The notes under the pieces were generated by a model. That model searched no databases. It was not told the origin of the DNA and was given only the letters and a program-made list of their open reading frames with translations. Below are positions 1 to 64,000 of a stretch of DNA of 64,000 bases, in pieces; the stretch's first letter is position 1, and every line of letters begins with the position of its first letter. The stretch is taken from the NCBI RefSeq assembly GCF_021764745.1, contig NZ_JAETXX010000002.1, forward strand, positions 310,001 through 374,000, given 5' to 3'. Source of the DNA: Joostella atrarenae (lineage in GTDB: Bacteria > Bacteroidota > Bacteroidia > Flavobacteriales > Flavobacteriaceae). Both the position numbers and the translations under genes were made by a program.

Positions 1-22
1 TATCCAAGCACAAGGAATATAA
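1..22 (+). CDS. pta: C-terminal end of phosphate acetyltransferase (partial)
   Basis: Only the last six codons and a TAA stop (20-22) are in the window; frame 2 reads IQAQGI and stop. Phosphotransacetylases of this group commonly end in a short tail around AIQAQ, and pta normally sits directly upstream of ackA, 66 bases away here. Pta would convert acetyl-CoA to acetyl phosphate for the downstream acetate kinase. The call rests on this tail and on gene order, so it is an inference. Confidence 0.5.
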
Positions 23-88
23 AATATAAAAAAGATAAGTTAAGATCTAAGAAGAGTAATTTCTTCTTTACAATAATCAATAATAGAA

Positions 89-1276
89 ATGAAAAAAATA
101 TTAGTCATAAATTCTGGGAGTTCTTCAATAAAATTTCAACTCATAAAGATGCCAGGAGAGATTGTAGTTGCTTCTGGGTTAGTGGAAGCAATAGGATTAG
201 ATAATGCAGCTCTTCATTATAAATCTAAGAAAATGAATTTTTCTGAAGTGATGCCAATTGAAAATCATGAAATCGGTTTAAAAAAGGTAGCTGCTTTATT
301 GATGGACAAAGAAAAGGGGGCTATTGATAAAATTGAAGATATAGATGCTATAGGACATAGAGTTGTACATGGAGGAAAAGATTTTTCTGATACTATTGTT
401 ATTGATGATGCTGTAAAGAATACTATTAAAAGGTTATTTTCATTAGCACCGCTTCATAATCCTCATAATTACACTGGGATTGAAGTTGCAGAAGAAGTAT
501 TTCCAGGTATCCCGCAGATTGCTGCTTTTGATACTGCTTTTCATCAAACATTACCTGAAAAGGCATATAGATATGCTATTCCAAATAAATTATTAGATGA
601 GAATTATGTTCGCGTTTATGGTTTCCACGGAACAAGTCATAAATATGTTGCAGAAAGAGCTAAAGATTTTATCAGTAAAAAGAAATCTAAACTGATTACG
701 ATTCATTTAGGGAATGGATGTAGTATTACCGCTGTGAAAAATGGTAAAAGTATAGACCATTCCATGGGATTTGCTCCAGTAAACGGACTTATAATGGGGA
801 CGAGAAGTGGAGATATTGATCAGTCTGTGATTTTCTATATGGTTAATACATTAGGATATTCATTAGAGGAAGTGAACACTATTTTACATAAGAAGAGTGG
901 GATGTTAGGATTAACTGGACATAGTGATCTTAGAATTATCGAAGAAAAAGCTAACGAAGGTAATAGAGAATGTCAGCTTGCTCTTGAGATGAATGCATAT
1001 CGTATCAAAAAATATATTGGAGCATATGCCGCTGCACTTAATGGGGTCGATGCAATTGTATTTACTGCTGGTGTTGGAGAAAATTGTAGCGTTTTAAGGC
1101 GTTTAATTTGCGAAGATATGGGCTATCTAGGAATTGAGCTAGAAGACTATAAAAATAATGTACGCTCTTCTGAAAATAGAATTATTAGTAAAGAAACTTC
1201 TAAGGTTATGGTTCTTGTAATTCCTACTAAAGAAGAATTAGAAATAGCTAAAGATAGTTATAGATTGATTAGTTAG
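89..1276 (+). CDS. ackA: Acetate kinase
   Basis: Cytosolic acetate kinase interconverts acetyl phosphate plus ADP with acetate plus ATP, the second step of the Pta-AckA pathway. At 395 residues it has the usual family length. Visible motifs are the N-terminal NSGSSSIKF phosphate-binding signature (Asn8), GHRVVHGG (Arg91), the FDTAFHQT region (Asp148), GFHGTSH (His180) and MGTRSGDID (Arg239). These match the catalytic residues of the characterised Methanosarcina enzyme almost number for number. The ATG at 89 directly precedes the conserved KKILVINSG start. The gene probably forms an operon with pta. It converges on the DCC-family gene, with only 16 bases between the stops. Confidence 0.97.
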   Translation: MKKILVINSGSSSIKFQLIKMPGEIVVASGLVEAIGLDNAALHYKSKKMNFSEVMPIENHEIGLKKVAALLMDKEKGAIDKIEDIDAIGHRVVHGGKDFSDTIVIDDAVKNTIKRLFSLAPLHNPHNYTGIEVAEEVFPGIPQIAAFDTAFHQTLPEKAYRYAIPNKLLDENYVRVYGFHGTSHKYVAERAKDFISKKKSKLITIHLGNGCSITAVKNGKSIDHSMGFAPVNGLIMGTRSGDIDQSVIFYMVNTLGYSLEEVNTILHKKSGMLGLTGHSDLRIIEEKANEGNRECQLALEMNAYRIKKYIGAYAAALNGVDAIVFTAGVGENCSVLRRLICEDMGYLGIELEDYKNNVRSSENRIISKETSKVMVLVIPTKEELEIAKDSYRLIS

Positions 1277-1292
1277 ATAGCATAATTATATT

Positions 1293-1718
1293 TTAATAAG
1301 CATCTATAAATTTTGCCTTTTCCTCAGCTGTGGGGAGAGGGCAATTTTCTTTTTTACCAAACCATTTATAGCGATTTTTAGCTATAAAATTGTAGATGCT
1401 ATCTCGAATACTTTCTGGTAGAATATAATTAAACACACTTAATAAACTCCACAAACCTCCAATTTCCTTAGCTATTTCTATGGCTGCTGAAGATCTTGTA
1501 TAATAAGCAACATTGGGCTCAATAAGGACAATAGAATCAGTTTGCGACGAATCAATACTTCTCTCTTTAAGCATTCTTTGTCCAACTTCACTTTGTAAAG
1601 AAGCAAATCTAAAAACATCTTTTTTATCTCTTTTGATTACAAATTGTACACTGCTATTGCATAAGTTACAAACGCCATCAAAGAGAATTATTTTTTTTCC
1701 AGCTTCCAATGTTTCCAT
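1293..1718 (-). CDS. DCC-family (DUF393) thiol-disulfide oxidoreductase-like protein
   Basis: A 141-residue protein of the DUF393/DCC family. The hallmark FDGVCNLC motif is present near the N-terminus (Cys17 and Cys20, a CxxC pair in a thioredoxin-like context), followed by the usual conserved region FRFASLQSEVGQ. There is no signal peptide, so it should be cytosolic or loosely membrane-associated. Family members are annotated as putative thiol-disulfide oxidoreductases, but the substrate is generally unknown. It stands alone, converging on ackA. Confidence 0.85.
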   Translation of the reverse strand: METLEAGKKIILFDGVCNLCNSSVQFVIKRDKKDVFRFASLQSEVGQRMLKERSIDSSQTDSIVLIEPNVAYYTRSSAAIEIAKEIGGLWSLLSVFNYILPESIRDSIYNFIAKNRYKWFGKKENCPLPTAEEKAKFIDAY

Positions 1719-1869
1719 TTTTAAATTTAAAAAAATATAATTTAAATATAGTTTAGTTCTTGTTAAGATCTTATTATAAATGACATTTATAAAGTGTAAG
1801 AACTATAATATTAACTTCTATAAAAAATCCGTAAATTACTGCAGATTTAATTCAGTAAATACTAAGTGA

Positions 1870-2646
1870 ATGATTCCAAACTCTAAAATGATAGAAAGTA
1901 AATTTAATATAGCCGTTTTAATAGATGGTGATAATGCTCAACCTAAATTGATAAAAGAAATTTTAGAAGAGGTTTCTAAATATGGAAAGGCTACTATAAG
2001 AAGGATTTACGGAGATTGGACTTCACAACAAATGAATAGCTGGAAGGCGATTATCAATCAACATTCTATAAGTCCCATTCAGAAGTTTTCATATACTACA
2101 GGTAAAAATTCTACGGATGGATCTTTAATTATTGATGCTATGGATATTTTACATGGTAAGAATATTGATGGCTTTTGTATTGTATCTAGCGATAGTGATT
2201 ATACAGGGCTAGCAAAAAGGATTCGAGAAGAAGGACTATTTGTTATGGGAATTGGAGAGAAGAAGACTCCACAAGCATTTGTGAAATCTTGCGAGGTATT
2301 TACATTTACTGAGAATTTGGTAGCAAGAGATGCTTCAGAAAAGCACAAGTCCAAACCTAAACAAGAAGAACACCATACAGAAAAAGCTAAGCCCGTAGCT
2401 CCCAAACCTAAATTTTCTAAAGAAGATTTGGCAACTATAGCAAAGGCTTTTGAAATTTCTTTAAATGAAGAAGAAGAGGCACATATTTCTAAATTAGGAG
2501 CTAACATTAGAAAGATAGATCCTAGTTTTGACCCTCGAAGTTATGGTTTTAAAAGTTTAACCAAGTTATTTGAGAATTTAGATAAATATGAGGTTCTTAA
2601 AAATGAAGTAGGAGGGTTGAACCATCCGCTGATAAAGATTAAATAA
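1870..2646 (+). CDS. NYN-domain RNase-like protein with C-terminal OST-HTH/LOTUS domain
   Basis: 258 residues in two parts. Residues ~12-160 form a NYN (LabA/DUF88, PIN-like) domain: VLIDGDNAQ supplies the acidic Asp19/Asp21 pair and SSDSDYTGLAKRI a second acidic cluster for metal binding. A charged, lysine-rich linker (~155-180) joins it to an OST-HTH/LOTUS winged-helix domain (~183-255; FDPRSYGFKSLTKLFE). The same pairing in other bacterial and eukaryotic proteins points to RNA metabolism, with NYN as a probable endoribonuclease and OST-HTH binding RNA. The substrate is unknown. The ATG at 1870 is used; Met7 (1888) is an alternative start. Confidence 0.85.
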   Translation: MIPNSKMIESKFNIAVLIDGDNAQPKLIKEILEEVSKYGKATIRRIYGDWTSQQMNSWKAIINQHSISPIQKFSYTTGKNSTDGSLIIDAMDILHGKNIDGFCIVSSDSDYTGLAKRIREEGLFVMGIGEKKTPQAFVKSCEVFTFTENLVARDASEKHKSKPKQEEHHTEKAKPVAPKPKFSKEDLATIAKAFEISLNEEEEAHISKLGANIRKIDPSFDPRSYGFKSLTKLFENLDKYEVLKNEVGGLNHPLIKIK

Positions 2647-2680
2647 AAAAATAGTAGGGGTTTTAAAGCCCCTACCTGAT
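2644..2680 (-). terminator. Rho-independent terminator for mutS2
   Basis: GTAGGGG (2654-2660) pairs with CCCCTAC (2669-2675) across an 8-base loop. Read on the minus strand the hairpin is followed by a T-rich run (complement of 2644-2653). It lies between two convergent genes and best serves the minus-strand mutS2, whose stop is at 2714; the plus side has no T run. Confidence 0.75.
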
Positions 2681-2713
2681 TTCTGCTTACACAGTTTTAT
2701 AACACTAAAATAA

Positions 2714-4900
2714 TTACTTCTTCTTTTTAGAAAGTCCCTTTGCTTCAACCAATTCTAATTTATCTAAATCAGAACTAGTTGTAAACATACCATAATTAAC
2801 AAGTGCTTTTCCCTTTTCAATTTTATCGAGTGTACCTACAGATTTACTTCCAATTAAGCGTACTCTATCTCCAATTCTTAAAATGTGTTTTGGTTTTTCG
2901 GGCTCTTTAGCTTTCTCTATTTTTTCCTTTTTCTTTTTCTCGCGAATTACTTTAACTTCCTTCTGAACTTCTGCTTCAACAGCCATTTTCTTAGCGCGCT
3001 CTTCTTTTTTCTTAGAAGCAGATTCTCTCTTCCGTTTGGAATTTTCCGTTTCTACAATTCTTAGGAATTCTGATACCAACGGACGTTTCTTTTTATTGAT
3101 AAAATAACTTTCAGAAATATCATTGATCTTATTTCCTAAATAAATCATTCGCTGATTATGATCATATAATTGCTGATAGTTCTCCAGTTTAGCTTTAATT
3201 TTAGCATTTAGTTCTTCTAAACGCTTAGCCTCATCTCTGGCTTTAACTTCTTCCTCTTTAAGGTTTGTAGAAGTTTTCTCCATCTTATTACGCTGCTTTT
3301 GAAGCTTAGCAATAGTTGCATCAAAACGAACTTTTCCGCTTTCTACTTTCTTTTTAGCACGATTTATTAAACTATATGGGATTCCATTTTTTTGAGCTAC
3401 TTCAAAAGTAAAAGAACTTCCAGCTTCTCCAAGAACAAGCTTAAATACAGGTTCTAGAGTCCTATTATCAAATCTCATATTTGCATTAGTAGCATGGGGA
3501 AGTTCGTTTGCTAGTAATTTTAGATTCGCATAATGAGTGGTAATAATACCAAATGCCTCACGTTCATAAAAAACCTCTAAAAATATTTCGGCTAAAGCAC
3601 CTCCCAATTCTGGATCACTACCCGTTCCAAATTCATCGATTAAGAAGAGTGTTTCTTTATTACATTTCCGTAAGAAGAAATTCATATTCTTTAATCTATA
3701 ACTATACGTACTTAAATGGTTTTCTATGGATTGATTATCACCAATATCAGTCAATACATTATCAAAAAGACACATTACACTGCGCTCATGAACTGGAACT
3801 AATAATCCACTTTGAAGCATGACCTGTAAAAGCCCAACCGTTTTTAGCGTAATACTTTTTCCTCCTGCATTAGGTCCAGAAATAACGATAATTCTATTCT
3901 CTTGGTGTAATTCTATCGTCTGCGGATAGGTCTTTTCACGCTTTGCTTTATTTGTTAAGAAAAGAAGCGGATGGTAGGCATCAATAATATTAAAATAGCG
4001 TTTCTCTGTAATTTCAGGTAATAACGCATTCATTTTATCAGCATACTTTGCTTTGGCAGCAACAACATCTACAAGACATAAAAACTCTTGGTAGTCGATT
4101 AATAGTTTTCTATAGGGGCGAAGAAAGTTGGTGAGCTCTTTTAATATTTTATGAATCTCTTCTTTCTCATCATACTCAAGATTATTAAGATCTCTACTGT
4201 ATTGTCTTGTAGCTTCTGGTTCTATATATACAATGCTTCCAGTTTTGGAATTCCCCATAATAGCGCCTTTAACACGCTTTCTATACATTGATTTCACCGC
4301 TAGAACACGGCGGTTATCAACAACGGTTTCTCTAATATCATCCAAAAGTCCCGCTGAAGAATAACTACTCAAAGCACTTGCAAAACTTTGATTAATCTTT
4401 GCACGTACACTATTCATTTCTCTACGGATATTGTATAATGCAGGCGTAGCGTCATCTTTAATCTCCCCAAAACGATCTATAACTTCATCTACTTTTTGCT
4501 GAATCTCTTTTGTAAAATGAATTTTTTGAGCAGTTTGGTTTAAAGTAGGGTAGTAGTCATTAAACTTTTTATAAAACAAAATATGAGTGTTCACAGCAGT
4601 AGAAATAGCTGATACTCTTCTAAAACCTTCAACTTCAATAAGTGTGTTCTCAATTTTTAAGAGTTGAATCTCTTTTGTGATAGCTTCAAAATAATGATGA
4701 GGAATGCTATTATTATTTTCAAAAGAAGCTAGATATTCATTTGTTAAATGAAGTGACTCTAATAAAGATTCTTTTGTTCTATATGGAGTTATTTTTAAAG
4801 CACTTTCCTTTCCTAAATCTGTACTACAAAGTTCTGATACTTGTGCTAGCACTTTAGAAAATTCAAGGTCTTGTAATGTCTTTTTATGTATTTTATTCAT
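2714..4900 (-). CDS. mutS2: MutS2-family ATPase lacking the Smr domain
   Basis: 728 residues of the MutS2 family. After an N-terminal core/lever region comes the MutS-type ATPase: Walker A GPNAGGKS at 342-349, the DIGDNQSIENHLSTYS signature near 385-400, and Walker B LFLIDEFGTGSDP from 418. A long lysine/glutamate-rich coiled segment follows (~520-660), then a short KOW-like beta domain (~672-715) ending in a basic tail. MutS2 proteins suppress recombination or act on collided ribosomes; they do not do classical mismatch repair. The C-terminal Smr nuclease domain of Bacillus MutS2 is missing, apparently usual in Bacteroidota. A TAnnTTTG promoter lies 31 bases upstream. Confidence 0.92.
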   Translation of the reverse strand: MNKIHKKTLQDLEFSKVLAQVSELCSTDLGKESALKITPYRTKESLLESLHLTNEYLASFENNNSIPHHYFEAITKEIQLLKIENTLIEVEGFRRVSAISTAVNTHILFYKKFNDYYPTLNQTAQKIHFTKEIQQKVDEVIDRFGEIKDDATPALYNIRREMNSVRAKINQSFASALSSYSSAGLLDDIRETVVDNRRVLAVKSMYRKRVKGAIMGNSKTGSIVYIEPEATRQYSRDLNNLEYDEKEEIHKILKELTNFLRPYRKLLIDYQEFLCLVDVVAAKAKYADKMNALLPEITEKRYFNIIDAYHPLLFLTNKAKREKTYPQTIELHQENRIIVISGPNAGGKSITLKTVGLLQVMLQSGLLVPVHERSVMCLFDNVLTDIGDNQSIENHLSTYSYRLKNMNFFLRKCNKETLFLIDEFGTGSDPELGGALAEIFLEVFYEREAFGIITTHYANLKLLANELPHATNANMRFDNRTLEPVFKLVLGEAGSSFTFEVAQKNGIPYSLINRAKKKVESGKVRFDATIAKLQKQRNKMEKTSTNLKEEEVKARDEAKRLEELNAKIKAKLENYQQLYDHNQRMIYLGNKINDISESYFINKKKRPLVSEFLRIVETENSKRKRESASKKKEERAKKMAVEAEVQKEVKVIREKKKKEKIEKAKEPEKPKHILRIGDRVRLIGSKSVGTLDKIEKGKALVNYGMFTTSSDLDKLELVEAKGLSKKKK

Positions 4901-4930
4901 ATAATTTAGATCCGAATACTTTAGGATTTA

Positions 4931-4938
4931 TGCAAATT
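4931..4938 (-). promoter_or_regulatory. -7 promoter element for mutS2
   Basis: The minus strand reads TAAATTTG here, an exact match to the Bacteroidota -7 consensus TAnnTTTG, 31 bases upstream of the mutS2 start. No clear -33 TTTG was found. Confidence 0.55.
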
Positions 4939-5111
4939 TACATACTAATTTGGATTTATGGTCTAGATTAAAAATAGATATAGGATTTAAACATTCATCT
5001 ATTTTTTAAGATTATTGTATTATTCAACAGAAAAAAAGAGTTTTTTATGAAAACAGCGTATAAAAAGATTAAAAAACAATGTTTCAAATATTAAAAACTT
5101 ATTAATTCTTA

Positions 5112-5119
5112 TATTTTTG
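5112..5119 (+). promoter_or_regulatory. -7 promoter element for the PL8 lyase
   Basis: TATTTTTG matches TAnnTTTG exactly and lies 24 bases before the lyase ATG, which would give a short leader. A -33 box is not obvious; TTTC at 5082-5085 is the nearest candidate and is too far upstream. Confidence 0.5.
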
Positions 5120-5142
5120 TTGATCTAATAAAACCACCTTAC

Positions 5143-7263
5143 ATGAAAATATACTTATTACCACTACTAATCTTACTATCTTTTAACCTATCAGCTCAAC
5201 AAGATTCTGATATTATAATGACTAATATTAGAAATGAAAATAGGAATAGTATAAAAAGTATTGATGAATTGGATCAATCCGTTACTGAGTTATTAAAAAA
5301 AAATAATAGTGATGGGACTTGGGATGATATCGATTATAAAATGATTGAAAGGACGAAATGGCAGCCAGTACAGCATATAGAACGAATTGCAACGTTAAGT
5401 AATGCTTATACTATTCCTGAGAGTACTTATTTTGAAGATGTAAAGCTTTTTAATACCATAGAGCAAGCTTTAAAATTTTGGGATAATCTAAATCCAATAA
5501 GTAAGAACTGGTGGTTTAATGAGATCGCTGTACCTAAAAAATTAGGTCACTTATTAATAGTTTTAAGAAAAGGAGCAAGACAAATTGATGAGTCACTTGA
5601 AGCAAGATTAATTAAAAAATTAAATAGGGGAGATGTTTTTAAGAAAACTGGCGCTAATAAATTAGATATTGCCTTGCATTTTATCTATCGTGGGTGTTTA
5701 TTAAACGACCCTGAAATTATTAATATTGGAGCCACACAGTCATTTATTCCTTTGGCATTCACTAATAAAGAAGGAATTCAATATGATTATTCTTATCAGC
5801 AGCATGGACCTCAAATATATATTGGAGGTTACGGTTCGGTTCTTGTAAATACTGAGTTGCAGGTAGCTTCATATTTACAAGGCACTTCTTATGCTTTATC
5901 AGGAACAAAATTGAAGATCTTATCTAAGTTTGTTTTGAATACTTATGCAGGTGTTCACAGAGGAAAATATATGGATTTTAGTGTTACAGGAAGAGGTATT
6001 GCAAATAAAAATACCTTGAGCAATGAGGGTTTTACTGGTACATTAGAGAAATTAAAATTAATTGATGCTGAAAATGCTAATAAGTATGATGTATTGATTT
6101 CGAGATTCAATGAGTCTCAACCTCCAAGTTATGATGTTAAAAAACGACATACTCAATTTTGGGAATCAGATTTTACACTTCATAACGATCCGTCGTATGC
6201 ATTTTCTGTGCGAACCTCTTCTACCAGAACGTCAAAATCGGAAAATGGAAATAAAGCAAATTTAAAAGGTTATTTTTTAGCTGAAGGAGCCACTTCTATC
6301 CGTGTAGATGGTGATGAATATTATAATATTTTTCCTGTTTGGCAATGGAGTAAAATACCTGGAGTCACTGCACCTAAAGTTTCTAATATTCCAATTCGTC
6401 ATCAATGGTCTGTTTTGGGAACTTCCGAGTTTACTGGAGGTGTTACAGATAGTATTTATGGCGCAACGGCGTATGTTATGAAGGATTTTAATACTGAAGC
6501 TAAGAAAGGCTGGTTCTTTTTTGAGGAGGAAATCGTATGCTTAGGAAGCGGAATTAATGCTACCGCAGATGAGAAAATTCTAACCACTATAAATCAGTGT
6601 TATTTAGATGGTTCTATTATTATATCAGAGAATAATAAAACTTCCACTGTTCCAAATGGAAACAATAACACGAACGATAACATAGATTGTATACTGCATG
6701 ATAAAATCGCTTATTTTTTTCCTGATCATGGAAATGTAAGATTTACTAATGGATCTCAAACTGGAAATTGGTATGAGATTAATAAAAATCGATCTAAAGA
6801 TATGGTTAGCGAGGCTGTTTTTACATTATGGTTGGATCATGGAGTGAAACCTAAAAATGCTACTTATAGCTATATTGTTACGCCTAACAAGGATATTAAT
6901 TCAATACAGAAATATGATAGCGAGAATATAGTTATTGTTGAAAATTCTAAAGATATCCAGGCAGTTTATAATAAGAAGCTTGATGTTATGGAAGTAATAT
7001 TTTATACACCAAATAAATTAAATTATAAGGATGTAAATATAACGGTAGATAAGCCTTGTGTATTATTGCTAAAGAACATTAAAACTCCTCATGTAAATAT
7101 TTCTATTGCTGACCCTAGTCAGCAACAAGCAGCAATTAAACTGATAGCAAAGCTTCCTGAAATTAAAAAATCTAGAGTATTAACCTTAAATTTACCTACA
7201 GGAAATTATGCGGGTTCAAGTTTACCGTTTGTAATAGATAGTAATACTCCTGTGTTTTTCTAA
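5143..7263 (+). CDS. Family 8 polysaccharide lyase (chondroitinase AC/hyaluronate/xanthan lyase type)
   Basis: 706 residues with a signal peptide (hydrophobic stretch ending LSAQ at residue 19), so it is exported. The alpha/alpha-toroid catalytic half contains NWWFNEI, GANKLD, YQQHGPQIYIGGYG (His221, Tyr230) and TGRGIAN (Arg284). These sit four residues off the catalytic His225, Tyr234 and Arg288 of Pedobacter chondroitinase AC (numbers from memory), and total length is close to that 700-residue enzyme. The C-terminal half is the usual beta-sandwich. It should cleave uronate-containing polysaccharide by beta-elimination; the exact substrate is open. There is no type IX sorting domain and no SusC/D or sulfatase nearby. 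Confidence 0.88.
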   Translation: MKIYLLPLLILLSFNLSAQQDSDIIMTNIRNENRNSIKSIDELDQSVTELLKKNNSDGTWDDIDYKMIERTKWQPVQHIERIATLSNAYTIPESTYFEDVKLFNTIEQALKFWDNLNPISKNWWFNEIAVPKKLGHLLIVLRKGARQIDESLEARLIKKLNRGDVFKKTGANKLDIALHFIYRGCLLNDPEIINIGATQSFIPLAFTNKEGIQYDYSYQQHGPQIYIGGYGSVLVNTELQVASYLQGTSYALSGTKLKILSKFVLNTYAGVHRGKYMDFSVTGRGIANKNTLSNEGFTGTLEKLKLIDAENANKYDVLISRFNESQPPSYDVKKRHTQFWESDFTLHNDPSYAFSVRTSSTRTSKSENGNKANLKGYFLAEGATSIRVDGDEYYNIFPVWQWSKIPGVTAPKVSNIPIRHQWSVLGTSEFTGGVTDSIYGATAYVMKDFNTEAKKGWFFFEEEIVCLGSGINATADEKILTTINQCYLDGSIIISENNKTSTVPNGNNNTNDNIDCILHDKIAYFFPDHGNVRFTNGSQTGNWYEINKNRSKDMVSEAVFTLWLDHGVKPKNATYSYIVTPNKDINSIQKYDSENIVIVENSKDIQAVYNKKLDVMEVIFYTPNKLNYKDVNITVDKPCVLLLKNIKTPHVNISIADPSQQQAAIKLIAKLPEIKKSRVLTLNLPTGNYAGSSLPFVIDSNTPVFF

Positions 7264-7290
7264 TAAGAAAACTTCAAAAATTATCTAACT

Positions 7291-7956
7291 ATGGAAATAG
7301 CTATTAACGATACTTGGAAAGAGCAATTAAAAGGGGAGTTTAGCAAAGAATATTTTAAAGAATTGGTTTCCTTTGTGAAAGAAGAATATGCTAACCATGT
7401 TTGTTACCCACCAGAAAATGAGATTTTTGCAGCTTTTAATTATTGTGCTTTTAATGATACTAAAGTAGTAATTATTGGTCAAGATCCTTATCATGGACCA
7501 AATCAAGCAAATGGACTCTGTTTTTCGGTTCATGATGGAATAAAACATCCTCCTTCGTTAATTAATATTTTTAAAGAGTTAGAAACAGACATTAATAAGG
7601 ATTATCCAGAAAGTGGAAATCTAGAATCATGGGCTGAGCAAGGAGTATTGTTATTAAACGCTACGCTAACCGTGCGAGAGCATGATGCTGGAAGTCATCA
7701 GAAAAAGGGATGGGAAGTTTTTACTGATACTATTATAAAAACTATTTCAGATAATCGGGAGGATATTATTTTTTTACTTTGGGGAGGTTTTGCTAAAAAG
7801 AAAATAAAACTCATCGATACTAAAAAACACCATGTACTTACTTCAGGACATCCCTCCCCATTAAGCGCAAATCGCGGATATTGGTTTGGGAATCGTCACT
7901 TCAGTATATGCAATGAAATTCTTCTTAAAAATGGTAAGAAACCTATTATTTGGTAG
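7291..7956 (+). CDS. ung: Uracil-DNA glycosylase, family 1
   Basis: 221 residues, the standard length. It removes uracil from DNA to start base excision repair. The water-activating motif GQDPYHGP (Asp65) and the Leu-loop motif HPSPLSA (His187) are intact, as is the uracil-binding CFSV segment. It starts 27 bases after the PL8 lyase gene and could be read through from it, though the functions are unrelated. Its end overlaps the convergent minus-strand gene by 11 bases. Confidence 0.97.
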   Translation: MEIAINDTWKEQLKGEFSKEYFKELVSFVKEEYANHVCYPPENEIFAAFNYCAFNDTKVVIIGQDPYHGPNQANGLCFSVHDGIKHPPSLINIFKELETDINKDYPESGNLESWAEQGVLLLNATLTVREHDAGSHQKKGWEVFTDTIIKTISDNREDIIFLLWGGFAKKKIKLIDTKKHHVLTSGHPSPLSANRGYWFGNRHFSICNEILLKNGKKPIIW

Positions 7957-8794
7957 CTATTTGAGAATAAGGCAGGCTTTTCTCTATAATAGTCAATCGC
8001 TGTAATTGTTCTTGTACATTTTTAACCGTAATCGGGTTTATAGCTTCTTGACTCCAACGTGTAATGGAAAGCCATTCTTGGATATCTTCAATTTTCTGTT
8101 TATATCTATTGGATAGCATTCTATCAATACTTGGGATGTCTTTAAAATCTTCAGTATAAACATTTATTACCTCTAGAATATGCTCCACAATCGAAGGATT
8201 CTTTTTTAAAATCTCATCAGTAGCAGCAATTACAAAACAAGGCCATGGAGTAGGGCAGTCTCCAACTCTTTTAAAAATCCCTTTATCAACAATAGGCTTC
8301 GTTGTAAAATGTTCCCACATGAAATAATCGGCAGTACCATTTGATAGAGCTTCAATAGCACCATCTAAATTATTAACTACTTCAAATTTTAAATCGTTGG
8401 TGTTCCAACCATTATTATCCGCGTTAACATAGGCCATTAAGTGACTCCCACTTCCATATCTAGAAATAGCGGTAGTTTTTCCTTTTAAATCTTCGATCTT
8501 CTTGTAGGGAGCTTTTCCAGCTGTATGAATTCCCCAATACAAAGGTGATTGTACAAAAACTTGTACTATTTTAGATGGATTTCCACCTACAATATCTTTG
8601 ATGATTCCTTCAGTTAGAATAATGGCAATATCAGTTTCTCCTTCACGAAGCATATTACACATTTTCCCTGTCCCTTCAGGAATGTCTGTCCATTCTAAAT
8701 CGATCCCTCTATTTTCAAAAGCTCCGTCTTCGATAGCAAGATGCCAAGGCAAGTTGAAATGTTCTGGAACTCCTACAATTTTTACTTTTTTCAT
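7946..8794 (-). CDS. Cytosolic periplasmic-binding-protein-like protein
   Basis: 282 residues with the type II solute-binding fold typical of NMT1/ThiY-like proteins: EHFNLPWHLAIEDGAF, the DIAIILTEG segment, then KGKTTAISRYGSGSH and the GTADYFMWEH substrate-site region. There is no signal peptide or lipobox, and no ABC permease or ATPase nearby, so it is unlikely to be a transporter subunit. Similar stand-alone proteins exist in bacteria and fungi (the Candida Ca3427 type, from memory), with unknown ligand. It may be a cytosolic small-molecule binder or enzyme. Its 3' end overlaps ung by 11 bases on the opposite strand. Confidence 0.65.
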   Translation of the reverse strand: MKKVKIVGVPEHFNLPWHLAIEDGAFENRGIDLEWTDIPEGTGKMCNMLREGETDIAIILTEGIIKDIVGGNPSKIVQVFVQSPLYWGIHTAGKAPYKKIEDLKGKTTAISRYGSGSHLMAYVNADNNGWNTNDLKFEVVNNLDGAIEALSNGTADYFMWEHFTTKPIVDKGIFKRVGDCPTPWPCFVIAATDEILKKNPSIVEHILEVINVYTEDFKDIPSIDRMLSNRYKQKIEDIQEWLSITRWSQEAINPITVKNVQEQLQRLTIIEKSLPYSQIATK

Positions 8795-8983
8795 CTTAAA
8801 AATCCTTTACGTTATATTCTACTAATTTTGCATAAAGCATGTAACTAAAAATAGGTGGTGTGATTTATTGTTGGTGTAAATGTAATATTTGTTTTTATTC
8901 CTTCAGAAAATAAAATTGATAAACTAGGAAATAAGTGCTTTCTAGTTGAAAACAGTAGTTAAATTTAAATATTTATTGAGTGA

Positions 8984-9856
8984 TTATAAAGAGAGTTTCT
9001 CTAGTGTATATTTAATTAAATTTTCTGTAGCAAGCGTAGGATTCTCAGAAAAGCTTCCATTTGGTCGATTCGCAATAATACAATTCATAGAGACTGCTTT
9101 ATGACCTAATAATTGTGCTAACCCGTAGATTCCAGCAGTTTCCATTTCTAAATTTGTTACCCTAAATCCTTTATAGTTAAAGGAAGCAAGTTTGTCATTT
9201 AGCAACGGATCTTGAGTATCTAAGCGTAATTTTCTTGATTGTGGACCATAAAAACCTACATTGGTAGCCGTAAATCCAAGATGGATTTTATCACTCATAA
9301 GTTTACTCCCTAATTCTTTGTTATAAGCAACAACATAGGGAGTAGACTTTTGATCTGACCAATCTGTATGTTTTATAATTTCTTGCTGAATTTCTGGATG
9401 CTGAATATGTTCACTTCTATAAAAGTGAAGTAAACTATCGAAACCAACTGCATACTCACTCATTAAAAAGCTGTCTGTAGGAATCTCAGTCTGTATAGAT
9501 CCACTAGTTCCAATCCTTACAATCTCTAATGATTGCAGCTTGCTTTTAACGGTACGAGTTTTAAAATCGATATTTACTAAGGCATCTAATTCATTGAATA
9601 CAATATCTATATTATCTGTTCCAATACCTGTAGAAACTACAGAAATTCTTTTATTATTAAGATACCCCGTATGAGTTACAAACTCTCTCTTTCCTTTTTT
9701 TAATTCTATACGATCAAAATATTGGGAAACGGTAGCTACTCTCTCTGGGTCACCAACAGTAATAATTGTATTTGCAATATCTTCTGGAAGTAAATTTAAA
9801 TGGTAAATGCTACCATCTTCATTTAGTATTAATTCAGATTCAGCAATTTTACTCAT
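8984..9856 (-). CDS. Nucleoside phosphorylase (uridine phosphorylase-like)
   Basis: 290 residues of the PNP/UDP superfamily. The phosphate-binding TVGDPERVATV segment is at ~33-43, followed by VVSTGIGTDN and IGTSGSIQTEI. The ribose/base motif NLEMETAGIYGLAQLLG near the C-terminus contains the Met-Glu pair that binds the ribose. It should split a nucleoside with phosphate for salvage; uridine is the likely substrate but is not proved by sequence. It lies one base downstream of the DUF1835 gene in an operon. Confidence 0.85.
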   Translation of the reverse strand: MSKIAESELILNEDGSIYHLNLLPEDIANTIITVGDPERVATVSQYFDRIELKKGKREFVTHTGYLNNKRISVVSTGIGTDNIDIVFNELDALVNIDFKTRTVKSKLQSLEIVRIGTSGSIQTEIPTDSFLMSEYAVGFDSLLHFYRSEHIQHPEIQQEIIKHTDWSDQKSTPYVVAYNKELGSKLMSDKIHLGFTATNVGFYGPQSRKLRLDTQDPLLNDKLASFNYKGFRVTNLEMETAGIYGLAQLLGHKAVSMNCIIANRPNGSFSENPTLATENLIKYTLEKLSL

Positions 9857-9857
9857 T

Positions 9858-10784
9858 CTATAATTTTAGTAATTGACCTTCCTCTTCTAAAAATAAAAAG
9901 GAATATTTTGGTGTTCCTCCTAAATACTCCTTATCGCTTCTTATGTTTGGATAGTAATTCTCTATTTTTTCAGCTACTTTAACGCCTGTTTTGGTAAGTT
10001 TTACTGGATTAAAAGATCTAAATAATGGTCTTAAATTATTTGCCATTTTAGTAAACTGCATATCTCCAAATCCATAAATACCTTGGCTACGTAGCATTTC
10101 ATTGACTATTTCTTCTTTAGAAGCTAACTTGGTATCAATACTTTTTTGAAGCATCAAGTTCTCTAATTCGTTTAAACCATTTTTTAAACTCGGAAATCTA
10201 TGAATATGAGCTTCCATAGCTTCAGAAAGAAATATAAGCTGACTCTTATTTTGTTTTATAGCATTTTGAAGTCGGATAGGATTGTTCTCGCAATAGAGTT
10301 GCCAGATATAATCACCATACTCAATATCATCTTTAGAGAGCAGAACCTTATTCTCGTATACTTCTTTTAACTTGTCATTGCTCAATGTAGAAAGTCCGTT
10401 AAGAGAATCTATATTATCATCTGGGTAAGCTAAGAAAATAGCTGCTTCTTTGCGGTTTTTCTTAAGCCAACTAATAACAGCAATCATATTTACCTGACAA
10501 AAGAGATCGCTATCAAACCACAATACAATTTCTTCTTGACTTTTCTGATTACAAAGATTTCTGTACTCTTTTAAAGTCCTATTTATAAAAGTGTCTTTCG
10601 TGATTTTATAAGCCCTATTAAGATACTCATATCGGTGACGCCAAAAGGTTTCACTACCAACTTCATTAGTAGTTTTTCCTTCACATAGCATTTCTCGCCA
10701 TGTAATAATATCACCAGAAATATTTAACTTATTTAAAACAGCAGTAAAGCTGTCTCCGTTTGTAATATGTAGTGTATTTGCCAT
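9858..10784 (-). CDS. DUF1835 domain-containing protein
   Basis: 308 residues of the DUF1835 family, recognised from the N-terminal LHITNGDSF, the ITWREMLCEG motif and EIVLWFDSDLFCQVN, which are typical of these proteins. The biochemical function is unknown. There are no membrane segments or signal peptide. It sits one base upstream of the nucleoside phosphorylase, so the two are co-transcribed. A TTG / 19 bases / TACATTTA promoter-like pair lies just upstream (complement of about 10805-10835). Confidence 0.8.
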   Translation of the reverse strand: MANTLHITNGDSFTAVLNKLNISGDIITWREMLCEGKTTNEVGSETFWRHRYEYLNRAYKITKDTFINRTLKEYRNLCNQKSQEEIVLWFDSDLFCQVNMIAVISWLKKNRKEAAIFLAYPDDNIDSLNGLSTLSNDKLKEVYENKVLLSKDDIEYGDYIWQLYCENNPIRLQNAIKQNKSQLIFLSEAMEAHIHRFPSLKNGLNELENLMLQKSIDTKLASKEEIVNEMLRSQGIYGFGDMQFTKMANNLRPLFRSFNPVKLTKTGVKVAEKIENYYPNIRSDKEYLGGTPKYSFLFLEEEGQLLKL

Positions 10785-10938
10785 TTTAATATAGGTTAGA
10801 GGAATGTAAATGTATTAATTAAGGGTTAAAAAACAATAAAATATGTATTAATTCTATAACGTTAGAACTAACATATTATTTGATATAGAAATACATTTTG
10901 CGGTAAGTACTGCTATTGCTAAAGTTATCGATAAACTA

Positions 10939-11268
10939 CTAACCACCAACACGTTTAACCTTAAAGCCTTTTTCTTTTAGCATAGTCATTATTTTATCCC
11001 TGTAGTCTCCTTGGATAATTATTTTATCATCCTTAAAGGAACCTCCAACACTCAATTTGGTTTTTAATTCTTTGGCCAATTTTTTAAAATCCTCTGTAGC
11101 GCCAGTATAGCCATCAATTATAGTGATAGGCTTTCCTTTTCGCTTTTCGTATTTACAAAGCAACGGTTCATCTTGCATCCAAATCTCATCTTTTCCATCT
11201 TCTTTTTGTGGTTCTTCTTGAAACTCATGATCTGGAAATAAGTTTTTAAGCTGATCTTGTATGTCCAT
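10939..11268 (-). CDS. SUI1/eIF1-family translation factor (YciH-like)
   Basis: 109 residues. The C-terminal ~70 form a SUI1 domain: KRKGKPITIIDGYTG, then KELKTKLSVGGSFKDDKI and the final IIQGDYRDKIMTMLKEKGFK, characteristic of bacterial YciH and archaeal/eukaryotic eIF1. The N-terminal ~40 residues are acidic. YciH can affect start-site discrimination on the 30S subunit, but its normal role in bacteria is uncertain. It is 23 bases downstream of the oxygenase gene on the same strand. Confidence 0.88.
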   Translation of the reverse strand: MDIQDQLKNLFPDHEFQEEPQKEDGKDEIWMQDEPLLCKYEKRKGKPITIIDGYTGATEDFKKLAKELKTKLSVGGSFKDDKIIIQGDYRDKIMTMLKEKGFKVKRVGG

Positions 11269-11291
11269 TATAATATTGTATTCTTAAAAAA

Positions 11292-12242
11292 TTACTTTTT
11301 AATTAATCCCAACTCTATTAAACGCTCATGAAGAAATTCTCCAGAAGTAATATCATCATATAATTTAGGATGGTCTTCATCTATACAGTTTTCCAAAACA
11401 TTTAAAGGCATATCGCTTACAGGATGCATAAAAAATGGAACAGAATATCTAGAAGTACCCCAAAGTTCTTTAGGCGGGTTTATTACTTGATGAATTGTAG
11501 ATTTCAACTTGTTATTAGTATGTCTAGAAAGCATATCCCCAACGTTAATCATTAATTCGTCTGGCGCTGCAATAGCATCAATCCATTCTCCTTCATGATT
11601 CTGAACTTGCAATCCTCTTCCTTGCGCACCCATTAACAAGGTTATTAAATTTATATCCCCATGAGCTGCTGCTCTTACTGCATTTTTTGGTTCTTCTTTA
11701 ATTGGAGGATAATGAATTGGTCTAAGAATAGAGTTTCCATTCTTAATATATTTATCAAAATAAACTTCGTCTAAGTCTAAATGAAGCGCCAAAGCTCTTA
11801 AAACATACTTTGCTGTTTTCTCTAACTGCTTATAAGTTTCTTTCCCTACTTCATTAAAGTTAGGAAGCTCTTTTACTTGTACGTTATCTGGATATTCCTC
11901 TGCTAATTTAGCATCATCTTCTACATATTGTCCAAAATGCCAAAACTCCTTTAAATCGCCTTCTTTTCTTCCTTTAGCATGTTCTTTTCCAAAAGAAGTA
12001 TATCCTCTTTGTCCTCCAATACCTTCAATCTCATATTTATCCTTAACTTCACTCGGGAGGTCAAAGAATTTCTTTATCTCAGCATATAAGTTGTCAATCA
12101 ACTTTTCAGACAGGAAATGACCTTTTAAAGCCACAAAACCTATCTCTTCATATGCTTTACCTATTTCAGCTATAAATTTCTGCTTACGATTTGGATCTTC
12201 AGAAAGAAAATCGCCTAAATCTACACTTGGTATCTTATTCAT
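11292..12242 (-). CDS. 2-oxoglutarate/Fe(II)-dependent oxygenase (isopenicillin N synthase-like)
   Basis: 316 residues with the DIOX N-terminal region (PSVDLGDFL, EEIGFVALKGH) and a double-stranded beta-helix core. The Fe(II) facial triad is His194-x-Asp196 (HGDINLITLL) and His251 (STIHQV). Arg265 and Ser267 (RYS) form the RxS motif that binds the 2-oxoglutarate carboxylate. The plant GA-oxidase-like architecture is common in flavobacteria, but the substrate is unknown. Upstream is a divergent E1 gene; each has its own TACATTTG element. Confidence 0.85.
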   Translation of the reverse strand: MNKIPSVDLGDFLSEDPNRKQKFIAEIGKAYEEIGFVALKGHFLSEKLIDNLYAEIKKFFDLPSEVKDKYEIEGIGGQRGYTSFGKEHAKGRKEGDLKEFWHFGQYVEDDAKLAEEYPDNVQVKELPNFNEVGKETYKQLEKTAKYVLRALALHLDLDEVYFDKYIKNGNSILRPIHYPPIKEEPKNAVRAAAHGDINLITLLMGAQGRGLQVQNHEGEWIDAIAAPDELMINVGDMLSRHTNNKLKSTIHQVINPPKELWGTSRYSVPFFMHPVSDMPLNVLENCIDEDHPKLYDDITSGEFLHERLIELGLIKK

Positions 12243-12282
12243 TTTTATACAATTTTATACGGCATAAGCCTGAGATATCTAA

Positions 12283-12290
12283 CAAATGTA
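12283..12290 (-). promoter_or_regulatory. -7 promoter element for the 2OG-oxygenase gene
   Basis: The minus strand reads TACATTTG, an exact TAnnTTTG match, 41 bases upstream of the oxygenase ATG. The divergent E1 gene has the identical octamer at 12444-12451. Confidence 0.55.
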
Positions 12291-12443
12291 GCGAATTATG
12301 ATTATTTAATAATTCGGCTTAGTATTTTTTATAGAAATCAAGGTTTATTAATTGTTGAATTATTTATTGCTGATTGTCTTTACTATCCTTGAAATTATGC
12401 TTTTTGAGAATTAAAATTTATAGGATGCTTATTGTTATTTTTC

Positions 12444-12451
12444 TACATTTG
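12444..12451 (+). promoter_or_regulatory. -7 promoter element that decides the E1 start
   Basis: TACATTTG matches TAnnTTTG. Transcription would begin near 12458, essentially on the GTG at 12460. That GTG would have no leader, so the ATG at 12469 or 12484 is the more likely start codon. Confidence 0.55.
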
Positions 12452-12468
12452 ATACAAATGTGTTTAAT

Positions 12469-14472
12469 ATGAATGATACATCCATGAGTACCTTTTTTGA
12501 TTATAACAGACAAGACATAGATTCTGAAACGCTTCTTTTATTGTATCGAAATATGTTGAAGTCTAGAATGATAGAAGAAAAGATGCTGGTTTTGCTAAGA
12601 CAAGGAAAAGTTTCTAAATGGTTTAGTGGAATAGGGCAGGAAGCCATTGCTGTAGGAGTAACAATGTCTTTAAATACTGATGAGTATATTCTTCCGATGC
12701 ATAGAAACTTAGGGGTGTTTACAACAAGAGAGATCCCTTTAAACAGGCTTTTTTCACAGTGGCAAGGAAAAGCAAACGGTTTTACCAATGGGAGGGATCG
12801 TAGTTTCCACTTCGGAACTCAAGAATATAAGATTGTTGGAATGATTTCTCATTTAGGTCCACAATTAGGTGTTGCAGATGGAATTGCTTTAGCACATAAA
12901 TTAAGGAATGAAAAAAAGGTAACAGCTGTTTTTACGGGAGAAGGGGGTACAAGTGAAGGTGATTTTCATGAGGCACTGAATATTGCTTCCGTTTGGTCGT
13001 TACCTGTGATGTTTTGCGTTGAAAATAATGGTTATGGGCTCTCAACGCCCACTTCAGAACAATATAAGTGTATAAATATTGCTGATAAAGGTGTAGGTTA
13101 TGGGATGGAATCTCATATAATTGAAGGAAACAATATCTTAGAAGTTTACAGAAAAGTCAAAGACATTGCCGAAAGCATAAGAAATGAACCACGTCCTGTT
13201 TTATTAGAGTTTAAGACTTTTAGGATGCGTGGCCATGAGGAAGCAAGTGGAATTAAATATGTGCCTGAAGATTTAATTGCTGAATGGAGAACTAAAGACC
13301 CATTATTAAATTATAGAGAATACTTATTTAATGAAGAAGTTTTATCTGTTGCTACTGAAGAATCTTATCGAAGTAAAATACAATCGGAAATAGATGAGAA
13401 TTTACAGATTTCAAGTGCAGAAAAAGAAATTTCTTCTACTGAATCAAAAGAATTAAGTAGTATATTTCATACGTTTCAAAATGAAGAAGTTAATCCGAAT
13501 CAGACTAAAAAAAACATCCGATTTGTAGATGCTGTTTCAGATGGTTTAAAGGAGAGTATGCTAAAGCATAATGACCTCGTAATTATGGGACAAGATATCG
13601 CCGATTATGGAGGAGTTTTTAAGGTTACAGAAGGTTTTGTTGAGCAATTTGGAGCAGATAGAATAAGAAACACGCCAATTTGCGAATCTGGGATTGTTTC
13701 TACCGCTATGGGACTCTCTATTAACGGGATGAAGGCTGTCGTAGAAATGCAATTTGCAGATTTTGCTTCTAGTGGCTTTAATCCAATAGTAAATTACTTG
13801 GCAAAATCTTATTACCGATGGGAACAGAAAGCAGATGTAGTTATAAGAATGCCCTGTGGTGGCGGTGTGGGAGCAGGTCCTTTTCATTCACAATCTAATG
13901 AAGCTTGGTTTACAAAAACACCTGGATTAAAAGTAGTTTATCCCGCTTTTCCAGAGGATGCAAAAGGATTATTGATTTCAGCAATAAACGATCCCAATCC
14001 TGTCATGTTTTTTGAGCATAAAGGATTGTACAGAAGTATTTCTCAAGAGGTTCCAGAAGGATATTACAATACTCCAATAGGGAAAGCTAAAATAGTGAGA
14101 GAAGGCGATAAGGCTACAATTATAACTTATGGAAGTGGCGTCCATTGGGCCTTAGATCTTTTAGAAGTTGCTAATGATTTATCAGTGGAAATTATTGATT
14201 TACGAACGCTTTCCCCTTTAGATACGGAGACTATATATAATTCAGTTAAAAAAACAGGGCGCGCACTAATTTTACAAGAAGATACCTTATTTGGTGGTAT
14301 TTCTAGTGATATTTCAGCAATGATTACAGAAAATTGTTTTACTTATTTAGATGCTCCCATAAAAAGGGTCGCGAGTTTAGATACTCCGATTCCATTTGCT
14401 AAGTCGTTGGAAAATCAGTTTTTAGCCAAATCTAAGCTTGAAAAATCACTGTATGAACTGTTAGATTTTTAG
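12469..14472 (+). CDS. Fused 2-oxoacid dehydrogenase E1 alpha/beta (thiamine-diphosphate dependent)
   Basis: About 667 residues with both E1 subunits in one chain. Residues ~1-310 are the alpha part: LLRQGKVSKWFSGIGQEA, the thiamine-diphosphate motif FTGEGGTSEGDFHEALN...ENNGYGLSTP, and the phosphorylation-loop-like RMRGHEEASG. Residues ~340-667 are the transketolase-like beta part: MGQDIADYGGVFKVTEGF, NTPICESGIVS, and a C-terminal transketolase domain. It should decarboxylate a branched-chain 2-oxoacid or pyruvate in an E1-E2-E3 complex. No E2 or E3 gene is adjacent. An upstream GTG (12460) would lengthen it by three codons, but the promoter overlaps it; Met at 12484 is also possible. Confidence 0.9.
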   Translation: MNDTSMSTFFDYNRQDIDSETLLLLYRNMLKSRMIEEKMLVLLRQGKVSKWFSGIGQEAIAVGVTMSLNTDEYILPMHRNLGVFTTREIPLNRLFSQWQGKANGFTNGRDRSFHFGTQEYKIVGMISHLGPQLGVADGIALAHKLRNEKKVTAVFTGEGGTSEGDFHEALNIASVWSLPVMFCVENNGYGLSTPTSEQYKCINIADKGVGYGMESHIIEGNNILEVYRKVKDIAESIRNEPRPVLLEFKTFRMRGHEEASGIKYVPEDLIAEWRTKDPLLNYREYLFNEEVLSVATEESYRSKIQSEIDENLQISSAEKEISSTESKELSSIFHTFQNEEVNPNQTKKNIRFVDAVSDGLKESMLKHNDLVIMGQDIADYGGVFKVTEGFVEQFGADRIRNTPICESGIVSTAMGLSINGMKAVVEMQFADFASSGFNPIVNYLAKSYYRWEQKADVVIRMPCGGGVGAGPFHSQSNEAWFTKTPGLKVVYPAFPEDAKGLLISAINDPNPVMFFEHKGLYRSISQEVPEGYYNTPIGKAKIVREGDKATIITYGSGVHWALDLLEVANDLSVEIIDLRTLSPLDTETIYNSVKKTGRALILQEDTLFGGISSDISAMITENCFTYLDAPIKRVASLDTPIPFAKSLENQFLAKSKLEKSLYELLDF

Positions 14473-14584
14473 AATATTTACGAATTAATGTTTTGTTAAT
14501 TTAACAAGATAATACTTATTTTCAACAGCATTTTTATTATCTTAGTAAATAGATAAATTATTATATACTATAAACTAAAACAAC

Positions 14585-15085
14585 ATGAAAAATAAGGCGT
14601 ATATTTTTATACTATTGATGTCTTTCGTTTTAACCTCATGCGGGAGCTTGAGTAAAGAAAACAGAGATAATCGTAAATCCTTAGATGGTACTTGGAAATT
14701 GACCAATATAGATTATCAGAATAACGAAGGGTATTTTAAATCTATATTATTTAACGACGTATCAGCAAAGTGCTTCAGAGGTAGCGAATGGTTTTTCCGT
14801 TCTAATAATAGCACAGGATTTTACAATATCTTAGAACCTGGAAGTTGTGCTCCTGGTCAACGTAATATCCGTTGGTCTATTCAAGATGACGCGAATGGAA
14901 ATCCAACAAAATTTCAATTTAAATTTACTGATGAGAAGAAAAATGATATTGGAGGAGGATATGGTTATGTATTCCAAATCAATTCTTTATCACCAGAAAA
15001 AATGGTAATCTCAGCCGATGCTGCTGTAGATAATGGTTCCGTAACTGTAGTTTACGAATTCACAAAAATAGCATCACTTAGATAA
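14585..15085 (+). CDS. Lipocalin-like lipoprotein
   Basis: 166 residues. The signal peptide ends in a lipobox (VLTSC, Cys near residue 20), so it is a lipoprotein. The mature part starts SLDGTWKLTNIDY, a lipocalin-like opening, and is rich in beta strands with two cysteines (AKCF and SCAPG) that could form a disulfide. Function is unknown. It lies 28 bases before an OmpA-family lipoprotein in a two-gene unit commonly seen in flavobacteria, which suggests a cell-envelope role. Confidence 0.75.
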   Translation: MKNKAYIFILLMSFVLTSCGSLSKENRDNRKSLDGTWKLTNIDYQNNEGYFKSILFNDVSAKCFRGSEWFFRSNNSTGFYNILEPGSCAPGQRNIRWSIQDDANGNPTKFQFKFTDEKKNDIGGGYGYVFQINSLSPEKMVISADAAVDNGSVTVVYEFTKIASLR

Positions 15086-15113
15086 TTAATAAAAAAACTA
15101 TATCAACATCATT

Positions 15114-15800
15114 ATGAAAAGAATCATATTAAAAAGTAGTATTGTATTAACTTCATTATTAATGCTAGTTAGTTGTGAGGCTATACAGAACTCCAATAAT
15201 AAACAGAGAGGAACGGCAATAGGGGCTGGTTCTGGTGCTGCAATTGGAGGAATCATTGGAAATAACGTAGGAGATGGAAATAATTCTGTCTTAGGAGCTA
15301 TTATTGGAGCAGCCGTTGGTGGTGCTGTTGGTAATAGAATTGGGAACAAAATGGATAGAAACGCAGAAGCTATTGAGGAAGCAATCCCTGGTGCTGAAGT
15401 AACTAGAATCGGAGAAGGTATTAATGTTACTTTTGATGAAAATAGCGGTGTTAAATTCCAATTGAATTCTGCTGATATTTCTGCTGAAGGTCAAGAAACA
15501 CTTAGAAAAATGGCTGAAGTATTTGTAGAATATGATGATACAAATATTTTGATCGAAGGACATACAGATAGTTCTGGAGCCGATTCATACAACCTTTCTC
15601 TTTCTGAAAAAAGAGCTAAGTCTGTAGCTAGTTTTCTTCAAGCTAATGGAGTTTCTTCATCTAGAATGACAACAAAATGGTACGGAGAAACACAACCTAA
15701 ATTTGATAATAATACTGAAGAAGGACGTGTTAAAAACAGACGTGTAGAACTTGGTATTGTAGCAAGTGATGAAATGATTCAGGATGCTAAAACTCAGTAA
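15114..15800 (+). CDS. OmpA-family lipoprotein with glycine-zipper segment
   Basis: 228 residues. The signal peptide ends in a lipobox (LVSC). Residues ~32-85 are a glycine-zipper region with repeated AIGAGSGAAIGGIIG-type segments. The C-terminal ~115 residues form an OmpA peptidoglycan-binding domain: ILIEGHTDSSG, NLSLSEKRAKSVASFL and NRRVELGI are the diagnostic stretches. It should tether the outer membrane to peptidoglycan. It is co-transcribed with the lipocalin-like gene and ends at a strong terminator. Confidence 0.92.
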   Translation: MKRIILKSSIVLTSLLMLVSCEAIQNSNNKQRGTAIGAGSGAAIGGIIGNNVGDGNNSVLGAIIGAAVGGAVGNRIGNKMDRNAEAIEEAIPGAEVTRIGEGINVTFDENSGVKFQLNSADISAEGQETLRKMAEVFVEYDDTNILIEGHTDSSGADSYNLSLSEKRAKSVASFLQANGVSSSRMTTKWYGETQPKFDNNTEEGRVKNRRVELGIVASDEMIQDAKTQ

Positions 15801-15820
15801 TCATAATATATTATAATTTC

Positions 15821-15850
15821 AAGTCCGATTTTAAGTAATCGGACTTTTTT
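15821..15850 (+). terminator. Rho-independent terminator after the OmpA gene
   Basis: AAGTCCGAT (15821-15829) pairs perfectly with ATCGGACTT (15838-15846) and is followed by a T run. It closes the lipocalin-OmpA unit. Confidence 0.85.
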
Positions 15851-15880
15851 GTTTTGAAACTAATTTAAAACTTAAACATT

Positions 15881-16744
15881 ATGAAGATTATAAACATTAG
15901 AATTTTAATACTCATCGTTATAATAATTGTCGCGGTGGGTTGTAAAGATCAAAAGAAAGAAAAAGAAGGGGTAATAAATGAGCCTGAAATAGAAATTCCT
16001 CAAGATGAACCTAAAGTTACAGTAGTGCAAGGGGAGGAAGTAAGTTATAAAACCGATTCAACAACCATGAAAGGGTACATTTCTTACAATCCAGAATTAG
16101 AAGGAAAAAGACCTGGGATATTGGTTGTTCACGAATGGTGGGGACACAATAAATACAGCCGTGAAAGAGCAGATAAATTAGCAGAATTAGGATATGTAGC
16201 ATTGGCTGTAGATATGTATGGAGATGGTAAACAAGCCCAACATCCAGATGACGCAGGGAAGTTTGCAGGAATGGTAATGAAAAATATAGATGTAGCAAAA
16301 GCTAGATTTGACGCTGCTTTGTCTGTTCTAAAAAGCAATCCTCATGTGGATCAAGAGAAAATTGCTGCGATAGGTTACTGCTTCGGAGGAAGTGTAGTTT
16401 TAACAATGGCAAATATGGGCGAAGATTTAGATGCTGTTGCTGCTTTTCATAGTGGAGTTCAACTTCCTGTAATGCCATCAGAAGATATTAAGGCAAAAAT
16501 ATTGGTGTGTAATGGTGCCGAAGATCCTTTCGTTTCTGAAGAGTCTATTATTAATTACACAAAAGCAATGGATAGTGTGAATGCCGATTATGAGTATATA
16601 GCTTATGAAGATGCTGTACATGCATTTACAAGCAAAGATGCAGATTCTTTGGGTAAGAAATTTGATTTGCCATTGGCGTATAATAAACAAGCTGATGAGA
16701 AATCTTGGGAGGAACTGAAGAAGCTCCTAAATGAAGTTTTTTAA
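15881..16744 (+). CDS. Dienelactone-hydrolase-family lipoprotein
   Basis: 287 residues. An N-terminal hydrophobic segment ends in VAVGC (Cys21), a lipobox, so the enzyme is probably membrane-anchored in the periplasm. The alpha/beta hydrolase of the dienelactone hydrolase type has all expected residues: Glu85 (VVHEWWG), nucleophile Cys167 (IGYCFGGS), Asp215 (GAEDPF) and His247 (VHAFTS). The cysteine nucleophile marks the DLH family rather than serine esterases. The natural substrate is unknown. It is flanked by terminators on both sides, so it is a single-gene unit. Confidence 0.88.
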   Translation: MKIINIRILILIVIIIVAVGCKDQKKEKEGVINEPEIEIPQDEPKVTVVQGEEVSYKTDSTTMKGYISYNPELEGKRPGILVVHEWWGHNKYSRERADKLAELGYVALAVDMYGDGKQAQHPDDAGKFAGMVMKNIDVAKARFDAALSVLKSNPHVDQEKIAAIGYCFGGSVVLTMANMGEDLDAVAAFHSGVQLPVMPSEDIKAKILVCNGAEDPFVSEESIINYTKAMDSVNADYEYIAYEDAVHAFTSKDADSLGKKFDLPLAYNKQADEKSWEELKKLLNEVF

Positions 16745-16786
16745 TCTTTTCAATTAAAGTTTAATACAAACACATTAACAATCATT

Positions 16787-16813
16787 AAATCCGAGTTCGC
16801 GCTCGGATTTTTT
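16787..16813 (+). terminator. Rho-independent terminator after the dienelactone-hydrolase gene
   Basis: AAATCCGAG (16787-16795) pairs with CTCGGATTT (16802-16810) around a TTCGCG loop and is followed by T residues. Confidence 0.85.
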
Positions 16814-16942
16814 GTTTTACATTGAATTGATTCTGTTAAAAAATCTTAATCCTCGTTAAAGTCCATTAAAACATATGGTTACCTCTTAAAACAATTGTAA
16901 CTTATAGGTTAGATAAATCAAATAAACCTAAAAATTCAACTA

Positions 16943-18913
16943 ATGGATAAACCCTTAAATGTAGCTCAGAAACTCATAAAGTCACATTTGCTTCAAGGAG
17001 AGATGACTCCAGGGAGTGAAATAGGAATTAAGATAGATCAAGCGCTACTTCAAGATGCCACGGGAACATTGGTGCAACTTGAATTAGAAGCCATGGGTTT
17101 AGATACTGCTAAAACAGAAGTTGCCGTTCAGTATGTAGACCACAACCTTTTACAAACAGATTTTAAAAATGCAGATGATCATCTCTTTCTACATTCTGCA
17201 GCTCAAAAATTCGGAATATGGTATAGCCGTCCAGGAAATGGAGTGAGCCACCCTGTTCATATGGAGCGTTTCGGTAAACCTGGTAAAACTTTAGTAGGTT
17301 CAGATAGTCATACCCCAGCAGCTGGTTCTTTAGGGATGCTAGCTATTGGTACTGGTGGGCTAGATGTGGCTGCTGCCATTGCTGGTCAGCCTTATTTTGT
17401 TAAAATGCCTCAAGTCATGGGGGTAAAGCTAACCGGAAAACTCCCTGATTGGGTCAGCGCAAAAGATGTAATTCTAGAGATGTTAAGACGTTATGATGTT
17501 AAAGGTGGCGTCGGGAAAATCATAGAATATTATGGTGATGGATTACAACACCTAAGCGCAATGGATAGACATGTTATTGCCAATATGGGTGCCGAATTAG
17601 GGGCCACAACAACGGTTTTTCCTAGTGATGAAGAAACCAAACGCTTTCTGAAATCTCAGGATCGAGAAGATGATTGGAAGGAATTAATTGCTGATGAAGG
17701 CTGTGAGTATGATTCTAAAGATGAAATTATTCTAGATGAATTAGTTCCTCTTATAGCTTTACCAACTAGTCCTGGGAATGTAGTTCCTGTACGAGAAGTT
17801 GAAGGGAAAAGTATTAGTCAGGTAGTAATTGGATCTTCTGCAAACCCTGGATTAAGAGACTTTTGGATAGCCGGAGCTATTGTAAAAGATAAATCTATAA
17901 ATCCGGAAGTGTCTTTTGATATCAATCCTACTTCACGACAAATTATTCAGAATATGATTGATAATAGAGCTTTTGCTAATTTGATAAAAGCTGGCGCTAG
18001 ATTTCATCAATCAGGTTGCATGGGATGCATCGGAATGGGACAAGCTCCTGCAAGCGGAACGATTAGTTTGCGTACGATGCCTCGTAACTTCCCAGATCGC
18101 TCTGGAACCAAAGACGATCAAGTACACCTATGTAGTCCAGAAACTGCTGCAGCTTCAGCATTGACAGGGAAAATTACAGATCCTAGAGATATAGAGAAAC
18201 TATACAATATGAAATATCCTATTTATAAGGCTCCCGAAATGGATATTATAAATACAGATATGTTGGTTGCTCCTCCAGAAAATGGGGAGAATTTGAGTCT
18301 TAAAAAGGGACCAAATATTAAGGCGCTACCACACATTGAAGCTTTAAAAGATAGTTACAAAATTCCTGTAGTTTTAAAAATGAAAGATAATGTTTCTACA
18401 GATGAAATTTTAAAAGCAGGAGCAGAGGTATTGCCATTTAGAAGTAATATTCCAGAAATCAGCAAGTTTTCATATACTGTAATCGACGAAACATTCTACG
18501 ATCGCGCTATGGAAGCTAAGAATCAGTATGGCGGACATATAGTGGTGGCTGGAGAAAATTATGCTCAAGGAAGTAGTAGAGAGCACGCTGCAATAGCACC
18601 AAAATATTTAGGTCAAGTAGCTGTAATTGCTAAGAGTTATGCCCGTATAGCATGGCAGAATCTTGTCAATTTCGGGATTTTACCACTAGAATTTATCAAT
18701 CTTGATGATTATGACAAAATCCATCAAAATGCGATGGTAACATTTAAAAACTTAAAAGAAGATGTTCAAAATAGAAACCCTATTCGGGTTATTGTTTCCT
18801 ATGAAAATAAGGAAGAAGAATTTCTTGTGAAACATACAATGAGTGAACGTCAAATTAATTTAATCCTTAAAGGAGGGATTATAAACGATTTTAAAGAAAA
18901 ACTAGCATCATAA
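16943..18913 (+). CDS. Aconitate hydratase, Aquifex-type
   Basis: 656 residues, shorter than AcnA (~890) or mitochondrial aconitase (~755), and matching the putative aconitase subfamily first noted in Aquifex. It isomerises citrate to isocitrate. Visible are VDHNLL, GSDSHTP (His123), the cluster loop SGCMGCIGMG (Cys359, Cys362), MPRNFPDRSG, and the C-terminal swivel motif GSSREHAAIAPKYLG. The third [4Fe-4S] ligand normally in GSCTN is replaced: residues 297-301 read GSSAN. Cys397 (HLCSPE) could be a substitute ligand, but that is inference. A nitroreductase gene follows 10 bases later, and both share the terminator at 19557-19592. Confidence 0.85.
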   Translation: MDKPLNVAQKLIKSHLLQGEMTPGSEIGIKIDQALLQDATGTLVQLELEAMGLDTAKTEVAVQYVDHNLLQTDFKNADDHLFLHSAAQKFGIWYSRPGNGVSHPVHMERFGKPGKTLVGSDSHTPAAGSLGMLAIGTGGLDVAAAIAGQPYFVKMPQVMGVKLTGKLPDWVSAKDVILEMLRRYDVKGGVGKIIEYYGDGLQHLSAMDRHVIANMGAELGATTTVFPSDEETKRFLKSQDREDDWKELIADEGCEYDSKDEIILDELVPLIALPTSPGNVVPVREVEGKSISQVVIGSSANPGLRDFWIAGAIVKDKSINPEVSFDINPTSRQIIQNMIDNRAFANLIKAGARFHQSGCMGCIGMGQAPASGTISLRTMPRNFPDRSGTKDDQVHLCSPETAAASALTGKITDPRDIEKLYNMKYPIYKAPEMDIINTDMLVAPPENGENLSLKKGPNIKALPHIEALKDSYKIPVVLKMKDNVSTDEILKAGAEVLPFRSNIPEISKFSYTVIDETFYDRAMEAKNQYGGHIVVAGENYAQGSSREHAAIAPKYLGQVAVIAKSYARIAWQNLVNFGILPLEFINLDDYDKIHQNAMVTFKNLKEDVQNRNPIRVIVSYENKEEEFLVKHTMSERQINLILKGGIINDFKEKLAS

Positions 18914-18923
18914 AAAAATAACT

Positions 18924-19529
18924 ATGACACCATTAGAACAATTACATTTAGATAAAATTGCCAAAACAAATCATGAGATCTATGCGCTCTTAAAAATGCG
19001 CTGGAGCCCAAGAGTGTTTAAAGAAGACAAATTACCTGAAAGCGAAATAAAACAGCTTTTTGAAGCTGCTAGATGGGCGCCAAGCTCTAATAATATGCAG
19101 CCTTGGCGGTTTATGTATGCTGAAAAAGGAAGTGACACCTATGATGAAATAGTAGATTGCTTAAGTGATTTTAATAAAAGTTGGGTGGTAAATGCTCCTC
19201 TATTAATGATTACAGCTTATAAAGAAAATACCGATGATGGAAAACCTAATTTTCATGCATTACACGATTTAGGACTTGCGGTAGGGAATATGTGCGTACA
19301 AGCACAATACATGAATATAGGAGTGCATCAAATGGCCGGAATCGATTGGGAGAAAGCTCAAAAAGTTTTTAAAATTCCAAAAGGATACCACGTTTCTACG
19401 GCTATTGCATTAGGATATTACGGTGGAGACTTTAGTAAATTAAATGATAATCTGCTAGATATGGAAAAAAGTGAAAGAACACGCGTTCCTCAAGAAGATT
19501 TTGCTTTTAAAGACAGTTGGAAGAAATAA
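18924..19529 (+). CDS. Nitroreductase-family flavoprotein
   Basis: 201 residues of the nitroreductase (FMN) fold: KMRWSPRVFKEDKL at the start, then ARWAPSSNNMQPWRF, the FMN/phosphate region, and later GVHQMAGIDW and TAIALGYYGG. These enzymes reduce nitro compounds, quinones or enones with NAD(P)H; the physiological substrate cannot be read here. It is 10 bases downstream of the aconitase gene and ends 27 bases before a terminator, so it belongs with aconitase and not with the polyketide operon that follows. Confidence 0.88.
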   Translation: MTPLEQLHLDKIAKTNHEIYALLKMRWSPRVFKEDKLPESEIKQLFEAARWAPSSNNMQPWRFMYAEKGSDTYDEIVDCLSDFNKSWVVNAPLLMITAYKENTDDGKPNFHALHDLGLAVGNMCVQAQYMNIGVHQMAGIDWEKAQKVFKIPKGYHVSTAIALGYYGGDFSKLNDNLLDMEKSERTRVPQEDFAFKDSWKK

Positions 19530-19556
19530 ATAGAATAATTGATTTCTAAACGCTAT

Positions 19557-19592
19557 AAAATCCTGAGAAATATAATTCTCGGGATTTTTTTT
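19557..19592 (+). terminator. Rho-independent terminator after aconitase-nitroreductase
   Basis: An imperfect hairpin (AAATCCTGAGAA pairing with TTCTCGGGATTT, one G-T pair) is followed by eight T residues. It separates the aconitase unit from the type III PKS operon. It lies inside the longest possible 5' extension of the next gene and rules that extension out. Confidence 0.85.
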
Positions 19593-19628
19593 ACACTATA
19601 TTTAAGTAATTCAAATAAGGCAAATTAC

Positions 19629-20768
19629 GTGCGAAAAATAGTTGGGACACAAATATATGATGTAATTATAATTGGTGGGGGATTGGCGGGCTTAACAGCA
19701 GCTATTCACTTATCAAAACTGAATTATAACGTGCTTGTCTTTGAGAAGAATACTTTTCCTCATCACAAAGTATGTGGGGAATATGTCTCGAATGAAATTC
19801 TTCCTTATTTAGAATATTTGAATGTTTCTATTAAAAATATGGAGACAAAAACAATTGAAAGACTTCAAATAACAACAGAAAACGGGAGTGGCATTGAAAC
19901 TAAGCTTCCTTTGGGAGGTATTGGTATCAGCAGATATGCCTTTGATGATTTACTCTATAAAAAAGCAATCTCCAATAATGTAGACTTTCTTTTTGAAGTG
20001 GTTAAATCGGTAACTTTTAATTCAAATACTTTTCAAGTCACCACAAAATCAGGCACCTATAACTCTAAAATTGCTATTGGAGCGTATGGGAAAAGAGACT
20101 ATTTAGATAAACAACTGGATAGAAGCTTTATAAATAAAAAATCTTCATGGTTGGGAATCAAAGCGCATTATAAATATGATGTTTTCCCAGATGATTTGGT
20201 TGCTTTACATAGTTTTAAAGGTGGATATGGCGGATTGTCTAAAACAGAAACAGGAGCCGTTAATTTTTGTTACTTAACTACTTATAAAAGCTTTAAATGT
20301 GTAAACGGAGTTGAAGAGTTTAATAAAGACATAGTTTCTAAGAATAAAAATCTTGCAACCTTTCTAAAAGATGCTGAACCCATTTTTGAACACCCAATGA
20401 GTATCGCGCAGATTTCATTTTCAGAAAAAGAAAGTGTTTACAATCATATTTTAATGTGTGGAGATACAGCTGGATTGATTCATCCTCTTTGTGGTAACGG
20501 AATGGCAATGGCTATACATAGCGCTAAAATTGCTTCGGAATTAATTGATATATTTTTTAAGAATAATAGCTTTAATCGTAATGAATTAGAGAGAAGTTAT
20601 CAGAAAGAGTGGAATAAACAATTTAAATCTCGATTATGGATGGGAAGGCAGCTCCAAAAGATACTTCTAAATAATCATATCGCCCCTGCAAGCATGAAAT
20701 TAATTACTAATTCTCCGTGGTTGCTGAACAAAATGATTAAACAAACACATGGAAAACCAATTTTATGA
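19629..20768 (+). CDS. FAD-dependent oxidoreductase (geranylgeranyl-reductase/phenol-hydroxylase-like), PKS operon
   Basis: 379 residues from the GTG at 19629. The Rossmann FAD motif DVIIIGGGLAGLTAAIH begins at residue 11, then FEKNTFPHHKVCGEYV as in geranylgeranyl-reductase-like flavoproteins, and the second FAD motif GDTAGLIHPLCGNGMAMA. The reading frame stays open back to a TTG at 19539, but that extension contains the upstream terminator, so it is not used. First gene of a seven-gene operon, overlapping the next by 4 bases. By analogy with the flavoprotein SrsC of Streptomyces phenolic-lipid synthesis it may hydroxylate or otherwise oxidise or reduce the polyketide; this is inference. Confidence 0.85.
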   Translation: MRKIVGTQIYDVIIIGGGLAGLTAAIHLSKLNYNVLVFEKNTFPHHKVCGEYVSNEILPYLEYLNVSIKNMETKTIERLQITTENGSGIETKLPLGGIGISRYAFDDLLYKKAISNNVDFLFEVVKSVTFNSNTFQVTTKSGTYNSKIAIGAYGKRDYLDKQLDRSFINKKSSWLGIKAHYKYDVFPDDLVALHSFKGGYGGLSKTETGAVNFCYLTTYKSFKCVNGVEEFNKDIVSKNKNLATFLKDAEPIFEHPMSIAQISFSEKESVYNHILMCGDTAGLIHPLCGNGMAMAIHSAKIASELIDIFFKNNSFNRNELERSYQKEWNKQFKSRLWMGRQLQKILLNNHIAPASMKLITNSPWLLNKMIKQTHGKPIL

Positions 20769-21484
20769 TGCTTAACTTTTCAAAAAGATGTGAAGATCCA
20801 GAATCGATGGACAATCCAAACTTAGACGCTTCCATGCTTCAAGAAGTTTTAAAAGATTTGTCTACTGTAAACCGATTGTTAAGTGGGAATAAAATAACAA
20901 TTAAAGCAATAAAAACACTCATGCAAAAGTATCCTAAAGATCATTATGTAATTGTAGATATGGGATGTGGTGATGGAAAAATGCTTAGGGATATTGCAAA
21001 ATACTTCAGTAATAAGAAAATCACTTTAACACTTAAAGGAGTGGATTTAAGCGAAAAAGGGATTGAAATCGCTAGAAAGTTATCTGAAGAATATTCCAAT
21101 ATTTCATATTCTTGTCAAGATATTTTAAAGTTAGATTCTAAAGATTTTCCATGTGATATTTTATTATGTACGCTTACCATGCATCATTTTAAAAACCCTC
21201 AAATTCCTATTTTTTTGAATCAGTTTCTAAAGCTTGCTAAAATTGGGGTCGTTATTAATGATTTACAGAGAAGTAAACTCGCTTATTATCTATTTAAATT
21301 GTTTAGTGCTATTTTTATAAAGACCAAAATAGCTAAAGAAGATGGTTTAATTTCCATAAAAAGCGGCTTTATAAAGTCCGATTTACAAGATTTCGCAAAT
21401 AACTTACCAGATACAACCAATATTATTAAATGGAAGTGGGCATTCCGATATTTATGGGTAATACTTAGAACCAAATCAATTTAA
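20765..21484 (+). CDS. SAM-dependent methyltransferase, PKS operon
   Basis: 239 residues, class I methyltransferase. The SAM-binding motif I is VDMGCGDGKMLRDIAKYF (~residue 61 on), followed by GVDLSEKGIEIA (acidic ribose-binding loop) and CTLTMHHFKNPQIP. The C-terminus is hydrophobic and basic, compatible with membrane association. It overlaps the flavoprotein stop (ATGATG context) and is 4 bases before the type III PKS, so it very probably methylates the polyketide product or an intermediate; O- or C-methylation cannot be told from sequence. Confidence 0.85.
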   Translation: MMLNFSKRCEDPESMDNPNLDASMLQEVLKDLSTVNRLLSGNKITIKAIKTLMQKYPKDHYVIVDMGCGDGKMLRDIAKYFSNKKITLTLKGVDLSEKGIEIARKLSEEYSNISYSCQDILKLDSKDFPCDILLCTLTMHHFKNPQIPIFLNQFLKLAKIGVVINDLQRSKLAYYLFKLFSAIFIKTKIAKEDGLISIKSGFIKSDLQDFANNLPDTTNIIKWKWAFRYLWVILRTKSI

Positions 21485-21488
21485 GTTT

Positions 21489-22544
21489 ATGAAAGAAGTG
21501 AAAATAGTAACTGTAGCCAAAGAATTACCCGCTTTTCAGCGTAAAACGGAAGATATTTTGCCTTTAGTTGAAGTTTGGTTAGCAAATCAAGAGGAGCGAT
21601 TTAGACGTAAGGTTATTAAGATCTTTGAAGGCGCTGCGGTAGATAAGCGTTATGCTATTATGGATGCTGAAGATGTGTTTACAAACACTTCTTTTGAAGA
21701 CAAAAACAATATTTATATCCGAGAAGTAAAAAAACTAGGAACAAATGTGCTTAGAAAAGCTTTAGATAATGCTTCTTGGGAAGCAGCTTCTTTGGATTAT
21801 ATTATAACTGTTAGCTGCACAGGAATTATGATTCCGTCTCTAGATGCGTATCTTATTAATAACTTGGGGTTACGCCAAGATGTTGTTAGACTTCCCGTTA
21901 CAGAAATGGGTTGTGCCGCTGGTGTAAGCGGACTTATCTATGCTTCTAATTTCTTAAAATCCAATCCTGGTAAACGTGCTGCAATTGTTGCTGTTGAAAG
22001 TCCAACTGCTACTTTTCAGTTAGATGATTATTCGATGGCAAATATGGTAAGTGCTGCTATTTTTGGTGATGGAGCTTCTTGTGTGTTGCTTTCTTCTGAA
22101 GAAAATGCAATAGGTCCAAAAATAATGGGAGAAGAGATGTATCATTTTAAAGATGCAACTCATATGATGGGTTTTGATTTAACCAATGATGGGTTAAAAA
22201 TGATTCTCGATCCAGCTGTTCCAGATACTATTGCAGCTCATTTCCCTTCAATCATACATCCATTTTTAGAAAAACATGGAACTTCAATTGAAAAAGTAGA
22301 CCATCTTATTTTTCATCCGGGAGGAAAGAAAATTGTGCAAACTGTAGAAGAACTATTTGGTAAACTTGGTAAGAATATAGATGATACACGAGAGACACTT
22401 CGCCTTTATGGTAATATGAGTAGCGCAACGGTTCTATATGTTTTAGAACGCTTTATGGAGAAGGACATTCAACCTGGAGAACAAGGTTTGGTTCTAAGTT
22501 TTGGTCCAGGATTTTCTGCACAAAGGGTATTGTTAGAATGGTAA
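21489..22544 (+). CDS. Type III polyketide synthase
   Basis: 351 residues, chalcone-synthase superfamily. The catalytic triad is complete: Cys142 in EMGCAAGVSG, His276 in FHPGGKK and Asn309 in LYGNMSSATVL; the C-terminal GFGPG-like loop reads SFGPGFSAQ. These enzymes extend an acyl starter with malonyl-CoA and cyclise it to resorcinols, pyrones or related rings without their own ACP. In this operon the starter is probably a long or modified acyl chain made by the downstream KS, dehydratase, reductase and ACP. It is 12 bases upstream of the SDR gene. Confidence 0.95.
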   Translation: MKEVKIVTVAKELPAFQRKTEDILPLVEVWLANQEERFRRKVIKIFEGAAVDKRYAIMDAEDVFTNTSFEDKNNIYIREVKKLGTNVLRKALDNASWEAASLDYIITVSCTGIMIPSLDAYLINNLGLRQDVVRLPVTEMGCAAGVSGLIYASNFLKSNPGKRAAIVAVESPTATFQLDDYSMANMVSAAIFGDGASCVLLSSEENAIGPKIMGEEMYHFKDATHMMGFDLTNDGLKMILDPAVPDTIAAHFPSIIHPFLEKHGTSIEKVDHLIFHPGGKKIVQTVEELFGKLGKNIDDTRETLRLYGNMSSATVLYVLERFMEKDIQPGEQGLVLSFGPGFSAQRVLLEW

Positions 22545-22556
22545 AAAAAGAAAATT

Positions 22557-23354
22557 ATGAAAGAGTATTTAAATAAAAAACCTCAATTCTGGGCGCTAAT
22601 TCTTGGAGGGAGTAGTGGCTTAGGACTCGCTTCAGCAAAAAGGCTTGCAGAAGATGGCTATAATATCATTATTGTTCATAGAGATAGGAAGTCTGATTTC
22701 CCTAGTATTGAATCGGAATTTGATAAAATCCGTTCTCACAATATTCATTTTAAAAATTTTAATATTGATGCTACTAATACAGAAAAGAGAAATAGCACCG
22801 TTCAAAAAATTAAAGAATTAATTAAGAATGGACAAATAAAAGTGCTTGTAAATAGTATTGCAAAAGGGAATTTAAAACCTATGATTTCTGATGATACTAC
22901 AACCTTAAAGAATCAAGACTTTCATCTAACAATAGATGCCATGGCAATTTGTGTGTACGATTGGACAAAGTTGATAATTGATGCGAATCTCTTTGCAGAA
23001 GACACTCGTATTCTCTCTTTTACTAGCGAAGGGAATGCTAGAGCTTGGGCAAATTATGCGGCGGTATCTGCTGCCAAAGCTGCTTTAGAGGCTATTCATA
23101 GAAATATGGCTTTAGAATTTGCTCCTTTAGGTATTAAAGCGAATTGTATACAATCGGGAATTACAGAAACGAATTCTTTTAAAATGATTCCTGGAAGCGA
23201 TGTATTAAAGAAGAATGCTATCGAAAGGAATCCAAATGGACGATTAACCACCCCTAAAGATATTGCGAATGTAGTTTCACTACTTTGTAGAGAAGAAGCT
23301 AAATGGATTACTGGAACTATAATAAAAGCAGACGGAGGCGAGAGTCTTCTGTAA
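22557..23354 (+). CDS. SDR-family enoyl-ACP reductase-like enzyme, PKS operon
   Basis: 265 residues, classical SDR fold. The cofactor motif is LILGGSSGLGLASAKRL (~15-31), with VHRDRK after strand 2 hinting at NADPH. The active site is Tyr167-x6-Lys174 (NYAAVSAAK), the spacing of FabI/FabL enoyl-ACP reductases; ketoreductases have Tyr-x3-Lys. A proline-free SGITETNSF segment corresponds to the substrate loop. The likely role is the reduction step of the operon's own acyl-chain module. No separate FabG-like ketoreductase gene is present, so either this enzyme or the housekeeping FabG reduces the 3-keto group. Confidence 0.82.
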   Translation: MKEYLNKKPQFWALILGGSSGLGLASAKRLAEDGYNIIIVHRDRKSDFPSIESEFDKIRSHNIHFKNFNIDATNTEKRNSTVQKIKELIKNGQIKVLVNSIAKGNLKPMISDDTTTLKNQDFHLTIDAMAICVYDWTKLIIDANLFAEDTRILSFTSEGNARAWANYAAVSAAKAALEAIHRNMALEFAPLGIKANCIQSGITETNSFKMIPGSDVLKKNAIERNPNGRLTTPKDIANVVSLLCREEAKWITGTIIKADGGESLL

Positions 23355-23368
23355 ACATATTCTGAACT

Positions 23369-23839
23369 ATGAGAAAGGAGCAAATCATAAAAAACATCCT
23401 TGAAAACCTACCATATCAAGAGCCATTTTTATTTGTAGATCAAATAAATAATATCTCTGAAAACACTGTAGAAGGAACTTACACATTCTCTAAAGAAGCT
23501 TATTTTTATAAAGGACATTTTAAAAAAAATCCTGTAACCCCTGGAGTTATTCTAACTGAATGTTGTGCGCAAATTGGATTGATTTGTATGGGTTTATATA
23601 ACTTCATGTCAACCAATACTTTGATAGAAAATGATTCACTTGCTATTGGACTTAGTAGTTCTGAAATGGAGTTTTATAAGCCTGTGCTTCCTTCGGAAAA
23701 GGTTCGTGTTACTTCTTCAAAAATATATTATCGCTTTCATAAATTAAAATGCGAAGTAAAAATGTATAATCAAAAAGAGGAACTCGTTTGTAAAGGAACG
23801 ATTGCAGGGATGATAAAATATAATACGGATGCAAAATAG
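23369..23839 (+). CDS. FabZ-like 3-hydroxyacyl-ACP dehydratase, PKS operon
   Basis: 156 residues, single hot-dog fold. The catalytic pair is His50 (YFYKGHFKKNP) and Glu64 (TPGVILTECCAQIG), exactly the FabZ layout, and the opening LPYQEPFLFVDQI corresponds to FabZ HRYPFLLVDRV. It should dehydrate 3-hydroxyacyl chains on the private ACP. It overlaps the ketosynthase start by 11 bases, suggesting translational coupling. Confidence 0.9.
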   Translation: MRKEQIIKNILENLPYQEPFLFVDQINNISENTVEGTYTFSKEAYFYKGHFKKNPVTPGVILTECCAQIGLICMGLYNFMSTNTLIENDSLAIGLSSSEMEFYKPVLPSEKVRVTSSKIYYRFHKLKCEVKMYNQKEELVCKGTIAGMIKYNTDAK

Positions 23840-25103
23840 AGTTGTTATAACAGGTATGGGCGTATGTGCTCCTAATGGGATAGGGCTTGATGACTTTACT
23901 AATTCGCTCGTTAATGGAGAAAGTGGAATTACTTTTCATCAAGAACTATCAGATTTGAAATTCGGTTGTCAAATTGCTGGGAAACCAACTGTTAGTCAGG
24001 AGTTATTAAAGGAATATTTTACAGATTTACAGCTTCGAGGACTCAATGCTAGTGGAATTGTATATGGAGTGATTGCAGGGACTGATGCTTGGAAAGACGC
24101 TGGATTGGAGTATTTGGAGGGCGATGCTCCTAATTGGGATGATGGAATTATATTTGGAACCGGAATTTTAGGAGTAGATAAGTTTAGAGACTCCATCCAC
24201 TTAATAGATCAAGGCAATGTAAGGCGATTGGGAAGCACTACCGTTTTACAAACAATGGCGAGTGGTATAAGCGCCTATTTAGGTGGTATTATAGGAGCAG
24301 GAAATCTAGTCACAACCAATTCGTCTGCCTGTACGACTGGCACAGAAGGTATTTTAATGGCCTATGAACGTATTAAATTGGGAAAAGCTAAACGAATATT
24401 AACGGGAAGCTGTTCCGACAGTGGGCCTTATGTATGGGGCGGTTTTGATGCAATGCGAATCTTACCAAGAAAATTTAATGAAAATCCTACGCAAGCAAGT
24501 CGCCCGATGAGTGAAAGTGCAGCAGGATTTGTTCCAGGAAGTGGAGCTGGAGCCCTAGTGATTGAATCTTTAGAAAGTGCGTTGGAACGGAATGCAACAA
24601 TCTATGCCGAAATTCTCGGAGGTAATGTTAATAGCGGCGGACAAAGGGGAGAGGGGACTATGACGGCTCCAAATAGTATCGCAGTACAAAAGTGTATTAC
24701 TGATGCTATAAAAGATGCTAACATTAGGAGTAATGATATTGATGCTATCAACGGACATCTTACTGCAACTGCAAAGGATTCGCTCGAAATTGAAAACTGG
24801 AGCATGGCATTAGAGCGCGAAGGAAAAGATTTTCCGTATATAAATTCTTTTAAAAGCATGTTTGGACATTGCTTGGCTGCCGCGGGGAGTATTGAAAGTG
24901 TGGCTACCGTATTACAATTTAAAGAAGGGAAGATTTTTGGAAATATTAATTGCGAAGACTTGCATCCTGAAATAGCGGAAATAGTAGAGCATAAGCAGGT
25001 TTTGCAAAAAACAATATCATACCAGTCAAATATTATAGCAAAAGCTAGCTTTGGTTTTGGTGATGTAAATGCATGTGCTATCTTTAAAAAGTATATAAAA
25101 TAA
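23829..25103 (+). CDS. Beta-ketoacyl-ACP synthase (FabF-like), PKS operon
   Basis: 424 residues, thiolase fold of the KAS I/II type. The nucleophile is Cys168 in NSSACTTGTEG; the two histidines are His310 (INGHLTATAKDS, where the usual HGT motif has Leu in place of Gly) and His347 (FKSMFGHCLAAAG), with Lys342. Everything needed for decarboxylative condensation is present, so this is not a chain-length factor. A second KS or chain-length factor is absent, unlike aryl-polyene or flexirubin clusters. It likely elongates the acyl starter on the ACP encoded next. Confidence 0.9.
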   Translation: MQNRVVITGMGVCAPNGIGLDDFTNSLVNGESGITFHQELSDLKFGCQIAGKPTVSQELLKEYFTDLQLRGLNASGIVYGVIAGTDAWKDAGLEYLEGDAPNWDDGIIFGTGILGVDKFRDSIHLIDQGNVRRLGSTTVLQTMASGISAYLGGIIGAGNLVTTNSSACTTGTEGILMAYERIKLGKAKRILTGSCSDSGPYVWGGFDAMRILPRKFNENPTQASRPMSESAAGFVPGSGAGALVIESLESALERNATIYAEILGGNVNSGGQRGEGTMTAPNSIAVQKCITDAIKDANIRSNDIDAINGHLTATAKDSLEIENWSMALEREGKDFPYINSFKSMFGHCLAAAGSIESVATVLQFKEGKIFGNINCEDLHPEIAEIVEHKQVLQKTISYQSNIIAKASFGFGDVNACAIFKKYIK

Positions 25104-25113
25104 TTCCTACGCT

Positions 25114-25368
25114 ATGAATAACGAACATTATGAAAAGTTAAAGGATATCGTAAAGGTATATCTCCCTGAAGATGTCTCTGTAAACGATATTACTGCGGAA
25201 AGTAATTTTACTAAAGAACTTAATATCAACTCGGCAAATCTAGTAGATATTGTATTGGATGTAGAAGACACTTTTGATATCATGCTTGAAAATGATGATA
25301 TGAATAATATGGAAACAGTAAATGATGCTTTGTTGATTATCGATAAAAAATTGAAAGAGAAGCAGTAA
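25114..25368 (+). CDS. Acyl carrier protein, PKS operon
   Basis: 84 residues, acidic, four-helix ACP. The phosphopantetheine serine is Ser40 in KELNINSANLVDIVL; the common DSL signature is changed to NSA, but the following hydrophobic helix and FDIMLENDDM match helix 3 of ACPs. It should carry the growing acyl chain between the operon's KS, dehydratase and reductase and perhaps donate it to the type III PKS. Last gene of the operon, followed by a strong terminator. Confidence 0.88.
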   Translation: MNNEHYEKLKDIVKVYLPEDVSVNDITAESNFTKELNINSANLVDIVLDVEDTFDIMLENDDMNNMETVNDALLIIDKKLKEKQ

Positions 25369-25390
25369 TACTAGCTCTTTTACAAATTAA

Positions 25391-25424
25391 AAAAGCGAAT
25401 CCTAATTGCTTAAGATTCGCTTTT
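25391..25424. terminator. Bidirectional terminator closing the PKS operon
   Basis: AAAAGCGAATC (25391-25401) pairs perfectly with GATTCGCTTTT (25414-25424) over a 12-base loop. T runs follow on both strands, so it serves the ACP gene on the plus strand and the ArsC-like gene on the minus strand. Confidence 0.88.
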
Positions 25425-25445
25425 ATATATGTTTCACATAATACC

Positions 25446-25847
25446 TTATGGTATATTAATGTCGGAAGAGTCTGGTTTAATGAGTTTTAATATATCAGAA
25501 AAGGTATGTGCCATAACCGCTTTATCTCCTCTAATAGCTATTGGATATACTAATGTTTCTGGGTGCTTATTCAACACTTTTAATGCATCTGTATCGTCCA
25601 ATTCGACGTTTTCACCAAATAAGTTTGTAAATGCTGGGTGTTCTTTAGAAATAAGTTCTGGAACGGTTTTTCCAACTCTATTTGCAATTTCTACCCATTC
25701 GGTATCTGCAATTTTAGTCTTAGTTAAATCGATCGCCAGTACTTTTGCTTCCGAAGAAACTGCATACGCTTGGCATTCTCGACCTAGTTTTGTGCTAGGG
25801 TCGAATATAAATGTTATTTGTCGGTCGTCTGTTGCTATGATACTCAT
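25446..25847 (-). CDS. ArsC/Spx-family thioredoxin-fold protein without the catalytic cysteine
   Basis: 133 residues from the ATG at 25847 (a GTG three codons upstream is also in frame). The C-terminal half reads like an arsenate reductase/Spx fold: IANRVGKTVPELISKEHP and NKHPETLVYPIAIRGDK correspond to the LLxxNPxLLKRPI region. The N-terminal position of the ArsC active-site cysteine is occupied by STKLG; the only cysteine (GRECQAYAV) is a few residues later. It is therefore probably not an active arsenate reductase. It lies 21 bases downstream of the ribosome hibernation factor gene, a pairing that may mean a stress-related role. Confidence 0.65.
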   Translation of the reverse strand: MSIIATDDRQITFIFDPSTKLGRECQAYAVSSEAKVLAIDLTKTKIADTEWVEIANRVGKTVPELISKEHPAFTNLFGENVELDDTDALKVLNKHPETLVYPIAIRGDKAVMAHTFSDILKLIKPDSSDINIP

Positions 25848-25868
25848 CTCTTCCACGTAATGTTATTT

Positions 25869-26174
25869 TTATTGTTTAGCCTGCATTTTTTCTTTCTTCT
25901 TTCTCAGTTGTTTATCGAGATCGTCAGTGGCTTCTGCTATAGACATTTCGAATATCTCATGAGATGCTTCTGCGAATAATCTTGGTCCAGGAACGCTCAC
26001 ACGAATGTTACATATTTTCCCAGTATTTTTAGAAGAGGTATTTTCTGTCTTAAAAAATACATCAGCTCTAACCATAAAATCATACTTATCTAAAAGCTTA
26101 TTGATTTTTTTTGTTGTCAATTCTTCTAAACGGCTGCTTGCAGCTACGTTGTCGTATTCAAAATTTATCTGCAT
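25869..26174 (-). CDS. Ribosome hibernation-promoting factor (HPF/RaiA family, short form)
   Basis: 101 residues of the short HPF/YfiA type: VRADVFFKTENTSS, the NIRVSVPGPRLFAEA strand, then FEMSIAEATDDLDKQLRKKKEK, the conserved last helix with a basic tail. It binds the 30S decoding region and stores ribosomes as inactive dimers or monomers in stationary phase. The C-terminal dimerisation domain of long HPF is absent. The gene forms a pair with the ArsC-like gene. Confidence 0.92.
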   Translation of the reverse strand: MQINFEYDNVAASSRLEELTTKKINKLLDKYDFMVRADVFFKTENTSSKNTGKICNIRVSVPGPRLFAEASHEIFEMSIAEATDDLDKQLRKKKEKMQAKQ

Positions 26175-26394
26175 AGTTATTAGTATTTATTCACGAAAGT
26201 GAAGTTAATATTCCTTCAATTCTTTCTCTTGAAGTAACCTTCTTAAAATTACTAAAATTAACGATGCTGATGAAGTAAACTTTGCGTTTTAATAAGAATT
26301 TATGAAATCGTTACGCTTGGCAACAAATTAATGGGTTCCGAATTATAAGATTACTTTTAATGCGACTATAAAAAACATTCCTTCCACGGAAGAA

Positions 26395-26694
26395 TTATAA
26401 ATGTTCTGTAAGTTTTTTTACCAAGTCATTTTTAGAAATCATTCCCGATTGACGCCAAACTGAAGCTCCGTCTTTAAAAATCATAAAAGTAGGCACTCCA
26501 CGAACTTGAAATCTGCCTGCTAATTCTTGATTCTTATCAACATTTACTTTAATAATATTGATATTGTTTCCCATAGCTTGTTTTACTTCATCTAAAACAG
26601 GCATCATTGTTTGACAAGGGCCACACCAATCGGCATAAAAATCTATCAATACAGGTTTATTAACTTCTATAATATCTTTAAAACTACTTTTCAT
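26395..26694 (-). CDS. trxA: Thioredoxin
   Basis: 99 residues, a full thioredoxin domain and nothing else. The active site DWCGPCQ has Cys24 and Cys27, and the cis-proline loop reads VRGVPTFMIFK. It is a cytosolic general disulfide reductase. There is no signal peptide. It sits between the HPF gene and a DUF3817 gene, 53 bases downstream of the latter on the same strand. Confidence 0.93.
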   Translation of the reverse strand: MKSSFKDIIEVNKPVLIDFYADWCGPCQTMMPVLDEVKQAMGNNINIIKVNVDKNQELAGRFQVRGVPTFMIFKDGASVWRQSGMISKNDLVKKLTEHL

Positions 26695-26747
26695 TTTAAG
26701 GTCTTTTGTATTTATACGATTAAAACAAACTTTTAGTCGGCAGAAAT

Positions 26748-27044
26748 CTAATTTCCTTGCACTTTATCAGGATGCAAATACTTCTTTTCCATCCAAAATG
26801 TACCGAATGGAATAATAGAACACAGTAAAACAATAAATAAGGTTTTATACGACCATTTTAGTCTTTTAAAAAATACGAAAGCCATTACTACATACGTAAC
26901 GAACAGGATTCCATGTATGTAACCTACAATTTTATTTGGACCTCCCATATCCATTAAATACTTTAATGGCATCGTAATTCCGAATAATAATAAATAAGAA
27001 ATCCCTTCTAATATACTGATAAGTCTAAAATTCTTGATATTCAT
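26748..27044 (-). CDS. DUF3817 small membrane protein
   Basis: 98 residues from the ATG at 27044, with three membrane segments (ISYLLLFGITMPLKYL, ILFVTYVVMAFVFF, TLFIVLLCSIIPFG). The pattern FRLISILEGISYLLL and a short loop with GYIHGILF are typical of DUF3817 proteins. Function is unknown. The frame is open ten codons further upstream, but that stretch contains the upstream terminator hairpin and a -7 promoter box, so the shorter start is chosen. Confidence 0.8.
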   Translation of the reverse strand: MNIKNFRLISILEGISYLLLFGITMPLKYLMDMGGPNKIVGYIHGILFVTYVVMAFVFFKRLKWSYKTLFIVLLCSIIPFGTFWMEKKYLHPDKVQGN

Positions 27045-27060
27045 TTGTTTGATTTTTATA

Positions 27061-27068
27061 CAAAAATA
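27061..27068 (-). promoter_or_regulatory. -7 promoter element for the DUF3817 gene
   Basis: The minus strand reads TATTTTTG, an exact TAnnTTTG match, 16 bases before the ATG at 27044. Its T run doubles as the tail of the preceding terminator. Confidence 0.5.
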
Positions 27069-27095
27069 AAGCACCGAGACGAGTTTCGGTGCTTT
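27061..27095 (-). terminator. Rho-independent terminator after the M19 dipeptidase
   Basis: AAAGCACCGA (27068-27077) and TCGGTGCTTT (27086-27095) form a perfect 10-base-pair stem; on the minus strand it is followed by ATTTTTG. It lies 84 bases downstream of the dipeptidase stop. Confidence 0.8.
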
Positions 27096-27179
27096 AAAGT
27101 TGTTAAAGGTATGTTTATTTCTAAATAACCGTTGCTTTATTCGATCTTAGTAAGAAATTAATGATCAAGCTTGTAAACA

Positions 27180-28499
27180 TTAAGCTTCCTCCTGTATTTT
27201 TTTGGCTACTTCTTGTACTTCATCTAAAACACGAAGTAGGTTTCCACTCCATAATTTTTCAATTTCCTCTTTACTATAACCACGTCTAACTAACTCTTTT
27301 GTAACATTCAAAGTTTCAGAAGCATCATTCCATCCATATATTCCTCCGCCACCGTCAAAATCGGAGCTAATTCCAACATGATCAATGCCAACTTTTTCAA
27401 TTAAATAATCAATATGATCTACAAAATCTGCAACATCAACAGGGTTTTCACTTGCCTCAAAAGCAGCCACTTTTTCTGCTAGTCCCTTTTTAAAATCTTC
27501 ATATTTACCAAAATAAAGGGCACTATCATTTTCAGATAAACCTAAAGCATTTTTACGCTCTGCTTCTGTATAACCCGCTTTAGCTCTAGCTTCTTTCTTA
27601 AAAGCCTCTAATTTTGACTTATAAATACTGTCTTTTATAACATTTACATACGGCCTAAAAGCTACAGTTTGTACTACGCCACCATTTTCTTTAAGCCACG
27701 CTAGTTGCTCGTCATCTAAATTCCTGCTGTGATCACTTAAACCTCTAGCAGAAGAATGAGATGCTATAATTGGAGCTTTGGTAAGCGCTATCATCTGTTT
27801 CATAGCTTCTTTTGAAGGATGAGAAACATCGATCATCATTCCATATTTATTCATTTCTGCAATTACTTGCTTCCCTAATTCACTTAAACCATTATTAGGC
27901 CATGTATCATCTTTCTCTCCTGTATTAGAGTCTGCTAACTGACTGTGACCTTGGTGAGCAAGCGACATATAACGGCCTCCCAGATCGTAAAATTTCTTAA
28001 CATTGTTAATATCTGTACCGATAGGATATCCATTCTCAATCCCAATCATAGCCACCTTTTTACCTTTTTTATGAATTCTTCTAACATCATCAGAAGTTAA
28101 AGCCAATTCGATTTCATTAGGAGCTATTTCCTCACATAACTTATGGATTGCATTGAACTTAGCCATTGCATTTTCATAAGCTTTCTTATAACCGCTTTCT
28201 GTTAGTGAATCTTGCCCTGTGTAAACGATGAACCAAGCCACATCTAAACCACCTTCTTTCATCTTAGGAAGCGTAATCTGTGTATTTAGGTTTTGTGTGT
28301 AATTAATAGAATCTGTGAAATTATTAACATTGAAATCACAATGTGTGTCTAGCGTGATTACCTCTTGCTGAATGGCTTTTGCCTTCTCTGTAATTTCAGC
28401 TTCTGATAAGGATGATTTAGGGGTCGGATTTTCTGCTTTTTTACATGAAAATGACAGCGCAATAAGTAGCACTAAGAGGGGTTGTGTAGTTTTTATCAT
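27180..28499 (-). CDS. M19 family membrane dipeptidase, lipoprotein
   Basis: 439 residues. The signal peptide ends in a lipobox (LSFSC, Cys19), so it is a periplasmic or outer-membrane lipoprotein. The binuclear-zinc renal dipeptidase domain shows LDTHCDF (His53, Asp55), VAMIGIENGYPI (bridging Glu), YMSLAHQGHSQLADS, MIDVSHPSKEAM, IIASHSSARGLSDHSRN, and GISSDFDGGGGIYGW near the C-terminus. It cleaves dipeptides, including some D-amino-acid-containing ones. Single-gene unit with its own terminator. Confidence 0.93.
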   Translation of the reverse strand: MIKTTQPLLVLLIALSFSCKKAENPTPKSSLSEAEITEKAKAIQQEVITLDTHCDFNVNNFTDSINYTQNLNTQITLPKMKEGGLDVAWFIVYTGQDSLTESGYKKAYENAMAKFNAIHKLCEEIAPNEIELALTSDDVRRIHKKGKKVAMIGIENGYPIGTDINNVKKFYDLGGRYMSLAHQGHSQLADSNTGEKDDTWPNNGLSELGKQVIAEMNKYGMMIDVSHPSKEAMKQMIALTKAPIIASHSSARGLSDHSRNLDDEQLAWLKENGGVVQTVAFRPYVNVIKDSIYKSKLEAFKKEARAKAGYTEAERKNALGLSENDSALYFGKYEDFKKGLAEKVAAFEASENPVDVADFVDHIDYLIEKVGIDHVGISSDFDGGGGIYGWNDASETLNVTKELVRRGYSKEEIEKLWSGNLLRVLDEVQEVAKKIQEEA

Positions 28500-28772
28500 T
28501 AGTTTTAGTTTTATAGCTCCGTAAATTAAAATTATAAACTTAACCTACCAAATCTTCCGTAGAAAGAAAGGCTACTTATAAAGAAAATGTAATTTTTAAA
28601 GCACTATTTTAAGAGGATAGAAATTCTGGACTTATATATTCAGGATTGTTAAATCGTTCTTTATGCCCTACAAATTACCCTTAATTATATGTTAAATGGG
28701 GTTTAGTCTGTTGATTTCTATTGCTTTTAGTGTAAGTTCATTAGATAATCAAATTAAATAAAAAAGTATAGT

Positions 28773-29282
28773 ATGTTAATTCCAACAAAGAAAGTACCTA
28801 ATTTAAAAGTAGCATTAACAAATGGTGATCAATGGGAGTTGAGTTCTCAATTAGGAGAGAATTTTACGATGATTGTTTATTACAGAGGTTTACATTGTCC
28901 AGTTTGTAAAAACTATTTGGAGGATTTAGCGAAGAAACTAGAAGATTTTAAAGAACGCGGAGTGAATGTAATTGCTGTAAGTGCAAATACTAAAGAGCTT
29001 GCTATTGAAACTACAGAAAAATGGAGAATTCCGGGGTTAACTCTTGGATATGGAATGAGTATTGAAGAGGCTCGAGAATGGGGTCTTTATGTTTCTAATG
29101 GTATTTCAGACAAAGAGCCGAAAACATTTTTTGAGCCTGGATTGTTTTTAATTCTTCCAGACCAAACATTATACGCATGTTCTTTACAGTCTATGCCGTT
29201 TGCTAGACCTGAATTTAAAGATGTTCTAAATGCGATTAGCTACGTAAATAAAACTGGATATCCAGCAAGGGGAGACGCTTAA
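28773..29282 (+). CDS. AhpC/TSA-family peroxiredoxin-like protein
   Basis: 169 residues, thioredoxin fold. The active-site region is YYRGLHCPVCKNYLEDLA with Cys42 and Cys45 in a CxxC arrangement, as in the peroxiredoxin-like (AhpC/TSA-related) proteins; the classical peroxiredoxin PxxxTxxC is not present. The rest, VIAVSANTKELAIETTEKW and LFLILPDQTLYACSLQ, fits this family. It likely reduces peroxides or disulfides in the cytosol. It converges with the SLC13 transporter gene, 29 bases between stops. Confidence 0.82.
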   Translation: MLIPTKKVPNLKVALTNGDQWELSSQLGENFTMIVYYRGLHCPVCKNYLEDLAKKLEDFKERGVNVIAVSANTKELAIETTEKWRIPGLTLGYGMSIEEAREWGLYVSNGISDKEPKTFFEPGLFLILPDQTLYACSLQSMPFARPEFKDVLNAISYVNKTGYPARGDA

Positions 29283-29311
29283 AAACATTTAAATCCAATC
29301 AGAGCACTTAT

Positions 29312-31138
29312 TTACGCATCGGGGAGCATATTTCCGAGTAGGAGCGAGGCTACAATCCATAAGATTATAGACAATATTCCTCCAATAATTAAAAAGTGCT
29401 TGAACTTATAAAGTCCGAGTCCGTAAATAAGTGTATTTGTTTGGTAACCTAAAGGTGTAAAAAAGCTAAAGTTTGCCGAAAATAGTACAGCTAGTATAAA
29501 AGGTTTCAGTGGTAAATTACTGGCTGTGGCTAATGAAATAGCTATTGGAGTCATTATTATTGCCGTGGCATTGTTGGAGATAATTCCACTTAAAAGCATG
29601 GTAAATAAAAAGATGAGTCCGATGATAATGGTAGGCTGCTTTCCAGAAATTAATTCTAATAACTGAGTAGAAACCCAAACATCGGCGCCGCTATTATTCA
29701 TTGCAATTCCTAAGGGAATCATTCCCGCTAATAAGAAAATTATCTCCCAGTTTATATTTTGATATACTTTGCTGAGCTCTGTACAATTAAACATCAGCAG
29801 AAGGAAACATCCTGTTAAAGAACTCGCCAAAATAGTAAGCACTCCCGATGCTGCTAAACCAATTACAGTTAAAAGGATACAAAGAGTAAGTACTTTTTTA
29901 TAGTTTGGAACGGATGCATAAGAAGTGTGTTCTTGTAAAACAGCCATATTATCTATCGTAGAAAAGTCTGCCAAACGATCTTTTGGAACCTCTACCAATA
30001 AACGATCGCCAACTTTGAGTTTTATCCTATCTGGATTTGTATTTAATAATTTATCCTTTACATTCTGAATATTCTTTCTTCGTTTTATCGCCAATGGTAA
30101 ACCTCCATTGATCATTTTTCCTTTCAATTCGTTTATAGAACGCTTTAATAGTGGAGCTCCAGGAAGCATTAATAACTCTACAAAAGCATTCTGCTTAGAA
30201 TCAAATTCATTGCTATTTTCTTCATCATCTGAAGTTTGATCGTTGGAAACCTTATAATTATTGATGATAATCCCTTCTGTATCTTTAATTTTCACCAAGC
30301 TATCCATATTACAAGAGAGTAGGAGCTTATCTCCTTTTCTTAAGGTGATATATTTTCCTGGCGATTTATTGGAAATACCATTCCTAGTGAGTTTTAATAA
30401 TGAAATTCCGGGATCATCAAATAAAAAAGTATCCATAATCTTTTTATCGATTAATTCTGAAGAAGCATCAAACTCTATACTCGTAAGATATTGATCCAAT
30501 TCATATTCTTTATTCAAATTATTAGAAGTATCCCACGGAAGGAGGAAAGAAGTTAGTGTTACAAATACAATTCCGATAGCTAGAAATATAAGTCCATATT
30601 CAGAAAATTCGAAAAAAGTAAAGCGTTCTGCTCCAAATTTTGCAGCTACAGAATTCACTATTAAATTCGTAGATGTCCCCATTAAAGTGCAACTCCCTCC
30701 TAAAATTCCCGCAAAAGAAATAGGAAGTAACAGTTTGGAGCGTGGAATATTATATTTTATGGAAAGCTCTGTTAGAATCTTAATAAATACAATTACCACG
30801 GCTGTGGTACTTATAAATGCTGAAATAGTTCCAGAAATAGTCATAAACACAGGAATCAGCAGTAAAACAGGTAATGTTTTGAATCTTTTGAGTCCGTTTG
30901 CCAGCCAGTTAATAATTCCATTTTGCTCCAAAGCAATGGCGATAATCATCAAACAGAGAACTGTAATTGTGGCGCTATTTGAAAACCCACTTACCGCTTC
31001 TTCAGGTGAAATCACTCCAAATAATAATAAGCTTACGATTATAAAAAAGGCGATTTTATCTACCGGGAAAATTTCAAAAGCAAAAAATATCACGACGAGA
31101 AGTAATACTGCAAAAACATATATAATTTCGATAGACAT
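29312..31138 (-). CDS. SLC13-family anion transporter with two RCK-C domains
   Basis: 608 residues from the ATG at 31138 (a TTG one codon earlier is also in frame). It has about 11-12 membrane helices, split after the fifth or sixth by a cytosolic insert (~205-395) that contains two TrkA-C/RCK-C modules, the second seen at GDRLLVEVPKDRL. The substrate-site signatures SFAGILGGSCTLMGTSTNLI and ISNNATAIIMTP are typical of DASS/SLC13 symporters. It should move sulfate or dicarboxylates with sodium; the actual anion cannot be assigned. Confidence 0.87.
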   Translation of the reverse strand: MSIEIIYVFAVLLLVVIFFAFEIFPVDKIAFFIIVSLLLFGVISPEEAVSGFSNSATITVLCLMIIAIALEQNGIINWLANGLKRFKTLPVLLLIPVFMTISGTISAFISTTAVVIVFIKILTELSIKYNIPRSKLLLPISFAGILGGSCTLMGTSTNLIVNSVAAKFGAERFTFFEFSEYGLIFLAIGIVFVTLTSFLLPWDTSNNLNKEYELDQYLTSIEFDASSELIDKKIMDTFLFDDPGISLLKLTRNGISNKSPGKYITLRKGDKLLLSCNMDSLVKIKDTEGIIINNYKVSNDQTSDDEENSNEFDSKQNAFVELLMLPGAPLLKRSINELKGKMINGGLPLAIKRRKNIQNVKDKLLNTNPDRIKLKVGDRLLVEVPKDRLADFSTIDNMAVLQEHTSYASVPNYKKVLTLCILLTVIGLAASGVLTILASSLTGCFLLLMFNCTELSKVYQNINWEIIFLLAGMIPLGIAMNNSGADVWVSTQLLELISGKQPTIIIGLIFLFTMLLSGIISNNATAIIMTPIAISLATASNLPLKPFILAVLFSANFSFFTPLGYQTNTLIYGLGLYKFKHFLIIGGILSIILWIVASLLLGNMLPDA

Positions 31139-31281
31139 CAATAAGTGTGTTAAGTTGGTTACTTAAAGATATTTCAATTTCTGATTCATATCTCTACCCT
31201 TTTTATAATTTTAACAATCTTTTATTTAATTTTCATGTAAACTAATACTACATTTAGTTCCAAGCCATCTAAATATAAAAC

Positions 31282-32127
31282 ATGAGCGAAGAAGAGAAGA
31301 AGAAACAAGAAGATATTGATAATGAGCTGCATAATTCTAAGAAATCCGATGATAATTCTGCAAAGAGTCATGGTGAGATTTTGGTAGAACAGATCTGCGA
31401 AGGACAAGAAATATACAAAAGAAGTACTAGCAGTATTCTCTTGAGCTCCTTAGCAGCGGGACTTGAAATAGGTTTTAGCTTTTTAATGATCTGCTCTGTT
31501 TTTTATTTTTTTGATGGAAAAGTAGCCGAAGATTCGCTTTTTAAAATAATAGCTTTAGTATATCCGATAGGATTTATATTAGTCGTTCTGGGGCAATCGA
31601 TTCTATTCACCGAACAAACATCACTACTTACATTACCAGTACTTAACAAAAAACATTCCGTAGGAAGCTTAATGCGACTTTGGGGACTTGTAATAATAGG
31701 AAACTTAGTTGGAGGATGGATTATAGCCTTGTTTTTAAGTTGGATAGGTCCGGAATTAGGTATTTTCGATACAGCTACAATTAATAAAATAGGGGAGCAT
31801 GTAACAGATTTCAGCGGACTCGTAATTGTATCTAGTGCTGTGTTAGCAGGATGGTTAATGGGATTATTATCTTGGCTCATTACATCTTCTAAAGACACCG
31901 TTAGTAGAATTATTATTATTTATGTAATCACTTCCATGATGGCCTTTACAGGGCTTCACCATAGTATTATTGGAAATATCGAAGTCTTTTCTGGTTTATT
32001 AAGCTCTCCAAATATTCATTTTTATGATTATTTTAAATTTCAAAGTTTAGCATTATTAGGAAATGCTTTAGGAGGTGCTTTTTTTGTGGCGCTTTTAAAG
32101 TATAGAGCATTTGTTTATAACGTATAA
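31282..32127 (+). CDS. Formate/nitrite transporter family channel
   Basis: 281 residues. The first ~45 are hydrophilic and strongly charged, followed by six or seven membrane segments with the FNT pattern: LSSLAAGLEIGFSFL, GNLVGGWIIALFL, SSAVLAGWLMGLLSWL and FTGLHHSIIGNIEVF. FNT proteins are pentameric channels for formate, nitrite, hydrosulfide or small anions; this one is of the FocA-like group often found without a metabolic partner. It is transcribed divergently from the SLC13 gene. Confidence 0.85.
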   Translation: MSEEEKKKQEDIDNELHNSKKSDDNSAKSHGEILVEQICEGQEIYKRSTSSILLSSLAAGLEIGFSFLMICSVFYFFDGKVAEDSLFKIIALVYPIGFILVVLGQSILFTEQTSLLTLPVLNKKHSVGSLMRLWGLVIIGNLVGGWIIALFLSWIGPELGIFDTATINKIGEHVTDFSGLVIVSSAVLAGWLMGLLSWLITSSKDTVSRIIIIYVITSMMAFTGLHHSIIGNIEVFSGLLSSPNIHFYDYFKFQSLALLGNALGGAFFVALLKYRAFVYNV

Positions 32128-32252
32128 TTCTTAAACCTAAATAGTTTAATCTATGATTTTCATACATTAAACTATTTTGTTTAACTTTTTTGATAATTTA
32201 GTTAAACAATTTTGTAACTTTATAATGACATTATACTAAATAAGTTGTCGTT

Positions 32253-33668
32253 ATGAAGATTCTAATCACTGGAACCACGGGATATATAGCAAAGAGGCTA
32301 GTGCCAAAGCTTATAAATGCTGGGCATAATCTTGTTTGTTGTGTTAGAGACCTAAATAGGATTCCAGATGATATGACTCATAATAAGCAGATTACATTTC
32401 TGAAAGTTGATTTCACAAACATAGAAAATGTAATTATTCCTAAAGATATTGATATTGCCTATTATCTGATTCACTCTATGAGTGCTGCCACAAATAATTT
32501 CAGTGATTTAGAAGAACAATGTGCTAAAAACTTCAAAACGTTATTACAACAAACTAACTGTAAGCAGGTCTTATATTTAAGTGGAATTGTAAATGATGCT
32601 ACTTTATCAAAGCATTTAAAATCTAGACTAAAGGTAGAAGAAACATTAGCTTCAGAAACATATGCATTGACCACCTTTAGAGCTGGGATTATTGTAGGAA
32701 GTGGAAGCGCATCCTTTGAAATAATAAGGGATATTGTAGAGAAACTACCGGTAATGGTAGCTCCAAGGTGGTTAAATACTAAAACACAGCCTATAGGAAT
32801 TCGAGATGTATTAAACTTTTTAGAGAAAGCTATTGCCCGTAAAGAAGTGTATAACAAATCTTTCGATATCTGCGGACCAGAAATTCTTACTTATAAAGAA
32901 ATGCTTTTAAAATTTGCGGAAATCCGTGGTTTTAAGCGCTATATAATTACATTACCCGTTTTAACCCCAAAACTATCCTCTTATTGGTTGTATTTTGTTA
33001 CATCTACCTCTTTTAATTTAGCAAAAGCCTTGGTTGATAGCATGAAAGTAGAAGTGATAGCCAAACCAAGCGATATAAATTCGATATTAGATATCGATCC
33101 TTCTTCTTATGAAGTAGCTGTAGTTTTAGCCTTTCAAAAGATTGAGCAAAATGAAGTTGTTTCTAGCTGGAAAGATGCGATTAGCAGTGGTTTATTTCAC
33201 GATCAGTTGAGTCAACACATTCAGGTTCCAAAATATGGTTGTTTTATGGACCTTAGAGTTAGAGAAGTTCATGACGAAGCATATACAATGGATAAAATCT
33301 GGTCTATAGGCGGAAAAAATGGATGGTATAGTTATAATATGCTTTGGAAAATACGTGGTTATATTGATAAAATTTATGGAGGAGTGGGGCTCCGACGTGG
33401 CAGAACAAACGATCATTACTTAGAAGCTGGAGATGCATTGGATTTTTGGCGGGTCTTATTAGCTGATAAACAAGAAAAACGCTTGTTGCTATATGCAGAA
33501 ATGAAACTTCCAGGAGAAGCTTGGTTGGAATTTAAGATAGCAAAAGGGAAGTTATATCAAAGAGCTGTATTTAGACCAAGAGGAATTTGGGGACGTTTAT
33601 ATTGGTATTCTGTATTGCCATTTCATGCTTTTGTCTTCAAAGGAATGATAAATAATCTAGTTAATTAA
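32253..33668 (+). CDS. NAD(P)-binding SDR fused to DUF2867
   Basis: 471 residues. The N-terminal ~290 are an atypical SDR: ILITGTTGYIAKRLVPKL (glycine motif), DIAYYLIHSM and TTFRAGIIVGSGSASFE. The C-terminal ~150 are DUF2867, recognised by REVHDEAYTMDKIWSIGG, GLRRGRTNDHYLEAGDALDFW and the final YWYSVLPFHAFVFKGM. The catalytic Tyr-x3-Lys is not obvious, so it may bind NAD(P) without being a classical reductase. Function is unknown. It is followed after 48 bases by another SDR gene, so the two may form an operon. Confidence 0.85.
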   Translation: MKILITGTTGYIAKRLVPKLINAGHNLVCCVRDLNRIPDDMTHNKQITFLKVDFTNIENVIIPKDIDIAYYLIHSMSAATNNFSDLEEQCAKNFKTLLQQTNCKQVLYLSGIVNDATLSKHLKSRLKVEETLASETYALTTFRAGIIVGSGSASFEIIRDIVEKLPVMVAPRWLNTKTQPIGIRDVLNFLEKAIARKEVYNKSFDICGPEILTYKEMLLKFAEIRGFKRYIITLPVLTPKLSSYWLYFVTSTSFNLAKALVDSMKVEVIAKPSDINSILDIDPSSYEVAVVLAFQKIEQNEVVSSWKDAISSGLFHDQLSQHIQVPKYGCFMDLRVREVHDEAYTMDKIWSIGGKNGWYSYNMLWKIRGYIDKIYGGVGLRRGRTNDHYLEAGDALDFWRVLLADKQEKRLLLYAEMKLPGEAWLEFKIAKGKLYQRAVFRPRGIWGRLYWYSVLPFHAFVFKGMINNLVN

Positions 33669-33716
33669 ACACTTTTATAAGATTGTAACTATATCAATTG
33701 ATAAAATAAAGATATT

Positions 33717-34394
33717 ATGAAAACAATATTAGTTATTGGCGGAAGTAAAGGAATAGGGAAAGCCATTATAGAATTACTTATTGAAACACATAAAATTATA
33801 AATTTTAGTAGAAGTGAACCTATTTTACATAATAATCTAACACACCATAATCTAGATGTGCTTACAGATGAATTACCGACGATTGAAGCGTTAAACGGAT
33901 TGGTATATTGTCCAGGAAGTATTCAGTTAAAACCGTTTAAAAGGCTTGATATGGAAGCTTTTAATGTAGATTTTAGAATTAATGTGCTTGGAGCTGTGCG
34001 TTGTATCCAAGAATATACAAAAGCTTTAAAGCAAGGTTCAGGAAGTGTTGTTTTATTTAGTACCGTAGCCACAAAATTAGGAATGCCATTTCATTCGAGC
34101 GTATCGGCTAGTAAATCTGCCGTAGAAGGATTATCAAAATCTTTGGCTGCAGAATATGCAACACAGATTAGATTTAATTGTATTGCGCCAACAGTTACGG
34201 ATACACAATTGGCAGAAAAGTTATTGCGTAATGATAAGCAACGTGAATCGATGATGATGCGCCATCCTTTAAAACAATATCTCCAACCAAAAGAAGTGGC
34301 CGAATTAGCAGCTTATTTATTATCAGATTCTTCTAAAGCAATTTCAGGACATGTTTTTCCAATAGACGCAGGATTATCCAGTTTAAAGATTTAA
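33717..34394 (+). CDS. Classical SDR-family oxidoreductase
   Basis: 225 residues. LVIGGSKGIGKAIIELL is the cofactor-binding motif, YCPGS takes the place of NNAG, and the active site is Ser112-like FSTVATKLGMPFHSSVSASK, with Ser in place of the usual Tyr four residues before Lys (HSSVSASK). The missing Tyr deserves notice. The C-terminal FPIDAGLSSL is typical of SDRs. Substrate unknown. It is the last gene before the 751-base gap and the defence operon. Confidence 0.8.
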   Translation: MKTILVIGGSKGIGKAIIELLIETHKIINFSRSEPILHNNLTHHNLDVLTDELPTIEALNGLVYCPGSIQLKPFKRLDMEAFNVDFRINVLGAVRCIQEYTKALKQGSGSVVLFSTVATKLGMPFHSSVSASKSAVEGLSKSLAAEYATQIRFNCIAPTVTDTQLAEKLLRNDKQRESMMMRHPLKQYLQPKEVAELAAYLLSDSSKAISGHVFPIDAGLSSLKI

Positions 34395-34629
34395 TCGTAG
34401 TTTTTATATAAAGTAGGGGTTTTAAATAATTCTATTTTACATAATATAAATTATAGAACATTTTATAACACTTAGCACAAAAACGCTTTTGAGCGATATT
34501 TGACATAATTAATGATATATCGCCTTTAGGATTATATCTAGTAGTTATGTACACGCTAATTGTCGTTTCGTTAGAATAATTTAGAAGTGTAGCTATAATT
34601 AGCCGTTATGTAAAATTGCCACTACCAAG

Positions 34630-34649
34630 TGCCTGACTGCCGACAGGCA
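34630..34649. repeat. Short GC-rich inverted repeat
   Basis: TGCCTG and CAGGCA flank ACTGCCGA. The core is far more GC-rich than its surroundings and resembles the CTGCCGACAGGCAG-type dispersed repeats often seen in flavobacterial intergenic DNA (recalled, not searched). Confidence 0.5.
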
Positions 34650-34908
34650 AGCTCGATTGCCTTTTAAAAATGATTATGATATCGTATTAATTTTTTTAAA
34701 CACAATTTCCAACCGCTTTGCCAGCGCCTAAAAAAAAGCTAGCTTTTAGATGTTATTGAAATTTTGCATATACGAGGAAATCTTCGTTTTATTTTTTTTA
34801 GGATATTCTCGTATCGTTGCCACAAGAGCTTAAATTTTAAGAAATATAAAATTCTAAGCACTTGTTCTATTTAGAATTACTATTAATCTTTTTTAAATGT
34901 TTTATTAT

Positions 34909-34946
34909 CTTTTTGTCTTGATACAAAAAGAAACAAAAAAATCAAG
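34909..34946. repeat. Nested inverted repeat, Bacteroidota-type dispersed element
   Basis: CTTTTTGT (34909-34916) pairs with ACAAAAAG (34923-34930), enclosing CTTGAT (34917-34922), which itself can pair with ATCAAG (34941-34946). The two hairpins are mutually exclusive. A very similar TTTTTGTCTTGATAC...ATCAAGGCTG block is, from memory, scattered through many Bacteroidota genomes between genes. Confidence 0.5.
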
Positions 34947-35145
34947 GCTGCACAAACCTTTGGAAACAATGTACGGCTCAATCGCTATATTTTAGAAAAC
35001 ATTGGAACTAGTTAAGATTGCTATGAACTCGCTTTAAACCTTGTTATTATTAAGACTATGTATTACTAAACCTCTAAAATATACACGCTCATTCGCCTAT
35101 TGTTTTAACCAAAGTTTTCTGAGGCCATTTAAAATCTAACTTAGT

Positions 35146-37521
35146 TTAAACTTTAATTCCAAATTTTTTAATCTTATCTAAAGCATCATTTACAATTTGT
35201 AATCTTCTGAGGTCTATGTTTTCTTGTTTTTTAATTCTAGTTATAACAGTTTTTATTATACTTATTTCTTTGAAGCTTAATTTTCCAGTTTGTTCTCCTA
35301 TAGCAATTACTTTTTTCCAAGTATCGTTTTCAACAAGTTTTAACCTGTTGTAAATTGAAATTGGGTCAATTAAATCTCTTTCTTCGAGTTTACTCAACTT
35401 AATAATTGAATCAAAATCTATGCTTTCATTTTTTAACAAATCTATTATTTCACTTCCTTTAGAAATTTCAAGTTCAGTTAAACTGCCATTTCTTTTTAGT
35501 TTACCTCGAATATTTGATACATAATTTTGTTGTACAATAGAAAGTGTATCTGTATTTATATTGTAAAAGCATAGTCCATCCCAAAAACGCAAACCTAAAG
35601 ATGTGATTTTTTCTAAGGCGTTATATTTTTTTGTTTCTGCAATTTGGTCAATATCTGTTTCATACCTTAATTTAAAGTCCTTATCAGAAATCAAATATTT
35701 TTTTATTACATCTAAGTTTACAGGATGCTTAGTTATACTCTTTAATTTATCCCAATTTTTTTCACTTTTCGCAGCTTCACTAATTAATAATACATTCAAA
35801 TTGGTAAAAAACTCATAAACAAAAATTAGAAGTTTTTTTAGCTCTATTTGAAATTCTTCACTTATATGTTGTTCATTCCAAATTTTACCTAAATCTAGTT
35901 TATTATTTGTTATGAAATGCAAGTATGATAATGCATAAGCAACTGTATGTGATTTAATATTTGTATCTCCTATTGGATCTTGATTTTTTCTACCAAAAAG
36001 TTTATCTGTAGCCTTAAAAAGTATTGCATTTGCAATAATATCTTCCCAATATATTTTATTTGGTTTTTTCTTTTTAAATTCTTTTTCTACATCACGCAAA
36101 AAAGCATTATAATTTTTTTGAGCACCTTTCGAAACATGATAAGGTTGTAGTTTCCAAAGATTCATATATTTTGAAACTTCCGATTTGATAATTAATTGAT
36201 GCCTTGGGTATTTAAGTTTGAAAGCGTTCTGTTTGCTTTTAGTAGGTTCTTTGTTCAAGGCTTCTCTATACTGACCTTTAACTCTCTCAAAAAACCAAAT
36301 AGATTGTTTATTCTTATCATCAACATCTATAGCAAAAGTAGTTCTAGATAATTCTTCAAGTCGAATTAAAAAAGGATTATTCGAAGTTAAATCTAGTTCA
36401 GAAACCTTATTTTGACTATTTGCATATCTTGAAATAAATGGAACCGTTTCATTTTTCTTTTCCTCATTTTTAATAACTGTCAATTTCATTTGAACAAAAA
36501 CATCCGAAATATCTGCTTCCTTATATTTTTTAGCAGTATGAAATAGTGACGCTGTTGTTTGTCCTCCATTTACTATTTGAAAATCTTTAACTGAAACCAA
36601 AACTAATTGATTTTTATCGTTTAGTTTAGTCTTCACTTCTTGCGAAGTTGCTGCAAGACCATTGTTATAAGGTAAAAACATATGAGGTTCAAACCTAATT
36701 GTATCACGAATTCCTCTGTTAACTTTACCTGTCTGTTGCAAAAATGCTCTAACATTACTTTCCAGTAATCTAGTTCCATAATTTCTGTACATCGTTGCTA
36801 ATACTGAACCTGGAACTATTGCAAGATAACATTCGTATAATTCGTTTTTCGAAGGCATTTCCAAACAGGGAATTACTTCACCAATAATTTCTTCAAAATC
36901 TATTTCAATCGGTTCTCGATTTCCAGTTGATTGTGAAAGCCTATGTAAACGCTCAACATCCCAGATTTTAAAATTTATTAATACATCTTCTAAATTTTTT
37001 AATTTGAAATTTGAAGGAGGATCATGAGGAATATCTCCATTTGATAAAATAAAAATATTGACACGTATTATTTTCTTAAATTCTTTTTTTAAAACTGTTG
37101 CTAACCCATAAGCTTCTGTTGAAGGTTCTATTTCATCGAGATAGCCTTTTAAAGCTGCATTGATAAACCCTGTTGACCATTTTAAGAACTTGTCAAAATC
37201 ACTTTTTGTAACTCTGTAAAGTTGGTTTGTATCTTTATAAGAAGAAATGAAAATATCTATGTTTTCATAGCCTTCTTCCAAAGCATATCCATTTATTTTG
37301 AATTGAATATTTTCATTTTTATTTTCTTTAATATAATGGCATAACCTTACTCCTTCAGTTTCACCAGCTTCAGTTAATGTCTCCATAACATGTTCTGTGA
37401 ATTTATTCTCTTTGGAATCACCATTTTCATCAGAATAAACTAAAGATTGGACTTCATTATATAAATTCTGGATAAATAAAGCCAATTCAAAATCTGAATT
37501 GTTAGTTTTATTATTAGTCAT
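35146..37521 (-). CDS. AIPR-family protein (abortive-infection type), defence operon
   Basis: 791 residues. AIPR signatures are in the middle: FLPYNNGLAATSQEV, DFQIVNGGQTTASLFH and VPFISRYANSQNKVSELDL, the arrangement known from AIPR proteins linked to phage-abortive systems. The first ~200 residues may be the usual N-terminal AIPR region. Biochemical activity is not established for the family; nucleic-acid binding or a nuclease role has been proposed. It is the last gene of the operon and overlaps the PD-(D/E)XK gene by 8 bases, so it depends on the methyltransferase promoter. Confidence 0.85.
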   Translation of the reverse strand: MTNNKTNNSDFELALFIQNLYNEVQSLVYSDENGDSKENKFTEHVMETLTEAGETEGVRLCHYIKENKNENIQFKINGYALEEGYENIDIFISSYKDTNQLYRVTKSDFDKFLKWSTGFINAALKGYLDEIEPSTEAYGLATVLKKEFKKIIRVNIFILSNGDIPHDPPSNFKLKNLEDVLINFKIWDVERLHRLSQSTGNREPIEIDFEEIIGEVIPCLEMPSKNELYECYLAIVPGSVLATMYRNYGTRLLESNVRAFLQQTGKVNRGIRDTIRFEPHMFLPYNNGLAATSQEVKTKLNDKNQLVLVSVKDFQIVNGGQTTASLFHTAKKYKEADISDVFVQMKLTVIKNEEKKNETVPFISRYANSQNKVSELDLTSNNPFLIRLEELSRTTFAIDVDDKNKQSIWFFERVKGQYREALNKEPTKSKQNAFKLKYPRHQLIIKSEVSKYMNLWKLQPYHVSKGAQKNYNAFLRDVEKEFKKKKPNKIYWEDIIANAILFKATDKLFGRKNQDPIGDTNIKSHTVAYALSYLHFITNNKLDLGKIWNEQHISEEFQIELKKLLIFVYEFFTNLNVLLISEAAKSEKNWDKLKSITKHPVNLDVIKKYLISDKDFKLRYETDIDQIAETKKYNALEKITSLGLRFWDGLCFYNINTDTLSIVQQNYVSNIRGKLKRNGSLTELEISKGSEIIDLLKNESIDFDSIIKLSKLEERDLIDPISIYNRLKLVENDTWKKVIAIGEQTGKLSFKEISIIKTVITRIKKQENIDLRRLQIVNDALDKIKKFGIKV

Positions 37522-38494
37522 CTAATATTTCATTTAGAATTTCTGTAAATGTGATTTCAAAATTTATACAATATCCTAAATCAATACCATACGATATTTT
37601 TGAAATTGATTCATTTACCATTAATGCAGTTATTTTTGGAAACTCAGAAGTCACATTATAATATTTCTCATCCCTTATAAGATAGCCGATTTCATTATAT
37701 TCAACCTCTAATTCAGGAAAAACACCGAGATTAATCAATTTTACATTAAAAACATTTAACAAATCTATATCACTATTTAATAACAAGCGAATATCGTTTA
37801 TGAGACTTAACAAAGTAGTTCCGTCTGGAAATTCATATAATTTATAAAAGGCTATAAAAAGTTTGTCTAATCCTGAAATATCTAATTGATATTCACTTGA
37901 AATTTTAATTGTTTGTGAATTTGAAATTGAAGTTTTTACTTCAATAGCTTTAGCATTAGTATAAAAATCCTGATTAGTACCATTTGGAGCTTTCCAAGCA
38001 TTTATAATTTGTATATAATTATTTTCTTTTAATACTTTATTTAAAAAATATAATTCACCAAAAAGCCCTCTTTGTTGTTGTGGCGTTAAAAGGTTTGTTG
38101 AAAACTTTTCAAATAATTTTTTCCAATAATTAATTCGCTTTGATATAATATTAAGCGCAATTTCAGAATTATTAATATCCAATAATGAGTTTATAATATC
38201 TTCAATAAATACAATAAAAATATCAGTTAATTCATCGTCTAAAAGGATTATGGCTAACTCTTTTTTATTATTTGAACTAGGTATAATTTGTACTTCTACA
38301 CCTATAAAACGTTTCAAATAATTCTGATGGATATTAATATTAGAATCTAATTCAAGGAGGAATATTTTCGCATTTGAAAAAGTAATTGTGCCTATAAAAC
38401 ATGTTAGTCCAGAAACCTGAACAACACGCTCCCGAAAAACTTTGTTTTTGGAGGCATTTAGTTGACTATCCCAAATATCTTTTATGCTATTCAT
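37514..38494 (-). CDS. PD-(D/E)XK motif protein (DUF4420), defence operon
   Basis: 326 residues. The nuclease core lies in the middle: Glu147 in RGLFGELYFL, Asp176 in TNQDFYTN and the Glu185-x-Lys187 pair in AIEVKTS. This is the E...D...ExK arrangement of PD-(D/E)XK endonucleases, and the family is named for it. It is the most likely DNA-cutting subunit of the system. It overlaps both neighbours (8 bases each), which points to a fixed stoichiometry. Confidence 0.85.
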   Translation of the reverse strand: MNSIKDIWDSQLNASKNKVFRERVVQVSGLTCFIGTITFSNAKIFLLELDSNINIHQNYLKRFIGVEVQIIPSSNNKKELAIILLDDELTDIFIVFIEDIINSLLDINNSEIALNIISKRINYWKKLFEKFSTNLLTPQQQRGLFGELYFLNKVLKENNYIQIINAWKAPNGTNQDFYTNAKAIEVKTSISNSQTIKISSEYQLDISGLDKLFIAFYKLYEFPDGTTLLSLINDIRLLLNSDIDLLNVFNVKLINLGVFPELEVEYNEIGYLIRDEKYYNVTSEFPKITALMVNESISKISYGIDLGYCINFEITFTEILNEILDD

Positions 38495-41261
38495 CTATAT
38501 CATCATCTTCTTGAGAGTATTCAAAATCAGGGTTTATTGGCCTTGCTGCAAATTCTACTTTTCTCTCATTAGTAAATTCTGGTATAATTACTCCAAAACC
38601 AACCAACGGAATATTTTCATCTAAATCTGGAGAAATTCTAGGGTCAAATGGAACTATGACCAATAAAGGTGTTTGTGAGTTTTTCCTTCTTTCCTTTATT
38701 TCATTTTCAGATGGAGTTGCTTCTTCGAAATTTAAATCAACCATTCTTGCTCTTTTATCAAGAATAGCATTTTTACCATTCTTAACTGACAATTCATTCT
38801 TTCCATCGTCAAAATTTCTTGCAGGTAAACCACCATTTATGATTTTATCTTTCAGAATAAAGTCATGCTTTAATGTTTTTAAACCATTAATGATTTCTGC
38901 TTTAGCTGTTACTTTATTTCTAGAATTTAGTATTACTGCTAAATTCCAATTGTCTAAACTCCCTTGATTACTTTGAGCGGTTATATAATTGCAAAGAGTA
39001 TCCAAATCATGATAGTTCTGCTGATATGATTCTAAAAATGTTACAATTTTTGATGCTGAAATATTATTCCAAAGTAATTCATTTACTTCTTGTCTATTAG
39101 GTTCAGATAATGTGTTTAATAGAAATGCAAAACTGTCATAATTGCTTTTTACAATTTTAGAATCTTTATTGAAAATAAAAGTTTGCTTTGTTTGACCTGA
39201 AAAACCAACATTAATTACTTCATGTTCTCGCATTTTTGCAGCACTAGTTATTTGTAATCTATTAATAGCGACCATTTCTGGATGTGTTCTCACTTTTAAT
39301 TGATAATGAGATGGCGTTTTGTTTTGTGATGCCATATTATTAAAATCCACTTTCATTTCTTCTGTAGCTAAAGTAATATGCCTATACCAATTTATTAATT
39401 GCTCTGTTGTATATAAACGACATAAATCTGCATAACCAGGGCGATAACCAAACCATCTACCCATTTGCATTAATGAATCATAAAGACGTGTAGCTCTTAA
39501 ATAATAACTTACAGATAATCCTTCAAGTGTAATTCCTCTTGCAAGTTTATTACCACCAACAGCAATAACTGACATACCATTATCATAAGAGTTATAGTTT
39601 ATTTCTTCTATTTTATGATATTCTAAATTTCTTGTATCCTTAGTGCCATGAACGGCTCTAACCTCAATTTTTGTAACAGCATCAATTAATGCAGATTTTA
39701 GCTCTTCCCAAGAATGTTGCTTAATCTTATGATCATTATAAGAAATATTAATTAAGACATTATCTGTAGTTGGAATAAAATCATCTTCAAAAAGTTCTTT
39801 TAATTCATTTAATAAAGTTCCTTGACCAGATCTTATTTGTAAAGTATAATCTCTCAATATTTCATTAACCAACCAAGCTATTCTATCAATCCATGCAACA
39901 TATAAGGCTACATGAACTAACATTGAATTGTGCTTCTTTTCCTGTCCACGCAATCTTCTAATCGCACAAGTAAGAATAAATGATTTTATTGCTTTTTTAA
40001 GGCTATTAGGTACATCGTTAGGTAAATCCTCTTTGTTTAATCTATTTATTCTTCGAGGGAAATAAGGTTCTTGGTCTTCAGTTTGTCTAATTGTATCAAA
40101 TCCTTGAACTTCTTCAGAGGTTTCTTCATTATTATATCCGAAAACTTGTATTGCTCCTATATAATTTGAAGGTGGAGGAATATTAACTATGAAATCTCTA
40201 GGAAATAAATCTTCACCTACTTTAAGCTGAATGTCTTTTACAACAGTTTCAAGATTTTCACTCCATGAAGCAGGTATAAAAATGTTTGCATAAGGTGTAG
40301 CAGTATATCCTATAAATGTATTCTGATTAAATAAGTTTAATAGTGTTCTAATTAATCTATTTATTGTTCTTACATCAAGTTCAGTTCCAGAATTAACTGA
40401 AGCATTATCTGCTTCATCATCAATTAATAATAAAGGTATATCGAATATTTTTCTATCACCATTTTCACTTTCTTTTGAAAATTGATACAGCCATAGAATC
40501 AAGTTTTCTAATATGCTTTTATTCTTTTTAATTACTAAAACCGTTGGACTATTTCCACCAATTGGCACATTGATACTTGTTGCGATTTTTCTATTAAAAT
40601 CTCCTTTATTATCAGATGATGTAAATGAATATATTTCGGTTTCTGCTTTTATTTTACCAACTCCAATTTTATGTTTTTGTTTTCTTAGAATAAAATCTGA
40701 ACTATTTCTTCCAATATAACCTTCATCAATACGGAGTTGTGTTTGTGCTCTTAAACTATTGTGTATTCCAGCAATAACAATAATTAGTTTATATCCTGCA
40801 TCTGTGGCTTTATTTATTAAACCTGTATAATTAGCTGTTTTTCCAGATTGTACATTTCCAACAACCATACCTCTTCTATCCCAACGACCTTTTATTTTTG
40901 GGTTAACACATTTATCTAATATTTTATCTGTAATATCATCTAGTGTATCAATTGGAAAAGAAGAATCTTTCTGATTCATATAGATTTTATATCTATTCCA
41001 TAGTTCAGGATTAATTTTTGATTTCTCGTTATATAGCCAAGGTTTTACATCTTCAGCAACCAACAAAGTTGCTTCTTTTGAATAAACCTCAAAATCAGCT
41101 TCAAGTTCACTTACTAGTTCCTCTCTATTTAGATCAATAAAATCAGGCATAAGAATGATATTATCAATTGCTTGATTTATTATATCATTTGTTATTTCTT
41201 TTCTATCATAATTTCCCAGAAGTATATGTGCTATATTTTTTGCGCTTTGAATTTGACTCAT
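38487..41261 (-). CDS. Z1-domain superfamily II helicase-like protein, defence operon
   Basis: 924 residues. Helicase-like ATPase motifs are visible: Walker A GNVQSGKTANYTG (Lys141), motif II LLLIDDEADN (281-285 DDEAD), motif III FIGYTATPYANI (~317-327) and, after the Z1 domain, GGNKLARGITLEGL with LMQMGRWFGYRPGY (motifs V/VI). The Z1 domain is characteristic of proteins in modification-linked gene clusters with MORC/GHKL ATPases. It probably translocates on or unwinds DNA for the nuclease partner. It starts 2 bases after the ATPase gene ends. Confidence 0.9.
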   Translation of the reverse strand: MSQIQSAKNIAHILLGNYDRKEITNDIINQAIDNIILMPDFIDLNREELVSELEADFEVYSKEATLLVAEDVKPWLYNEKSKINPELWNRYKIYMNQKDSSFPIDTLDDITDKILDKCVNPKIKGRWDRRGMVVGNVQSGKTANYTGLINKATDAGYKLIIVIAGIHNSLRAQTQLRIDEGYIGRNSSDFILRKQKHKIGVGKIKAETEIYSFTSSDNKGDFNRKIATSINVPIGGNSPTVLVIKKNKSILENLILWLYQFSKESENGDRKIFDIPLLLIDDEADNASVNSGTELDVRTINRLIRTLLNLFNQNTFIGYTATPYANIFIPASWSENLETVVKDIQLKVGEDLFPRDFIVNIPPPSNYIGAIQVFGYNNEETSEEVQGFDTIRQTEDQEPYFPRRINRLNKEDLPNDVPNSLKKAIKSFILTCAIRRLRGQEKKHNSMLVHVALYVAWIDRIAWLVNEILRDYTLQIRSGQGTLLNELKELFEDDFIPTTDNVLINISYNDHKIKQHSWEELKSALIDAVTKIEVRAVHGTKDTRNLEYHKIEEINYNSYDNGMSVIAVGGNKLARGITLEGLSVSYYLRATRLYDSLMQMGRWFGYRPGYADLCRLYTTEQLINWYRHITLATEEMKVDFNNMASQNKTPSHYQLKVRTHPEMVAINRLQITSAAKMREHEVINVGFSGQTKQTFIFNKDSKIVKSNYDSFAFLLNTLSEPNRQEVNELLWNNISASKIVTFLESYQQNYHDLDTLCNYITAQSNQGSLDNWNLAVILNSRNKVTAKAEIINGLKTLKHDFILKDKIINGGLPARNFDDGKNELSVKNGKNAILDKRARMVDLNFEEATPSENEIKERRKNSQTPLLVIVPFDPRISPDLDENIPLVGFGVIIPEFTNERKVEFAARPINPDFEYSQEDDDIDE

Positions 41262-41263
41262 AA

Positions 41264-42745
41264 TTATTTGAAGTATTCTAAAAGTTGTGGATATTCATTA
41301 AAAGGTTGAATATTAAAAATTTGTTTTATAGCAATTTCATTGCTAGTTCCTCCTTTTTTCAATGATTCAAACATCATTTGTGCTAACTTTATAGTTCCCG
41401 ATTCTAATTCTTTAGATTCGTTTCTTAATTCTACACTTTCAGGGTTTTCGCTATAATTCTGTATTATAGATTCAACTGGTGTATTTTCTCCAATAAGTTT
41501 AAAAATTGATTTTAAACTTTTATTTGTTACTGACTCTGATTTTAACTCTTTAGCTAAAATTGGATGTTCTTCATTTATATAATAATTAATTGCTCCATCA
41601 CGTTGTTTTTTAGCTTTCCAAATTGGTTGAAAATCAAAACTAGTAATTGAATCATCTAACATTATTTGATTCCCTCTGAAACGATATATGTTAGATGCTG
41701 TTTGCCTAGTCATTTTTCCCAAACGAACTAAATCTTTTCTAATTAAAATTGAAGGTGTTGCAGTTGCTTTTTTTATATCAATTTTCCATTCATGGTCAAG
41801 TTTATTTGGAATATCAACTAATATTCTTGCATTTTTATAGTGTTCATTTTTTGTGAAAATACCAAGCCAATCACCATAAAGTAAAAGACGTTCATTTCTA
41901 TAAATGTAAAATCCTTGTAGTTTATACCAATCCTCAGTTTTGGCTTTCTTCCTATCCTCTTCATTAATTTTAGAAATATGAGGCAATACATAACATTTAA
42001 TACGAACATTATCATTTTCTAAAAGTTCGTCACATACTAATTGACTACCTTCTTCCTCTTTCATAAATGGATCCCAAGGTTTAATAGGAATTCCATTTAT
42101 CCATAGTTTAATTTTTCTTTTTTCTAAATATCGATGAAAAACTAAACTCAGATGCTCTTCTACTAATGCAAATTCTTCTAAAAAAACTCTTCTAGCTGCT
42201 TCATTTTCTATGTGAGAATTACCAACAAGTCTATCTAGTTTTTCCCAAATAACTATAGTTCCACTTTTTTCTTTAGATAATTCTTCAACCAAATTTTGAT
42301 TTGAAATGTAATCAAGCAATGACCATTTCCCAGTTTTATTTACAAAATCTAAATCCCAACATCTTTTTAAAGTTTTATATTCACTTTTTTTAGTTACAAC
42401 AGTTAAAACTTTACATTGTGAAAAAGATGAAGTTTTCAATCCAAGACCAAACCTTCCTAGATCAGATTCTTCTCTTTCATCATTCGGGTCTTTACTTCCA
42501 GGTGTCATCGCCTTGACTAAGGAATCTTTGTCCATTCCTTCTCCATCATCTTTGATTGTAACGATTGAATTTTTTCCTAACCATTCATAATTAATCCATA
42601 CATTTTCAGCTTTAGCAGATATGCTGTTGTCAATAATATCCGCAATTGCTGTTTGTAAATTATAGCCAAATGCTCTGAAAGTATTAATCATTGCACTAGC
42701 CTCTGGAGGTGTTTCTTCAGAAATGTAGTCGGAATATTTTGTCAT
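41264..42745 (-). CDS. GHKL (MORC/MutL-like) ATPase, defence operon
   Basis: 493 residues with an N-terminal GHKL ATPase. The N-box is AIADIIDNSISAKA (~33-46), where Asp36 takes the place of the usual catalytic Glu. The G1 box is KDDGEGM (~65-71) and the G2 box GRFGLGLKTSS (~98-106). A transducer-like S5 domain follows, then a C-terminal helical region. Prokaryotic MORC-like ATPases of this type are known from predicted restriction-modification operons, where ATP-driven dimerisation is thought to clamp DNA. The start overlaps the methyltransferase stop by 4 bases. Confidence 0.88.
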   Translation of the reverse strand: MTKYSDYISEETPPEASAMINTFRAFGYNLQTAIADIIDNSISAKAENVWINYEWLGKNSIVTIKDDGEGMDKDSLVKAMTPGSKDPNDEREESDLGRFGLGLKTSSFSQCKVLTVVTKKSEYKTLKRCWDLDFVNKTGKWSLLDYISNQNLVEELSKEKSGTIVIWEKLDRLVGNSHIENEAARRVFLEEFALVEEHLSLVFHRYLEKRKIKLWINGIPIKPWDPFMKEEEGSQLVCDELLENDNVRIKCYVLPHISKINEEDRKKAKTEDWYKLQGFYIYRNERLLLYGDWLGIFTKNEHYKNARILVDIPNKLDHEWKIDIKKATATPSILIRKDLVRLGKMTRQTASNIYRFRGNQIMLDDSITSFDFQPIWKAKKQRDGAINYYINEEHPILAKELKSESVTNKSLKSIFKLIGENTPVESIIQNYSENPESVELRNESKELESGTIKLAQMMFESLKKGGTSNEIAIKQIFNIQPFNEYPQLLEYFK

Positions 42746-43959
42746 ATTTTATTCATTATCGCATTCGCAATCTTTTCTGCCATTAATGGAGGGACTGCAT
42801 TGCCAATTTGTTTAAAAGCTGCACTTCTTCCACCCTCAAAAAAGAAATCGTCAGGGAATGATTGTATTCTTGCAGCTTCTCTAACAGATAATGAACGAAC
42901 TTGTTTAGTATCAGGATAAATATAATGATGACCATCTTTAGCTATGTGAGCTACCATAGTATGAGAAAACCCATTTGGGTCAACTACTTTAAATCTATCT
43001 ACAAAGGATTTTTCATTTTTGTGAGTTTTTAATTCACTTGGTAAATCAGGATATTTTAATCGCTCTTTCTTTTGCCATTTTTCAATTGCAATCTTGTAAA
43101 TTTCTAAGTCTCTATGATTATGAGGTCGAGCAATGTGTTGAGATACAAAATCAACTCCATTTCGTAATTCAAATTGATTTAGATATTCAGTTGTATTTGT
43201 TTTGTATTTAGTAATGTTTTTTTGCTCTCCTGGTTTGAGTTTTTTTAAATCTGTTAGTATATCTCTAACTTTAAAATTATGTTTAATTTCATCTAAAATT
43301 GGATATTCAAATTCTATATCTTTTCTCCAACCAATTAAAATCACTCTCCTTCTTTTTTGAAGTACTCCAAAATCTTCTGAATGCTGTATTTTATAATCTA
43401 AATTATAACCTATTGAACGAAAATATTTTTGCATGTTTTTAAAGTACATGCCTTTTTCTGCTGATATAAGACCTAATACGTTTTCAAAAACAAATGCTTT
43501 TGGTCTATAATTTTTTAAAAATTTAGCATATTCTTTATAAAGGAAATTTCTAGGATCATTTTTCATTCCTTTTTCATCTCTTGCTCTTCCTACCAATGAA
43601 TATGCCTGACATGGTGGACCACCAATAACCAAATCAATTTCGTTATTACCGGCTAATTTATCTATCTTATCAAAGATGATTTTATTGTATTTGCCACCAA
43701 TTCCAATATTTAAAACTGATTCTGATAAAAATTTATCTCCAAATTTTGAAATAAAATTTTCACGAGTTATTTTATCATTTAAATAATCATTGTAATGGTC
43801 TAAATTATTTTCATGTTTTAGTTTGTGATAAACTAATCTTGTTTCTAAAGTATTACATGCATGAGAGTCTAACTCAACATGAGCAATAGGATTAAAACCA
43901 GCCTTAATAAAGCCTTCAGAAAGTCCACCAGCACCTGAAAATAAGTCAATAAAATTCAT
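42742..43959 (-). CDS. DNA (cytosine-5) methyltransferase, defence operon
   Basis: 405 residues, C5 type. Motif I is DLFSGAGGLSEGF (~5-17), the catalytic motif IV GGPPCQAYS has Cys117, motif VI is FENVLGL, motif VIII RRRVILIGWR and motif X QIGNAVPPLMAEKIA near the end. The target-recognition region between VIII and X (~225-330) is unlike any I can assign to a sequence. It would mark host DNA so the downstream ATPase/helicase/nuclease can tell self from phage. First gene of the operon. Confidence 0.95.
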   Translation of the reverse strand: MNFIDLFSGAGGLSEGFIKAGFNPIAHVELDSHACNTLETRLVYHKLKHENNLDHYNDYLNDKITRENFISKFGDKFLSESVLNIGIGGKYNKIIFDKIDKLAGNNEIDLVIGGPPCQAYSLVGRARDEKGMKNDPRNFLYKEYAKFLKNYRPKAFVFENVLGLISAEKGMYFKNMQKYFRSIGYNLDYKIQHSEDFGVLQKRRRVILIGWRKDIEFEYPILDEIKHNFKVRDILTDLKKLKPGEQKNITKYKTNTTEYLNQFELRNGVDFVSQHIARPHNHRDLEIYKIAIEKWQKKERLKYPDLPSELKTHKNEKSFVDRFKVVDPNGFSHTMVAHIAKDGHHYIYPDTKQVRSLSVREAARIQSFPDDFFFEGGRSAAFKQIGNAVPPLMAEKIANAIMNKI

Positions 43960-44007
43960 AAGGTGAATATACTAATAATATAAGTTTTTGCAATATTTTC
44001 TTATTGA

Positions 44008-44175
44008 ATTATTAACACATTTATCCACTGCACAAACATACCCACTTCCCTCCTACATCCTCGCATAAAAAAGTGTTTATTCATAGTTTTTTATTTTATC
44101 AGCGAAGTTCATGCATCTCACATACGCGAAGTCATTAACATTGCAGAAGATACTTTCAAAAACAAACAACTTTAA
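44008..44175 (+). pseudogene. Possible 3' remnant of a lost gene
   Basis: An open frame without a start codon ends at a TAA (44173-44175). Its last part reads ISEVHASHIREVINIAED and then TFKNKQL, which looks like a real soluble-protein C-terminus, and it is followed at once by a terminator hairpin. I cannot name the family. It could be the end of a gene cut when the defence operon was acquired, or chance. Confidence 0.25.
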
Positions 44176-44178
44176 ATA

Positions 44179-44229
44179 AAAAAGTTTTATTCATACAACT
44201 AAACTAATGTTGTACAAATAAAACTTTTT
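44179..44229. terminator. Bidirectional terminator beside the nitroreductase
   Basis: AAAAAGTTTTATT (44179-44191) pairs perfectly with AATAAAACTTTTT (44217-44229), with an inner ACAAC/GTTGT stem (44195-44199, 44209-44213). On the minus strand it is followed by T-rich DNA and lies 51 bases after the nitroreductase stop. Confidence 0.8.
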
Positions 44230-44280
44230 AAGTGATATTTTAAGCTTCTTACTAAATGTATATAATAAGTAGCTTATAAA

Positions 44281-44940
44281 TTATACGATTGAGAAAATCT
44301 CATCTTGTGATAATCTCGCTTTTGGTGTTTTTTCTGTTGAGTTAAAGTCAGATTCTGCTCTATAACCTAAAGAAACAGCTACTAAAGCTGTGAAACCTTT
44401 TTCTCTTAAACCAAATTCCTCGTCTAAAGCTTTTACATCGATCCCTTCCATTGGTGTAGCATCGATTCCTAAAGTTGCAACTCCTAATAAAAAACCACCT
44501 ATGTTAAGGTATACTTGTTTTTCCATCCAGTGTTGTTGGTCTTTTAAATCGTATTTATGAATATTTGCAAATGCTTTTACTGCACCTAAAAAGCCATTTT
44601 TTATGTCTTCATTTGGAAACCTTCCACTTTTATCCTCTGTATCTGCAATGTGTTGGTAGTAGTCTTCATCAACATCAATTTTTGAACAGAATAATACTAC
44701 TGCTGAAGCATTTGTTACTTTAGGTTCGTTAAAATGAAAGAAACCTTGAGTTCCTTTTGCTATACGTGCTTTTCCTTCTGGAGTTTCTGCAATTATAAAA
44801 TGCCAAGGCTGAAGGTTTACACTTGATGGGCTCATTCTTAATAGGTTTTTGACTTGAGTCATATCTACTTCAGATATCTTTTTGGTTGGGTCAAATTTTT
44901 TAGTTGTGTAGCGCCAGTCTAATACTTCTTTTAAATTCAT
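44281..44940 (-). CDS. NAD(P)H-dependent nitroreductase (NfsB-like)
   Basis: 219 residues, NfsB/oxygen-insensitive nitroreductase type: DWRYTTKKFDPTKKIS at the start, LLRMSPSSVNLQPWHFI (FMN phosphate binding), KQVYLNIGGFLLGVATLGID and the final VAVSLGYRAESDFN. It reduces nitroaromatics or quinones with FMN. It is divergent from an HxlR regulator, with a palindromic site between them, so quinone, aldehyde or electrophile-induced expression is plausible. It differs from the other nitroreductase in the window (18924) in subfamily and length. Confidence 0.92.
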   Translation of the reverse strand: MNLKEVLDWRYTTKKFDPTKKISEVDMTQVKNLLRMSPSSVNLQPWHFIIAETPEGKARIAKGTQGFFHFNEPKVTNASAVVLFCSKIDVDEDYYQHIADTEDKSGRFPNEDIKNGFLGAVKAFANIHKYDLKDQQHWMEKQVYLNIGGFLLGVATLGIDATPMEGIDVKALDEEFGLREKGFTALVAVSLGYRAESDFNSTEKTPKARLSQDEIFSIV

Positions 44941-44999
44941 TTTTTAATATTTATTAATTTATTCTTCAATTTTAGTAAATGTAATTACTGTTAAATAGA

Positions 45000-45018
45000 T
45001 ACTATAATTTTTATAGTA
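45000..45018. promoter_or_regulatory. Perfect palindrome, candidate HxlR operator
   Basis: TACTATAA (45000-45007) and TTATAGTA (45011-45018) are perfect inverted repeats around TTT, between the divergent nitroreductase and HxlR genes. Related half-sites TATAGT (45030-45035) and TATAGTA (45070-45076) recur on the side of the HxlR gene. HxlR-type regulators bind such dyads next to their own and the divergent gene. Confidence 0.6.
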
Positions 45019-45101
45019 GCAAAATTAAGTATAGTTTTGGAGCTTTACAATAACGGTCAAAAAGGATAGTATAGTATAAATTCCATACAAAAAATATTAT
45101 T

Positions 45102-45431
45102 ATGCATACATTTAAAGGTAAAGAATACCCATGTTGTGCGAGTTTAACCATGGGAGTTATAGGTGGGAAATGGAAGACTGTAATTCTCTTTCACCTAATA
45201 AATAGTAAATTACGATACAACGAATTACGGAAACTTATGCCAACGGTTACCGAAAGAACACTGAGCTTACAACTTAAAAAACTGGAAGATGATGGGGTTA
45301 TTAAAAGAGAAGTTTATACCTCTAAACCTCCTTTAAAAGTAGAGTATTCTTTATCAGAACTAGGAGAAACGCTAATCCCTACGCTATTAGCTATTGCAAA
45401 ATGGGGAGAATTTGCCGCTAATAAAAAGTAA
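45102..45431 (+). CDS. HxlR-family transcriptional regulator
   Basis: 109 residues, single winged-helix domain of the HxlR (DUF24) family. The N-terminal cysteines (PCCASLTMGVIGGKWKT) and the wing KLEDDGVIKREVYTSKPP are diagnostic; the N-terminal Cys is the usual redox or electrophile sensor in this family. It probably represses the divergent nitroreductase and itself through the palindrome at 45000-45018 until its cysteine is modified by quinones, aldehydes or oxidants. Confidence 0.93.
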   Translation: MHTFKGKEYPCCASLTMGVIGGKWKTVILFHLINSKLRYNELRKLMPTVTERTLSLQLKKLEDDGVIKREVYTSKPPLKVEYSLSELGETLIPTLLAIAKWGEFAANKK

Positions 45432-45463
45432 TCGATTTTGATAGCCTGTTATTTGTGAATTAA

Positions 45464-46213
45464 TCAAAAAGAATTCTTCTCTATAAACTCTAAAAATATA
45501 GGTTTATACTGCTCTGAGACTGTGATTCGCTGTTTATTGATAATTATTTGACTCCGCTCTACTTCTTCAATATTTTTTAAAGAAACAATAAACGATCGAT
45601 GTACACGCATAAAGTCACTTTTTGGTAGCTCTTCTTCTAATGATTTTAAGCTTTTTAATGTGAGGATAGGTTTTGATTCCCCTTGAATCCAGATTTTTAT
45701 ATAATCTTTTAACCCTTCAAAATACAAAACATCCGCAAGCTTAATTCGTAACTGCTTGTATTCTGATTTCACAAAAATAAACTCCTTTTGCGGCTCTTCT
45801 TTGGAGTCAACCGCTTTAGAATCTGAATGCTTACTACTTTCTACCATTTTAAACCATGTGAGTGCTTTATTAGCTGCGGCTAAAAACTCGGCATAATCAA
45901 ATGGCTTTAATAAATAATCGAGAGCTTCTACTTTATAACCTTCAATTGCATATTGGTTAAAAGCAGTTGTAAAAATTATCTTAGCTTTTTTGGGGAGCAT
46001 CTTAGAGAGCTCTAAACCTGTTAAGTCAGGCATTTGAATGTCTAAAAATAGTACGTGGATATCATTTTCTGACACAAAGTTTAAAGCATCAATAGCATTA
46101 TGAAAAATACTTTCTAGCTTTAAAAAAGGTGTTTTTTCAATATAACTAGCTACCAAATTTGCAGCCATCGGCTCATCATCGACAACGATACATTTTAGCA
46201 CATTATTATCCAT
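45464..46213 (-). CDS. LytTR-family response regulator, efflux operon
   Basis: 249 residues from the ATG at 46213 (a TTG one codon earlier is in frame). The receiver domain carries the acidic pair VVDDEP (Asp12/Asp13) and phosphoacceptor Asp58 in VLFLDIQMPD; the conserved Lys is in YLLKPFDY. The C-terminal ~100 residues are a LytTR DNA-binding domain (FIFVKSEYKQLRI, FEGLKDYIKI, FMRVHRSFIVSLKNI). The start overlaps the sensor kinase stop by 8 bases. It probably controls the efflux genes upstream in its own operon. Confidence 0.93.
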   Translation of the reverse strand: MDNNVLKCIVVDDEPMAANLVASYIEKTPFLKLESIFHNAIDALNFVSENDIHVLFLDIQMPDLTGLELSKMLPKKAKIIFTTAFNQYAIEGYKVEALDYLLKPFDYAEFLAAANKALTWFKMVESSKHSDSKAVDSKEEPQKEFIFVKSEYKQLRIKLADVLYFEGLKDYIKIWIQGESKPILTLKSLKSLEEELPKSDFMRVHRSFIVSLKNIEEVERSQIIINKQRITVSEQYKPIFLEFIEKNSF

Positions 46214-47246
46214 CAATAACTATTTTTAATTCAGAAATAAAAACATCCCCCTTTAATTCAAATCTTACTTCATGATTCTCTGGATAAAGAAGTTCTAGTC
46301 GCTTTTTAATATTTTGTAATCCTATTCCAGAGCCACTTTTATCAATATTTGATTTTGGAAAATTATAGTTTTCAGTTTTAAAAAGTACTTTACTCCCTTC
46401 CGTTTTTAAACAGAAATTAATAACGCCCTTTTTTGTACTTGAAACGCCGTGTTTAAATGCATTTTCAACCAAAGAAATAAATAAAAGAGGCGCTATTTTA
46501 ATTGAAGGATCTACATTTTCAAACTCATAATGAACAACTGTATTATCTGACAAACGCAGTTTCATCAATTCAATATACTTTTCTAAAAAGGTTATTTCGC
46601 TTTGTAGCGGTACTTTTTCAGTATTTGTTTCATATAATAAATATCGCATTAATTTACTTAAATTATGAATGGTAACCTTTGCTTCATCAGGAGAAATATC
46701 TACCATCGAATAGATATTATTCAGTGAATTAAAGAAAAAATGAGGCTGTAATTGATACTTTAAATGTTGTAATTCGGCTTCCAGCTTAATATTCTCCGCT
46801 TTCTTGCGTTCTGACTCTGTTTTTAAATACCGCTCGGTAATTTTTAATGCGATAGAAAAAATAAGAGCAATTAAATAAGATACAATCTGCAAGTATGCAA
46901 ATAATGATTTTGGAGGCCCTTCCCCTTCTGCCCTTCTAGGAAGTGAATCTCGAAAATAGGTATCGATAAGATAGCTTGATAAAAATACGAAGCCAACTAT
47001 AATTATAGCGTTGATTACAATGTATATAATGATTTTCTTCTTGAAAAAGTAAGTGTCTATTAATACAAAGTAATTGCTGTAAAATAAAATTGCGTAGAAA
47101 CACAATGGCACCCAAGAACCTGCTATTACTCTCGATAAGCCTTCTTGCTTACTTGCTAAAAGTAAATAAGGCAAACTAAACAATACAATCCATACCAGAA
47201 TATGAAAAATAACTGTTACTTTTTTATTTCTTATATCGATAATCAT
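46206..47246 (-). CDS. LytS-type sensor histidine kinase, efflux operon
   Basis: 346 residues. Four membrane helices occupy ~10-140, with no large periplasmic domain. Then a coiled linker leads to the His_kinase domain: LKYQLQPHFFFNSLNNI with His169, and an HATPase_c with SLVENAFKHGV (N-box) and GSGIGLQNIKKRL (G2). It phosphorylates the LytTR regulator encoded next. With so little extracytoplasmic sequence the signal is probably sensed in the membrane. It starts 1 base after the ABC permease stop. Confidence 0.93.
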   Translation of the reverse strand: MIIDIRNKKVTVIFHILVWIVLFSLPYLLLASKQEGLSRVIAGSWVPLCFYAILFYSNYFVLIDTYFFKKKIIIYIVINAIIIVGFVFLSSYLIDTYFRDSLPRRAEGEGPPKSLFAYLQIVSYLIALIFSIALKITERYLKTESERKKAENIKLEAELQHLKYQLQPHFFFNSLNNIYSMVDISPDEAKVTIHNLSKLMRYLLYETNTEKVPLQSEITFLEKYIELMKLRLSDNTVVHYEFENVDPSIKIAPLLFISLVENAFKHGVSSTKKGVINFCLKTEGSKVLFKTENYNFPKSNIDKSGSGIGLQNIKKRLELLYPENHEVRFELKGDVFISELKIVIDG

Positions 47247-47247
47247 C

Positions 47248-48465
47248 CTATTCGTATCTCAATGCATTTATTGGGTCTAGTGCAGCTGCTTTTCGTGCCG
47301 GATACCATCCGAAGAAAATACCAGTAACAGCACAAACAGCAAACGAAACAATAATTGAAAAACTCGTAATACTTGTTGGCCAATGTAAAAAATCTTCTAC
47401 CAAAAAAGTAGCTAATAATCCCAAAGATACACCAATTATTCCACCCGTTATACTTATTAAAATGGCTTCTATTAGAAATTGCATTAAGATGTCATTTCCT
47501 CTTCCTCCAACTGCCATTCTTAGTCCAATTTCTCGTGTACGTTCTTTTACAGACACATACATAATATTCATAATTCCGATTCCTCCAATAAGCAACGAAA
47601 TACTTGCTATGGCTACTAATAACACGGTTAGCATCTCACTTGTAGAACTGAATGTCGAAATTAATTCATCCATAGAAAACACATTAAAGTCATCATCTTC
47701 ATTACTAGATATCTCATGTTGATTACGCAAGATATCAGTGATTTCATTAACAGCATCTTCTGCCTTCTCTTCACTAATTGCAGAAGCTACAATACTTTGA
47801 ACATGATCGATGGCTAAAATCCTTTTCTGAACTGTAGTATAAGGAGTTAAAACAACATCATCTTGGTCTTGCCCAAAAGTGTTTTCCCCTTTCTCACTAA
47901 GAACTCCAATAACTTTAAAAGGGGTGTTATTATAGCGAATCATTTTCCCAATAGGATCTTCATCCAAAAATATATTCTCTACAATTGTTTGTCCGATTAC
48001 TACTACCTTAGCAAAAGATTTCACATCGTCATCTGTGAACATGCTCCCTTCTTCAATTGTTGTTTTCTTAATGTCTATATATTCTGGAGAAACACCATAA
48101 ATACTTGTGGGCCAGTTATTGGCGCCATAAATTACTTGTCCGTTTCCAGAAACTTGTGGAGAAACATCGGTAACCAATTCAGCTTGATTTTTTAAAGCTA
48201 GAAAATCATCTATTTTCAAAGTTTCCATCTCGCTACCACCCAAGCGCACTCCTCCTCTAACATCAGCTCCAGGTCTAATGTTTATCATATTGGAACCCAT
48301 ACTAGAAATTTGTGTTTTGATGCTTTGTTTTGATCCCTCTCCAATGGCTAACATTGTAATTACTGAGGCCACACCAATTATAATTCCTAACATAGTAAGC
48401 AACGTCCTAACTTTATTAATTAGGATAGCATTCCATGCAGTTTTTATTAAATTAGATATTTTCAT
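47248..48465 (-). CDS. MacB-type ABC transporter permease
   Basis: 405 residues. The arrangement is one membrane helix at the N-terminus (TLLTMLGIIIGVASVITML), a large periplasmic MacB domain (~45-270), and three helices at the C-terminus (~275-395) with the FtsX-type signature INIMYVSVKERTREIGLRMAVGG. It forms the membrane core of a MacAB-TolC tripartite pump or a Lol-like mechanotransmitter. It is 51 bases from the ATPase gene. The substrate is probably a peptide, siderophore or macrolide; sequence does not decide. Confidence 0.92.
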   Translation of the reverse strand: MKISNLIKTAWNAILINKVRTLLTMLGIIIGVASVITMLAIGEGSKQSIKTQISSMGSNMINIRPGADVRGGVRLGGSEMETLKIDDFLALKNQAELVTDVSPQVSGNGQVIYGANNWPTSIYGVSPEYIDIKKTTIEEGSMFTDDDVKSFAKVVVIGQTIVENIFLDEDPIGKMIRYNNTPFKVIGVLSEKGENTFGQDQDDVVLTPYTTVQKRILAIDHVQSIVASAISEEKAEDAVNEITDILRNQHEISSNEDDDFNVFSMDELISTFSSTSEMLTVLLVAIASISLLIGGIGIMNIMYVSVKERTREIGLRMAVGGRGNDILMQFLIEAILISITGGIIGVSLGLLATFLVEDFLHWPTSITSFSIIVSFAVCAVTGIFFGWYPARKAAALDPINALRYE

Positions 48466-48516
48466 TAGTTATTTTTTATGTTAAGATGGATTCAAAATCA
48501 TCTATTATATAATTCA

Positions 48517-49257
48517 TTAATCTTCTTTAGGCAGCGAAGCAAGTGCTTCCGCAGCATTTAAAATATTAGAATTATAGTCATCTTTAATAATGTTTCCATC
48601 CTTTAAAACAATTGTTCTACTGCTAAATTCGGCGATATCAGGCTCGTGGGTTACAAACACAATTGTTTTCCCATTTTTATTTAATTCTTGAAAGAGCGAC
48701 ATGATTTCGTATGACGTGCGTGTGTCCAAATTCCCTGTTGCCTCATCTGCTAAGATCACCACAGGATCGTTCACTAAAGATCTAGCGATGGCTACACGTT
48801 GTTGTTGCCCTCCAGATAATTGTGCTGGCGTATGGTGAATTCTCTCCCCTAAACCAACTTTAGTCAAAGCATTTAAAGCTCTTTCTTTACGCTCTTCTGT
48901 ACGAATACTATTGTTGTACATTAATGGGAGTTCTACATTTTCTATAGCGCTTGTTCGCGGCAATAAATTATAAGATTGAAAAATGAATCCTATTTTTTCA
49001 TTCCTAATAGTAGCCAATTCATTTTTAGATAGTGATTTTACTCTCACCGAATCAATTTCATAAATACCATCACTTGGTTGATCTAAACACCCCAATACAT
49101 TAAGCATTGTACTTTTCCCAGAACCACTAGACCCCATTATGGTTACAAACTCTCCTTCGTGAATAGTAAAAGAAATACCTTTTAGAGCATGAACCGTTTC
49201 TTCTCCCATTTTAAAGGATCTCTTTAGGTTCTCAATTTTTATAATCTCCTTTTTCAT
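48517..49257 (-). CDS. MacB-type ABC transporter ATP-binding protein
   Basis: 246 residues from the ATG at 49257. Walker A is MGSSGSGKSTML, the Q-loop IFQSYNLLPR, the signature AQLSGGQQQRVAIARSL, Walker B VILADEATGN and the H-loop FVTHEPD, all of the LolD/MacB group. The open frame reaches 20 codons further upstream, but that part only overlaps the end of the adaptor gene and does not resemble the family. It powers the adjacent permease. Confidence 0.95.
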   Translation of the reverse strand: MKKEIIKIENLKRSFKMGEETVHALKGISFTIHEGEFVTIMGSSGSGKSTMLNVLGCLDQPSDGIYEIDSVRVKSLSKNELATIRNEKIGFIFQSYNLLPRTSAIENVELPLMYNNSIRTEERKERALNALTKVGLGERIHHTPAQLSGGQQQRVAIARSLVNDPVVILADEATGNLDTRTSYEIMSLFQELNKNGKTIVFVTHEPDIAEFSSRTIVLKDGNIIKDDYNSNILNAAEALASLPKED

Positions 49258-49276
49258 ATGTATTCGTTTAATGGGA

Positions 49277-50479
49277 TTATTTTTTTCCTGGAGGTTTTGG
49301 CATAAACGGGCTTTCACTTCCGCCAGGAGCCGGCCCTAAAGGGGTATCTGTTTTCATAGCGTAAATTAATTGATCTCCTTCGGATAAGCCATTTGCGACT
49401 TCTACATTGACTCCATCGCTCTCTCCTAATTCTACTTTTACAGGCTTAATCTCTTTTCCATTTAGTGTCCATACAACGTTTTCTCCCTCCAAAGGTTTCT
49501 CATCACCCTTAGGCATTGAAGTAATTCCTTCTTGCATTTCATACGCATGAATCATCCCCATTTCAGGCTCAAAGTTTACCGCTTTAGCTTGAATTGTTAT
49601 TACATCTTTTAACTCCAAGCTATAGATATATACCGTAGCTGTTAATCCTGGTTTTAATTTTAAATCTGGATTATCTGCCTTAATAACAACGGTATAAGTA
49701 ATTACATTAGATTCTTCTGTTGGGTTTAAACGTACTTGAATAACCTCTCCAACAAATTCTTGTTGCTGGTAAGCGTCTACTGTGAATGTAACACGTTGCC
49801 CTTCTTTAACTTCTCCGATGTCTGCTTCATCTACATCTGCTTCTACTTGCATTTCTTTTAAATCTTTAGCAATTGTAAATAACGTTGGAGTCTCAAAGCT
49901 AGCGGCTACCGTTTGTCCTTCATCAATTTCTCTTGATAAAACCACCCCATCTATTGGAGAATAAATATCAGCATAACTCAAATTCGTTTTTGCCTGTTGG
50001 TAATCAGAATAAAGCTGGTCTACTGTATTTTTAGCTGTGTTTAAATTGTATAAAGCTTCATCATAATCTGCTTGACTGATAACACCCTTCTCGAATAAAG
50101 TATGCTGACGGTCATAGACTTTTTTAAGATATTCCTTATCATTTAAAGCATTGTTATAACTAGCTTTTGATTGTGCCAAAGAAGCTCTTAAATTTGTTTT
50201 ATCAAGCTCGGCAATCAATTGTCCTTTCTTAACAACACTGTTGTAATCGACATATATCTTTTCTACTTCCCCAGAAACTTGTGTACCAACTTCTACTTCT
50301 GTAAGCGGTTGCACTGTACCGGTAGCAGTAACCATTTTGATCACCTCTCCTTTCTTTGCAGTGATTGTTTCTATTGCAATCGTAGCATCGCTATTTTTAT
50401 TTAATAATAAATAAGCAACACCAGCACCTATTGCTAATACTACAATAAGGAGTACTATTTTTAATTTTTTATTTTTCAT
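49277..50479 (-). CDS. MacA-like periplasmic adaptor (HlyD/RND family)
   Basis: 400 residues. An N-terminal signal-anchor (IVLLIVVLAIGAGVAYLLL) is followed by a biotinyl-lipoyl half (VEKIYVDYNSVVKKGQLIAELD), a long alpha-helical hairpin (~95-170), the second lipoyl half (YADIYSPIDGVVLSREIDEGQTV) and beta-barrel/membrane-proximal domains. The tail is proline-rich (GPAPGGSESPFMPKPPG). It links the inner-membrane ABC pump to TolC. It ends 19 bases before the ATPase gene. Confidence 0.92.
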   Translation of the reverse strand: MKNKKLKIVLLIVVLAIGAGVAYLLLNKNSDATIAIETITAKKGEVIKMVTATGTVQPLTEVEVGTQVSGEVEKIYVDYNSVVKKGQLIAELDKTNLRASLAQSKASYNNALNDKEYLKKVYDRQHTLFEKGVISQADYDEALYNLNTAKNTVDQLYSDYQQAKTNLSYADIYSPIDGVVLSREIDEGQTVAASFETPTLFTIAKDLKEMQVEADVDEADIGEVKEGQRVTFTVDAYQQQEFVGEVIQVRLNPTEESNVITYTVVIKADNPDLKLKPGLTATVYIYSLELKDVITIQAKAVNFEPEMGMIHAYEMQEGITSMPKGDEKPLEGENVVWTLNGKEIKPVKVELGESDGVNVEVANGLSEGDQLIYAMKTDTPLGPAPGGSESPFMPKPPGKK

Positions 50480-50512
50480 TTGATACTATTTATTTTAAAA
50501 CTGGTTGATAAA

Positions 50513-51844
50513 CTATATTTTAATTTCATTTCCTTGATAAAACTCTAATAATTGCGTGTATAATATGTTTAGATATTTAGCTTGCAGATAATTTTGCTGT
50601 GCATTTGTATATGTATTCTGACTAATAATTAAATCGGTGGCATTAAGTCCTCCTAAATTAAATCTTTGTTGAGCTAGCTTATACGACTCTTCTGCGGCTT
50701 CACTAGCTGCTTCTGCTGCTACCAACTGCTCCTGTGTTGCTAATACATTTTGATAAGCAGTTTCTACTTTTTTATAAATCTCTTTCTTAACGGTTTGCTT
50801 TTGAATTCCAGATTGATCGATCGCTATTTTTGCCTTCTGAACTTCTACTTTTGTTTGATTTCTATTGAAAATCGGTACGGTTAAAGAAAGTCCCACACGC
50901 TGATTAAAATTGCTATTCATCTGATCTTTAAAATTAAAATCCTGAACGCTCGTATACCCAGAACCAATGCTTCCTGTTAATGATAAACTCGGCAGATATG
51001 CTCCTTTTGTTATCTCAAGGTCTTTTTCTGAAACATCAACTCCCAAAGATGCTGCTTGATATTCAGGTAAATATCCTAATGCAGCTTCATATACATTATT
51101 CCTATTGGCAATAATTTTAGGCTCATAAGTATCAGTATTTGGAGCTTCAATCTCAAAATTTGTAAGAGGCTCTAGCTCTAGCAGCTGCTTTAAATCTATT
51201 ATTTGTTGTGCATAAGAATTCTTAGCTTCTATCAAACTATATTTATTTGTAGCTTCTTGTGAGATGGCATCAGTATAATCTTGCATAGCTATACTTCCTG
51301 CTTCGAATCGTGCTTTTGCAGTTGCACTTTCTTTAGTGGAAGCTTCTAAGTTCTTTTCAGCAATAATAATTCCTTCTTTAGCATATAATGCTTGTAAATA
51401 TGCTTCAGTAACACTTAAAACAATGTTGTTCTCTGCTTCTGCTACAAATAAAGAATTCTGATCTACAAGCAATTTATTTTGCTTAATCTGATTGTTTAAC
51501 TGATTCCCTTTAAATATTGTAATAGAAGTATTTAAATCAAAACTTGTAGAGTGGATTTGCTCATTTACAAAGTCGCTAGTAATAGGGTCAATCGACTGCC
51601 CGTTTGTAAATATCTGTGAAGCCGAACTCATTAAATTAGGAAGCCTTGCCGATTTAGATTTACTATAATCTAACTCTGCTATATCCTTATTATAACTGGC
51701 ATCTTTTATAACGATGTTATTATCTAGTGCATATGAAATACAGTCTTGTAAATACCATATTTTTGGTGTTTCACTACTGGAAACATCTTGACCGTATGAT
51801 AGACACACTGCGAATAAACCTAAAATAGTAAGATATAATTTCAT
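50513..51844 (-). CDS. TolC-family outer-membrane efflux protein, first operon
   Basis: 443 residues from the ATG at 51844, which gives a clean signal peptide (MKLYLTILGLFAVCLSYGQ). The 26-codon upstream extension is rejected because it does not resemble a signal sequence and would bury the real one. Two outer-membrane-efflux repeats form the alpha-barrel (~50-230 and ~240-435), including the WYLQDCISYALDNNI opening. It is the first gene of the six-gene unit TolC-MacA-MacB-MacB-kinase-regulator. Confidence 0.93.
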   Translation of the reverse strand: MKLYLTILGLFAVCLSYGQDVSSSETPKIWYLQDCISYALDNNIVIKDASYNKDIAELDYSKSKSARLPNLMSSASQIFTNGQSIDPITSDFVNEQIHSTSFDLNTSITIFKGNQLNNQIKQNKLLVDQNSLFVAEAENNIVLSVTEAYLQALYAKEGIIIAEKNLEASTKESATAKARFEAGSIAMQDYTDAISQEATNKYSLIEAKNSYAQQIIDLKQLLELEPLTNFEIEAPNTDTYEPKIIANRNNVYEAALGYLPEYQAASLGVDVSEKDLEITKGAYLPSLSLTGSIGSGYTSVQDFNFKDQMNSNFNQRVGLSLTVPIFNRNQTKVEVQKAKIAIDQSGIQKQTVKKEIYKKVETAYQNVLATQEQLVAAEAASEAAEESYKLAQQRFNLGGLNATDLIISQNTYTNAQQNYLQAKYLNILYTQLLEFYQGNEIKI

Positions 51845-52172
51845 TGTTTGATTTTTTACTACAACAAAATTGAAACTATATACACTATATATATAACGCG
51901 ATAGACGTTTGGGGAGATTCACTATACAAAAACCCCTTTTTTATCGATGGGATTTTATGATTATCCTAAAAAAGGCATGTTTATCAATGTTACATATTGA
52001 CAATCAAATACTTTTAAGTTTTCCTTTTAGCTTAAAATTAATACTAAGAATAATTCTGCTTGGTTTACTATTGAAGAAAGAAATCAATAAGGGAATGTTT
52101 GAGGTTTTTATTTAATATCTTTATAGAAAGAAGTATAATCGATATTTTTCGATTGCTGAAAAAATTATTATT
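51845..52172. other. 328-base region upstream of the efflux operon and the cupin gene
   Basis: It contains the promoter side of the TolC gene, with TATAGT-type repeats on the minus strand that could be LytTR sites, and the promoter side of the cupin gene with the AATCGA-N6-TCGATT palindrome (52137-52154). An open frame at 51909-52115 is judged spurious. TATCTTTA (52116-52123), one base off the -7 consensus, may be the cupin promoter. Confidence 0.45.
52137..52154. promoter_or_regulatory. Candidate operator upstream of cupin/globin genes
   Basis: AATCGA and TCGATT form a dyad around TATTTT, 18 bases before the cupin ATG and just downstream of a TATCTTTA -7-like box. Its position would suit a repressor site or nitric-oxide/oxygen control of the globin operon; the regulator is unknown. 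Confidence 0.4.
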
Positions 52173-52517
52173 ATGAAATTAGAATCTTTCAATAAAAATA
52201 TAGCGTTTAATAATGAAAAGGTGGTTACTAAAGTTCTTTTGGAGACTTCCTTTTCAAAAGAGATAAGAAACCTTCTCAAAAAAGGTCAGATCATGAAAGA
52301 ACATAAGGCTCCTTTTCCAATAATTGTACATTTACTGGAAGGAGCAATAGATTTTGGTGTTGAAGGTGAAGTGCATTCTATCACAAAAGGTGATGTACTT
52401 ACGTTGGATGCTAATGTTCCTCACGATTTAACTGCGAATGAAGATAGTATTGTTCGTTTAACGCTTTCCAAATTAGATAAAATAGAGCGTGTAGAAAAAG
52501 TGATTACAGACTCATAA
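52173..52517 (+). CDS. Cupin-domain protein
   Basis: 114 residues, one cupin barrel. The motifs EHKAPFPIIVHLLEGAIDF and TKGDVLTLDANVPHDL correspond to cupin boxes 1 and 2. The metal-ligand set is reduced: His in EHKAP and in VPHDL are visible, while the second His/Glu of box 1 is not clear. It lies 10 bases before a group III truncated globin gene, a recurrent pair in flavobacteria linked to nitric-oxide or anaerobic stress. Exact activity is unknown. Confidence 0.82.
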   Translation: MKLESFNKNIAFNNEKVVTKVLLETSFSKEIRNLLKKGQIMKEHKAPFPIIVHLLEGAIDFGVEGEVHSITKGDVLTLDANVPHDLTANEDSIVRLTLSKLDKIERVEKVITDS

Positions 52518-52527
52518 TTAGCTTCCA

Positions 52528-52929
52528 ATGAAGAATATTGAAGACAGAAATGATGCAACTATTTTAGTGAATACATTTTATGCTAAAATAAGAAAGGATG
52601 AATTACTGGGACCGATTTTTAATGGTCATATTCCTGATGAAAAATGGCCTGAACACCTAAGTAAGCTAACTGATTTTTGGGAAACAAATTTATTTGGAAT
52701 TGCTAAGTTTAAAGGCAGTCCATCAAGAAAACATGTTAATGTAGATATGAATATGGACTATTCTATAGAGCAAACTCACTTTGGAAAATGGCTGCAATTA
52801 TGGTTTGAAACAATAGATGAACTCTACGAAGGAGACTTAGCAAGAAAGGCTAAAGATTCTGCCCGAAAAATGGCTACAGGTCAGTTCTTAACCATTTGGC
52901 ACAATAGACCCGAAGAATACAAAAAGTAA
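52528..52929 (+). CDS. Group III truncated hemoglobin
   Basis: 133 residues of the 2/2 globin type, group III: LVNTFYAKIRKDELLGPIFN (B/C helices), KLTDFWETNLFG (E region) and the proximal-His segment EQTHFGKWLQLWFETID. The trailing RKMATGQFL helix is typical. Group III globins bind O2, NO or cyanide-like ligands, and their role is probably NO or oxygen handling in the cytosol. It shares an operon with the cupin gene. Confidence 0.92.
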   Translation: MKNIEDRNDATILVNTFYAKIRKDELLGPIFNGHIPDEKWPEHLSKLTDFWETNLFGIAKFKGSPSRKHVNVDMNMDYSIEQTHFGKWLQLWFETIDELYEGDLARKAKDSARKMATGQFLTIWHNRPEEYKK

Positions 52930-53030
52930 GACTAGTGTAAAAATATAAAATACCACTTCTATCCTATTCGGATTAATTTAAATCCCGATTTAGGAAGAAT
53001 TCTTATATTTAAAGTTCAATAATCTTATTC

Positions 53031-53927
53031 ATGAAAAATTTTTATTACTTCTCCATTTGTATACTTTCCATCTTATTGTTTTCTTTTTCTGAATGGAAAG
53101 ATAAGGGTGATATAATTGCTGAAAATGCCGAAGTTGAAATGGCGGGAACAGGATTTAAATTCACAGAAGGACCTGCTGTAAACTCAAAAGGGCAAATTTA
53201 TTTTACAGACCAACCGAATGACAGAATTCATATTTGGGATTCAAAAAAGGGGATCTCTTTATACCTAGAGGGAACTCGGAGAGCTAATGGAATGTATTTT
53301 GATGAACAACAGCAATTACTAGCCTGTGCAGATGAGTTTAACCAGCTTATATATTTTGATAGTAATAAAGAGATTCATGTAATTTATGAAGATTTTGAAG
53401 GGAAACATCTAAACGGTCCAAACGACTTATGGATAAATAATAAAGGGGGAATCTATTTTACAGACCCATATTACCAGAGAAATTGGTGGGATGAAGACCA
53501 TACTGAGATTCAAAATACTCGTGGAGTTTACTATTTAAATCCAAGTGGTGAAATCTCAAGGGTAATAAATGACTTTAAAAAGCCTAATGGGATTATAGGT
53601 ACTCCAAATGGAAAAACGCTTTATGTTGCTGATATCGAAGATGACAAAATTTGGAAATATACTATTGAAAATGACGGGAGATTGACCAACAAGACCTTTT
53701 TTGCTCCTCATGGAAGCGATGGAATGACTATAGATAATAAAGGAAATGTTTATTTAACTTCTGGTAAAATATGGGTGTATAATCCTAAAGGAGAATTAAT
53801 AAAAGAGATTGAAACTCCTGAGAAACCAAGTAATGTATGCTTTGGAGGTAAAAAGAGAGATATTCTTTTTATTACAGCAAGAACATCAGTTTATACGCTA
53901 AAAATGAAAGTTAATGGAGTAGATTAG
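53031..53927 (+). CDS. SMP-30/gluconolactonase-family protein, exported
   Basis: 298 residues with an N-terminal signal peptide (hydrophobic ~3-20). It is a six-bladed beta-propeller of the SGL family. The metal-binding residues of SMP-30 are all here: Glu46 (FTEGPAV), Asn131 (LNGPNDLW), Asn186 (KPNGII) and Asp230 (GSDGMTID). It should hydrolyse a sugar lactone or related ester in the periplasm. It stands alone, with a TATATTTA -7-like box about 25 bases upstream. Confidence 0.9.
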   Translation: MKNFYYFSICILSILLFSFSEWKDKGDIIAENAEVEMAGTGFKFTEGPAVNSKGQIYFTDQPNDRIHIWDSKKGISLYLEGTRRANGMYFDEQQQLLACADEFNQLIYFDSNKEIHVIYEDFEGKHLNGPNDLWINNKGGIYFTDPYYQRNWWDEDHTEIQNTRGVYYLNPSGEISRVINDFKKPNGIIGTPNGKTLYVADIEDDKIWKYTIENDGRLTNKTFFAPHGSDGMTIDNKGNVYLTSGKIWVYNPKGELIKEIETPEKPSNVCFGGKKRDILFITARTSVYTLKMKVNGVD

Positions 53928-53948
53928 AAAACCATTCGTCAATTACAC

Positions 53949-53956
53949 TATCTTTG
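53949..53956 (+). promoter_or_regulatory. -7 promoter element for the Dus gene
   Basis: TATCTTTG is an exact TAnnTTTG match, 17 bases before the ATG at 53974. It overlaps the upstream GTG (53956) that would otherwise be a possible start, so the ATG is the start. Confidence 0.6.
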
Positions 53957-53973
53957 TGCCTCTAAATTATAAG

Positions 53974-54933
53974 ATGGCTTCTACTCTACTTTCATCGCCT
54001 TTGCAAGGCTTTACAGATTTCAGGTTTCGCAATGCTTTTCATCATTATTTTGGTGGGATAGATACCTTTTATGCTCCCTATATTAGACTTAACGGTAAGC
54101 TTAAAATTAAAGAATCTTATAAAAAAGATTTATCTCCAGAAAATAATACAACCCTAGAAGTTATTCCACAAGTAATTACCAACGACCCAGAGGAGTTTCT
54201 ATTTGTTGCTAAATATGTACAAAGTTTAGGCTATAAGGAGTTAAATTGGAATTTAGGATGTCCATATCCTATGGTTACAAAATCTGGAATGGGCTCCGGG
54301 CTAATCTGTAACCCACAACGAATAGATGAGGTGTTACATAAAGCTCACAATGAAACTGATATTTTAGTTTCTATGAAAATGAGAATGGGATATGAAAATG
54401 CTGAAGAAATTCTAGATACATTTTCTATTTTAGATCAATATCCTCTCAAAAACATAGCTATTCATGCCAGAATTGGAAAACAGCTCTATAAGGGGCCTGT
54501 AGATTTAGATGCCTTTGAGAAATGTATTAGTAGCACAAAACATAAATTATATTACAACGGAGATATTACAAGTGTTGCTGCATTTAAAGCAATAGAAAAA
54601 CGTTTTCCTTCCATAGATCATTATATGATAGGCCGTGGACTGATTGCAGATCCCTTTTTGCCGAGTATGATAAAAAATAACACTACAGAATATCCAGCAG
54701 ATAGATGGTCTATTTTTTCAGAATTTCATGATACTATTTATAAGCAATATGATGAGTATCTATCTGGTCCAACACCTATAAAAATGAAAATGTTAGGTTT
54801 TTGGGAGTATTTTTCTCAGGCTACTTCAAATCCTCAGAAAACATATAAAGCTATTAAAAAAGCTGGAAATCCTATAAAATATAGGCAAGCTGTAAATATG
54901 ATTCTCAATACAGAAGCTAAAATTAGAAACTAA
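53974..54933 (+). CDS. dus: tRNA-dihydrouridine synthase
   Basis: 319 residues from the ATG at 53974. The FMN-TIM-barrel of the Dus family shows SPLQGFTDFRFRN, LNWNLGCPYPMVTKSG with catalytic Cys96, SMKMRMG, IAIHARIGKQLYKG and YNGDITS, with the FMN-binding MIGRGLIADPFL near the C-terminus. It reduces specific uridines in the tRNA D-loop. The C-terminal ~85 residues form the usual helical domain. A GTG six codons upstream lies in the promoter and is not used. Confidence 0.93.
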   Translation: MASTLLSSPLQGFTDFRFRNAFHHYFGGIDTFYAPYIRLNGKLKIKESYKKDLSPENNTTLEVIPQVITNDPEEFLFVAKYVQSLGYKELNWNLGCPYPMVTKSGMGSGLICNPQRIDEVLHKAHNETDILVSMKMRMGYENAEEILDTFSILDQYPLKNIAIHARIGKQLYKGPVDLDAFEKCISSTKHKLYYNGDITSVAAFKAIEKRFPSIDHYMIGRGLIADPFLPSMIKNNTTEYPADRWSIFSEFHDTIYKQYDEYLSGPTPIKMKMLGFWEYFSQATSNPQKTYKAIKKAGNPIKYRQAVNMILNTEAKIRN

Positions 54934-55192
54934 CATATTATTGTCTTCATTTCCTATAGCTTCAATTTTACTTCTAAACGATAGGATTCTATTATACTAT
55001 GTTTTAACAGTTCTGTTTAAATTTTATTAAGAGAAAATAAATCAGTACGACTCGCTACAATAGCACAATTATTACTATTTTAGAGGTGTACAAAGGTTTT
55101 ATTAATGATTTATAACCTTTTACATCCCCCTTCCCTCGCTTAAGTCTCTGTACTTAAAAAGCTACAATCATTATTACATATAATAATTAAAA

Positions 55193-55591
55193 ATGCATAA
55201 AGAAACAGCTTATATAATTGTAAGAATGGCTATCGGGTTAAGCATGTTTGGACACGGACTCGTTCGCATTCCTAAACTCGAGGCTTTTAGTAACGGAATC
55301 ATAAAGACATTTGAAAACTCTATGCTCCCCGAGTTTTTGGTAATTCCATTCTCTTATGTATTACCATTTGCTGAATTAATATTTGGTCTTCTACTTATTT
55401 TAGGATTATTTACTAGAGTTGCAGCTATTGCAACTTCAATAGTATTACTTTCTCTAGTATTTGGATCTACATTAATAGAGAGTTGGGGGAACATCACTTC
55501 CCAGTTAATACATATTGCTTTTTTAGTATTCGTTATTCAAAACATAGAAGAGAACACCTATGCTATTGATAATATTATTAAACAGAAGTAA
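55193..55591 (+). CDS. DoxX-family membrane protein
   Basis: 132 residues with four membrane helices (IIVRMAIGLSMFGHGL, FLVIPFSYVLPFAELIFGLL, AAIATSIVLLSLVFGSTL, LIHIAFLVFVIQNI). The FGHGL motif in helix 1 and PFAELIFGLLLILGLFTR are DoxX features. These proteins are linked to thiol-redox or quinone-related membrane functions but are poorly defined. It lies 72 bases before the second TolC gene and may be co-transcribed. Confidence 0.85.
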   Translation: MHKETAYIIVRMAIGLSMFGHGLVRIPKLEAFSNGIIKTFENSMLPEFLVIPFSYVLPFAELIFGLLLILGLFTRVAAIATSIVLLSLVFGSTLIESWGNITSQLIHIAFLVFVIQNIEENTYAIDNIIKQK

Positions 55592-55663
55592 AAGTTGAAC
55601 TAGAGTCATTCTAGTTATATTTAATAAATAAAGATATAATCTTTGACTAACACATAATAAGTA

Positions 55664-57058
55664 ATGATTAAAAAAATACTCTTAATAAGTTTCCTTAACA
55701 TTATCTGTTTTAGTCCTATAAATGCTCAAAATAATTTGAGTAATGTCGAAATTGATCTTATTAATCGGGGGTTAGAAAAAAGTTACGAATTGAAAAACTC
55801 CATTCATGAATTATCGATTGATAGTATTGAAAGAAAGACTATCCGACAAAACTTTATTCCAACTTTAGAACTGGATGCTCTTTATGGATATGGATCGAGT
55901 GGAATAAATGTTGACTTTCCTACGCTTCAACTGCCCATTACAGGAGTGAATTTATTTGATGGCAAGACTAGTTTTGATGCTCAAGGTCAAGTCTTTAATA
56001 CCAATCTTACCGCTAAGGCATTACTGTTTTCTGGATTACAAGTTAACTATGGTTCTAAAGCTACCGATGAAAAAATTAAGGCTAAAAACTATATGCTCAC
56101 TGCAAAAAGAGCAGATCTTGTAAAAGACATGATAGCTACTTTTGATAAAATAGAATTCTTAAAACGATCTGAAGTTGTTATTTTAAAAAGCGAAGAGCGA
56201 TTGGCTAAAGAAAAAGCTAGAGTAACCACAGCAATAAAAAATGGATTAGCAATTCCATATGATCGTGATAAAATTACAGCATCAGAATTAAACTTAGCAT
56301 CAAAAAAAGCAGAGCTATATGGAAATCTAGGATTATTGTATTTAAAGCTCTCTATGCTTACAGATGTTGATGTTTCAACATTAGAAAAACAAAATTTCGA
56401 ATTAAAACCATGGGAACTCCAACGTAATAATAATACTTTTAGTGATCGTTCAGAGTTAAAAGCATTAAATGCATCAGTAAGTGCTTACGATTATAAATTA
56501 AAGATGAATCGCAATTCATTCTTACCAAAAATTCAAGCAAGGGCGTCTCTTTCATATTCTAATTTATTTAATGCCAATTTAGACACACCATATAGTCTGT
56601 TGCCTGGTGGTACTAATATCAATTTAGAGCTAAATGAATTCGAACTCTTTCCAACATACTTTCTCGGCGTAGGAATGCATTGGGATATATTCACAGGATT
56701 AAAAAATACTAATGAAACCAAAAAGACACAGATTCAAAAAAGTATTGCGGAAGAGGAAAAAAACGAGGTCGAAGAGAAACTAGAACTATTTGCAAAAAAG
56801 ATGGAAATAGATTTTGAAGTTAAAAATCAGCAATTACTATTTAAAAAGCAAGAAATGGAAGTTGCCAAAAACAGCTTAAATCTAGCTATTAAGAGTTATC
56901 ATGAAGGATTAATATCCATTACAGACCGTTTACAAACAGAAACTGAATACCAAAATGCTGCTTTAAGTTACTACAAGTTAGTTGTCGAGCAGCGTATGGT
57001 GGCAGTAGATTTATTGATCTCTAAAGGGAGCTTAGAAATAGAGAATTTAAATAATTAG
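55664..57058 (+). CDS. TolC-family outer-membrane protein, second operon
   Basis: 464 residues with a signal peptide ending INAQ (residue ~22). Two outer-membrane-efflux repeats are visible, with long helices rich in Lys/Glu between short beta segments; LNASVSAYDYKLKMNRNSFLPKI and HWDIFTGLKNTNETKK fit TolC barrels. It lies 15 bases before the HlyD gene in a four-gene export operon. Confidence 0.92.
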   Translation: MIKKILLISFLNIICFSPINAQNNLSNVEIDLINRGLEKSYELKNSIHELSIDSIERKTIRQNFIPTLELDALYGYGSSGINVDFPTLQLPITGVNLFDGKTSFDAQGQVFNTNLTAKALLFSGLQVNYGSKATDEKIKAKNYMLTAKRADLVKDMIATFDKIEFLKRSEVVILKSEERLAKEKARVTTAIKNGLAIPYDRDKITASELNLASKKAELYGNLGLLYLKLSMLTDVDVSTLEKQNFELKPWELQRNNNTFSDRSELKALNASVSAYDYKLKMNRNSFLPKIQARASLSYSNLFNANLDTPYSLLPGGTNINLELNEFELFPTYFLGVGMHWDIFTGLKNTNETKKTQIQKSIAEEEKNEVEEKLELFAKKMEIDFEVKNQQLLFKKQEMEVAKNSLNLAIKSYHEGLISITDRLQTETEYQNAALSYYKLVVEQRMVAVDLLISKGSLEIENLNN

Positions 57059-57073
57059 AAATTTATTTTGATC

Positions 57074-58057
57074 ATGAAAAACAAAAAGCAACTCTTTATA
57101 TTAATTATTCCTGTATTAATCATCATTATTGGAATCGTTATATTAATATTTCTGAAACCCGATAAGAATGATAATCGTGTTTTTGTCGGGTTATTTGAAA
57201 CCACAGAGATTCGCGTGGCTTCTGAAATTCCTGGTCGAATTGAAACAATTTATACAAAACTTGGAGATCAAGTTAAAAAAGGACAACTTTTAGCAACTAT
57301 AGAAAGTGATATTATAGATGCGAAAGTTAAACAAGCAGAAGGAATGTACGATGCTGCTAAATCCGTAAATCAAAAAGCAATCTCTGGAGCTAGGAGTCAA
57401 GAAGTTCTTGCTGCTGGAGACAAATATAAGATGGCGCAAAGTCAGTATAATTTCGCCGAGAAGTCATATAAAAGATTAGAAGCCATGGCAAAAGACAGTT
57501 TAATTTCACAACAACAATTAGATGAAGTTACTTTTAAACGAGACGCTGCATTTGAGCAAATGAACGCCGCAAAATCTATTTTTGAAATGGCAAAAGAAGG
57601 AGCTAGAATCGAAGATAAAAATGCTTCTAAAGGAAAAATGAATGCGGCTGGCGGTAAAGTAAGTGAGGCTAAAGCATATTATAAAGAACTGGAGATATAT
57701 GCACCTGTTTCTGGAGAAATATCTGCTAAGTTGGCGGAAGAAAGCGAAGTGATGCCCGCCGGTTACCCTATATTTACAATTCAGAAATTAGAAGAAATTC
57801 ATGCCGTTATTCATATAAGAGAAGATTTTCTTAGTGATTTTAAAATGGGTACTGAAATTTCAGGAAAACTCCCTGCTTTTGATAATAGATCCCATAAATT
57901 TAAAGTCACTTATATTGCACCAATGGCTGATTTTGCAGATTGGATCCCTACAGCAGATAAAGGTAGGTTGGATATGAAAACATTTGAAATTCACTTATCC
58001 CCCGCAGAAAAAATTGATGGATTACGACCAGGAATGAGTTTAAATATTAAACTTTGA
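57074..58057 (+). CDS. HlyD-family membrane-fusion protein
   Basis: 327 residues from the ATG at 57074 (a TTG two codons before is not preferred). It has an N-terminal membrane anchor (LFILIIPVLIIIIGIVILIF), then VASEIPGRIETIYTK, a lipoyl half (VKKGQLLATIESD), a long helical hairpin (~80-190), the second lipoyl half (IYAPVSGEISAKLAEESEV) and a beta-barrel domain. Its stop overlaps the next gene's TTG start. It connects the two ABC-2 permeases to the TolC protein. Confidence 0.92.
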   Translation: MKNKKQLFILIIPVLIIIIGIVILIFLKPDKNDNRVFVGLFETTEIRVASEIPGRIETIYTKLGDQVKKGQLLATIESDIIDAKVKQAEGMYDAAKSVNQKAISGARSQEVLAAGDKYKMAQSQYNFAEKSYKRLEAMAKDSLISQQQLDEVTFKRDAAFEQMNAAKSIFEMAKEGARIEDKNASKGKMNAAGGKVSEAKAYYKELEIYAPVSGEISAKLAEESEVMPAGYPIFTIQKLEEIHAVIHIREDFLSDFKMGTEISGKLPAFDNRSHKFKVTYIAPMADFADWIPTADKGRLDMKTFEIHLSPAEKIDGLRPGMSLNIKL

Positions 58058-59214
58058 AAATCATATTACAAATAATAATTAGAGAGCTTCAAAGACTAAG
58101 AAAAAGACCTGCAGCATGGGTTCTTCTATTAGTGATTCCTATTGGAATATTTTTCTATTTGGGTGCTATTTATGAAAAAGGAGCAATAGAAAACGTTCCG
58201 ATTGCAATTTTAGATTTAGACCATTCAGATTTAAGTAGAACAGTCATTAATAATGTAGAAGCCTCTCCAAAGTTAAGCATCGTTAAATTTTTAAATACTC
58301 ATGATAACATTGATGAAATATTTATAAAGTATCCTGAAATCAAGGGATTTTATGTAATCCCAAAAAACTTTCAGAAGAATATCTTTAAAGGACAACAAGA
58401 AAACATTTTAGTCTATTCGAATTCTTCAAATATTATTTATGGGAATCTTATTTATAAAGAAGCAGCAACTTTTATTAATACGATGTCTGCTGGAATTAAT
58501 TTAAAAAACTTTAAACTAAGCGGGATCCCTAAAGAAAAAGCTATGAAAATAGCAATGCCTATTAGAGTAATTGCAAAACCCATGTACAACCCCTACTATA
58601 ACTACCTTTATTATCTAATACCTGGGCTTACAACCGTATTGTTACAAATGATAGTCTTTTTTTTGGCGGCTAGGTCTATCAACTCTGAGTATACAGATAA
58701 TACTTTTAATGAATTATTAAGTTTTTCTAATGGTAGTATTTTTAAAATAGTAATAGGAAAATTACTTACCTATACCCTCCTAGGTTTTATGATAGCAGTT
58801 TTCATATTTTCTATGGTACATCCACTTTTAGGGATTCCAACTAGTAAAGGAACTTTATCTTTTTTATGGGTGGTTATAGTATTCGTTTTAGCAAATGCAA
58901 TGTTAGGAATTATGATTTCTACAATCTTTAAAAATGAAGCTATAGCGATGGATATATCCTTTGTGTACAATTCTCCAGCATTCGTCTTCAGTGGTTTTAC
59001 TTTCCCGATAATAGCAATGCCAGCTTTTAATGCATGGTATGCACAATTAATACCATATACTCATTTTTTAAGTGCATTTATAAAAGGCGTAGAGATGAAT
59101 ACCCCTTTTTCATTTTTAATCCAACCTATCATATATTTATTACTTTTCTTTTTAACGGGTTATATCATAACCATTACTATTCTAATATTTCAAAATAAAA
59201 AAATTGAGGTATGA
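58054..59214 (+). CDS. ABC-2-type permease (YhhJ/YbhR-like), first
   Basis: 386 residues from a TTG start that overlaps the HlyD stop by four bases. It has one N-terminal helix (AWVLLLVIPIGIFFYLGAIY), a large extracytoplasmic domain (~45-190, with PIAILDLDHSDLSRTV) and five C-terminal helices. This is the ABC2_membrane_3 arrangement. Its pair follows directly with a four-base overlap. No ATP-binding protein is encoded in the operon or nearby, so the energy source must be a distant gene or the pair works otherwise. Confidence 0.88.
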   Translation: MKIILQIIIRELQRLRKRPAAWVLLLVIPIGIFFYLGAIYEKGAIENVPIAILDLDHSDLSRTVINNVEASPKLSIVKFLNTHDNIDEIFIKYPEIKGFYVIPKNFQKNIFKGQQENILVYSNSSNIIYGNLIYKEAATFINTMSAGINLKNFKLSGIPKEKAMKIAMPIRVIAKPMYNPYYNYLYYLIPGLTTVLLQMIVFFLAARSINSEYTDNTFNELLSFSNGSIFKIVIGKLLTYTLLGFMIAVFIFSMVHPLLGIPTSKGTLSFLWVVIVFVLANAMLGIMISTIFKNEAIAMDISFVYNSPAFVFSGFTFPIIAMPAFNAWYAQLIPYTHFLSAFIKGVEMNTPFSFLIQPIIYLLLFFLTGYIITITILIFQNKKIEV

Positions 59215-60380
59215 AAAAATGGTTTTCAATATTAAAAAAAGAACTGTCTTTAATTATTGAAGATAAAAGTATTCTTCTTACTTGTTTGGTAGCACCCATA
59301 CTCTATGCGTTTTTTATAGGTTCTATTTATTCTGAAAAGGAAGTCTCTGAAATTCCAATTGCCATTGTCGATTATGACCATTCTAATCTATCTAGAAAAG
59401 TTTCTAGATTAATAGATGCATCTGAAAAAGTAGCTATTAATGGTCATTATTCATCTTTTGAAGATGCGATGTTTCTTTTTAACAATCTAGATGTTCAAGG
59501 AATAGTTATCTTCCCTAAAGGTTTTCAGGAAAAGACTATGAACCTAGACGGTTCAAGTATAGAGGTCATATTAAACAACACAAAATTTCTTACATCAAAT
59601 GAAATTAATAAATCAATTCAGCAGGTCATATTAACTGTTGGAGGAGGTGTAAGAATGCAATATTTTATTTCTAATAAAATTCCTGTAGAAGTTGCTAAAC
59701 AAAAGGCTCAACCAATAATGCCAATAATAAAATCAATCTATAACGCCACCAATAATTATGGAGATTACCTACTTCCTATTTTACTGATTCTAATTCTTCA
59801 ACAAACCTTAATTATTGGATTTGGACAAAGTGTTGTTCACGAATTTAAACAGGGAACCTTTCAATATTTAGAAAAATATAATTTTTTCGATTTTATAAAA
59901 GTTTTTACTGCTAAAAGTTTTTATTATGTCTTCCTTTATACGGCGTACTTTTTCGTATTCTATAAAGTAATATTTCCCCATTTTTCATTAGGATTTAATG
60001 GATCAATCTATTTACATTTAATTTTAAGCTTTCTATTCATAGCTGTTATATTGCTATATACAATTCTATTTGCATCCTTTTTTAAAACAATGATTGGGTG
60101 GACAGAGGTATTGGCATTTTCTACATATCCATTATTCTTAGTTTCGGGGTATTCATGGCCTATTGATGCTATGCCTATTGGATTGCAAGCATTTGCAAAT
60201 TCATTACCTTCTACGCCCTATTTTAGTATATTTAATTCTTTGGCAACAGAAGGAGCTGAACTTTCTGATATTACAAATGGCTTTATTCATTTACTCATCT
60301 TGTTTTTAATAGGGTATCTGTTACTATATCTAAGGTTTAGGTATATAAAACAAAAAGCAACAAGAGTTTTAATTGAATAG
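59211..60380 (+). CDS. ABC-2-type permease (YhhJ/YbhR-like), second
   Basis: 389 residues, paralogous to the preceding gene: the same layout with an N-terminal helix, a large loop containing PIAIVDYDHSNLSRKV, which nearly repeats the motif of the first permease, and five or six C-terminal helices. The two presumably form a heterodimer. The Walker motifs of an ABC ATPase are absent from both. The operon ends about 50 bases before the antiporter gene, which has its own promoter element. Confidence 0.88.
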   Translation: MKKWFSILKKELSLIIEDKSILLTCLVAPILYAFFIGSIYSEKEVSEIPIAIVDYDHSNLSRKVSRLIDASEKVAINGHYSSFEDAMFLFNNLDVQGIVIFPKGFQEKTMNLDGSSIEVILNNTKFLTSNEINKSIQQVILTVGGGVRMQYFISNKIPVEVAKQKAQPIMPIIKSIYNATNNYGDYLLPILLILILQQTLIIGFGQSVVHEFKQGTFQYLEKYNFFDFIKVFTAKSFYYVFLYTAYFFVFYKVIFPHFSLGFNGSIYLHLILSFLFIAVILLYTILFASFFKTMIGWTEVLAFSTYPLFLVSGYSWPIDAMPIGLQAFANSLPSTPYFSIFNSLATEGAELSDITNGFIHLLILFLIGYLLLYLRFRYIKQKATRVLIE

Positions 60381-60401
60381 TATTAAAAAAATAGAAAACT
60401 G

Positions 60402-60409
60402 TATTTTTG
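60402..60409 (+). promoter_or_regulatory. -7 promoter element for the antiporter gene
   Basis: TATTTTTG matches TAnnTTTG, 23 bases before the antiporter ATG. No convincing -33 box. Confidence 0.5.
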
Positions 60410-60432
60410 TTTGTTAATGATTATTATAGCTA

Positions 60433-61893
60433 ATGAATTTAACGATTGAAAACATCCTTTTAGTCGGCTCTTTATTACTTCTTATAAGTATCCTAGCCGG
60501 TAAAACTTCATATAAATTTGGTGTTCCAACGCTGTTACTTTTCCTAGGTATTGGAATGTTAGCAGGTTCTGATGGGATTGGAGGAATTCATTTTGACAAC
60601 CCCAGACTAGCACAGTTTATTGGTGTAGTTTCACTAAATTTCATCTTATTTTCTGGAGGTTTAGATACAAACTGGAAAGCCATTAAACCTGTTATAAAAG
60701 AAGGAATAGCACTATCAACGTTAGGCGTATTATTAACTGCAGTATCTTTAGGTACTTTTGTATATTACGTTACCGATTTCACAATTTATGAAAGCCTTCT
60801 TCTAGGGTCTATTGTCTCTTCTACAGATGCCGCAGCAGTATTTTCTATTTTACGCTCTAAAAGCCTTGCTTTAAAGAACAACTTAAGACCTACATTAGAA
60901 TTAGAAAGTGGAAGTAACGACCCTATGGCTTATGTACTTACCATTGCTTTTCTAACATTAGTTATAAATCAAGATCAAAGCTTTTTATCGATCATACCTC
61001 TATTTTTGCAACAGATGATTTTAGGAGGTCTTGCAGGTTTTGGATTTGGAATACTTAGTAAGCTTATTATTAATAAAGTTAAGCTTGATTTTGAAGGGCT
61101 CTATCCTGTATTAGTTATTGCCTTAATGTTTATTACATTTTCTGCAACCGATTTTGTTGGTGGTAATGGCTTTCTAGCTATCTATATTTGTGCTGTTTAT
61201 TTAGGAAATCAAGATTTGATCCATAAAAAGACTATCTTAAAAATGTTTGATGGTTTAGCATGGCTCATGCAGATTGTACTTTTCCTTACTTTAGGTTTAC
61301 TTGTTTTCCCTTCTCAAATAATCCCTTATATGGGAATTGGACTTCTTATATCTTTATTTTTAATTGTAGTAGCCCGTCCAATTGGAGTATTTATAAGTCT
61401 TATGTTCTTTAAAATGAAATTGAGAAGAAGGTTTTATATTTCTTGGGTTGGATTGCGTGGTGCAGTTCCAATAGTATTTGCAACATATCCCCTACTTGCT
61501 GGCGTTGAAAAAGCAAATATGATGTTCAATATTGTATTCTTTATATCTGTTACATCAATAATAATTCAAGGTACGACACTTTCTGTAGTTGCAAAATGGT
61601 TGAATGTGGCTTTACCTGAAGAAGATAAAAAATTAAGCACTGCAGATCAATTAATGGCGGAGAATCCGAAGGCTGAAATGAAAGAAATGATTATTACTTC
61701 TGATTGTAGTGCTGTAGATAAGAAAATTGTAGAATTAGGCTTCCCTAAAAATGCTATAATAGCAATGATAAAAAGAGACAATACATATATCACACCAAAT
61801 GGCTCTACTAAAATTGAAGCCGATGACGTTTTGATTGTTCTTGCTGATAGGCCTGCTATTTTTGATGACGTTTACAAAACTCTTAAAGCTTAG
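60433..61893 (+). CDS. Potassium/proton antiporter (NhaP2/CPA family) with TrkA-C domain
   Basis: 486 residues with about 12-13 membrane helices (1-395), including the exchanger signatures LFLGIGMLAGSDGIGG, GSIVSSTDAAAVFSIL (acidic ion site), LELESGSNDPMAY and SWVGLRGAVPIVFATYP. A cytosolic C-terminal RCK-C/TrkA-C domain (~405-480) should regulate it by ligand. This is the NhaP2/CvrA type that exports K+ or Na+ for protons. Single-gene unit converging on the haem-binding protein gene. Confidence 0.9.
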   Translation: MNLTIENILLVGSLLLLISILAGKTSYKFGVPTLLLFLGIGMLAGSDGIGGIHFDNPRLAQFIGVVSLNFILFSGGLDTNWKAIKPVIKEGIALSTLGVLLTAVSLGTFVYYVTDFTIYESLLLGSIVSSTDAAAVFSILRSKSLALKNNLRPTLELESGSNDPMAYVLTIAFLTLVINQDQSFLSIIPLFLQQMILGGLAGFGFGILSKLIINKVKLDFEGLYPVLVIALMFITFSATDFVGGNGFLAIYICAVYLGNQDLIHKKTILKMFDGLAWLMQIVLFLTLGLLVFPSQIIPYMGIGLLISLFLIVVARPIGVFISLMFFKMKLRRRFYISWVGLRGAVPIVFATYPLLAGVEKANMMFNIVFFISVTSIIIQGTTLSVVAKWLNVALPEEDKKLSTADQLMAENPKAEMKEMIITSDCSAVDKKIVELGFPKNAIIAMIKRDNTYITPNGSTKIEADDVLIVLADRPAIFDDVYKTLKA

Positions 61894-61958
61894 TACGATT
61901 TATATCTAAAAATATTATATTACAAGTTGATTTTAATTATACTAAAATAAATGAGTTA

Positions 61959-62426
61959 TTACATTTCAGGATAATTATCTTTTATCAATCTTTCTCTGAT
62001 GCTATAAACCCAATCTTGTATAAGTTTTTTTTCATGCTCTGTAATTTTAGCTTCTTCATAAAGCCAATTATATGCTTTTTTAGGCATTCTTTCTGTCTGA
62101 ACATCAAAATCTATAGCTACAATAGCGATTTCTCTTTCTAAGACTGTATAGTCTCCCCACTCTGAGAAATTTAACACCCGTTTTCCATTACGGATGTTAT
62201 TATTAACATATAACGATACAGGAAAAATTTTATCTATAAAACTATAGTTTGTGTAATTAGAATGACAATCATAGCAAGAAGATTTAATAATTGCTGAAAC
62301 TTCATCAGATGTCTCTTCAAAAATTAGAATATCAGAATCAGTAGCTTTTAGTTGTACGTTTTCTTCAGTACTAAAAAACTGTAACAGAATAAAAACTGAT
62401 ATAAAAAAAACAATAAGTTTCTTCAT
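61959..62426 (-). CDS. Haem-binding domain protein (single CxxCH)
   Basis: 155 residues from the ATG at 62426. The signal peptide is KLIVFFISVFILLQFF. The only CxxCH is SSCYDCHSNYTNY, followed by KRVLNFSEWG; together they are the haem-bd signature of small exported c-type haem proteins. It should be periplasmic and carry one covalent haem. The electron partner is not known. A TTG three codons upstream is in frame but unlikely. Confidence 0.82.
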   Translation of the reverse strand: MKKLIVFFISVFILLQFFSTEENVQLKATDSDILIFEETSDEVSAIIKSSCYDCHSNYTNYSFIDKIFPVSLYVNNNIRNGKRVLNFSEWGDYTVLEREIAIVAIDFDVQTERMPKKAYNWLYEEAKITEHEKKLIQDWVYSIRERLIKDNYPEM

Positions 62427-62491
62427 AAAGAGCAAAGCGAAAGGTATCCCTATGGATTAAAAAGTAGAGACACTGTAATGCATAATAAATA

Positions 62492-62977
62492 TTAAAATTC
62501 GTAACCCAATTGAAGTCCCATTATAATTTTAAAATCTTCTCCTATTTGAGCTCCTAATACAGGTCCTGTATGCCAACCAGTATCACCAAAAAAGTAGTTA
62601 TACTCCCCTTCTAAGCTTAGTGAAACTTTTGTATCTAAATGAGAGTTTGGCATGGAGAAACTTGGACCAGCATTTAGGGTTAAAAAAGGCCATGGTTTAT
62701 GACTAACAACTGCTGTTAACTCATGTCCGATTCTGCCTTCTTCTTCAAAAACCATCGTATACGCACCCCCAAATGCCCATTTATGGGATATCCAATATGT
62801 TATAAATAATTCGGAACCAAAATCTACATTACCACTTTCTGGTGTGTAGAAATAAACTCCCGTAAGTGCAGTTTCAAAACCAGGCTCTTTAGAATGTTCT
62901 TCGCTATGATGTTCTTGGGAATATAAAAAACCTCCTGATAAAAGAAGGATTAAAAAAAAGATTGTACTATTCTTCAT
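62492..62977 (-). CDS. Small outer-membrane beta-barrel-like protein
   Basis: 161 residues with a signal peptide ending LYSQ (~20). The mature part begins with a His/Glu-rich stretch (EHHSEEHSKE) and then shows alternating hydrophobic strands ending in IIMGLQLGYEF, a C-terminal Phe typical of outer-membrane barrels. Function is unknown; the His-rich N-terminus could bind metal. It overlaps the DUF6787-like gene by 11 bases, so the two are coupled. Confidence 0.7.
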   Translation of the reverse strand: MKNSTIFFLILLLSGGFLYSQEHHSEEHSKEPGFETALTGVYFYTPESGNVDFGSELFITYWISHKWAFGGAYTMVFEEEGRIGHELTAVVSHKPWPFLTLNAGPSFSMPNSHLDTKVSLSLEGEYNYFFGDTGWHTGPVLGAQIGEDFKIIMGLQLGYEF

Positions 62978-63284
62978 TCTTATAATTTTTGAAACGGGAG
63001 ACTCCGAGTCTGGCTAATGTTTTCTTTTGCATATTCCAAAAAAATTCATGCTGACCAAATAAAGTTCCTATTACTATTAGTAGTATTTGATACACAATAA
63101 ACATAAGAAGGATTCTAATCGGCCAAAATAAAAATCCGCTAACTAGTTCTTTATTTAAGCCTATAAAATTCATTATAGGTTTTACTAAGGCTACAGCTAA
63201 AGAGCCATTTACAGCAAAAACTGTAAAAATAATTCCTAACTGAAAATTACTTTCGATATTCCATTTTTCCTTAAGTCTTTTCAA
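62967..63284 (-). CDS. DUF6787-like small membrane protein
   Basis: 105 residues. It has two membrane helices (FQLGIIFTVFAVNGSLAVALV and IRILLMFIVYQILLIVIG) and ends in the conserved FGQHEFFWNMQKKTLARLG. I assign it to the DUF6787 family from this pattern; function is unknown. The start codon is TTG (63284), as no ATG precedes the KRLKEKW motif in frame. It is followed by the overlapping beta-barrel gene. Confidence 0.7.
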   Translation of the reverse strand: MKRLKEKWNIESNFQLGIIFTVFAVNGSLAVALVKPIMNFIGLNKELVSGFLFWPIRILLMFIVYQILLIVIGTLFGQHEFFWNMQKKTLARLGVSRFKNYKNEE

Positions 63285-63454
63285 AATGTGCTTTTTAAAT
63301 TAGTGTTTAAAAAATAACCCCAAATCCTAAATTTCATACGCTACTTCTCTGAAGAATATTCTATTTTAGGACTCAGGGATAAGTATTATATATTTCTGAT
63401 AGATATAATATATAAGTTTCTACCTGAATTATTTTACATAAACTTTATAAAAGC

Positions 63455-64000
63455 TTATTCTGCTTGTCTTTTTGCTGAATTTTCAGGAGATACTCCTTCT
63501 CCAACACCTTTAGCAGCTCTTAGTACAGGATAGTATTGTGTAAATACAAAATCATCTTGTGCACTAGCATCATGACATGCAACACATGAAGCTACAGGTA
63601 ATTTAGGAGCGGTTTCTTTTAAGATTCCATCCTTTGGACTTGTAAAACTAAAGATTGCCCAGTTTCCTGGCTCATCTGGAAAATGTTCTTTACTTTTTAT
63701 AGAAGCTTCTAAACCTATATATTCTCCCATAAAATACCCTTTACCACTTACCGCTACAGTTGATCCAACACTAACTAGTTCTTTAACTAAAATAGTACCT
63801 TCTCTAAACTTCCCTGTCTTCTTGTAATGTTTAAAACTTACAGGATCGATATATACATTATGCATTTCTGGAAACGGAGCTTTACCTCCATTTAAATCAT
63901 TTGGAGTAACAGGTGTTCCTACAAAGACCCAACTTCTATAATTTTGAGGACGTTCTAAGTCTCCCTTATCATTCATCGTGAAGTATGCTATTTCTTTATA
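63455..64000 (-). CDS. Cytochrome P460-family protein (5' end beyond window)
   Basis: The frame is open through the window edge; the visible 181 residues include NYRSWVFVGTPVTPNDLN, VKELVSVGSTVAVS, a P460-like beta domain, and the single haem attachment site VASCVACHDASA followed by FTQYYPVL. The first in-frame ATG (63976) is probably internal because the residues before it continue the fold and no signal peptide is seen. P460 cytochromes have a Lys/haem cross-link and oxidise hydroxylamine, NO or other small molecules; the function here is not established. Confidence 0.75.
   Translation of the reverse strand, partial: YKEIAYFTMNDKGDLERPQNYRSWVFVGTPVTPNDLNGGKAPFPEMHNVYIDPVSFKHYKKTGKFREGTILVKELVSVGSTVAVSGKGYFMGEYIGLEASIKSKEHFPDEPGNWAIFSFTSPKDGILKETAPKLPVASCVACHDASAQDDFVFTQYYPVLRAAKGVGEGVSPENSAKRQAE

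Follow-up and report, generated by a model that had tools for sequence, protein, structure and literature searches.

A type III polyketide synthase operon with a dedicated type II fatty-acid gene set in Joostella atrarenae and other Flavobacteriaceae

The locus analyzed in this study raises the question of why a type III polyketide synthase (PKS) shares an operon with fatty-acid enzymes, and which of them supplies the other. It lies in a window of 64,000 nucleotides of the Joostella atrarenae genome (contig NZ_JAETXX010000002.1; positions refer to this whole stretch), where an ORF check placed seven open, tightly packed reading frames, with their catalytic residues present, at 19629-25368 between two hairpins (Table 1). 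The initial annotation had described a seven-gene operon with short gaps or overlaps and two flanking terminators, and this was borne out by the reading frames, the Pfam names, the folds on both sides, and the computed spacing of -4 bp between the genes for the FAD-dependent oxidoreductase (FAD) and the methyltransferase (MT), +4 bp (MT/PKS), +12 bp (PKS/SDR), +14 bp (SDR/dehydratase), -11 bp (dehydratase/KAS), and +10 bp (KAS/ACP). Three hairpin folds were tested, each against 200 shuffles, and 0/200 shuffles were as good in any of them; a simple terminator scan caught the downstream hairpin only and missed the upstream one. The mechanical reading frame of the FAD gene begins at TTG 19539, 5' of the first hairpin, the start of the gene being the GTG given in Table 1. 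A sigma-70 promoter scan, with a consensus that may not suit this phylum, yielded 41 sites versus 43.7 in shuffles. The nitroreductase-family gene was considered as an eighth member and rejected: a homolog (>40% identity) was found at 17 of 203 loci, some of these being short and the named and unnamed sets overlapping, and a terminator-like hairpin lies between it and the FAD gene. A nitroreductase homolog adjoins the ACP gene in three of the four split-off dehydratase-KAS-ACP operons described below.

Table 1. Features of the operon and its surroundings in the window.
Feature	Position	Strand	Basis
E1 alpha/beta dehydrogenase, frequent upstream neighbour	12460-14472	+	Pfam; matched at 80/119 ortholog loci
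Lipocalin-like lipoprotein, frequent upstream neighbour	14585-15085	+	Pfam; matched at 75/119 loci
OmpA-like protein, frequent upstream neighbour	15114-15800	+	Pfam; matched at 76/119 loci
Nitroreductase-family gene, probably not part of the operon	18924-19529	+	Homolog scarce at loci
Terminator-like hairpin and T-run, intrinsic type, 5' of the operon	19557-19592	+	Sequence; RNA fold z -3.6
FAD-dependent oxidoreductase, geranylgeranyl-reductase/monooxygenase superfamily, GTG start	19629-20768	+	Pfam/NCBIfam; plasmid homologs
Class I SAM methyltransferase	20765-21484	+	Pfam/NCBIfam; plasmid homologs
Type III polyketide synthase; C142-H276-N309, P172, F229	21489-22544	+	Pfam, alignment rows, AlphaFold model
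SDR, FabL-like enoyl-ACP reductase, Y167(x)6K174	22557-23354	+	Solved-structure match, alignment rows
FabZ-like hot-dog dehydratase, H50/E64	23369-23839	+	Pfam/NCBIfam, alignment rows
KAS I/II-type ketosynthase, C168-H310-H347-K342	23829-25103	+	Pfam/NCBIfam, alignment rows
Acyl carrier protein, phosphopantetheine Ser40	25114-25368	+	Pfam/NCBIfam, alignment rows
Terminator-like hairpin 3' of the operon	25391-25424	both	RNA fold z -4.6 (+), -3.8 (-)

Pfam assigned an FAD/NAD Rossmann domain to the FAD gene, Methyltransf_25 to the MT, Chal_sti_synt_N/C to the PKS, adh_short_C2 to the reductase, a FabA-like domain to the dehydratase, ketoacyl-synt N/C to the KAS, and PP-binding to the ACP, the last match being weak (E 5e-5), yet over the cut-off. 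Both CHS domains exceeded the Pfam cut-off (80.3 and 68.4 bits versus 27), identifying a type III PKS, and its Cys-His-Asn triad was conserved in 200 of 200 alignment rows. The residues of a type II fatty-acid synthase (FAS) set were invariant in all alignment rows kept, i.e., the KAS Cys-His-His (194 rows), the FabZ His/Glu (196), the reductase Tyr and Lys (176 of 176), and the ACP Ser (193), with the enoyl reductase being assigned by resemblance to FabL of B. subtilis, its best solved-structure match (3oic, E 3e-29; runner-up, 4e-20). The module represents second copies, 32-37% identical to the genome's primary FabF, AcpP, and LpxC-FabZ (KAS, 32% to FabF; ACP, 33% to AcpP over 55 residues). 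The previously claimed in-house type II FAS was therefore upheld as a dedicated, intact set of second copies co-inherited with the PKS, but not as a complete one, since neither a ketoreductase nor a malonyl-CoA:ACP transferase was detected among the operon genes (ORFs and Pfam); the Pfam assignments of the operon likewise included no acyltransferase. Elsewhere in the genome, 19 further SDR-family matches were found. The private elongation cycle can also be incomplete, as the enoyl reductase was missing at 11 of 119 loci (12 with L042, which holds a fragment only) and a recognizable dehydratase at two. Fifteen extra genes were picked from the loci of relatives. One was a phosphopantetheinyl transferase, located 3' of the ACP gene at 42 of 119 loci (Pfam-checked), and the other 14, judged by reading, comprised no ketoreductase- or acyltransferase-like gene. 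Aspartyl-protease-like, transposase-like, DsbA-like, and threonine-aldolase-like genes were among these 14.

The search for the gene order in relatives, as proposed in the initial annotation, recovered the complete order at 99 of the 119 fetched ortholog loci, plus one carrying an extra PKS match, indicating that the operon is more than a chance arrangement. Among 299 sampled Flavobacteriaceae genomes, the PKS ortholog was present in 122 and the operon KAS (called at E 1e-110) in 121, both occurring together in 121 and the KAS alone in none. The operon is not peculiar to J. atrarenae; it represents a common flavobacterial cluster type, found in approximately two in five sampled genomes. The only genome with a PKS and no KAS was G121, where a contig end falls inside the dehydratase gene, so that a PKS ortholog without the FAS genes, which had been named beforehand as contrary evidence, was encountered in none of the 122 genomes. 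Fourteen sampled genera mix genomes with and without the PKS, and the KAS tracks the PKS in every case. In four genomes (three genera), the dehydratase-KAS-ACP set is located away from the PKS, the distance amounting to about 356 kb in the one-contig genome G161. Ten E1 sites without the type III PKS were inspected: three (L306, L307, and L312) lacked the whole FAD-to-ACP block, one retained a KAS scrap and the ACP only, and six were uninformative. This co-inheritance, including that of unlinked genes, and the joint absence indicate a functional tie between the PKS and the fatty-acid genes. E1, lipocalin, and OmpA, in turn, were rejected as pathway genes and are probably neighbours only, since they persist intact in the three genomes without the block. 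Their persistence, and the fact that operons can hold unrelated genes, would fit the view that the FAS-like genes are housekeeping paralogs merely adjoining the PKS. However, this explanation, already disfavoured, is highly improbable, because the KAS never occurred without the PKS, is retained when unlinked, and the genome possesses its own FabF, AcpP, and LpxC-FabZ.

The FAD, MT, and PKS genes were contiguous at all 119 sample loci. On sequence identity, this core is homologous to the PKS-MT-FAD triples of alphaproteobacterial plasmids, which show the arrangement reported for alkylresorcinol/quinone operons: the FAD protein was 26-27% identical to FAD proteins adjoining type III PKSs in Paracoccus and Novosphingobium, the MT 31% to those of the Paracoccus and Novosphingobium plasmid loci, and the PKS 25-32% to the Novosphingobium/Paracoccus plasmid PKSs. 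Type III PKSs of this phylum do not generally occur in such a core: it was missing at 17 loci of distant Bacteroidota type III PKSs (L071 and L281-L296; 28-37% identity). None of these (fetched regions of 8-14 kb, E 1e-3) carried a relative of the FAD, dehydratase, KAS, or ACP gene, and L296 was the sole one with a methyltransferase relative (E 2e-21).

We consider it fairly probable that the private FAS makes the acyl-ACP starter for the PKS, and that the MT and the FAD enzyme then modify the resulting phenolic lipid. The KAS, the FabZ-like dehydratase, and the FabL-like enoyl reductase would build up an acyl chain, carried by the dedicated ACP, with a ketoreductase and a malonyl transferase on loan from primary metabolism; the PKS would accept the acyl-ACP, add malonyl units, and close a resorcinol-type ring, after which methylation by the MT and hydroxylation or oxidation by the FAD enzyme would lead to an alkyl-methoxyphenol or alkylquinone. 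From the gene repertoire, we infer that the product is probably a methylated, oxidized phenolic or quinone lipid. Consistent with such a starter, the folds closest to the AlphaFold model of the PKS were PKS11 (Z 43.7) and CylI (Z 42.5), an aromatic residue is retained at the ArsB Trp281 site, and the phosphopantetheinyl transferase accompanies the ACP at 42 of the 119 loci; CylI and ArsB/C have been reported to accept ACP-bound chains (PMC8086630, PMC6274091). Counting against it are the lack of a ketoreductase and an acyltransferase in the operon, the occasional loss of the reductase or dehydratase, and the residues Phe229 and Pro172, which form the family signature of this PKS. Phe229, at the cyclisation position of ArsB W281 and PKS11 W230, was found in 200 of 200 rows, whereas 26 of 28 other PKSs aligned carry Trp (exceptions: PKS18, Leu; L071, Tyr), a site that in ArsB reportedly favours resorcinol over pyrone (PMC6274091, PMC5916927). 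The operon PKS is a divergent clade with Phe instead of Trp at the cyclisation site and Pro172 at the PKS18 Cys205 site, and its ring type and starter may therefore differ from those of known enzymes. A long-chain tunnel, sought by mapping PKS18 residues, gave a mixed picture (Cys205 to Pro172, Ala209 to Phe176, Leu266 to Phe229), and since PKS11, too, departs from PKS18 at the Ala209 site, where it has Tyr, the mapping was not taken as a guide to chain length. More tentatively, the product could be a family-wide lipid that might serve as an alternative quinone in respiration or in the membrane; the private FAS would build its tail and pass it as acyl-ACP to the Pro172/Phe229 PKS.

The co-inheritance of KAS and PKS is compatible with either direction of handover. 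In the reverse order, the PKS would make a small aromatic acyl primer and pass it to the ACP, and the KAS, dehydratase, and reductase would extend it to an aryl-alkyl chain, or to an aryl-polyene without the reductase. Of the NCBIfam models, DpgA (NF042429, E 6.7e-53), the maker of dihydroxyphenylacetyl-CoA, matched the PKS best, but the 179.8 bits are far under the equivalog cut-off of 425. The 11 loci without enoyl reductase would retain double bonds unless another reductase serves, and antiSMASH reportedly labelled as 'T3pks-arylpolyene' a cluster of Aequorivita whose PKS shares 69% identity with the Zobellia galactanivorans enzyme (PMC6139392). However, the modelled fold lies nearest to the long-chain enzymes, and the MT and FAD proteins are homologous to those of simple triples without adjoining chain-extension genes, which makes the reverse order appear unlikely. 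Aryl polyene and dialkylresorcinol (flexirubin) pathways are marked by a DarB-type ketosynthase and a KS/CLF pair; here, the StlD/DarB model reached 18.9 bits on the PKS versus a cut-off of 450, and the operon encodes one KAS and no second KS-like gene. Flexirubins of the same phylum, in which an aryl-polyene acid forms an ester with a dialkylresorcinol (PMC3992019), illustrate how the private chain might esterify or decorate the PKS product or another lipid instead of priming the PKS; this appears quite unlikely, given that an acyltransferase gene was found neither in the operon nor, on reading, among the 14 extra genes picked from relatives.

As a common flavobacterial type, the operon was probably counted under 'T3-PKS' in a survey of 2,680 Flavobacteriaceae genomes, in which type III PKS clusters accounted for 10.74% of predicted clusters and, in the sections consulted, no product is named (PMC10734526). 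The best-ranked open-access matches contained no description of the seven-gene operon, which is weak evidence of absence, and likewise no named product for Flavobacteriaceae type III PKS clusters and no structure or role of the operon lipid. The strict coupling of the PKS to a private type II FAS provides a testable biosynthetic hypothesis for maybe many of these clusters, and the small separate proteins suit studies of the ACP-to-PKS handover.

Among known systems, operons of the SrsABC/PkqABC/HidABC type from Streptomyces, Mycobacterium, cyanobacteria, and Planctomycetota, reported to yield alkylresorcinols, methylated derivatives, and alkylquinones (PMC10896814, PMC9927152, PMC8086630), resemble the operon in placing a type III PKS, a methyltransferase, and a flavoprotein or oxidoreductase side by side. 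As described there, they differ in having no fatty-acid genes and in the Trp of their alkylresorcinol-forming PKSs, in place of which the operon family keeps an aromatic Phe. The initial view of 'SrsABC plus type II FAS' is supported insofar as the PKS is contiguous with an MT and a flavoprotein homologous to those of the Novosphingobium/Paracoccus plasmid triples, the likeness to Srs, Pkq, and Hid being one of description. The PKS-MT-FAD triple is of a known kind, and the dedicated type II FAS set beside it is new. A Pseudomonas type II PKS cluster, as reported (PMC6498172), is a different cluster. Novosphingobium and Sphingobium plasmids carry ACP-KAS-T3PKS-(MT)-FAD loci, which share discrete KAS and ACP genes next to the PKS and homologous FAD and MT genes, but have no adjoining dehydratase or reductase. 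Since the Novosphingobium KAS is 26% identical to the operon KAS, compared with the 32% between the latter and FabF, the sphingomonad KAS was probably recruited independently, and the arrangement on these two plasmids probably arose apart from the operon. The Azotobacter ArsA/B/C/D system, in which the PKS is reportedly primed directly from the ACP of the same-operon FAS (PMC6274091, PMC3098273), matches the route proposed here; its FAS is of type I, whereas no ArsA/ArsD-type protein was found beside the PKS of this operon, which encodes discrete KAS, dehydratase, enoyl reductase, and ACP proteins in addition to the MT and flavoprotein. In the cyl (cylindrocyclophane) pathway, a free-standing ACP and chain-extension enzymes also feed an alkylresorcinol-making type III PKS, CylI, but an AMP-binding enzyme loads the chain, type I PKSs extend it, and chlorination and dimerisation follow (PMC8086630). 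If the proposed route is true, this discrete-protein system would extend the short list of type III PKSs known to be fed by a carrier protein, and would represent a third in-cluster feed of this kind, next to those by a type I FAS and by type I PKSs.

All seven genes that the initial annotation had placed in one operon between two terminators were confirmed; they lie on the plus strand, overlapping their neighbours or standing 4–14 bases apart, with a hairpin on either side. Pfam and NCBIfam assigned an FAD oxidoreductase (FAD), a SAM methyltransferase (MT), a type III polyketide synthase (PKS), a short-chain dehydrogenase-type protein (SDR), a FabZ-like dehydratase (DH), a ketoacyl synthase (KAS), and an acyl carrier protein (ACP), and, across the whole draft genome (3.99 Mb), the CHS C-domain family is matched by the PKS alone. 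Judged by the PKS, Galbibacter mesophilus is the nearest named relative (86%), which suggests a Galbibacter-like bacterium within the Flavobacteriaceae. Dienelactone-hydrolase-like, aconitase, and nitroreductase genes separate the operon from the upstream OmpA gene; this stretch looks like an insertion in the lineage of the window, since OmpA immediately precedes the FAD gene in many relatives. In the congener G220, a nitroreductase gene likewise directly precedes the FAD gene.

Features of the operon, its surroundings, and related loci (L numbers denote fetched loci)
Feature	Position	Remark
Hairpin with T-run	19557-19592	Bounds operon on one side
Seven-gene operon	19629-25368	Plus strand
Hairpin	25391-25424	Bounds operon on other side
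Genes between OmpA and operon	15881-19529	
KAS scrap and ACP	L310:4468-4907	Genome G227, counted in E1 direction
ACP-KAS-T3PKS-(MT)-FAD	L301:1416-5059	Novosphingobium plasmid
ACP-KAS-T3PKS-(MT)-FAD	L313:719-5038	Sphingobium plasmid

To evaluate the distribution of the operon, 299 genomes (completeness ≥90%) of family f1, taken as Flavobacteriaceae on the basis of the named loci, were searched. PKS orthologs were detected in 122 of them (E ≤6e-136; next match 5e-50) and KAS orthologs in 121 (E ≤1e-110), so that 121 genomes carried both, one only the PKS, none only the KAS, and 177 neither (Fisher value 6e-85, relatedness ignored). Moreover, KAS tracked PKS in all 14 sampled genera comprising both carriers and non-carriers (g1, g16, g19, g29, g39, g46, g68, g92, g93, g115, g116, g117, g131, and g139). 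The sole PKS-only genome, G121, holds a dehydratase fragment (67%) at the extreme end of its PKS contig, and a break in the assembly therefore most likely accounts for the missing KAS; the one KAS that was detected in this genome is FabF-like (34%). Thus, the counterevidence named in the initial annotation, a PKS ortholog without the fatty acid synthase (FAS) genes, was encountered in no clear case among the 122 genomes. In a phylum-wide sample, 103 out of 392 genomes had a PKS match at 1e-40, 35 of these being ≥69% identical and the remainder 28–37%. The close matches belonged to the same family (31) or to two other families of the class (four; f3 and f10); for three of these four, short loci were fetched, and all three featured FAD-MT-PKS-(SDR)-DH-KAS, the ACP position lying beyond the fetched stretch.

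The seven-gene order, whose search in related genomes had been suggested initially, was surveyed by tblastn in loci from 119 genomes, comprising all 121 other PKS carriers except G208 and G243. The complete order FAD-MT-PKS-SDR-DH-KAS-ACP was found in 99 loci, including L042 with an SDR match that is a 35% fragment, and in one more with an extra PKS match. Eleven loci were without SDR, two without a recognizable DH, and one (L151) had two inserted reverse genes, with the ACP past the 6 kb limit. The remaining five, one of which lies close to the end of its contig, showed nothing beyond FAD-MT-PKS-SDR; four of these genomes hold DH-KAS-ACP elsewhere (L277–L280), namely 356 kb away on the single contig of G161 and on a different contig in the drafts G125, G280 (both of the same genus), and G237, the fifth being G121. 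The two DH-less loci (L061 and L156, from G266 and G102 of one genus) also encode a more divergent KAS (55–56%). Among 80 named loci, which were the best 80 of 581 relatives detected and came from genera including Galbibacter, Maribacter, Zobellia, Arenibacter, Salegentibacter, Christiangramia, and Salinimicrobium, 63 loci were complete, 12 were without SDR, and 5 were cut by short contigs. Downstream of the ACP, 42 of the 119 loci (L068 among them) encode a PPTase (representative: PF01648, 46 bits vs. a cut-off of 25), and 34–35 (L070 among them) a conserved membrane protein of 146 aa with no Pfam match. Both are absent from the operon of the window, whose genome has a single ACPS-family match, located outside the operon.

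The operon genes can be missing as a unit. Twelve PKS-less congeners of PKS carriers were analyzed, and E1, a common upstream neighbor of the operon, was found in ten (E 1e-150). Three of them (G093, G029, and G027, the last from the window's own genus) have kept E1-lipocalin-OmpA, with no operon gene within the fetched 12.5–13 kb. At the usual site in G227, a KAS scrap and the ACP are all that remains, representing a natural remnant of the lost operon. The other six E1 sites, without adjoining lipocalin or OmpA genes, are uninformative on operon loss.

Residue conservation was determined from alignments of the window proteins with proteins from up to 203 ortholog loci (rows with query cover <70% or identity ≤30% dropped); the rows are not independent, because some loci occur in both the named and the unnamed set. 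The PKS triad C142-H276-N309 (200/200 rows), SDR S157/Y167/K174 (176 rows), dehydratase H50/E64 (196), KAS C168/H310/H347/K342 (194), and ACP Ser40 (193) were invariant, all of which we take to be catalytic residues. The SDR is closest to FabL of B. subtilis (E 3e-29; next best 4e-20), and pairwise alignment revealed that both share the Y(x)6K spacing, which marks enoyl reductases. The primary enzymes, FabF adjoining AcpP and an LpxC-FabZ fusion, are encoded separately in the genome; over the aligned parts, operon KAS, ACP, and dehydratase are 32%, 33%, and 37% identical to FabF, AcpP, and LpxC-FabZ, respectively.

In a midpoint-rooted FastTree phylogeny with 28 other PKSs (from other Bacteroidota and plasmids, PKS11, and PKS18), all 15 family rows formed one separate clade (support 0.857, stem 0.69). 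The site ArsB Trp281/ArsC Gly284 (Trp230 in MMAR_2474) has been described to set resorcinol vs. pyrone formation (PMC6274091, PMC5916927, PMC9927152). Here, the operon family has Phe229 in 200/200 rows vs. Trp in 26 of the 28 others, the equivalence being made via PKS11 W230, which bears the number given for MMAR_2474. A candidate counterpart is Phe252 of fungal trORAS, whose exchange for Gly is described to abolish resorcinol (PMC8086630). The position of PKS18 Cys205 is Pro172 in 199/200 rows. The AlphaFold model (mean pLDDT 85.6) most closely resembles PKS11 (Z 43.7, rmsd 2.4, 346 aligned), with a small lead over CylI (Z 42.5, rmsd 2.3, 344 aligned) within a superfamily-wide fold.

In the most probable pathway, the operon's own KAS, DH, and enoyl reductase would produce an acyl-ACP together with a borrowed ketoreductase and transferase. 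The PKS would use this acyl-ACP as starter and close a resorcinol-type ring, which the MT and the FAD enzyme would then methylate and oxidize. Priming by a carrier protein has been described for ArsB/C, germicidin synthase, and CylI (PMC6274091, PMC8086630). The main, though less likely, alternative is the reverse order, in which the PKS would prime a chain subsequently extended by the KAS. In mycobacteria and Streptomyces spores, the alkylquinones made via related operons reportedly serve as electron carriers (PMC9927152).

Operon FAD and MT are homologous to proteins adjoining type III PKSs on alphaproteobacterial plasmids, as in Paracoccus T3PKS-MT-FAD (FAD 26%, MT 31%); this order also occurs in Mesorhizobium, Falsirhodobacter, and Roseomonas, and Sphingobium indicum has T3PKS-FAD with MT on the opposite strand. 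The FAD matched 15 plasmid records, ten of which were examined: a type III PKS adjoins the match in seven, none does in Bernardetia (best match) and Hymenobacter, and one record is without annotation. In two of the seven (Novosphingobium pLA3 and Sphingobium pKN1), the PKS is immediately preceded by genes for an ACP and a KAS. Novosphingobium KAS (26% identity) is farther from operon KAS than FabF is, so the KAS/ACP partnership with a type III PKS probably arose twice. PKS-MT-FAD as a general rule is opposed by 17 distant Bacteroidota PKS loci with no FAD relative and an MT relative in one only.

Across 2,680 Flavobacteriaceae genomes, 10.74% of the predicted clusters were reported to be of the type III PKS kind (PMC10734526), compared with 9% in a smaller set (PMC7440613), with no product named in the portions of these reports available to us, and among the matches listed from the open-access literature, no description of the seven-gene operon was found. 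The proposal of a phenolic-lipid gene triple joined by a dedicated type II FAS is supported by the plasmid homologs of the triple and the second-copy FAS genes, but holds in part only, as neither a ketoreductase nor a malonyl transferase is encoded in the operon. The operon shares its core with the PKS-MT-flavoprotein phenolic-lipid operon, a kind already described, from which its own type II FAS set and its divergent PKS distinguish it.
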